Source of the DNA: a virus
DNA: 25,612 nucleotides
Virus record (IMG/VR): IMGVR_UViG_3300050821_006625
Coordinates: 1 to 25,612 of that record
Direction: 5' to 3' (one strand)
Shown here: positions 1-25,612 of the stretch, in pieces
Position numbering within the stretch: the first letter of the stretch is position 1
How the letters are laid out: each line of letters starts with the position of its first letter
Translations under genes and position numbers: made by a program
The notes under the pieces: model-generated
Databases searched by the model: none
Told to the model about the DNA's origin: nothing
The model's input: the letters and a program-made list of their open reading frames with translations, nothing else

Positions 1-363
1 CGAGAAACCCTTGTTGGTGGCATCCAAGAAGTTCTTGCAAATGCGGTTGATCTGGATCGCCTCGAACTGACGCCTCACCAGGTCCGCCGCCGCGACGTCA
101 CGGGCTGCTTGGCTCTTAGGTTCAATCGACCAGGTGCGCGAGGTCACCGCACGCTTGCGCTTATCCAGCACCGAGGAAACATGCGGGTCGCGCTCCAACT
201 CGTCGTAGAGCTTGAGGCCCTTCCAGCCGCCCTTAACCAGGATGACGTCATCGAGGTTGCGCAGCAGGCCGGCCCACACCGGCATATTGATGAAGTCGCG
301 CTTGGCGCTGGCAATTTCCTGCAGCTCGGGCGCTGCCGCCGGGGTTTGGGTCAGATCGTCCAT
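1..363 (-). CDS. Portal protein (DUF935, Mu gp29-like), N-terminal part
   Basis: Reading leftward from an ATG at 363, the frame is open to the window edge and gives the first 121 residues of a larger protein, beginning MDDLTQTPAAAPELQEIAS. Segments such as KGLKLYDELERDPHVSSVL, followed by a KRKRAV stretch and TWSIEP, are typical of the DUF935 portal family, the dodecameric head-vertex ring through which DNA is packaged. The gene follows the large terminase with a 2-bp gap in the leftward late operon, the same order as gp28-gp29 in Mu. The C-terminal three quarters and any following head-morphogenesis genes (Mu F and G equivalents) lie off the left edge. The family assignment is from remembered family character, not a search. 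Confidence 0.85.
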   Translation of the reverse strand, partial: MDDLTQTPAAAPELQEIASAKRDFINMPVWAGLLRNLDDVILVKGGWKGLKLYDELERDPHVSSVLDKRKRAVTSRTWSIEPKSQAARDVAAADLVRRQFEAIQINRICKNFLDATNKGFS

Positions 364-365
364 TG

Positions 366-1895
366 TCAGTCCATGAAGCCGTCAAGCTGGGTATGCACGC
401 GGAGGCGGCCGGTGCCCTGGCCCTCCATCGGCACGTAGTCCTGGCGCGCGGCGGCATAGGCCAGCAACACGGCAATGCCGGCGTCGCCGTGGCGCTTTTG
501 CCCCCTGGCGTCGGCGACACGGATGTCGGGGATTCGGGGCACTCCACGCACCATGCGGAATGCGGCCATGTCATCCAGCACGGCGGCATCCTTGGGAAGC
601 TCGATTGAGCCGTCCTCGAAGGCAGCTTTCAGCGGCGCAGTGTTCTCGCGGTACCACTGCTCGCTGAACTTCACCTCCTCGATCCGCTGGGGGCCGTAGC
701 GTTGCTTCGCCACCTCGGCCAGGTAAGCGCCGTTGCCGCCGGCATCGAGCTTGCCCGCGCCAAAGCGCGGGAGGCGGTCGCAGATGTAGAAGAAGATCAG
801 CTCCTGGGCCTTGAAGGGCGCATTTGCAAGCTCGACCAGGAAGGGAAATGCGCGCTTAAGGGTGAGGGTCACCTGTAGGGGCGCGATCACCGTCAGGTCC
901 GCATGCCGGCCGAAGTCCTCTCCTACCGCCGACCGAAGGCCGGGATCGAGCTGCTTCAGCAGCGGTAGCAGCTCGTTCTCGCAGAAGGAAGCAACCTCGG
1001 CCTCCATCAAATCATCCGGCCAAAGCTCCATGCCTTCGGGGGCGCGCCAGCGCACCACAGGCCGGTCGGCCATGCGCGCCTCGATCAGCACGCGGGAGAG
1101 CCACACACCGCTGCCCCTAGACGGGATGCAGAACAGCTCCTCGTCGGCGCCGTCGCCATAGCTCCTGATGAGGTCGGCGCGCCATTGCGCCTCGGCCCCT
1201 GCGCTCCATGCAATGCCGCGAATTCGGCAAATACGCTTGTAGAGGCCATCGGCCAGGGCATCGTCGAGCGTGATGCGATGATGCCCATAGGGCTTCTTGC
1301 CAGCGAGGATCTCCTGGATCAGCTCGTTGAACTCGTTCTCGTCGCCGTCGTGGGTCGAGATAATGTGCACCTGGCCGCCCCAGATCAGCAGCGCCAGGGC
1401 AGCCTTGAGCAGCTCCTTCAGCTCGGGGCTGAAAGCGGCCTCGTCGATGATCACGCGGCCTTGTTTGCCGCGTAGGTTGGACGGCCGCGAGGACAGGGCC
1501 GTGATGCGGAAGCCGCTGGCGAAGCGGATGACGAAGGCCAGGATCGACTTCTCGACTTCGCCGTCTTTGAAGACTTCCTGCGTTTCCTCGATCTCGCCCG
1601 CCACCAGGCCGTAGACCTTGGCCCAGTCGCCGCAATCGCGGATGAACTCCTGGGCCATGTCCTTGTTGTAACCGACGTACCAGGTGTCCATGCCATCGAC
1701 ACGCGAGGCAAGCAGCGCGGAATCCGCAGCTTCGGCCCAGGTGAGGCCAATGCGGCGCGACTTCTCGGCGACCTTGACCGGCGACTCGTCCGCCACCCAG
1801 CGCGCCTGGTAACCCAGGAACAGGCTTCCCACGTCGCCGCCGCCGTCGAGCGGATTGCCGGCTTCCTTGACGGCGCTTTTCAAGTCGGCGCTCAT
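366..1895 (-). CDS. Terminase large subunit (Mu gp28-like)
   Basis: This 509-aa protein is the packaging motor ATPase and nuclease that translocates DNA into the prohead. Residues 45-52 (KSRRIGLT) are the degenerate Walker A-like loop characteristic of Mu-type large terminases, and residues 147-154 (RVIIDEAA) form the Walker B strand with D151/E152. The C-terminal half carries GEDFGRHADLTVI around residue 327, the first acidic strand of an RNase H-fold nuclease. The length is normal for the family. The ATG at 1895 overlaps the small-terminase stop by 4 bp (ATGA), and the stop lies 2 bp before the portal start, so translation is probably coupled along the operon. Confidence 0.93.
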   Translation of the reverse strand: MSADLKSAVKEAGNPLDGGGDVGSLFLGYQARWVADESPVKVAEKSRRIGLTWAEAADSALLASRVDGMDTWYVGYNKDMAQEFIRDCGDWAKVYGLVAGEIEETQEVFKDGEVEKSILAFVIRFASGFRITALSSRPSNLRGKQGRVIIDEAAFSPELKELLKAALALLIWGGQVHIISTHDGDENEFNELIQEILAGKKPYGHHRITLDDALADGLYKRICRIRGIAWSAGAEAQWRADLIRSYGDGADEELFCIPSRGSGVWLSRVLIEARMADRPVVRWRAPEGMELWPDDLMEAEVASFCENELLPLLKQLDPGLRSAVGEDFGRHADLTVIAPLQVTLTLKRAFPFLVELANAPFKAQELIFFYICDRLPRFGAGKLDAGGNGAYLAEVAKQRYGPQRIEEVKFSEQWYRENTAPLKAAFEDGSIELPKDAAVLDDMAAFRMVRGVPRIPDIRVADARGQKRHGDAGIAVLLAYAAARQDYVPMEGQGTGRLRVHTQLDGFMD

Positions 1896-2428
1896 TTGAT
1901 GCCCAGGAACTCGCGCTTGATCTGCTCCGCCATTTCAGGCGTAAGGCCCGCCTTCTTGGCCTTGGCCATCTCGTCGACCTTCTTTGAGGCGTCTTCCAGC
2001 GCCGCTTTACGCGCCCTCAAGCGCGTTTCAAGGCTTGCCCGCTCCGCGGCTTCCAGGTTCTTCAGCGTGGAGGACAGGAAGAACAGCGCCTTGGCGTCCG
2101 GCGTTTCAGCAGAGCCCAGTTGGTCGGCGCTGGCGTCGAAGCACAGCGTCCGCATCATCTCGATCAGGCCCCGGCCGACCTCGCTCTCCGGTTCCTTGCC
2201 GATCTTCTCGGCCCACACCCCGGCGACTTCGCGGGCCTGGCGCATGCGCTTGGCCACCTCCTCGAAGTTCTTGTGGTAGCGGCCCACAGCGGCGCGCGAC
2301 ACAGGGGCGCCGAGGGCGCGCAGGTGGTCGACCACCTGGCTGATGGTTAGCTTGTCTTCCTTGAGCAGCCGGTCCAGCTCGGTGCGGATCTCCGGCGCCA
2401 GCTGGGTGAGTGAGGATTTGCGGCCCAT
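1892..2428 (-). CDS. Small terminase-like protein (DUF3486, Mu gp27-like)
   Basis: This 178-aa protein belongs to the DUF3486 family found immediately before the large terminase in Mu-like phages, where it is taken to be the DNA-recognition (small) terminase subunit. The N-terminus (MGRKSSLTQLAPEIRTEL) is followed by a helix-turn-helix at about residues 27-55 containing TISQVVDHLRALGAPVSRAA. The rest is predicted to be helical and rich in Ala, Glu and Lys, consistent with oligomerisation. The ATG at 2428 shares one base with the stop of the 34-aa gene upstream (TGATG), and the gene's own stop overlaps the large-terminase start. Confidence 0.88.
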   Translation of the reverse strand: MGRKSSLTQLAPEIRTELDRLLKEDKLTISQVVDHLRALGAPVSRAAVGRYHKNFEEVAKRMRQAREVAGVWAEKIGKEPESEVGRGLIEMMRTLCFDASADQLGSAETPDAKALFFLSSTLKNLEAAERASLETRLRARKAALEDASKKVDEMAKAKKAGLTPEMAEQIKREFLGIK

Positions 2429-2532
2429 CAGCGGCCCCCGTCAGCGATGAATCCGCAGACGATGCAGAAGCCGACGATGCACACGCATGGCACCAGGACA
2501 ACGGCCACGATTCCGAGGCGGATGATGCGCAT
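2428..2532 (-). CDS. Tiny membrane protein, unknown
   Basis: A 34-codon frame starts at ATG 2532 and begins MRIIRLGIVAVVLVPC. Almost the entire chain is one hydrophobic segment (roughly residues 5-28) containing four Cys residues, with Arg at both ends. It fits exactly between its neighbours: one base after the stop of the winged-helix gene and a TGATG junction with the small terminase. That placement argues that it is translated. Its role is unknown; a small inner-membrane accessory of the lysis or late operon is possible. It could also be a frame kept open by chance, since it is too short to judge by coding statistics. Confidence 0.5.
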   Translation of the reverse strand: MRIIRLGIVAVVLVPCVCIVGFCIVCGFIADGGR

Positions 2533-2533
2533 G

Positions 2534-2830
2534 TCAGCCTCCAGGGCTCGGCCGCTTCACTCCCGGAACCACGGCGCGCCCCTGCGCCACGTCGAGACCG
2601 CGCGCGGTGAGCGCGGCGATCTGCACCGTGGCTACAGCGGTCACTTTGAGCAGACCCTGCTCTTGCAGCCACGCCAGCTGCGTGTGCACCTGGTCGCGGC
2701 TCGGCCGATGGCCGAACTCTGTCACCGCCGCCTGTAGCGTGGCGCTATTCGCCTCGTAGCCGTCCACCTCCGACAGAAGGCGCAACACGACAAGGCGGAG
2801 ATCCTCGTTCATGTGGTCGCGAAAGCTCAT
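2534..2830 (-). CDS. Winged-helix phage protein (VpaChn25_0724-like, Mu gp26 position)
   Basis: This 98-aa protein has the shape of a winged helix-turn-helix. Helices at about residues 8-20 (LRLVVLRLLSEV) and 27-38 are followed by a recognition region containing SRDQVHTQLAWLQEQGLL, then a short beta wing (VQIAALTARGLDVA) and a conserved-looking VPGVKRP tail. It resembles the small family annotated as VpaChn25_0724 in Mu-like phages. It lies between the DUF2730 gene, which it overlaps by 4 bp, and the tiny membrane gene. Its function in Mu-like phages is not established. The fold suggests DNA binding, and its place in the terminase block hints at packaging or late regulation. Confidence 0.75.
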   Translation of the reverse strand: MSFRDHMNEDLRLVVLRLLSEVDGYEANSATLQAAVTEFGHRPSRDQVHTQLAWLQEQGLLKVTAVATVQIAALTARGLDVAQGRAVVPGVKRPSPGG

Positions 2831-3219
2831 TTCGGCGGTTCCCGCATCAGGAAGGCGTTCATCAAATCCACTTGGCGCGTGGTGGCCTTCATCTCGCCTT
2901 TGAGTTCGCCGACATTGCGGCTGATCTCCGAAGCGAATAGCGAAATGCTCTGCTGGACTGATTGGAAGTCGGAGCGGTCGGGCTGGCCTTTGACCGTTGT
3001 GGCGGTCTCCATCACGGTCAGCTCCATTGCGCGCTGGCGCTGGAAAAGCTCTTCAATGAACTTCTCCAGGCGTTTGTCGCCCTCCTGAGCGATCTGGCTC
3101 ACGGCGGCCACAGCGGCCCGATGCTCGGAGCCGCGATCCTTCGAGCGCGCATAGAGAAAGGCGCTGACGGAAAGGAACAGCGCCACCAGGTCGAGCCCCA
3201 CCTTCACCCACTCCACCAT
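2827..3219 (-). CDS. DUF2730 family protein (Mu gp25-like)
   Basis: This 130-aa protein has one N-terminal transmembrane helix (about residues 7-24, VGLDLVALFLSVSAFLYA) followed by a long soluble stretch predicted to be helical and coiled (residues 35-125). This architecture and its place between the Rz/Rz1 genes and the gp26-like gene match DUF2730 of Mu-like phages. The function is not known. A membrane-anchored coiled coil next to spanins suggests a lysis-related role, but that is inference. ATG 3219 lies 3 bp after the Rz stop, and the stop overlaps the next start by 4 bp. Confidence 0.8.
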   Translation of the reverse strand: MVEWVKVGLDLVALFLSVSAFLYARSKDRGSEHRAAVAAVSQIAQEGDKRLEKFIEELFQRQRAMELTVMETATTVKGQPDRSDFQSVQQSISLFASEISRNVGELKGEMKATTRQVDLMNAFLMREPPK

Positions 3220-3222
3220 TTC

Positions 3223-3801
3223 TTAATTCCCCGTCTTGGTTTGCTCGAAGAAGTCGATCAGGGAGTTGAGCTGCTGCCGGACGGCGGCGCACTCGGCGGC
3301 GTTGGCGATATGGTTGTGGAGGACGTCGGCTTCGGTGAGCCCGGAGTCGAGGTCAGCGCCAGGGGAATCGGCGGCAGCGGTCGGCTGAGCAGATCCGCCC
3401 CCGGCATCGGGCAAGGCGGGATCGAGGGCGCTGTTCCACAGGCTGAGATAGCCGCCAGTGAAGATGCAGCGAGGAAGTGTTTCGAGAGGCGCGCCAGGCG
3501 CCGGGCGATAGCTGACGGTGACATTTGGAACCCTCTGCTGGAGCTGAGCTTCAAGCGCAGCGCTGCGGGAGCGCTCCGCTTCGTACTTGGCCGAGATGTC
3601 GTTGCTGATGGCCTGCTGCTTGAGGAGCTGTGCGGCGTGGTCGAGCTGCGCCTGCCCGGCGGCGACCTGGTCGGACTCGGACTTGTCGTGAAAGCCCTTG
3701 TAGTAACCGCCGCCGGTCAGCAGCGCCACGATCAGCGCGCCGCACAGCACCTCGGCGCACCACTGCGGAATGCCCAGCCTGGTGAGGAGAGCGAGAATCA
3801 C
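3223..3801 (-). CDS. Rz-like i-spanin
   Basis: This 192-aa inner-membrane spanin subunit would act with an outer-membrane lipoprotein to fuse the inner and outer membranes in the last step of lysis. A single transmembrane helix lies near the N-terminus (residues about 15-34, containing GALIVALLTGGGYY), followed by a coiled-coil-prone periplasmic region (about 38-90, QAQLDHAAQLLKQQA). A Pro/Gly/Ala-rich linker and a conserved-looking C-terminus containing AAECAAVRQQLNSLIDFFEQ follow. The start is a GTG that overlaps the holin-like gene's stop (GTGA), so translation is probably coupled. A complete Rz1 frame lies inside it. Confidence 0.8.
   Translation of the reverse strand: MILALLTRLGIPQWCAEVLCGALIVALLTGGGYYKGFHDKSESDQVAAGQAQLDHAAQLLKQQAISNDISAKYEAERSRSAALEAQLQQRVPNVTVSYRPAPGAPLETLPRCIFTGGYLSLWNSALDPALPDAGGGSAQPTAAADSPGADLDSGLTEADVLHNHIANAAECAAVRQQLNSLIDFFEQTKTGN
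3258..3524 (-). CDS. Rz1-like o-spanin lipoprotein nested in Rz
   Basis: An 88-aa frame wholly inside the Rz gene, in a different register on the same strand, starts at ATG 3524. GAGGG lies 7 nt upstream as a ribosome site. It begins MSPSAIARRLARLSKH, a basic n-region, followed by a hydrophobic stretch and a lipobox I-S-A-C with Cys29 as the lipidated residue. The mature chain of about 60 residues is rich in Pro, Ser and Thr (PIPPTP-like runs), the hallmark of Rz1 o-spanins, which span the periplasm from the outer membrane to meet Rz. Nested Rz1 genes are well known in lambda-like and Mu-like phages. The lipobox and proline richness make a chance frame unlikely. Confidence 0.8.
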   Translation of the reverse strand: MSPSAIARRLARLSKHFLAASSLAAISACGTAPSIPPCPMPGADLLSRPLPPIPLALTSTPGSPKPTSSTTISPTPPSAPPSGSSSTP

Positions 3802-4040
3802 ACCTTGCCTCCAGCGCCCATGTCGGGCGGCGTGCGGAAGTGGATGCCCTGAGTGGTGATCGCGCGCAGGAACATGTTCACGATGGGCAGCGCGAAGGCG
3901 ATGCCTGCGTAGACGTTGGGGGTCAGCAGGCCATGCAGCTGCGCGATGTTCTGCTGCGCGAGGTCAAGACCGCCGAGCAGCAGCAGGGCCAGGGCGTTCA
4001 CCTGCAGCGTGCGGCTCTTCCACCAGGCTTTCGAGAACAT
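3798..4040 (-). CDS. Putative holin (two-TM small membrane protein)
   Basis: This 80-aa protein has two predicted transmembrane helices: about residues 13-30 (VNALALLLLGGLDLAQQ) and about 44-60 (YAGIAFALPIVNMFLRA). They are separated by a short loop with Pro41, and a short soluble tail ends the chain. Its size, topology and place between the lysozyme and the spanin pair fit a small holin that opens the inner membrane to release lysozyme. Similar WWKSRTLQVNALAL-type proteins sit in lysis cassettes of Mu-like prophages. The stop overlaps the Rz start by 4 bp. An antiholin or an unrelated membrane role cannot be excluded. Confidence 0.7.
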   Translation of the reverse strand: MFSKAWWKSRTLQVNALALLLLGGLDLAQQNIAQLHGLLTPNVYAGIAFALPIVNMFLRAITTQGIHFRTPPDMGAGGKV

Positions 4041-4049
4041 CGGACGCTC

Positions 4050-4358
4050 CTACTTGCGGCGGCGCAGCTGCGCCTTGTGGCGATTCCGGTTGCGGCGCTT
4101 GCGGGCGCGGCGCTTCTCGGCGGCGACCGTGGTGGGCTTGCCCGGCCAGGTGAAGTGCGCGGCGCGCGGCGCATTGCGGATGAAGAGGTCGCGGCCCTTT
4201 GGGGCGGCGGAGGGTGCGTTCATCGCCTCGGCCGTGGCCTTGAGGTCCGCAGGCATTTCGCCCGGCGCTTCGTGGGACGGTGAGAGGAAGCTCTGAACGC
4301 GCGAGAAAGCCGCATGGAGGCCGGAGGACAGCCGAATCGGCAAGAGACGGTCGAACAT
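4050..4358 (-). CDS. Unknown protein with strongly basic C-terminus, in lysis cassette
   Basis: I do not recognise this 102-aa protein. The ATG at 4358 is chosen because it shares a base with the lysozyme stop (TGATG). A GTG at 4373 would add five residues. The N-terminal part (MFDRLLPIRLSSGLHAAFSRV) looks amphipathic, the middle is Ala/Pro-rich, and the last 25 residues contain about 15 Arg or Lys (for example RRARKRRNRNRHK). There is no signal peptide or hydrophobic segment. It lies between lysozyme and holin-like genes, so it may be a late accessory protein. The basic tail could bind nucleic acid, acidic proteins or membrane phospholipid. Confidence 0.6.
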   Translation of the reverse strand: MFDRLLPIRLSSGLHAAFSRVQSFLSPSHEAPGEMPADLKATAEAMNAPSAAPKGRDLFIRNAPRAAHFTWPGKPTTVAAEKRRARKRRNRNRHKAQLRRRK

Positions 4359-4837
4359 CAGGGAGGACTCCACGGCAGACCGAGGAAGAGGGCACGTTCG
4401 GCGGTGCGGCGCTTCTTCAACCCCATCGACTCGATGACGCGGTTCGTTTTCGCGTCGTGTTCCTTGTCCCAGCGGAGGAACTGCTCGGCGGCCTCGGCCT
4501 TCTTGCCGGCCAGGACCATGAAGCGCAGCGTCGAGGTTTGAAACGGCTTTGCACCGGCGTTGAAGGTGAAGCAGGTCAGCGCATCGAACTCGCGCTGGAG
4601 CAGGTCGACCTTGGAGGTGACCCAGGCGTTGACGCAGTCCTCGGCCCAGCCGAGATCCTGGGTCAGGATCTCATCGCCCTCGGCGCGCGTATGGTTGAAG
4701 CGCTCGCCGGCCCGGATCAGATGGCCCCAGTAGATGGTGGGCTTGCCGGCCTGGTCGAGATAGACGTCGGGGTTGAAGGACTCGTATGCCTTGAGAAGGT
4801 CGAGTCCGGCGCTGCTGATTTTGAGCTTGGCTCCCAT
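4358..4837 (-). CDS. Endolysin, GH24 lysozyme (T4 lysozyme-like)
   Basis: This 159-aa protein cleaves the glycan backbone of host peptidoglycan at lysis. The T4-type catalytic triad is present with exact T4 spacing: Glu19, Asp28 and Thr34 in KAYESFNPDVYLDQAGKPT. Downstream, REFDALTCFTFNAGAKPF is the conserved C-lobe Asn motif region of GH24 enzymes. The usual TxGYGH segment reads TIYWGH here, an uncommon variant. No signal peptide or signal-anchor is seen, so export should depend on the holin-like protein. It is the first gene of the leftward late operon, 31 bp downstream of the 43-bp repeated element. No convincing Shine-Dalgarno sequence precedes the ATG. Confidence 0.9.
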   Translation of the reverse strand: MGAKLKISSAGLDLLKAYESFNPDVYLDQAGKPTIYWGHLIRAGERFNHTRAEGDEILTQDLGWAEDCVNAWVTSKVDLLQREFDALTCFTFNAGAKPFQTSTLRFMVLAGKKAEAAEQFLRWDKEHDAKTNRVIESMGLKKRRTAERALFLGLPWSPP

Positions 4838-4868
4838 GCACGCAGCTTGGCGTGCGGGAGAGGATCGA

Positions 4869-4911
4869 TCAGTGGGGGAACTACTTCACCCCGCGTTGCG
4901 CGGGGGGATGA
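4869..4911 (-). promoter_or_regulatory. 43-bp outward-facing element, left copy (candidate late promoter/insulator)
   Basis: This segment is a perfect 43-bp inverted copy of 17065-17107. Read on the minus strand it starts TCATCCCCCCGCG and ends TTCCCCCACTGA, and contains the palindrome CCCCGCG-CAA-CGCGGGG (4889-4905 on plus). It ends 31 bp before the lysozyme ATG and begins 29 bp after the lipoprotein stop, so it separates the lysogeny operon from the lysis operon. Identity stops abruptly on both sides. Position and duplication suggest a late-promoter or activator site. No clear -10 hexamer is visible, and the hairpin lacks a T-run, so it is not a standard intrinsic terminator. Confidence 0.65.
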
Positions 4912-4940
4912 CTAAAGGCTAGGTGGTGAAGGCGGCGGCG

Positions 4941-5513
4941 TCAATTATTGGCGGTGCCATCTACGTCTTTCACCCAATGAATGCGTCCGCGATCATCAGC
5001 AAACCAGTGGCGTTCAGGCTTTCCATCCGGATTGGGCACCACCTTGAGCTTGCCGCTCGAAGCATCTGCCATTAGCTCTCCGGCAATAGTTTTCGTGTCG
5101 GAGTCCAAATATTTCTCGGCAACGAGATGTAGCGAGCCGTAACCGGTCACCCACATTTGCCGAACATGGATCAGCGAGCATGGAGCCTTGCAGTCAACCA
5201 CGACCGCATCGCGGTCGGAGAGCTTCTGGACTGCCTGATAGACACCGTTGTTGAGTCCGTGAAAGGTAAACATCTGGATCTCGGGCGCAGCCTGTCCTTG
5301 CTGCCGCTCGGCATCGCTAATCTCCCCGCGATACCCGTATTGATACCCATCTTTGACCGAGTAGAAATGGTCCGGTATCTGCGGTGCCGGGGCCGAAGGC
5401 TGTGATGCGGGTTCAATCTTGGCAGGCTGAGCTGCAGCCGTCGAAGGCTGCTGACCGTTGCAGCCGGCGAATGCCAAGGAAGCGAGAGAGGCTAGAACAA
5501 ACCGTTTGAACAC
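4941..5513 (-). CDS. Secreted lipoprotein, unknown (moron candidate)
   Basis: This is a 190-aa protein with a lipoprotein signal: MFKRFVLASLASLAFAGC, with the lipobox FAGC placing the lipidated Cys at residue 18. A low-complexity Gln/Ala/Pro linker (about 20-48) follows, then a soluble domain of about 140 residues with two Cys in a VVDCKAPCSL segment. I do not recognise the domain. The start is GTG 5513, with a GGGGGA ribosome site just upstream. It is the last gene of the repressor transcript and is more AT-rich than the structural genes, which suggests a lysogenic-conversion or superinfection-exclusion cargo gene. It is not a normal Mu component. Confidence 0.75.
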   Translation of the reverse strand: MFKRFVLASLASLAFAGCNGQQPSTAAAQPAKIEPASQPSAPAPQIPDHFYSVKDGYQYGYRGEISDAERQQGQAAPEIQMFTFHGLNNGVYQAVQKLSDRDAVVVDCKAPCSLIHVRQMWVTGYGSLHLVAEKYLDSDTKTIAGELMADASSGKLKVVPNPDGKPERHWFADDRGRIHWVKDVDGTANN

Positions 5514-5528
5514 ACATCCCCCAATAGC

Positions 5529-5774
5529 TTATTTCACAGGAAGCGGCTGCGTGATTCTCAGATCGCGTCCTTCATGTCCGGCACAAGGATAAATGGTAAC
5601 TGGACCGGTGGTGTAGACCACGATCACATTTTGGCCGCCGCTGACCGTAACCGACTGCCGCGACGCGGCTTCCTCGGCTTGCAGCTTTTCCTTTTCGATG
5701 GGACTGGCAGACATCATCAGATTCTCCACGAGTTCATCCACGCTGTGAAACCGCCTCTGCATATTGCGACGCAC
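5529..5774 (-). CDS. Unknown 81-aa protein in repressor operon
   Basis: The frame is open from further upstream, but the likely start is GTG 5774 (VRRNMQRRFHSVDELVENLM), preceded by GGTGGG and only 10 bp after the repressor stop. ATG 5762 is an alternative. The N-terminal half (residues 8-40) is predicted to be helical and charged, and the C-terminal half is beta-rich (SVTVSGGQNVIVVYTTGP). No transmembrane segment or signal is seen. The lipoprotein gene follows after 15 bp, so repressor, this gene and the lipoprotein are probably co-transcribed in the lysogen. Function is unknown; a repressor accessory or antirepressor-like partner is one possibility. Confidence 0.6.
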   Translation of the reverse strand: MRRNMQRRFHSVDELVENLMMSASPIEKEKLQAEEAASRQSVTVSGGQNVIVVYTTGPVTIYPCAGHEGRDLRITQPLPVK

Positions 5775-5784
5775 GTACCCACCG

Positions 5785-6231
5785 TTATTGATCCAATGCC
5801 CCGACGAGGCGCTCCAGGGCATTCTGCGGTGGCATTGAGCCGTTGGATATAGACATTTGATACACCCCCACTGCCGCATTGGCGAAAGCCTCTGGGTTGG
5901 GCTTTATCTGGCGCTTGTAGCAGGCCGTCAGCAAGGCATGGATAACGTGCGACATCAGCTCCTCATCCATTTCCGGCCCTTTGGGCGCACTCACTGCGGT
6001 TTGCGGATCATCGATGCTGATTGATCCGTCCCCGGTCAGTACCCAAAGCGGCTGAATATGGTGCTTCTCATACAGCTCAACTAGGAAGCCGGCATCAGGC
6101 GGCCTTTCCCCGGATTCATATCTCCGAAGTGTGCTCAAGCTCACGCCCAGCTTGTCCGCGAAATCCTGCTGGCTCATGACCGCGCGGATCTGCCTTATCC
6201 GGTCGCCAACCTTATTTTTGTTAGAAATCAT
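5785..6231 (-). CDS. Phage repressor (XRE/CI-type HTH)
   Basis: This 148-aa protein has an N-terminal helix-turn-helix of the lambda Cro/CI (XRE) type: residues 9-45 contain SQQDFADKLGVSLSTLRRYES, whose second helix should contact operator DNA. The C-terminal part (about 85-148) is helical and likely dimerises. There is no S24 autopeptidase domain, so RecA-driven self-cleavage is not expected. The frame can be extended to a GTG at 6312, but ATG 6231 (MISNKNKVGDRIRQ) gives the normal family N-terminus and leaves an 86-bp divergent control region. It is divergent from the Ner-like gene, the classical c/ner arrangement of Mu. Confidence 0.85.
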   Translation of the reverse strand: MISNKNKVGDRIRQIRAVMSQQDFADKLGVSLSTLRRYESGERPPDAGFLVELYEKHHIQPLWVLTGDGSISIDDPQTAVSAPKGPEMDEELMSHVIHALLTACYKRQIKPNPEAFANAAVGVYQMSISNGSMPPQNALERLVGALDQ

Positions 6232-6236
6232 TGTGT

Positions 6237-6309
6237 TCCATTCGGACTTGCAAGCTGTCCAGTTTTGCCATAATGTTGTGTCAGAACTGAACAAATTAAG
6301 TCCATTCGG
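6237..6309. repeat. Direct-repeat pair TCCATTCGG, candidate operator half-sites
   Basis: The 9-mer TCCATTCGG occurs at 6237-6245 and again at 6301-6309, 64 bp apart, at the two ends of the repressor/Ner intergenic region. Between them CAGTT (6259-6264 area) and AACTG (6285-6289) form a loose inverted pair. Repeated words at both edges of a divergent early control region are what paired operators for repressor and Ner would look like. The repeats are short and no protein site is known, so this is only a candidate. Confidence 0.4.
6247..6274 (+). promoter_or_regulatory. Candidate rightward early promoter
   Basis: In the AT-rich intergenic region, CTTGCA (6247-6252) and CATAAT (6269-6274) make a sigma70-like -35/-10 pair with 16-bp spacing, pointing at the Ner-like and transposase genes. 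The expected transcript start is near 6281, about 37 bp before the Ner-like ATG. A leftward promoter for the repressor must overlap this region, but its hexamers are not convincing to me. Repressor or Ner bound to the flanking repeats would occlude this site. Confidence 0.45.
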
Positions 6310-6317
6310 CACAATTG

Positions 6318-6548
6318 ATGCGCTACTACGAGATCAACGCAAAGCTCCATGCGGCCAACTGCCCGCCTGCTGAGGTTGCGCGCCGCTTGAAGTGCACGCG
6401 CTCCGCCGTCAGCGGCGTCGTTCGCGGCACGGACAAGAGCAAGCGCATCGCGCGGTTCATTTCCAAGGTCACCTCTACCCCCGTTGCAGTCCTCTGGCCC
6501 GGAAGATACCCCGAGCTGGAGGCCTTCCCGGTCAGGCGGGCTGCCTGA
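6318..6548 (+). CDS. Ner-like DNA-binding regulator
   Basis: This is a 76-aa basic protein with a helix-turn-helix at about residues 17-38 (PPAEVARRLKCTRSAVSGVV) and an extra C-terminal helix, as in the Ner/Nlp family. In Mu, Ner turns down early transcription and the repressor promoter during lytic growth. It is the first gene rightward from the divergent control region, facing the repressor, exactly the ner position. The start is ATG 6318 (TTG 6315 is directly before it). There is no obvious Shine-Dalgarno, so it may be read from a short leader. The stop overlaps the next start (TGATG). Confidence 0.75.
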   Translation: MRYYEINAKLHAANCPPAEVARRLKCTRSAVSGVVRGTDKSKRIARFISKVTSTPVAVLWPGRYPELEAFPVRRAA

Positions 6549-7048
6549 TGCGTGTAGCTTCCCACCGCCGCCGGTCCCCGTCATCAGCCGGAAACAATCC
6601 GCGTTTTACCGGCATTCAGGGCGATTTTTTCCAGCAATTGGAGGCCGAGGCCGAAGTCCCGGCCGGGGCCGATCTGGACTATCACTTCCAGCTCCTCGGC
6701 GCGGTCAAGACAGCCATAGCCCACGCCCGCACGCTTGGCCTCAAGCGCGAGGGCATCGTCGAGCGCATGAACCGGCTGCTGCCGGAGCTGGACCGCCCAA
6801 TCACCCTGCGCCAGCTCAATAGCTGGACCGCCGCCAGCAAGGAATATAGCGAGTTTCCCGCTCGCTTCCTGCCGGCCTTCTGCGTCGTCACCGAATGCTC
6901 CGAGCCCCTGCGCGTCCTGGCAGGCGGCATTGGCATGGACTTGATCGATGCCCGCGAGCGCGCCTTCAAGCGCCTGGGCGAGATCGACATCGAGGTCGGC
7001 CGCGCCAAGCGCGAGCAGGCCCAAATCAAACGAACCCTGGGAGGATAG
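6548..7048 (+). CDS. Unknown early protein (166 aa)
   Basis: The open frame begins earlier, but ATG 6548 is chosen because it shares its A with the Ner stop (TGATG). The N-terminus is basic and disordered-looking (MRVASHRRRSPSSAGNN). It is followed by helical sequence with AIAHARTLGLKREGIVERMN and then PITLRQLNSWTAASKEYSE, which resembles a helix-turn-helix around residues 75-105. The C-terminus is a charged helix. I do not recognise a named family. Its place between Ner and the transposase suggests a role in early regulation or transposition control. Confidence 0.75.
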   Translation: MRVASHRRRSPSSAGNNPRFTGIQGDFFQQLEAEAEVPAGADLDYHFQLLGAVKTAIAHARTLGLKREGIVERMNRLLPELDRPITLRQLNSWTAASKEYSEFPARFLPAFCVVTECSEPLRVLAGGIGMDLIDARERAFKRLGEIDIEVGRAKREQAQIKRTLGG

Positions 7049-7050
7049 AA

Positions 7051-8046
7051 GTGCCAGCAAGAGAGAAGTCACTGGCCAAAAGCGCGGACGTCCGCGCATT
7101 TGAGCCGACCGCAGAGCAGTTCACGCAGCTGGAAGAGATCGCGCGGGTCAACCTGGGCGAGACCAACGACGTCCTGGCGGCCCTCGGCGCCGATGCGCTC
7201 TCAAGGGCGCAATTCAACGTCCTCCAGGCCGGGGCCTATTTCCTAAAGCTCAAGGATCAGGCCGGCCACGGCGGCTTTCTGCCTGCCCTGGAAAAGGCCG
7301 GCGTCAACCCGCGTGCAGCCCAGGAAGCCATGCAGATCGGCGCCTACATCGCGTCGCTGCCCGCCGACCAGGCCAAGCGCATTGCCGCGCTGCCGAAGTC
7401 CAAGGTTCTGCCGCTGATCAACGCCGAGCAGGACGTGGTCAGCGAGTTGATGAGCGAAGGCGCGCTTGATGGCGACGACGCCCTTTCCGTCCGCGAGCTG
7501 CGCCAGCGCCTGGCCAAGGCCGAGCAAGCCCGCATCAAGGCGGAGCAGACCCTGGAGCTGCGCACCGTCGAGAACAAGGCGCTTCAGGTCGAAGCCAAGC
7601 GCGCCTATGAGGGCCTTGGCATCGAGCGCTGGTGCGCCGCCGCCCGCGAGGAAGCAGCCATCCAAAGCGACGTGTTCGTCAACGCGGTGGATCTGCTGGA
7701 GGATGCGTGGAAGGTTCACGTCCTCGGAGCCGAGCGCGGCGCGCTCACTCGCGACGCCTTCCAGCGCCAGCAGCATATCGCCGCCGGGACGCTGTTCCAT
7801 GCCCTCGGCGGCGTCTGCGCCCGTGGCGCCCAGCTGATGGATCAGATCAGCGGCAAGTTCGGCGACGCGGTGACCGCGGGCTTCAACCCCGAGTTCGCCC
7901 TCAGCCCCGAAGAGGTGGCCCGCTTCGACAAGCTGCGCAAGCGGATCATCGACGACGCCAAGATCGACCACGCCAACCGCGAGGTCGAGCGGGCCAACGC
8001 CACGCCCGGCAAGCGCGGGCGCAAGCAGCAGAAGGTCGGGAAATAA
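7051..8046 (+). CDS. Unknown early coiled-coil protein upstream of transposase
   Basis: This 331-aa protein starts at GTG 7051, with GGGAGG 8 nt upstream, the best ribosome site of the early operon. The frame is open further upstream but lacks such a signal. Residues about 10-130 are Ala/Leu-rich helices. Residues 150-190 (ELRQRLAKAEQARIKAEQTL) form a strong coiled coil, and the chain ends in a very basic tail (GKRGRKQQKVGK). I do not recognise the family. The position directly before the transposase and the basic tail suggest a DNA- or transposase-associated role. Composition matches the neighbouring transposition genes. Confidence 0.8.
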   Translation: MPAREKSLAKSADVRAFEPTAEQFTQLEEIARVNLGETNDVLAALGADALSRAQFNVLQAGAYFLKLKDQAGHGGFLPALEKAGVNPRAAQEAMQIGAYIASLPADQAKRIAALPKSKVLPLINAEQDVVSELMSEGALDGDDALSVRELRQRLAKAEQARIKAEQTLELRTVENKALQVEAKRAYEGLGIERWCAAAREEAAIQSDVFVNAVDLLEDAWKVHVLGAERGALTRDAFQRQQHIAAGTLFHALGGVCARGAQLMDQISGKFGDAVTAGFNPEFALSPEEVARFDKLRKRIIDDAKIDHANREVERANATPGKRGRKQQKVGK

Positions 8047-8049
8047 GCC

Positions 8050-9984
8050 GTGTCGGCCGTCCTCGCACTTCGCCCCGCCGCCGCGCTCGCCGTCGTCGAG
8101 CGCACGCCCTGGGATCTGGCCAGCGACTCCGCGCGCGAGGAGGCAATGGCGCGCGGCGTGCTGGCCCGGCGCATCGCGCAGAAGATCGGCGACGGCATGT
8201 CGCGCCGCATGGCGGTGAACACTATCCTGGCGGAGATCCGCACCGGCGAGATGGTGCAGGCGATCAAGGCCCTCAACGGCACGCCCTCTGACGCCACCCT
8301 CAACCGCTGGGTCAGCGCCTTCCAGGAAGGCGGCCTGAACGCCCTTCTGCCGCAGTACAACGGACGGCCGCGCGGCACCTACGGCTGGGAGGCCCGCGCC
8401 AGCTTCCTATTCCAAAGCCCGAGCCGGCCTGGCTTCCACACCGTCGCCGACTGGCTCCGCGACGAGGGCTTCGACAACGCCACGAACAGCCGCGTCCGCC
8501 GCTACCTCAAGAGCCTGCCTTCCAACCAGGCCGAGACCAGCCCCAAGCGCCTCGGGCGCCATACCTACGACCAGACCATCAAGCCGCATCACCGCCGCGA
8601 CTACAGCGACCTGGCCGTAGGCGAGGCGATGGTCAGCGATGGCCACTGCATCAAGGCGGTGGTCTATCACCCGACCACGGGCGACCTGTTCCGCCCCGAG
8701 GTGACGCCGATCCTCGACGTCAAGTCCAACTACTGCTACGGCTTCTGGATCGCCGAGGCCGAGAGCAGCATGGACACCGTCTATGCGCTCAGCTCGGTGA
8801 TGGCGCGCTACGACCAGGTACCGGCGTGGTTCATCAGCGACCCAGGCCCCGGCTTCGACAACATCCGCACCGCCAGCCTGTTCGACCGCCTGGGCATCAC
8901 GCACTCCAAGACGCTGCCGGGCAATGCGCGCGGCAAGGGCTTTGGCGAAGGCTTCTTCCACATCCTCACCGAGCGCTTCAGCAAGCGCTTCGACACCTTC
9001 TGCGGCGATGACCGCGTCGACGACGCCCTGGCCCGCATGCGGACCAAGGTGAAGCGCGGCGAGCTGGTTCCCCCGACCTTCGATCAGTTCAAGGACGCGC
9101 TGGAGCAGTACCGCGTCCGCTACAACGCCAAGCCCCAGCCGCACTCGGTGAAGCTGCTGGGCAAGTCGCCCAACGACATGATGGGCCAGCTCAAGCACAA
9201 CCCGCTCGGCATCCCGGTCGAGGATCTGCTGCGCCCTGACTTCAGCGCCACCGTGCGCAAGTGGGAAGTCCGCTTCCGCAACCGCTTCTACCGCGCCAAG
9301 GAACTGGCGGCCTACGAGGGCCGCGAGGTCCGGGGCCAATACGACGAAAACGACGAGAGCCGCGTGTGGGTGCGCGACGAGAAGGGGCGACTGATCTGCA
9401 TCGCGCACCTTCACGCCAAGACCGCCTTCGCCAAGGAGAACGTCGCCGCCGATGTGCGCGCCAAGTCCCTGGCCGCCAAGGTGCGCCGGCTGCAGCACCA
9501 CATCGACGAGGCCACGAGTCGCCATCGCGCGCCCATCAGCACGGCCGGGGTCATCGACGCCCTGGAGCATGGCTTCGCGCCGCAGACGCTTCAGGCGCCG
9601 TCACCGGGCCTGCAGCTGCTCGCCCAGGGTCATAGCTTCACGCCGTCGGAGCCGCCGCAGCCGGTAGTGCGCGAGATCTCCGCGCGCCCCGTATCGCGCG
9701 AGGCACAGGAGCGCCTGGCGCACGCGCTGGAGCATGAGCAGCCCGAGGAGACAGCAGACCAGCGCTTCGCGCGTGCCAAGGCCTTGCAGGCCGGCCAGGA
9801 GCGCGGTGAAGGCATCGGTGGCGACGACAAGACCTGGCTGAGTCGCTACGTCACCACATCCGAATACCGCAGCCGTGAGCGGCTGCTGGCTGATTTCGGC
9901 GGGATCTCCGGCGTGCCGGAGTCCCGCCTCACCAGTGGGGCCGTTGCAGCGGCGATCCACGTACAACAGGAGAGCGAAGTATGA
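8050..9984 (+). CDS. DDE transposase (MuA-like, rve integrase core)
   Basis: This 644-aa protein catalyses strand transfer for integration and replicative transposition. The N-terminal 160 residues contain helix-turn-helix-like segments (AVNTILAEIRTGEM; SDATLNRWVSAFQEGGLNAL). The catalytic core has Asp197 (AMVSDGHCIK), Asp264 (WFISDPGPGFD) and Glu300 (GKGFGEGFF), with 35 residues between the second Asp and Glu, a DD35E spacing. A MuA-type beta-barrel follows (about 390-470), then a basic coiled segment (KVRRLQHHIDEATSRHR). The start is GTG 8050 right after the upstream stop, and the ATPase start overlaps its stop by 4 bp. Its length is close to MuA. Confidence 0.95.
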   Translation: MSAVLALRPAAALAVVERTPWDLASDSAREEAMARGVLARRIAQKIGDGMSRRMAVNTILAEIRTGEMVQAIKALNGTPSDATLNRWVSAFQEGGLNALLPQYNGRPRGTYGWEARASFLFQSPSRPGFHTVADWLRDEGFDNATNSRVRRYLKSLPSNQAETSPKRLGRHTYDQTIKPHHRRDYSDLAVGEAMVSDGHCIKAVVYHPTTGDLFRPEVTPILDVKSNYCYGFWIAEAESSMDTVYALSSVMARYDQVPAWFISDPGPGFDNIRTASLFDRLGITHSKTLPGNARGKGFGEGFFHILTERFSKRFDTFCGDDRVDDALARMRTKVKRGELVPPTFDQFKDALEQYRVRYNAKPQPHSVKLLGKSPNDMMGQLKHNPLGIPVEDLLRPDFSATVRKWEVRFRNRFYRAKELAAYEGREVRGQYDENDESRVWVRDEKGRLICIAHLHAKTAFAKENVAADVRAKSLAAKVRRLQHHIDEATSRHRAPISTAGVIDALEHGFAPQTLQAPSPGLQLLAQGHSFTPSEPPQPVVREISARPVSREAQERLAHALEHEQPEETADQRFARAKALQAGQERGEGIGGDDKTWLSRYVTTSEYRSRERLLADFGGISGVPESRLTSGAVAAAIHVQQESEV

Positions 9985-10730
9985 AGAGCAAGATTGTCCC
10001 GATCAAGAATATCGCGCGCGTGGCCGAGGCCGCCGATGCGCTGATGCATCGCCCGCACGGCATGCCCGGCATGGGCGTGGTCCACGGCGAGAGCGGCCTG
10101 GGCAAGACCACCACCATCAGCTACCTGGTCAACCAGGTGAACGGCGTCTTCGTCCGCGCGATGGCCAACTCCTCGCCGTCGTCGCTGCTCGGCGACATCC
10201 TGCACGAGCTGGACGTTGCGCCGCGCGGCGGCTGCGCGCAGATGACCAGGGCTGCGGTCGAGGCCCTGGCCGCTTCGAACCGCCCGCTGTTCATCGACGA
10301 GATGAACCTGGTGCTGGACAGCCGCCGCGCCCGCGAAATGTCCGAGACCATGCGCGACATCCACGACCTCTCGACCGTGCCGGTGATCCTGGTCGGCGAC
10401 GACACCGTGCTGCCGCGCCTGCAGCACCGCGAGCAGCTCTATAACCGTATGGCCCAGCAGGTGCGCCTGCAGCGCTGCGACGCCGAGGACGCCCGCATGC
10501 TGGCCGACCGGCTGTGCGAGGTGCGCATCGAGGACGATCTGCTGGAGGCCATCGTCAAGTCGCCCGACATCGCGGGTGTCACCCGCCGCATCCTCGTCGC
10601 CCTGGCGCACTGCGAAGCCCGCGCCCGTGCCAAGGGCAAGGACAGCATCAATCTGGCCGGCTTCGGCCGTGGCGGCTTCTTCTCCGGCGACGCCGAGCCC
10701 ACGTCCGGCAAGGTGACGGTGATCCGGTGA
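9981..10730 (+). CDS. AAA+ ATPase, transposition target protein (MuB/TniB-like)
   Basis: This 249-aa ATPase is the expected partner of the transposase for target capture and target immunity. Walker A is GESGLGKTT at residues 36-44, and Walker B is LFIDEMN around residues 103-109 (Asp106, Glu107). A sensor-1-like ILVGDD follows, with an arginine-rich helical lid after residue 170. It is shorter than MuB at the N-terminus, which here lacks a separate helix-turn-helix domain, as in TniB-like and other phage versions. It overlaps the transposase stop by 4 bp (ATGA) and is overlapped by the following GTG. Confidence 0.9.
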   Translation: MKSKIVPIKNIARVAEAADALMHRPHGMPGMGVVHGESGLGKTTTISYLVNQVNGVFVRAMANSSPSSLLGDILHELDVAPRGGCAQMTRAAVEALAASNRPLFIDEMNLVLDSRRAREMSETMRDIHDLSTVPVILVGDDTVLPRLQHREQLYNRMAQQVRLQRCDAEDARMLADRLCEVRIEDDLLEAIVKSPDIAGVTRRILVALAHCEARARAKGKDSINLAGFGRGGFFSGDAEPTSGKVTVIR

Positions 10731-11230
10731 ACCTGGTCCGCGCCCACATCGTCACGCGCGGCCTGAGCCGCGAGCTGATCGTGAAGCTCTACGAGCAGAT
10801 CGATCCGCGCAACGCGTTGGCGCAGCAGCGCTTCCTCGGCGTGCTGCGCGAGCATGGCGCGATGCGCGAGGCGGCGAAGAAGGCGCGCGCGCTTGTCTCT
10901 CGGCCACCGGCCGTGCAGACCGGGCGGCAGCGCATCTGGACCTCCATGCGCATCGAGGTGTCCTTCACCGCGCAGAGCATCGCGGCCTCGGCCCAGGTGG
11001 AGCTGGTGACGGCACGCCAGTACATCAACGCCCTGATCGGCGCCGGTTACGCCCGCAAGACCCGCCAGACCAGCTTCGAGGTCGGCGACTACACCACGTT
11101 CCGCCTGGTCAAGAACACCGGACCGCACGCGCCGCGCCTGCGCAGCGACGGTAGCGCCATCCTCGATCTCAACCGGCCTGAAGGCGAGCGCGAAATACCG
11201 ATACGCAAGGCGGAGGCTGCCAATGGTTGA
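10727..11230 (+). CDS. Unknown early winged-helix protein
   Basis: This 167-aa protein starts at GTG 10727, inside the ATPase stop (GTGA). Residues about 65-115 have winged-helix character: IEVSFTAQSIAASAQ, then LVTARQYINALIGAGYA, then a beta wing (TSFEVGDYTTFRLVKNTG). The N-terminal third is a basic helical region. It may bind DNA and act in transposition or early regulation. I do not recognise a named family. It overlaps the next gene by 8 bp. Confidence 0.75.
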   Translation: MNLVRAHIVTRGLSRELIVKLYEQIDPRNALAQQRFLGVLREHGAMREAAKKARALVSRPPAVQTGRQRIWTSMRIEVSFTAQSIAASAQVELVTARQYINALIGAGYARKTRQTSFEVGDYTTFRLVKNTGPHAPRLRSDGSAILDLNRPEGEREIPIRKAEAANG

Positions 11231-11543
11231 GCCCGAGTGGATCGGCGTGCTACGTGCCCATGCCTCCGCGCACGGGCAGAAGGCGTCCGGCCGCGCCATC
11301 GGCTACAGCGGCAGCTACGTCTGCTCGATCATCAACGGGAAGATCACCAGCGGTTTAGACGCCGTTCAACAGGCCGTCGAAGGCGCGCTGATGGGCAAGA
11401 CCGTGGACTGCCCCGTCATCGGCGACATCCCCCGCAACCGCTGCCTGGAACACCAGGCCAAGCCGTTCGCCGCCACCAGCCCCATGCGCGTGGCGCTGTC
11501 ACGCGCCTGTCCCACATGCCCCAACAGGAGGGCCGCATCATGA
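11223..11543 (+). CDS. Small HTH protein with Cys pairs, unknown
   Basis: This is a 106-aa protein. The first 60 residues look like an XRE-type helix-turn-helix (GQKASGRAIGYSGSYVCSII followed by NGK). The C-terminal part carries CPVIGD, CLEHQ and a final CPTCPNRR, a possible metal-binding or disulfide cluster. It overlaps its upstream and downstream genes, in line with coupled translation in the early operon. Similar HTH-plus-cysteine proteins occur in Mu-like prophages, but no function is assigned that I know of. Confidence 0.7.
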   Translation: MVEPEWIGVLRAHASAHGQKASGRAIGYSGSYVCSIINGKITSGLDAVQQAVEGALMGKTVDCPVIGDIPRNRCLEHQAKPFAATSPMRVALSRACPTCPNRRAAS

Positions 11544-11668
11544 TCCGCAAGCTGCTCGAAGCGTTGCGTCGCCGCCGCGCACCCCTGGTGAAGCTCGGCG
11601 AGCATCGCCAGGTCATCCGTCCCCGCAAGCAGTTCGAGGTGTTGTGCGACCGCGAGGTGCGCCTGTGA
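11540..11668 (+). CDS. Very small basic protein (42 aa)
   Basis: ATG 11540 overlaps the previous stop (ATGA) and is preceded by AGGAGGG, one of the clearest ribosome sites in the operon. The product begins MIRKLLEALRRRRAPLVKLG and is strongly basic, with one Cys. The stop is overlapped by the next GTG (GTGA). The spacing and ribosome site support a real gene despite its size. Function is unknown; a short basic helix could bind nucleic acid or a partner protein. Confidence 0.6.
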   Translation: MIRKLLEALRRRRAPLVKLGEHRQVIRPRKQFEVLCDREVRL

Positions 11669-11946
11669 ACTCCGCGCGCATCGCTGGCGAGATTGAGGAT
11701 CTGCTGCGCCAGGACGGCCCGCAGATCACCGAGGATCTGCGCACCCGCCTGATGGTGAGCAGCAAAGCCCGCTTCGACGCGGCCGTCTACATCCTGATCG
11801 AGGAGGGCAAGGTCCAGCGCTTCACCGAGGGCTCCGATCCGGCGCTGCGCCTGCTCGGCGACGCCAGGCCCGTCTATGAAGGCCCCTACGTCTTCGTGCG
11901 CAAGCTGCGCACGCGCGTGGCCGTGGCCAACGGAGCCGGGTCATGA
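11665..11946 (+). CDS. Small winged-helix-like early protein
   Basis: This 93-aa protein starts at GTG 11665, overlapping the previous stop. The sequence NSARIAGEIEDLLRQDGP, then a helix-turn-helix-like DLRTRLMVSSKARFDAAVYI and LIEEGKVQRF, followed by a short wing, is typical of small winged-helix domains. It is probably a DNA-binding early protein. The family is not recognised. Its stop overlaps the next ATG by 4 bp. Confidence 0.7.
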   Translation: MNSARIAGEIEDLLRQDGPQITEDLRTRLMVSSKARFDAAVYILIEEGKVQRFTEGSDPALRLLGDARPVYEGPYVFVRKLRTRVAVANGAGS

Positions 11947-12302
11947 ACATCATCGAAGACGTGAAGGCCCTCTCCTCGAAGGCGCCCGATCATACCGACA
12001 TGAACGCTTCGGGCACCGACGCTGCGTTCATGACCATCGACGTGGCGCTCGACAACCTGATGGACGCCCAGGAGTCGGGCGACGAGCAGCTCACCATCCA
12101 CGCGCTGATGGCCCTGGCGTTCGGCTCGTTCCAGTTCGCCAATGCCGCAGGCTTCGATGTCGAGCTGGCGTGGCTGGAGATAGTGAACCACCGACGCGCC
12201 TACACCGAGCATCTGGCACGCACCGGCCAGGAGCTTCCGGCGCAGCCGAACTTCAGCGCCTGCATCCGCCGCGCCGCGCGCGGCGCGCATGCAGCGCACT
12301 AA
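11943..12302 (+). CDS. Unknown early protein (119 aa)
   Basis: The ATG overlaps the previous stop (ATGA). The product is acidic and helical in its first 100 residues (DVALDNLMDAQESGDEQLT; LAWLEIVNHRRAYTEHLA), ending in an Arg/Ala/His-rich tail. There is no signal, membrane segment or recognised motif. It belongs to the run of accessory early genes between the transposition genes and the Gam-like gene, equivalent to Mu's semi-essential early region. Confidence 0.65.
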   Translation: MNIIEDVKALSSKAPDHTDMNASGTDAAFMTIDVALDNLMDAQESGDEQLTIHALMALAFGSFQFANAAGFDVELAWLEIVNHRRAYTEHLARTGQELPAQPNFSACIRRAARGAHAAH

Positions 12303-12311
12303 GGCAGTCCT

Positions 12312-12554
12312 ATGGCCACCTGCCCAATCCACGGCTGCACCAACACCCTCAAGGTCGGGCTGCTCATGTGCGGCCGGCACTGGCGCCTGGTGCCGCGCAC
12401 CTTGCAGAAGGACGTGCATCGCACCTGGAAGCACTGGATGCGCGTCCCCCATGAGAACCGCATCGCCTACGTCGACGCGGTCAAGGCCTATGGCGTCGCC
12501 CGCGACGCGGCATTCGCCCACGTCAACAAGCTGGAGTCACCGCTATGCACCTGA
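12312..12554 (+). CDS. Small zinc-finger-like protein
   Basis: The N-terminus of this 80-aa protein has C4-x4-C9-x10-C20-x2-H23 (MATCPIHGCTNTLKVGLLMC followed by GRHW), a plausible zinc-binding knuckle. A basic helical region (RTLQKDVHRTWKHWMRV) and a final helix follow. It starts 9 bp after the previous stop and overlaps the next gene by 10 bp. It may be a nucleic-acid-binding early protein. The family is not recognised with certainty. Confidence 0.7.
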   Translation: MATCPIHGCTNTLKVGLLMCGRHWRLVPRTLQKDVHRTWKHWMRVPHENRIAYVDAVKAYGVARDAAFAHVNKLESPLCT

Positions 12555-13141
12555 CCCTCGTCTGCCCTGGCTGCGGCTCGGGCGGCTCCATCGAGTTCTT
12601 CCTCAACGACGCAGACGGGCGCCGCGCCGTGGCCATCGCCGCCGAGCTTGGCACGGACCTCGGCCCGGTCGCGCTGCGCTACCTCAAGCTGTTCGCGCCG
12701 GCCAAGAACCGCCTCACCTGGCCGCGCGCCCGCAAGCTGATGGAGGAGCTGCAGGCGCTCGCCCAGGTCGACTTCATCAACCGGCGCGGCCGGGCGTGGC
12801 CGGTCACCCGCGCCATGTGGGTCGAGGCGATGGAGCAGATGCTCGGCAAGCGTGAGGATCTGAATCTGCCGCTCAAGTCCAACGGCTATCTGCTGGAGAT
12901 CCTTGCCGGCATGGCCGACAAGACCGAGGCCCAGGCCGAGCGTGCCCACGAGGCCGGCGTCCAACAGCAATCCAGCTCGCGGTATGCCGACGACGGCGAA
13001 GCCGTTGCCGCTGCCGAGCGTCACCGCGCCACGATGGCCCGCTCCTCCCTGATTGCCGAGAAGGCCAGTCGCCAGCGCCTGGGCATGCCGGCTTTCACCC
13101 CAGCCGAGGAGCTGGCCTTCCTGGCCAACTATAGGGTCTGA
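12545..13141 (+). CDS. Unknown early protein with CPGC motif (198 aa)
   Basis: The chain begins MHLTLVCPGCGSGGSIEFFL, with a CPGC pair typical of a half zinc ribbon. It continues with helical sequence containing VALRYLKLFAPAKNRLTW and ARKLMEELQALAQ, then a long charged, low-complexity helix (about residues 125-180). It overlaps the small zinc-finger gene by 10 bp. The segment on LKLF and the R/W-rich region resembles early proteins seen in other Mu-like prophages, but I cannot name a function. Confidence 0.7.
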   Translation: MHLTLVCPGCGSGGSIEFFLNDADGRRAVAIAAELGTDLGPVALRYLKLFAPAKNRLTWPRARKLMEELQALAQVDFINRRGRAWPVTRAMWVEAMEQMLGKREDLNLPLKSNGYLLEILAGMADKTEAQAERAHEAGVQQQSSSRYADDGEAVAAAERHRATMARSSLIAEKASRQRLGMPAFTPAEELAFLANYRV

Positions 13142-13143
13142 CC

Positions 13144-13386
13144 ATGCAGCCTATCCTCGTCGATCTCGCCAGCCTGCCGCAGTCCCAGCGCGCGGCCACC
13201 ATCGAGCGCGTGCGCGCCTGGTGGCCCGAGCTGGGCTACTACATCGCCGGCTCGCAACTCGACCCGAACGAGGCCGCGCGCGACGGCCGCATCCTCGGCC
13301 GAATGTTCGTCTGGATCGACCCTGAGCTGCTGGCCGGCGTGGATTCCAAGAAGCTGAAGCTGCGCCTTGTGCGCAAGACGTCATGA
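13144..13386 (+). CDS. Unknown early protein (80 aa)
   Basis: The ATG lies 2 bp after the previous stop. The product begins MQPILVDLASLPQSQRAATI and contains a Trp-Trp pair (VRAWWPELGYY), an acidic middle and a basic C-terminus (KKLKLRLVRK). No motif is recognised. Tight spacing on both sides (4-bp overlap with the next gene) supports translation within the early operon. Confidence 0.6.
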   Translation: MQPILVDLASLPQSQRAATIERVRAWWPELGYYIAGSQLDPNEAARDGRILGRMFVWIDPELLAGVDSKKLKLRLVRKTS

Positions 13387-13721
13387 GCGAGATCTCGCCC
13401 AACCAGGTGCTGTGGGCGCTCGCCATGCGCAAGGGCGAGGCCAACGGCATCCACGCCCGCGATCTGGTGCGTGAGATCTGCGGCGAGACATCGCCCGGCT
13501 TGGAGCGGCAGCTGCGCAGCGTCATCGAGGAGCTGCGCATGAAGGGGCAGCATATCTGCGGCAAGCCCAAGAGCGGTTACTTCATCGCCGCCACCGAGAT
13601 CGAGCTGAAGAGCACCACGGACTTTCTCCGTGATCGCGGCTTCACCAGCCTGGCGCAGGCCGCAGCGATGCTCAAGGTTTCGATGCCCGATCTGCTGGGC
13701 CAGATGAGGTTGCCGACATGA
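13383..13721 (+). CDS. Winged-helix early protein (112 aa)
   Basis: Residues about 20-70 read as a winged helix: GIHARDLVREICGETSPGLE, then RQLRSVIEELRMKGQ as a recognition helix, then the wing CGKPKSGYFIAA. A second short helix-turn-helix-like segment (TDFLRDRGFTSLAQAAAML) follows. This fold occurs repeatedly in Mu-like early regions. Its role is probably DNA binding or regulation. It overlaps the previous stop by 4 bp and the next start by 4 bp. Confidence 0.7.
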   Translation: MSEISPNQVLWALAMRKGEANGIHARDLVREICGETSPGLERQLRSVIEELRMKGQHICGKPKSGYFIAATEIELKSTTDFLRDRGFTSLAQAAAMLKVSMPDLLGQMRLPT

Positions 13722-14065
13722 AGAGGAAGCCGCCCATCGTGGTCGACATCCGGCGCCCCTGGCCTCTTGCTGAAGAGCAGAACTGCTTATGGCTGCTCCA
13801 CCAGCTCAACAGGGCGACTGCCGAGCATGAGTCCGTGAATCATACGGTTGTATTCCTTGCCAATGGCGCGGAGATCACGTTCCGCGTCAGATTGGTGAAG
13901 TTCAAACAAACAAAGCGAATCGACGCCGCGCACACGGCAATGTCGAAGGCCGAGCCGGCGGTTGGCAGTACCGGCACTCCAAATTCTGACGCTCGTTTTT
14001 GCGGGGACGAGCGCCGTGGCAAATCCAAATCCCGCACGCCTAAAGCTGGAGCAACACCCACATGA
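13718..14065 (+). CDS. Unknown early protein with low-complexity tail (115 aa)
   Basis: The start overlaps the previous stop (ATGA). The first 65 residues look folded (IVVDIRRPWPLAEEQNCLWL; NHTVVFLANGAEITFRVRL). The last 45 are polar, basic and low in complexity. Base composition is less GC-rich here than in flanking genes, with AAAC and T-runs, and codon use looks less adapted from about 13840 on. This may be a recently acquired gene or one whose 3' end is poorly conserved. The stop overlaps the Gam-like start. Confidence 0.55.
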   Translation: MKRKPPIVVDIRRPWPLAEEQNCLWLLHQLNRATAEHESVNHTVVFLANGAEITFRVRLVKFKQTKRIDAAHTAMSKAEPAVGSTGTPNSDARFCGDERRGKSKSRTPKAGATPT

Positions 14066-14592
14066 GCATGGAGAAGATTCAGAAGCTGACCGAAGCCTAC
14101 GCCGCAGCCTGCGACGAGGTTTACACCCTGACGGCCGATCTCAACGCCGCTGTGGAGATCCTGGTGGCGAACAAGCGCGGCGCGATCAAGGCCGCGACGT
14201 CCAGGCTGGCCTCCACCGAGCAGCGCCTGCGCGACGAGCTGAAGGACAACAAGCCGCTGTTCGAGAGGCCGCGCACGCAGGTGTTCTCGGGCTTCAAGGT
14301 CGGCTTCCAGAAACAGCCGGGATCGCTGGACTGGGAGGACGACAAGCAGCTGGTGAAGCTGATCCATAAGCACTTCCCCAACGAGGCCGAGCGGCTGATC
14401 AAGACGGAAGAGAAGCCCATCGCGGCCACGCTGAAGTCGCTGGAAGCCGCGGATCTGCGCAAGCTCGGCATCTCGCAGAGCGCGACCGGCGACGCCGTGG
14501 TCATCATTCCGGTCGACGGCATCGTCGACAAGCTGAGCGAGGCGATGCTGAAGAGCGCACGCGCCAGGCTCGCGGCGACCGAGGAGGCCTGA
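14062..14592 (+). CDS. Gam-like host-nuclease inhibitor
   Basis: The 176-aa length and layout match Mu Gam, a DNA-end-binding protein that protects phage DNA from RecBCD-type exonucleases. The first 75 residues form a long helix (TEAYAAACDEVYTLTADLNA onward). The beta-rich segment VFSGFKVGFQKQP follows, then LVKLIHKHFPNEAERLIKTE, then a Gam-like end with SATGDAVVIIPV. These parallel TGDVSWR, the RFIRTKQEINK helix and FSIIPFE of Mu Gam. The assignment is by remembered pattern, not by alignment. The start overlaps the upstream stop by 4 bp. Confidence 0.65.
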   Translation: MSMEKIQKLTEAYAAACDEVYTLTADLNAAVEILVANKRGAIKAATSRLASTEQRLRDELKDNKPLFERPRTQVFSGFKVGFQKQPGSLDWEDDKQLVKLIHKHFPNEAERLIKTEEKPIAATLKSLEAADLRKLGISQSATGDAVVIIPVDGIVDKLSEAMLKSARARLAATEEA

Positions 14593-14593
14593 A

Positions 14594-14797
14594 ATGCGAG
14601 CCTGGACCTTCAGCGAGGCCAGCGTCGCCCAGGCGCTGGATCAATGGCAGGCACGACACATGGAAGCGGCCAGCGGCAACGGCGAGACCATGACGCGCCT
14701 GATCGAGCAGCGCAAAGCCTTCGAGGAGTTCCTCTACTCCGACGAGGCCGCGAAGCTGCGCATCCGCTCCTGTGAACCGGGCAATGGCCAAGGCTAA
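14594..14797 (+). CDS. Unknown small protein (67 aa)
   Basis: ATG 14594 follows the Gam-like stop by one base. The product begins MRAWTFSEASVAQALDQWQA and is a single mostly helical chain with an acidic middle (FEEFLYSDEAAKLR). No motif is recognised. It overlaps the start of the GemA-like gene. Small genes of this kind commonly lie between gam and gemA in Mu-like phages. Confidence 0.6.
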   Translation: MRAWTFSEASVAQALDQWQARHMEAASGNGETMTRLIEQRKAFEEFLYSDEAAKLRIRSCEPGNGQG

Positions 14798-15458
14798 GGC
14801 CAGGAAGAAGCCGGATGCGCGCCAGAAGGATCTGGCGCGCATCCATATCCTGGCCGGCCAGCTCGGCCTGGACCGGGAGTCCTACGAGAACGTCTTGTGG
14901 GCCAACGGCCGCGTGGAATCCTCGAAGGATCTGGATGAACACGGCCGGCGCCAAGTGATCGCTCATCTGGAGTCGCGCTTGCCTGCGTCCCAGCGTTACA
15001 AGGGACGCCCCAACAATATCGATTCCCTGCAGCGCCAGGAGCTGAAGAAGATCGAGGCGCTGCTCGCCGATGCCGGCCGGCCCTGGGCCTATGCCGTGCA
15101 CCTGGCGCGCACCATGTACAAGCGCGAGGCCCTGGAGTTTTGCTCCGTGCCCCAGCTCGTCGGCATCCTCACCGCGCTCGATAAGGATGCCCTGCGGCGC
15201 CACAGCGCCCGCATGCAGCTGCTGTGGGGCGACGGCTGGCAGGAACAGGCGCAGCGGATCGCGGAGCTGCTGTTCGGCCTGGAGAGAACCCACAACGCTG
15301 CCGCCAACTCTAAGCATCTCGGCTTGGCGCTGGGCTGGTGGGACGGCCGGATTGAAGCATGCTGCGCATGGCCGGTTGCACTAGACGGCTTCGCAAAGCC
15401 GCCGATGTGCTGCGGCGGCTGCTACCAGCGCGCCTTGCGCCAGGCTGGCCGCATCTGA
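14784..15458 (+). CDS. GemA-like regulatory protein (DUF1018, Mu gp16-like)
   Basis: The product is about 224 aa. The N-terminal 75 residues fit the DUF1018 (GemA/Mu gp16) pattern: a lysine-rich start (MAKAKARKKPDARQK), IHILAGQLGLDRESYENVLW, and later HGRRQVIAHLESRL. In Mu, GemA modulates host DNA gyrase and gene expression. A C-terminal extension of about 140 residues includes a helical domain (QELKKIEALLADAGRPWAYA) and a Cys-rich end (CCAWP; MCCGGCYQ), which may bind metal. The GTG at 14772 is an alternative start. The stop overlaps the activator's ATG (TGATG). Confidence 0.75.
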   Translation: MAKAKARKKPDARQKDLARIHILAGQLGLDRESYENVLWANGRVESSKDLDEHGRRQVIAHLESRLPASQRYKGRPNNIDSLQRQELKKIEALLADAGRPWAYAVHLARTMYKREALEFCSVPQLVGILTALDKDALRRHSARMQLLWGDGWQEQAQRIAELLFGLERTHNAAANSKHLGLALGWWDGRIEACCAWPVALDGFAKPPMCCGGCYQRALRQAGRI

Positions 15459-15877
15459 TGGGCGCCGCCCCCGCCTTCGCCGTCGACGAACGCCTGCTGC
15501 CGCCGCAGGCGCGCGTCCTGGTGCGCGGGATCGGCTTCCCCGACACGCTGAAGATCCTCAAGGCCAGGGGCGGCACGCGCATACGGCGCCCGCTGCGGGG
15601 CGAGGCCAGCCCGATCCTGGTCAACCTGGTTGGTGAGGAGAAGGCCGCCAAGGTGGTCCAGCTCTTCGAGGGAAGCGAGTTCATCGACTTCCCGATGTGC
15701 GACAAGCTGATCCAGCAGATCCGCGACGCGGAGATCCGCACCAAGCGCCCCGGTACCACCCTGCACGCCCTGGCGCTCGAATACGGGCTGACCCGGCGGT
15801 GGATCATGGTCATTTGTGGGGAAGATCAGGCCGAAAAGCACCCGGACCTCTTCGCCGAGGGGCCGGAACCCGTTTAA
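15458..15877 (+). CDS. Mor/C-like transcriptional activator
   Basis: This 139-aa protein starts at ATG 15458, inside the GemA-like stop (TGATG); the frame upstream is a shadow. The C-terminal half fits the Mor/C family: a beta strand near IDFPMCDKLIQQIRD followed by a helix-turn-helix, TLHALALEYGLTRRWIMVIC (residues 101-120). In Mu, Mor activates the middle promoter and C activates the late promoters. As the last gene of the early operon it is the natural candidate for switching on the late arms, possibly through the 43-bp elements. Whether it works as Mor, as C or as both cannot be told here; no second homologue is seen. Confidence 0.75.
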   Translation: MGAAPAFAVDERLLPPQARVLVRGIGFPDTLKILKARGGTRIRRPLRGEASPILVNLVGEEKAAKVVQLFEGSEFIDFPMCDKLIQQIRDAEIRTKRPGTTLHALALEYGLTRRWIMVICGEDQAEKHPDLFAEGPEPV

Positions 15878-15906
15878 AAGGCGTTTAAAACGTCGCTGGA
15901 GCGACG
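15872..15906 (+). promoter_or_regulatory. GTTTAAAA tandem pair plus hairpin after activator gene
   Basis: GTTTAAAA occurs at 15872-15879 and 15883-15890, an 11-bp step (one helical turn), overlapping the activator stop. It is followed by the perfect stem CGTCGC-TGGA-GCGACG (15891-15906). The hairpin has no T-run after it, so a simple intrinsic terminator is unlikely. The rest of the 121-bp gap to the DUF5131 gene holds nothing else that I recognise apart from a GAGG ribosome site. An activator-binding or attenuation site for the next gene is possible. Confidence 0.35.
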
Positions 15907-15998
15907 AACCGGGGGCTGCGGCTGCGGGTGTGGCTCCAAAGCGCCTGAATCGCTCCCTGGCCCGCGCAGGGCCAAATCCAGAACTGAGGTCAGACCCG

Positions 15999-17057
15999 AT
16001 GTCCGAGCAAAGCAAAATCGAATGGACCGACTCCACCTTCAACCCGTGGATCGGCTGCACCAAGGTTGGCCCTGGCTGCGACCACTGCTACGCGGAGGCG
16101 CTGATGGATACCCGCCACCATCGCGTGAAGTGGGGTTCGGGCAATTCCCGCTCCCGCACATCCGCTGCTAACTGGAAGTTGCCCGAGCGGTGGAACCGGG
16201 AGGACTTCTGCGAATGCACCTGCGGCTGGCGCGGTGTGCTGAGAGAGCCTCGCTGCCCGGTATGCGACAGAAATGGAATCGTTTCAGAGGCGCGCCGCCG
16301 CGTGTTCTGCGCCTCCCTGGCCGATGTGTTCGACAACGAGGTAGATCCGGCGTGGCGCGAGGATCTGTTCGCGCTGATCGATTCGACCCTGAACCTCGAC
16401 TGGCTACTGCTCACCAAGCGCATCGGCAACGTCGAGCGGATGCTGTCGGCGATGGGGCGTCCGAATTTCCCCCGCAACGTCTGGCTCGGTATCACCGTGG
16501 TCAACCAGCCAGAGGCGGACCGCGATATCCCGAAGCTCTGGCAGGCCCCGGCCAGCGTCCGTTTCCTCAGCGTCGAGCCCATGCTTGGCGAGATCGACCT
16601 GACGCCGTGGCTCCCGCACGAGTACAACGCTCCCAGCGGCAGCGGACAGAACTGCGCCACCTGCGGCACCCTGACCACCATCCTGCACCATCCCTACGGC
16701 AAGCCCTGGCTTGACTGGGTCATTGCCGGGGGCGAGAGCGGCCATAATGCTCGGCCGTCACATCCAGCCTGGTACCGCAACCTGCGCGATCAATGCGCCT
16801 CCGCCGGCGTGCCGTTCCTGTTCAAGCAGTGGGGTGAGTTCGAGCCGCGCGAAGAGTGGTCACCCCACCTCGGCGGCGGCCGCTTCGAGCCGATGCTGGC
16901 AGTCATGAAGGATGGGAGCCAATGCCCGCATGACGTTGCGCCACAGGATGTCGGAGCGCATCGCATGGCCCGCGTCGGCAAAAAAGCCGCTGGCCGCAAG
17001 CTCGATGGCGCGGACCATAACGGCTACCCATTGCGCGACCGGCGGCCCACGCCCTAA
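15999..17057 (+). CDS. Phage Gp37/Gp68 family protein (DUF5131), cysteine-rich
   Basis: This 352-aa protein is set by ATG 15999 (MSEQSKIEWTDSTFNPWIGC), the canonical N-terminus of this family, with GAGG about 10 nt upstream. Cys20, Cys27 and Cys30 form C-x6-C-x2-CYAE, which resembles an iron-sulfur or radical-SAM-like cluster. An insert at residues 71-89 carries C71-x-C73-x-C75 ... C86-PV-C89, a zinc-ribbon-like motif. Later motifs include LTKRIGNVERML, VWLGITVVNQPEADRDI, FLSVEPMLGEI, WVIAGGESG and PFLFKQWGE, all typical. The biochemical role is not established. It sits alone between the activator and the late element, like a cargo gene. Confidence 0.88.
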   Translation: MSEQSKIEWTDSTFNPWIGCTKVGPGCDHCYAEALMDTRHHRVKWGSGNSRSRTSAANWKLPERWNREDFCECTCGWRGVLREPRCPVCDRNGIVSEARRRVFCASLADVFDNEVDPAWREDLFALIDSTLNLDWLLLTKRIGNVERMLSAMGRPNFPRNVWLGITVVNQPEADRDIPKLWQAPASVRFLSVEPMLGEIDLTPWLPHEYNAPSGSGQNCATCGTLTTILHHPYGKPWLDWVIAGGESGHNARPSHPAWYRNLRDQCASAGVPFLFKQWGEFEPREEWSPHLGGGRFEPMLAVMKDGSQCPHDVAPQDVGAHRMARVGKKAAGRKLDGADHNGYPLRDRRPTP

Positions 17058-17064
17058 GCTGACC

Positions 17065-17107
17065 TCATCCCCCCGCGCAACGCGGGGTGAAGTAGTTCCC
17101 CCACTGA
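17065..17107 (+). promoter_or_regulatory. 43-bp outward-facing element, right copy (candidate late promoter/insulator)
   Basis: This is the perfect inverted partner of 4869-4911. It starts TCATCCCCCCGCG, contains CCCCGCG-CAA-CGCGGGG (17071-17087), then TGAAGTAGTTCCCCCACTGA. It begins 7 bp after the DUF5131 stop and ends 34 bp before the preferred protease ATG, close to the 31 bp seen between the left copy and lysozyme. A second fold, GGGG(T)GAA-GTAG-TTCCCC, would use the same GGGG run. This is the place where Mu has its PI late promoter. Confidence 0.65.
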
Positions 17108-17141
17108 CCCGTGACCCATGCCCGCCGACACTGGCCGGGCA

Positions 17142-18275
17142 ATGGGAACCACAAAACGCCTCCAGATTTTCAAGCCCGGCCGGCAGATCACATCTGCAGG
17201 CGAGCCCATCTCGTTCAGCGAGTCCGATCTGCTGGCCAGCGCCAAGGCCTACGACCCGAAGCTGCACGAGGCGCCCATCGTCGTCGGCCATCCGAAGGAC
17301 ACCGCGCCGGCCTATGGCTGGATCAAGTCGGTCAGCTTCGAGGAAAAACACCTGGAGGCGGTGCCGCACCAGGTAGACCCGGCCTTTGCCGAGATGGTGA
17401 ACGGCGGCAAGCACTTCAAGAAGATGTCGGCGCAGTTCTACCGCCCCGAGTCCCCCAACAACCCGGTCCCCGGCGTCTGGTACCTGCGTCACGTCGCCTT
17501 CCTCGGCGCGCAGCCTCCGGCCGTGAAGGGCCTGCGGGACGCCAGCTTCTCTGATTCCGAAACCGGCGTGGTCGAGTTCACCGACTGGGACGGCGTCCAG
17601 GTCGCCGGCCTGTTCCGCAGCATGCGCGACTGGCTGATCGGCAAGTTCGGCCAGGACGAGGCCGACAAGGCGCTGCCGCCCTGGAACGTCGACGGCGCTC
17701 TGCTGAGCGCCGCCACGTCCGAAGACGACGAAGACGACACCACCTCATCTCCTTCCTACACCGAGGGCAACATGACCCCTGCACAGATCCAGGCCCGCGA
17801 GGCCGAGCTGGCCACGCGCGAAGCCGCGCTCAAGACCCGCGAACAGAAGGTGGCCACCACCGAGGCGAGCTTCTCCGAGCGCCAGACGCAGCTGGATGCC
17901 GCCGCCGCCAAGGCGCGGCGCCAGGAGTTCGTCGATTACGCCGAGGTGCTGTTCAAGGCCGGCAAGCTGCTGCCCGAATACCGCGAGGGCCTGGCGTCGT
18001 TCATGGCCGACATCCGCCCGGACGAGGTGGTGGAGTTCGGCGAGGGCAACGCCAAGAAGTCCGAGAAGCGCGGCGCCTGGCTGAAGGACTTCATCTCCAA
18101 GCACCTCAAGCAGCAGGTCAGCTTCGGCGAGCATGCCCGCGAATCGGCCGTCGAGCTGGATGACCCCAGCTCCGTCGCCGCCGCCGCCGTCGAGTTCCAG
18201 GAGTCGGAGGCCAAGGTCGGCCGACGCGTCGACATCGCCACCGCCGTGGCCCACGTCAATTCCAAGCGCGCCTGA
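17142..18275 (+). CDS. Prohead protease/scaffold (Mu I-like)
   Basis: The 377-aa product from ATG 17142 begins MGTTKRLQIFKPGRQI, the usual start of Mu I-type proteases; ATG 17118 would add eight residues. The protease domain spans residues 1 to about 190 (SFSESDLLASAKAYDPKLHE; APIVVGHPKDTAPAYGW). It is followed by an acidic linker (SEDDEDDTTSS) and a C-terminal coiled-coil scaffold region. The enzyme assists prohead assembly and then cleaves the scaffold and itself. It is the first gene of the rightward late operon. An in-frame internal start probably yields the scaffold alone. Confidence 0.88.
   Translation: MGTTKRLQIFKPGRQITSAGEPISFSESDLLASAKAYDPKLHEAPIVVGHPKDTAPAYGWIKSVSFEEKHLEAVPHQVDPAFAEMVNGGKHFKKMSAQFYRPESPNNPVPGVWYLRHVAFLGAQPPAVKGLRDASFSDSETGVVEFTDWDGVQVAGLFRSMRDWLIGKFGQDEADKALPPWNVDGALLSAATSEDDEDDTTSSPSYTEGNMTPAQIQAREAELATREAALKTREQKVATTEASFSERQTQLDAAAAKARRQEFVDYAEVLFKAGKLLPEYREGLASFMADIRPDEVVEFGEGNAKKSEKRGAWLKDFISKHLKQQVSFGEHARESAVELDDPSSVAAAAVEFQESEAKVGRRVDIATAVAHVNSKRA
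17772..18275 (+). CDS. Scaffold protein from internal in-frame start (Mu Z-like)
   Basis: ATG 17772 is in frame with the protease, lies directly after its acidic linker and has GAGGG at 17763-17767 as a ribosome site. It would give a 167-aa protein (MTPAQIQAREAELATREAAL onward) that is a long coiled coil followed by a basic/acidic helical end. In Mu, the scaffold Z is made from such an internal start in gene I, so the same arrangement is inferred here. Direct evidence would need N-terminal protein data. Confidence 0.65.
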   Translation: MTPAQIQAREAELATREAALKTREQKVATTEASFSERQTQLDAAAAKARRQEFVDYAEVLFKAGKLLPEYREGLASFMADIRPDEVVEFGEGNAKKSEKRGAWLKDFISKHLKQQVSFGEHARESAVELDDPSSVAAAAVEFQESEAKVGRRVDIATAVAHVNSKRA

Positions 18276-18303
18276 AGGCGCGAACGTTCCGGAGAGCCTC
18301 CCA

Positions 18304-18681
18304 GTGTCCAACGTCCTGCTGCGCAAATCGTACTTCGCCGACGCGGCGATCCCCGCCTTCACTCTGGTCAAGATCGGCAGCGATTCCTCGCATGTCGCCG
18401 CCGCAACCGGCCCCGCCGACGTGGTCATCGGCGCCACCGGCGAGGTCGGCCCCGCGGCGGGCGAGCGCGTCGACATCTCGCTGATCGGCATCGAATACAT
18501 CACGGCGGGCGCGGCGTTCGCGGCCGGAGTCCCGCTCACCTCTGACGGCAGCGGCCGCGTGGTCGCGGCTGCTCCGGCGGCTGGCACCAACGCCAATCTC
18601 TGCGGCCACTCGCTGGAAGCCGCCACCGCCCTGGGCGACCAGGTGCGCGTCCATCTCGGCCCCAGCGTGATGCAGGGCTAA
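18304..18681 (+). CDS. DUF2190-like capsid decoration/cement protein
   Basis: This 125-aa protein starts at GTG 18304, with GGAG about 10 nt upstream. It is a compact beta-rich protein full of Gly, Ala and Val (MSNVLLRKSYFADAAIPAFT; VVIGATGEVGPAAGERVDIS; AGVPLTSDGSGRVVAAAP). This pattern matches DUF2190-type capsid cement proteins that sit between the protease and the major capsid gene in many phages and stabilise the expanded head. Position between scaffold and capsid genes agrees. Confidence 0.75.
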   Translation: MSNVLLRKSYFADAAIPAFTLVKIGSDSSHVAAATGPADVVIGATGEVGPAAGERVDISLIGIEYITAGAAFAAGVPLTSDGSGRVVAAAPAAGTNANLCGHSLEAATALGDQVRVHLGPSVMQG

Positions 18682-18728
18682 TCCTCTCAACCATCGACCC
18701 GCGCTAACCGCCCCGGAGCTTCAGACAC

Positions 18729-19685
18729 ATGGCTACCACTCCGTTTCCCGTTAATCCCGAGCTGACGGCTGTCGCCATCGGCTACCGCAACCTCGACGAC
18801 GCGCTGATCGCCGACGAGGTGGTACCGCGCATCCCGACGCCGAAGAAGTTCCAGTGGACCAAGTACGATCAGCAGGACGCGTACACTGTCCCCGACACCA
18901 AGGTGGGCCGCAAGAGCGAGCCGACGATGGTGGACTTCGGCGGGCAGCTGATCCCGGACGAGGTGCAGGACTTCGGTCTGGATGACCTGGTGCCGAACGA
19001 CGACATCGAGGCCTTCGACGCGATGCCGAAGCCCAAGACCGGCGGCCCGATCAACCCGCTGGCGCTCAGCACCATGATGCTGACCAACCTGGTCATGCTG
19101 GACCGCGAGATCCGCGTGGCCGGCGAGGTGTTCGACGCCAACCTGTATCCGGCGGCCAACAAGACCACGCTGGCGGGTGGCAGCCAGTGGAGCGACTACG
19201 TCAACAGCAATCCGCTGTCGGCGATCATGACCGCCCTGGATACGCCGCTGGTGCGCCCGAACAAGATGGTCATCGGACGCGCCGCCTGGACGGTGCTGCG
19301 CCAGCATCCCAAGGTCGTGCAGGCCGTCTACAAGAGCTTCCAGGGCGCTGGCACCATCTCGAAAGAGCAGATGGCGGAGCTGCTGGAGATCGAGACCATC
19401 CTGGTAGGCTCCGGCTTCGTCAACACCGCGCGCAAGGGGCAGGCCCCGGCCTACGCCCGCGTGTGGGGCAAGCACTGCTCGCTGATCTACTCCTCGGTCC
19501 AGGCCGCGCAGACGATGCAGCCGAACTTCGGCTTCACCGCGCAGTTCGGCACCAAGATCGCGGGCGACATTCCGCAGCCGGCCAAGGGCCTGCGCGGCGG
19601 CGTGCTGGTCCGTGCCGGCGAGTCGGTCAAGGAAGTGTTCCCGTCCCCGGACGTCGCCTACTTCTTCCAGAACGCGGTCGCCTAA
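18729..19685 (+). CDS. Major capsid protein (HK97-fold expected)
   Basis: This is a 318-aa protein preceded by GGAG (18714-18717). The N-terminus (MATTPFPVNPELTAVAIGYR) and segments such as VGRKSEPTMVDFGGQL, RPNKMVIGRAAWTVL and LVGSGFVNTARKG match major capsid proteins of tailed phages found next to DUF2190. They look different from the Mu gpT family. It forms the icosahedral shell and is expected to be the most abundant virion protein. A strong intrinsic terminator follows 84 bp after its stop, in keeping with a need for high capsid mRNA. Confidence 0.82.
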   Translation: MATTPFPVNPELTAVAIGYRNLDDALIADEVVPRIPTPKKFQWTKYDQQDAYTVPDTKVGRKSEPTMVDFGGQLIPDEVQDFGLDDLVPNDDIEAFDAMPKPKTGGPINPLALSTMMLTNLVMLDREIRVAGEVFDANLYPAANKTTLAGGSQWSDYVNSNPLSAIMTALDTPLVRPNKMVIGRAAWTVLRQHPKVVQAVYKSFQGAGTISKEQMAELLEIETILVGSGFVNTARKGQAPAYARVWGKHCSLIYSSVQAAQTMQPNFGFTAQFGTKIAGDIPQPAKGLRGGVLVRAGESVKEVFPSPDVAYFFQNAVA

Positions 19686-19769
19686 GTCGGCAGCGCCGCG
19701 CCACCCATACCTCGACGACGACAAGGCCGCGAGTCCCAGCCCCTGGGGACGAGCGGGGAAGACACCTCT

Positions 19770-19800
19770 AAGCCTGGCCAGGGGCAAACGCCAGGCTTTT
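19770..19800 (+). terminator. Intrinsic (partial) terminator after major capsid gene
   Basis: AAGCCTGGC (19770-19778) and GCCAGGCTT (19790-19798) pair perfectly over nine bases around an 11-nt loop and are followed by TT (a TTTT run at 19797-19800). This is a textbook rho-independent shape. It lies inside the late operon, between the capsid gene and the downstream head-tail genes, so it probably attenuates rather than stops transcription and sets the capsid-to-tail mRNA ratio. Confidence 0.8.
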
Positions 19801-19816
19801 CGCAATGGAGATCACC

Positions 19817-19981
19817 GTGGCAAAAAACACCGCTGCAAAGGAAGTGAAGCTGGTCAAGGTGGAGATCACCGACGTCGTCGAGTATGACAACGAGAACGTG
19901 CCGGTCGGCACCGTGGTAGAGATGCCCGAGGATCAGGCCAACGCCCTGATCGCCGTGCGCGCCGCCAAGCTGGCGAAGTAA
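19817..19981 (+). CDS. Small head/neck-region protein (54 aa), unknown
   Basis: The frame starts at GTG 19817, with GGAG six nt upstream. An in-frame ATG at 19805 is possible but lacks a ribosome site. The product, beginning MAKNTAAKEVKLVKVEITDV, ends in a helix (EDQANALIAVRAAKLAK) after a beta-like segment (NVPVGTVVEMP). Short proteins of this form often follow capsid genes in phages. Function is unknown. The next gene starts 31 bp later. Confidence 0.65.
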   Translation: MAKNTAAKEVKLVKVEITDVVEYDNENVPVGTVVEMPEDQANALIAVRAAKLAK

Positions 19982-20012
19982 GCCAGGCCGAGACCCAGCA
20001 CCGGAATCCGGC

Positions 20013-20492
20013 ATGAGCTACGGCACTGCCCAGGACTTGATCGACCGCTTCGGACGGGAGCAGCTGATCCAGCTGACCGACCACTCCGGCGCGGGCGTGA
20101 TCGACAACCAGGTGCTGACGCAGGCCATGTCGGATTCCGACGCGGAGGTGGAGGGCTTCCTGGTCGGCCGCTACACCGTGCCGCTGCCCTCGGTGCCCAA
20201 GATCATCCTGGGCTACTGGAGCGACATCGTCCGCTACCGCCTGATGGGGGACCGCTCCACCGACCAGGCGGACAGGCGCTACGACATCGCCATGAAATTC
20301 TTCCGGGCCGTGGCGGACGGCACCATCAGCCTCGGGCCGGATGCCCTGGGCGTCCGCGCGGCGCCGGCCGGAGGCCCCAGCTCTTCCGGACCCAACTCGA
20401 CCACCGCCGCATCCCGCGTCTTCACCGACCAGGGCCTGCGTTCCTACCGAGATCCAGATGCCGGAGGCCCCGATGCAGATCGCCTGCGTTGA
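20013..20492 (+). CDS. Head completion/neck protein (DUF1320, Mu gp36-like)
   Basis: This is a 159-aa protein of the DUF1320 family. MSYGTAQDLIDRFGREQLIQ, SDAEVEGFLVGRYTVPLP and YWSDIVRYRLMGDR are family-typical, followed by a flexible Gly/Pro/Ser tail. It is expected to join the head to the tail (connector or neck role). The order DUF1320, Gp37, DUF2635, sheath is that of Mu. The 3' end overlaps the next gene by 20 bp. Confidence 0.88.
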   Translation: MSYGTAQDLIDRFGREQLIQLTDHSGAGVIDNQVLTQAMSDSDAEVEGFLVGRYTVPLPSVPKIILGYWSDIVRYRLMGDRSTDQADRRYDIAMKFFRAVADGTISLGPDALGVRAAPAGGPSSSGPNSTTAASRVFTDQGLRSYRDPDAGGPDADRLR

Positions 20493-21027
20493 GGACGCCA
20501 TCATCGCGAAGGTCAAGGACGTTTTCGGCAACAAGCTGCGCGCGGTCGATTCGCTGCCGGCCGACGTCGACGACGAGACCCTCAAGCGCCTGGTGCGGAC
20601 CACGCCGGGCGTCTACGTGGTGTTCGACGGCGGCATGGATCAGACCCAGGGCGGCTCGCAGGCCAAGGTCCGCGCGCAGTTCTCGGTGAACGCCATCACC
20701 TCGCATGTCAGCGGCGAGAAGGCCAGGCGCCGCGGTGACAAGCTGGAGATCGGCGCCTACGACATCATTGAGATCCTGCTGCCGAAGCTGCACCGCATGA
20801 CCGTGAAGGGCATCGGCACGCTGGTGTTCCAGAACATCGAGAACCGCTACGACGGGCCGCTCGACAAGCTCGGCGTGGCCGTCTACGCCGCCGTCTACTA
20901 CATCGACATCAACTTCCCCGACATCGACGCGGTGGCCGTGCTCGCGCCGTTCAAGACCGCGAGCGTCACCACCAAGCCAGCGCCACTCTCCAACCCCGTC
21001 ACCGACGTCATCGAACTGCAGCAGTAA
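20473..21027 (+). CDS. Tail terminator-like protein (DUF1834, Mu gp37-like)
   Basis: The 184-aa frame uses ATG 20473 (MQIACVEDAIIAKVKDVFGN), chosen for the GGAGG five nt upstream. ATG 20458 (MPEAPMQ) is possible. Segments such as GVYVVFDGGMDQTQGGSQAK, FSVNAITSHVSGEKARRRGD and MTVKGIGTLVFQNIENRYDG fit the DUF1834/Gp37 family of Mu-like phages, thought to cap the tail at the head-tail junction. It overlaps the DUF1320 gene and precedes the DUF2635 gene by 9 bp. Confidence 0.85.
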   Translation: MQIACVEDAIIAKVKDVFGNKLRAVDSLPADVDDETLKRLVRTTPGVYVVFDGGMDQTQGGSQAKVRAQFSVNAITSHVSGEKARRRGDKLEIGAYDIIEILLPKLHRMTVKGIGTLVFQNIENRYDGPLDKLGVAVYAAVYYIDINFPDIDAVAVLAPFKTASVTTKPAPLSNPVTDVIELQQ

Positions 21028-21036
21028 AGGACCGCC

Positions 21037-21303
21037 ATGCGCAACAACCATCTGTTCCTCGTCCCTAAGGAGGGCATCCGCGTCCCGAACCCGGCCACGC
21101 CCGGCAAGGGCCTGAAGGCCGAGGGCGACTGGGTAGCACGCGGCGTCTACTGGACGCGGCGGCTCAACGACGGCGATGTCACCGATATGACCGCCGAGCA
21201 GCTCGCCGAGGCCGAGAAGGCCCAGGCCCTGGCGGCCAGAGTCCAGGCCGAGACCGGCGATTCCGGCGCCACGGGCGCCAGCTCCAAGCGCAACTCCAAG
21301 TGA
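21037..21303 (+). CDS. DUF2635 family protein (Mu gp38-like)
   Basis: This is an 88-aa protein. Its pattern of VPNPATPGKGLKAEGDWV followed by YWTRRLNDGDVTDM is that of DUF2635, always next to the sheath gene in Mu-like phages. The last 25 residues are low in complexity (Gly, Ala, Ser, Lys). It has no known biochemical role; a tail-assembly or neck accessory role is assumed from position. It lies 11 bp upstream of the sheath gene. Confidence 0.85.
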   Translation: MRNNHLFLVPKEGIRVPNPATPGKGLKAEGDWVARGVYWTRRLNDGDVTDMTAEQLAEAEKAQALAARVQAETGDSGATGASSKRNSK

Positions 21304-21314
21304 GGATCTGAGCC

Positions 21315-22790
21315 ATGTCCGGCAACCCGATCAGCTTCAACACCATCGCCGTCAACATCCGCACGCCGGGTGTCTTCGTCGAGTTCGACAACACCCGCGC
21401 GCAGACCGGCCTGGCGGCACTGCCGCACCGCGTGCTGCTGGTGGGCCAGCGCCTGGCCGGCGGCAGCATCGCCGCCGGCGTGCTGGTGAAGATCACCTCC
21501 GCCGGCCAGGGCGCCAAGTATTTCGGCGACGGCTCGATGCTCGATCCGATGTGCGACGCGTTCATCCTCAACGCGCCGCAGGTCGAGGTGTGGGCCGTGG
21601 CCCTGAACGACAACGGCGCGGGCGCCTTCGCCACGGGCTCGTTCACCCTGGCCGGCCCTGCCACCGCGAACGGCACCCTGGCGGCCTACTTCGGCGGGCA
21701 GATCGTCCAGGTCGGCGTCACGGCCGGCGATACCGCCGCGACGATGGCCACCAACACCGTGGCCGCCATCGCCGCGACCACTGACCTGCCGGTGAGCGCC
21801 GTGGTCGACGGCGTCACCGCCGCCAAGGTGAACCTGACCGCGCGCCACAAGGGCGTCTGCGGCAACACCATCGACGTGCGCTTCAACATGAACGATGGCG
21901 ATGCGTTCCCGGCCGGCGTCACGGCGCCGATCACTGCCATGTCCGGAGGTACGGCAAACCCGGACATTAATGCCGCCATTGCCGCCATCGGCGATGTGCA
22001 GTACACCAGCGTCGTCAACCCCTACCTGGACAACGCCAACCTCACGGCGCTGATTGCTGAGCTGACCAGTCGCTGGGGCGGCATGAGCGCCGACGACGGC
22101 GTGGCCTGGTCGGTGGGCAGCGGCAGCTACTCGGCCATCGACACGGTGGGCTCCGGCCTCAACACGCCGTTCCTGATCTACCAGGGCAACCAGAACAGCG
22201 CGACTCTGCCCTGGGTGCAGGCGGCGATCAATGCGGCCATCGACGAGAGCGAGCCGGACCCGGCCCGTCCGCGCCAGACGCTGCCCATGCTGGGTATGCT
22301 GCCGCCGGCCGTGGCCGACCGCTACACCCGCACCGAGCGCAACCAGCACCTGGTGGACGGCGTGGCGACGTACCTGGTCGACGCGGGCGGCGTCTGCCGC
22401 GTGGAGCGCTTCAGCACCACCTACAAGACCAACGCCAATGGCGTGCCCGACGACAGCTACCGCGACGTCGAGACGATCCGCACGCTATCGGCGATCCGCT
22501 ACACCGTCCGCGCCCGCATCGCGCAGAAGTACCCGCGCCACAAGCTGGGCGAGGACGGCACCATCGGCCCCAATGTGGTGACGCCGTCCTCGCTCAAGAA
22601 CGAGATGCGCGCGCTCTACAAGGACTGGATGACGGCGGGCTGGGTGCAGGGCGGCCAGGCGCAGAAGGACTTCAACGCCAATGTCAACGTGCAGATCGAC
22701 GCGACCAACAAGGATCAGGCGAATTTCCTGCTCCCGCCGGAGCTGATCAAGCAGTTCCGCATCGCGGCCGGCCAGGTGCAGTTCTCCTGA
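21315..22790 (+). CDS. Contractile tail sheath protein (Mu L-like)
   Basis: This 491-aa protein forms the contractile outer tube that drives the inner tube through the cell envelope; its presence marks the phage as a myovirus. MSGNPISFNTIAVNIRTPGV onward is the classical N-terminus of this family, and the C-terminal domain (ALYKDWMTAGWVQGGQAQKD, IDATNKDQANFLLPPELIKQ) is the interlocking part. Length matches Mu L. The tail tube gene follows after 31 bp, the usual order. Confidence 0.92.
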   Translation: MSGNPISFNTIAVNIRTPGVFVEFDNTRAQTGLAALPHRVLLVGQRLAGGSIAAGVLVKITSAGQGAKYFGDGSMLDPMCDAFILNAPQVEVWAVALNDNGAGAFATGSFTLAGPATANGTLAAYFGGQIVQVGVTAGDTAATMATNTVAAIAATTDLPVSAVVDGVTAAKVNLTARHKGVCGNTIDVRFNMNDGDAFPAGVTAPITAMSGGTANPDINAAIAAIGDVQYTSVVNPYLDNANLTALIAELTSRWGGMSADDGVAWSVGSGSYSAIDTVGSGLNTPFLIYQGNQNSATLPWVQAAINAAIDESEPDPARPRQTLPMLGMLPPAVADRYTRTERNQHLVDGVATYLVDAGGVCRVERFSTTYKTNANGVPDDSYRDVETIRTLSAIRYTVRARIAQKYPRHKLGEDGTIGPNVVTPSSLKNEMRALYKDWMTAGWVQGGQAQKDFNANVNVQIDATNKDQANFLLPPELIKQFRIAAGQVQFS

Positions 22791-22821
22791 TTTCGTTCAA
22801 TCCCGCTTAAGGGGAAGTTAA

Positions 22822-23193
22822 ATGGGTGCACAAACTCTCGGCATCGCCATCGTCAAGGCGGACGGCCAGGCCTTCGTCTCGGAGCCCGGCGCATCGATCG
22901 ACATCGGCGGCGTCACCCGCACGCCGATCAAGAGCGACCAGCCCGGCGTGGTCAAGTTCTCGCAGCAGGTGAAGGAGTCCCAGGTTGACCTGGTGATCAT
23001 GATGGACTCCGACACCAAGCTCGACGACATCCGCAACATGTCGGATGTGACCATCGAGTTCGACTGCGACACCGGCCAGTCCTACGTCATCGACCATGCC
23101 TTCCTGCAGAACCCGCCGAAGGCCACAGCCGGAGCCGGCGGCAAGATCCCGCTGACCTTCATTGGTCCCCCCGCACAGGAGCAAGGCGCATGA
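22822..23193 (+). CDS. Tail tube protein (Mu M-like)
   Basis: This 123-aa beta-rich protein (MGAQTLGIAIVKADGQAFVS; VKFSQQVKESQVDLVIMMDS; VTIEFDCDTGQSYVIDHAFL) has the size and place of the Mu tail tube subunit, which polymerises inside the sheath. It is preceded by AAGGGG about 10 nt upstream of the ATG. Its stop overlaps the tail-chaperone start by 4 bp. Confidence 0.87.
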   Translation: MGAQTLGIAIVKADGQAFVSEPGASIDIGGVTRTPIKSDQPGVVKFSQQVKESQVDLVIMMDSDTKLDDIRNMSDVTIEFDCDTGQSYVIDHAFLQNPPKATAGAGGKIPLTFIGPPAQEQGA

Positions 23194-23477
23194 GCGACAT
23201 CGTCAGCTACACCCTGAAGCACCCCTTCGACCGCCTCGACAAGGACGGCAACGTCGCCGAGAAGATCACCTGCATCTCCCTGCGCCGGCCCAAGGGCAAG
23301 CAGATGAAGGCGATGGACAACGCCAAGGGCAGCATGTCGCGCATTCTGGCGCTGCTCGCCGTCTGCGGGGGCCTGTTGCCGGTCGAGGTCGACGCGATGG
23401 ACGGCGAAGACATCATGGCCCTCAGCGAGCTGATCACGGGTTTTTTGGGCCAATCCCTTCCAACTGGCGAGATGTAA
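23190..23477 (+). CDS. Tail assembly chaperone, unshifted form (Mu gp41-like)
   Basis: The 95-aa unshifted product begins MSDIVSYTLKHPFDRLDKDG and has the shape of gp41-type tail assembly proteins that bind the tape measure before tube assembly. It is acidic at its C-terminus and ends shortly after the slippery site at 23441-23447. A fraction of ribosomes should change frame there. Placement between the tube and tape-measure genes is invariant in contractile tails. Confidence 0.85.
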   Translation: MSDIVSYTLKHPFDRLDKDGNVAEKITCISLRRPKGKQMKAMDNAKGSMSRILALLAVCGGLLPVEVDAMDGEDIMALSELITGFLGQSLPTGEM

Positions 23478-23611
23478 TCGCCGACGTCGCCTACGTCTTC
23501 GGCTTCTCGCCGCTGGAGCTGGCGGAGCTGGAATGGGACAGCGAGGTTCCAGGCATCGGTTATTGGCACGAGCAGGCCCTGCGCCTGAGTGAACGTCAGA
23601 AGGGTCCGTGA
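23190..23611 (+). CDS. Tail assembly chaperone, -1 frameshift fusion
   Basis: If ribosomes slip back one base on TTTTTTG (23441-23447), translation continues in the -1 frame to 23611 and gives about 140 aa. The extension reads GPIPSNWRDVIADVAYVFGF, then SPLELAELEWD and a HEQALRL helix, a GpE-like end. The extension has no good start codon of its own near the junction. Such G/GT-type chaperone pairs made by frameshift are general in long-tailed phages. The end shares its last base with the tape-measure ATG. Confidence 0.8.
23441..23447 (+). other. Programmed -1 frameshift site (T_TTT_TTG)
   Basis: In the chaperone frame the codons are GGT-TTT-TTG-GGC, so P-site TTT and A-site TTG can both re-pair one base back as TTT and TTT. 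This is a canonical X_XXY_YYZ slippery heptamer. It lies 30 nt before the unshifted stop codon and at the exact join between the two tail-chaperone frames. Confidence 0.82.
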
Positions 23612-25248
23612 TGAGCGAGGGGGGCAAGAATCTGCGGCTCAGCCTCATCATCGAGGCCTTTGACCGCGCCACCGGCGTCATCGAGAAGATCAACGCGCGC
23701 ATTGAGTCGATGTCGCGCCCGATCAACTTCATCCGTGCGAAGTGGCACGAGCTGGCCGAGGCCGCCAAGCTCGACCTGCTGCGCGAGCGCATCGCCCGCG
23801 TCGGCGAGGCCACCGAGGGCATCCAGGTGGCCGGGCAGCGCCTGCTGATGTTCGAGGCGTACACCGGCATCGCCGGGGGCGCCCTGGTGGAGCTGTTCAA
23901 GCACACCGCGGAAGTCGGCGAGGGGATCACCCGCATGTCGGCGCGCCTCGGGATCTCGACTACACAGTTCCAGCGCCTGGCCTATGCCGAGAAGATGCTG
24001 GGCGCCGAGTCTGGCTCGCTGGCCGAGGCCCAGGCCTTCCTCAACCGCAACATCATCGAGGCGCTGCGCGGCAACCAGCAGATGCTCTCGACGTTTCATG
24101 CCATCGGCATCAGCGCCAACGATCTGCGGAAGCAATCGCCGCTGGAGATCCTCTACAAGATCGCCGACTGGATGGAGAAGTTTCCGAACAAGGCGCGCGA
24201 GGGCTATGTCGCCATGACCCTGCTCGGGCGCGGCGGCCTGGCCGCGATCCCGGCGCTGCGCGAGGGCGGCAAGGCGCTGCGCGACTACGGCGACGAGGCG
24301 GAGCGCAACGGCATCTTCAGCAAAGAGCAGCTGGAGAACAGCGAGAAGTTCACCCGCAGCCTCAACCGGATGATGGACTCCGTCACCAAGCTGGCGCAGG
24401 CCGTGGTGATGGACCTCATGCCGGGGGTGACAGTGCTGATCGACAGGCTGACCGCCTGGATTCATGCCAACGACGCGGTGGCGCGCTCCAAGCTGACGGA
24501 GTTCGTGCAGCGGCTGATCGATGGGCTGCCGGATCTTTTCATGAACTTCGTGCGGATCGTGACAGTGCTGGGAACGATGCTCGGCGCCGTCGACAAGGTG
24601 GTCAATGCCTTTGGAGGCTGGGACACACTAATCACTCTAATGGCAACGGTGCGCCTGGTTCAGTTCGCGGCGGCCATCATCAAGCTTATTGGGGCCATCT
24701 GGGCGCTCGACTTCGCCATCCTGGCCAACCCCCTGGTATTCATCGCCACCATGATCGCCCTGGCCATCGCCGCCATTGTCGCCCTGGGCGTGGCCATCTA
24801 CCAGATCTACAAGCACTGGGAGGGCTTCAAGGCCTGGTGGCGAGATCTGTGGTACGGCGCCGTCGACGTGGTCGGGAAGGCAGTGGACAAGGTGCTGGAC
24901 AAGCTCAAGGCCCTGAACCCGTTCCGGCTGCTCTTCGACGCCAACGGCACCATGTTCAACACGCCTGGCGCCTCCGGCGAAGCGCCGGTTCAAGTGCCGT
25001 TCAAGGCGCCTTTGAACCTGTCCCGCCTGAGCATCCGCAACCCGCTGGGCGGACCGCTGCCGACCGTCATCGGCGCGCCGGCCAAGACCCTCACCGGCGG
25101 CGCCCAGGGCGCGCCGGTCGAGGTGGGCGGCAGCATCGACATCCGCATCGACGACTCCGGCCGGCCGCGCGTGCGCCGCATCACCCAGCGCGGCCCGGTG
25201 AGCCTGAACGTCGGCAGCGGGCCCCTGGCGCTGGGTGAGGCCCGGTGA
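23611..25248 (+). CDS. Tail tape measure protein
   Basis: This 545-aa protein starts at ATG 23611, which shares its A with the frameshift product's stop (TGATG). The N-terminal 300 residues are helical (FDRATGVIEKINARIESMSR; EGITRMSARLGISTTQFQRL). Two or more strong hydrophobic segments lie near residues 350-400 (FAAAIIKLIGAIWALDFAIL; FIATMIALAIAAIVALGVAI), followed by a Gly/Pro-rich tail. It sets tail length and helps DNA pass the inner membrane. At about 1.5 angstrom per residue it predicts a rather short tail of roughly 80 nm. Confidence 0.88.
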   Translation: MSEGGKNLRLSLIIEAFDRATGVIEKINARIESMSRPINFIRAKWHELAEAAKLDLLRERIARVGEATEGIQVAGQRLLMFEAYTGIAGGALVELFKHTAEVGEGITRMSARLGISTTQFQRLAYAEKMLGAESGSLAEAQAFLNRNIIEALRGNQQMLSTFHAIGISANDLRKQSPLEILYKIADWMEKFPNKAREGYVAMTLLGRGGLAAIPALREGGKALRDYGDEAERNGIFSKEQLENSEKFTRSLNRMMDSVTKLAQAVVMDLMPGVTVLIDRLTAWIHANDAVARSKLTEFVQRLIDGLPDLFMNFVRIVTVLGTMLGAVDKVVNAFGGWDTLITLMATVRLVQFAAAIIKLIGAIWALDFAILANPLVFIATMIALAIAAIVALGVAIYQIYKHWEGFKAWWRDLWYGAVDVVGKAVDKVLDKLKALNPFRLLFDANGTMFNTPGASGEAPVQVPFKAPLNLSRLSIRNPLGGPLPTVIGAPAKTLTGGAQGAPVEVGGSIDIRIDDSGRPRVRRITQRGPVSLNVGSGPLALGEAR

Positions 25249-25612
25249 GCGACCCGACCTGGCTGGCGCAGCGTCGCCCCGCGACCTTCCGTGGCGTGCC
25301 CTTCAGCTTCGCCCAGGCGCCCCGCCAGGGCGGCCGGCGCGTGGTGCTGCACTCGTATCCGGGCGTGGATCTGCCGGAGCCGGAGGATCTCGGCCTCAAG
25401 GCGCGCCAGCTGAGCTTCGAGGCCTTCATTGCCGGCGACGACTACTTCGGCGCCCGCGATGCGTTCGAGGATGCCCTGGATCTGCCGGGGCCGGGCACGC
25501 TGGTGCACCCCTACAAGGGCGAGATGCAGGTGGTGGTGACCGATTGGACCGTCACCGAGACCACCGACGAGGGCGGCATGGCCCGCTTCTCGGTGGCCTA
25601 CGTCCAGACCGG
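25245..25612 (+). CDS. DNA circularisation/tail protein, N-terminal part (Mu N-like)
   Basis: The reading frame from GTG 25245 (overlapping the tape-measure stop, GTGA) is open to the window edge: 122 residues of a larger protein. It begins MSDPTWLAQRRPATFRGVPF, with HSYPGVDLPEPEDLGLKARQ, SFEAFIAGDDYFGARDAFED, and GPGTLVHPYKGEMQV. This is the N-terminal domain of the Mu N/DNA-circulation family, which ties the tape measure to the baseplate and is linked to circularising injected Mu DNA. The order tape measure then N is as in Mu. The C-terminus lies beyond the right edge. Confidence 0.88.
   Translation, partial: MSDPTWLAQRRPATFRGVPFSFAQAPRQGGRRVVLHSYPGVDLPEPEDLGLKARQLSFEAFIAGDDYFGARDAFEDALDLPGPGTLVHPYKGEMQVVVTDWTVTETTDEGGMARFSVAYVQT

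Follow-up and report, generated by a model that had tools for sequence, protein, structure and literature searches.

A DUF5131 cargo gene in a Mu-like phage encodes a probable radical-SAM enzyme whose predicted fold resembles that of spore photoproduct lyase

A Mu-like bacterial virus, known here from a record of 25,612 bases (the window), carries a lone cargo gene of the DUF5131 (Gp37/Gp68) family whose product is very probably a radical-SAM enzyme. Computation places the protein in this family, gives the family a radical-SAM-like barrel and a near-invariant cysteine motif, and finds an optional insert, a cargo position and no gene for a three-Cys-motif partner (TcmP). Judged by structural models, spore photoproduct lyase (SPL) is the nearest solved relative of the fold. 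The gene is otherwise ordinary-looking cargo from a family already known but still uncharacterised: no functional study of DUF5131 was found in the literature searched, which left subscription journals and most preprints outside. The reading we prefer, a radical-SAM cargo enzyme that acts on nucleic acid or nucleotides and helps lytic growth, has as a whole an estimated probability of about 0.5.

The record encodes a MuA-like transposase (8050–9984, plus strand; PF09299, 5.3e-14), a MuB/TniB-like ATPase (9981–10730, plus strand; PF13401, 1.4e-15, and PF05621, 2e-10), a Gam-like protein, a GemA homologue (14772–15458, plus strand; PF06252, 2.3e-12), a Mor-family transcription activator (15458–15877, plus strand; PF08765, 1e-7, and PHROG 836, late transcriptional activator, 5.8e-24), a head maturation protease (17118–18275, plus strand; PHROG 976, 2.4e-107) and a capsid protein. 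A search of viral contigs for close relatives of Mor and GemA returned none. The DUF5131 gene occupies 15999–17057 on the plus strand, from an ATG at 15999 to a stop codon at 17055–17057, and encodes 352 amino acids; a ribosome-binding-like GAGG with a 9-nt spacer can be read directly upstream (15986–15998, plus strand). Its GC content (0.63–0.67) shows no contrast with the surroundings (0.64–0.69), and the 124-nt leader folds no better than shuffled sequences (z −0.79).

Membership of the family is clear. The protein matches PF07505 over residues 4–344, covering the whole profile (positions 1–243 of 243), at E 1.3e-85 and 287 bits against a gathering threshold of 28.9, and it matches PHROG 2045, a group with no assigned function, at 1.5e-101. 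All 65 positions that are at least 95% conserved in 205 other long-type members are identical in the window protein, which therefore looks functional. What distinguishes it from the family at large is a pair of enlarged inserts and a site behind Mor in a Mu-like phage; few DUF5131 relatives sit in transposable phages. One homologue is labelled 'phage Gp37Gp68 (ssDNA-annealing protein)' in PMC5463345, a designation that found no support in this analysis.

Thirteen cysteines are present, at residues 20, 27, 30, 71, 73, 75, 86, 89, 104, 219, 222, 266 and 309. Their conservation was assessed in a set from which proteins shorter than 215 residues had been removed, leaving 280 rows that were thinned at 85% identity to 226, the window protein included. 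The N-terminal C-x6-C-x2-C motif picked out by the initial annotation (C20, C27 and C30; 16056–16088, plus strand) is indeed there, and C20 is kept in 225 of the 226 and C27 and C30 in all, so the motif is not a chance arrangement. C266 (16794–16796, plus strand) follows with 219 of 226 and is kept in both subfamilies. C104, on strand 2 (16308–16310, plus strand), is found in 201 members and replaced by valine in 21; it is characteristic of the long (phage) type, and valine predominates at this position in the short forms that are paired with TcmP. At the level of the motif only, the cluster resembles the NPYRGCxxGCxYC[FY]A of PA0069/SPL-type radical-SAM proteins. The window protein has CX6CX2C in place of the canonical CX3CX2C; variant spacings do exist among accepted radical-SAM enzymes. 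A single divergent member of the family set, L196, shows C-x3-C-x2-C at the same place. This DUF5131-like protein (L196:1483-2262) sits on a very long branch and may connect DUF5131 with other families of radical-SAM enzymes.

The fold was approached through two models. That of the window protein itself reached a pLDDT of 76 and a pTM of 0.79, with values of about 56–82 near the cysteine motif; Foldseek returned nothing at E ≤0.001 for it (DesII came top), and VIA-align put SPL at ranks 1–5, with Z scores of 9.9–10.0. A compact relative, L032, was modelled from an alignment with 71 others, the window protein among them (alignment A6, made of the window protein and 71 of 95 listed rows), and gave a pLDDT of 94.4 and a pTM of 0.91. 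For L032 the top six Foldseek matches are all SPL (E 3.3e-5 to 2.4e-4, probability 1.00), and the same six come first in VIA-align (Z 13.2–13.4, rmsd 3.4–3.7, 204–207 residues aligned), followed by a viperin-like enzyme (Z 11.2), lysine aminomutase (10.7) and later rows that are mostly radical-SAM proteins. SPL (PDB 4fhc, 4fhf) is the nearest solved fold in VIA-align for both models. The radical-SAM (beta/alpha) barrel is thus recognised on the relative, and the window's own model agrees with it more weakly.

Sequence profiles point the same way, with limits. All 27 DUF5131 proteins compared match the NCBIfam model for radical SAM mobile pair protein A, rSAM_mob_pairA (TIGR04471), the best at 2.3e-25. 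The window protein does so at 5e-9 over residues 98–200, with a score of 35.9 bits that lies far below the curated equivalog cut-off of 355. The general Radical_SAM model PF04055 is matched by one of the 27 (2.4e-4) and, at E 1, not by the window protein, which consequently falls outside the curated sequence models for radical SAM. Nine of the 27 also match GP88 (PF17338) weakly, the best at 1.3e-5, and the window protein does not. In profile–profile comparison by hhalign, an SPL-like/PA0069 profile aligned with DUF5131 over the cysteine motif only (21 columns, E 2.6e-5, probability 75); a deeper alignment gave a weaker result, again confined to the motif (probability 29, E 6e-4). The alignments comprised 40 of 81 proteins (A1), 27 hand-picked proteins (A2) and 10 of 14 SPL/PA0069 loci (A3). 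The window protein alone matched no solved structure by sequence at E 10, and CREB-binding protein, which the A1 profile matched among solved structures at E 0.8 or weaker, was set aside as a chance match. A radical-SAM connection is already hinted at in deposits: that of phi3LM21 notes 'Gp37_Gp68; rSAM_mob_pairA', and that of Erythrobacter phage ZS04 has a 'radical SAM domain-containing protein'. The addition made here is a well-supported radical-SAM assignment with SPL as the nearest fold. The Fe–S or radical-SAM centre suggested by the initial annotation is accordingly borne out at the level of prediction, by the L032 fold, the rSAM_mob_pairA matches and the canonical spacing in L196.

The second cysteine cluster, which the same annotation described as an added insert of this member, is present as described but is not special to it. 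Insert 1, a zinc-ribbon-like segment with C71, C73, C75, C86 and C89 (16209–16265, plus strand), lies inside a longer variable insert whose length is bimodal among the 226 members, with 4–16 residues in most and 26–52 in the remainder, and whose cysteines mostly number either none or at least three. A four-cysteine pattern occurs at insert 1 in 28 of the 226, typically as ECxxCGWRG...CPxC, and at insert 2 in 14. The window protein has C-x-C where relatives usually show C-x2-C, so zinc binding is plausible at most. When the presence of the insert-1 pattern was traced on a FastTree tree built without the insert columns, 19 changes were counted, compared with a mean of 26.8 and a minimum of 24 in 200 shuffles; support for the tree is weak, with stars on 32 of its 223 inner branches, and the distribution is therefore read only as patchy. 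The module is optional and scattered over the tree, and appears to have been gained, lost or exchanged repeatedly. Insert 2 (residues 198–239; 16590–16715, plus strand), with C219-x2-C222, is hypervariable, its length in relatives ranging from 9 to 84 residues with variable cysteines, and in the window protein model pLDDT falls below 50 over residues 214–233.

The DUF5131 gene stands alone, with Mor upstream and a 60-nt element (17048–17107, plus strand) followed by the head protease downstream, just as first annotated, and the cargo status proposed for it is strengthened by comparison with related phages. The closest DUF5131 protein found, L229 (57.5–57.8% identity), is encoded in a syntenic phage, there in the early region between homologues of the window ORFs 11223–11543 and 12312–12554. 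In this syntenic relative, the only one whose corresponding locus was inspected, Mor and protease are only 22 nt apart and the slot is empty. The gene thus moves between slots, as mobile cargo would. A mis-assembly at the 60-nt inverted repeat was considered; that the protease directly follows Mor in the syntenic relative too speaks against an artefact at the Mor–protease junction. Only three of the first 166 relatives (L070, L106 and L167) and three of the 80 later ones (L229, L243 and L297) lie beside genes like the phage genes of the window. The position behind Mor and ahead of the late element suggests expression before the late switch. Promoter and terminator scans found nothing on the gene's strand and no promoter-like site before the gene, which leaves position as the sole guide to timing.

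Relatives outside phages are often paired with a TcmP gene, as the initial annotation stated, and this is common enough, with the refinement that the pairing belongs to another branch of the family. One sample took in 101 genomes of a single phylum, that of G017, a Caldilineaceae bacterium (hence Chloroflexota) whose genome contains locus L161. PF07505 was found there over its cut-off at 27 places, and at 16 of these, by hand count, the same contig has a match to the TcmP model TIGR04474 no more than about 1.5 kb away. Three strong TcmP genes occur in 20 genomes that have a window-type gene, and each adjoins a different, shorter DUF5131 gene: TcmP pairs with the shorter subfamily. The model TIGR04474 matches protein L171:1414-2256, of the RlmJ rRNA methyltransferase type, at 1.5e-7, and the same protein is PF04378 (RlmJ) at 7e-75, which suggests that TcmP is an RlmJ-like methyltransferase; a C-terminal GMT-wHTH domain is over the Pfam cut-off in three of four TcmP proteins scanned. 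No TcmP gene is present in the 25,612-base record, itself a fragment, in keeping with the partner's reported absence. None was found in 166 relative loci (L002–L167) or in a further 80 (L229–L308, some on the same contigs), many of which end at contig ends. With TcmP in none of these 246 loci of window-type relatives, lack of the partner is normal for the phage type. TcmP-like genes were detected in 13 of 50,697 phage records (one query, E 1e-3). Gordonia phage Bosnia (NC_070790.1) carries DUF5131 at two places, with the best match at 47.6 kb, and a TcmP-like gene that lies near 36.9 kb and is not adjacent to that match. In PMC12445080, a single table of co-regulated genes includes SMa2243, a TcmP gene, next to SMa2245, the defence gene Hna.

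A search with the window protein found matches in 151 of the 50,697 phage records, among them Xanthomonas phage CP2 with a homologue of 50% identity, and a search with a short DUF5131 member found them in 409 of 72,556 plasmid records. Of 14 control genomes, Thermotoga maritima alone had a DUF5131 protein over the cut-off. The genes flanking long-type members were scanned against Pfam at E 0.001 (75 of 196 downstream and 75 of 195 upstream); when neighbours were clustered, the largest clusters proved to consist of reading frames that overlap within the DUF5131 gene and were left out of account. The 150 genes include five C5 DNA methylases, three N6/N4 methylases and one D12 methylase, four phage integrases, three ASCH and three DUF1643 proteins and two Lar anti-restriction proteins, and most of them matched no named nucleic-acid family. 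Such surroundings fit the accessory region of temperate phages, with DNA modification and anti-restriction genes and no fixed partner. The neighbours are diverse and mostly unmatched, and the argument that they provide about the substrate is correspondingly weak.

What might such an enzyme do for the phage? Built like SPL, it would hold a [4Fe-4S] cluster on C20, C27 and C30, bind S-adenosylmethionine and cleave it to a 5'-deoxyadenosyl radical. The radical could then abstract a hydrogen from its substrate, a nucleic acid or a nucleotide, with base modification or repair as the outcome, while the variable loops, among them the zinc-ribbon-like insert of the present member, may tune the binding of substrate or partner. 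Presumably expressed with the early or middle genes before the late switch, the enzyme would most likely benefit lytic growth, whether through modification, counter-defence or some other route. Nucleic acid or nucleotides are somewhat favoured as the substrate, on the strength of the RlmJ-related TcmP partner of the short subfamily and of the methylase, ASCH, DUF1643 and Lar neighbours. A precedent for nucleic-acid substrates within the SPL fold group comes from PMC3765255, where SplB-like radical-SAM photolyases are described as associated with DNA repair systems. That the benefit lies in lytic counter-defence or modification is a tentative suggestion.

Could the protein then simply be a repair enzyme of the SPL type that reverses a DNA lesion, whether in the phage or in its host? 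SPL is the top fold match for both models in VIA-align, the tyrosine that follows the last cluster cysteine is shared with SPL-like proteins (C30-Y31; CYL in L216), and C104 lies near the position of the hydrogen donor, a role that a strand-2 cysteine plays in SPL. Aligned by eye with D109 as the anchor, however, the SPL-like cysteine (ASCYTDP in L216) falls on the invariant S106 and not on C104, two residues away; the short subfamily, moreover, mostly has valine at 104, and no repair gene was a fixed neighbour among the 150 scanned. A repair enzyme of this kind is quite improbable, and, given the CX6CX2C spacing in place of the CX3CX2C of SPL and a donor position apparently taken by S106, the protein should not be called an SPL even with a VIA-align Z of 13.4 on the L032 model. 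A radical-SAM enzyme for small molecules, of the viperin type or another, that yields a nucleotide analogue or modified metabolite and leaves polymers alone would suit the second fold group, a viperin-like enzyme with CTP, and the occasional nucleotide-enzyme neighbour (a dATP/dGTP pyrophosphohydrolase in one of 75; MazG-like). Such an enzyme is nonetheless unlikely, with SPL about 2 Z units higher in the same VIA-align list and a zinc-ribbon insert that better suits the binding of a polymer or a protein.

PADLOC knows the TcmP–DUF5131 pair as PDC-M30 and PDC-M41, with TcmP as subunit A and DUF5131 as subunit B, and the window protein is a recognisable B-subunit homologue (PDC-M41B, 1.2e-47; PDC-M30B, 2.7e-47). 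It might accordingly be half of a prophage-borne system directed against other phages, its partner lost or located elsewhere; PMC10855318 reports a PDC-M30 prediction for 32 strains of P. aeruginosa, of which 68.8% were resistant. The window protein is longer than its paired counterparts and is phage cargo. The adjacent TcmP gene of PDC-M30/M41 is missing from the record, a fragment, and from the 246 loci of relatives, and the DUF5131 gene follows Mor in the lytic direction and does not lie beside the repressor; on these two counts the defence reading is rather improbable. Finally, the non-canonical cysteine spacing and the additional zinc-ribbon-like cysteines of some members would be compatible with a structural TIM-barrel protein that holds zinc at the cluster site and performs no radical chemistry. 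C20, C27 and C30 are, however, the most constant cysteines of the family and belong to a radical-SAM-like barrel, and the member L196 has the CX3CX2C spacing, so this explanation has very little chance of being right.

The preferred reading, a radical-SAM cargo enzyme with nucleic acid or nucleotides as its substrate while the phage grows lytically, gives a testable enzymatic hypothesis to a common phage and plasmid family that has had no known function. If the enzyme does act like SPL on nucleic acid, it would bring a radical chemistry to the modification and counter-defence repertoire of phages and help to explain the TcmP–DUF5131 defence candidates. On a wider and rather speculative view, phage DUF5131 proteins might edit nucleic acid in infection and together make up a widespread class of radical-SAM enzymes, related to SPL, that has gone unrecognised. 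Loops exchanged as modules, the zinc ribbon among them, would set their specificity, and the TcmP-paired cellular forms would provide the matching modification-based defence. To the family picture the present analysis adds the optional zinc-ribbon-like module, the partner-free state as the rule for the phage type, and the empty slot in one relative.

The 60-nt element behind the gene has a second copy. The first, before the head operon, contains a hairpin, CCCCGCGCAACGCGGGG, at 17071–17087; the other, before the lysis/terminase operon (4869–4928, minus strand), is an 87% inverted repeat of 17048–17107, and an exact 17-mer of the element occurs twice in the record, against 0.09 expected. The inverted repeat stands at the head of each of the two late operons, which diverge: lysis/terminase is on the minus strand, protease/capsid on the plus strand. 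It reads as a shared control element, and possibly also as an inversion site for the 12-kb early region between the copies. To the left of the repressor, the minus strand carries the terminase and lysis genes (366–5513). Beetrevirus PM105 and phiSHP3 differ from this arrangement in that their terminase, portal, head and protease genes all run in one direction; a terminase-like gene divergent from the protease is also seen in L310/L311. Just before the second copy of the element lies a lipoprotein-like gene (4941–5513, minus strand; a signal with ...FAGC and no Pfam match), in a position that mirrors that of the DUF5131 gene.
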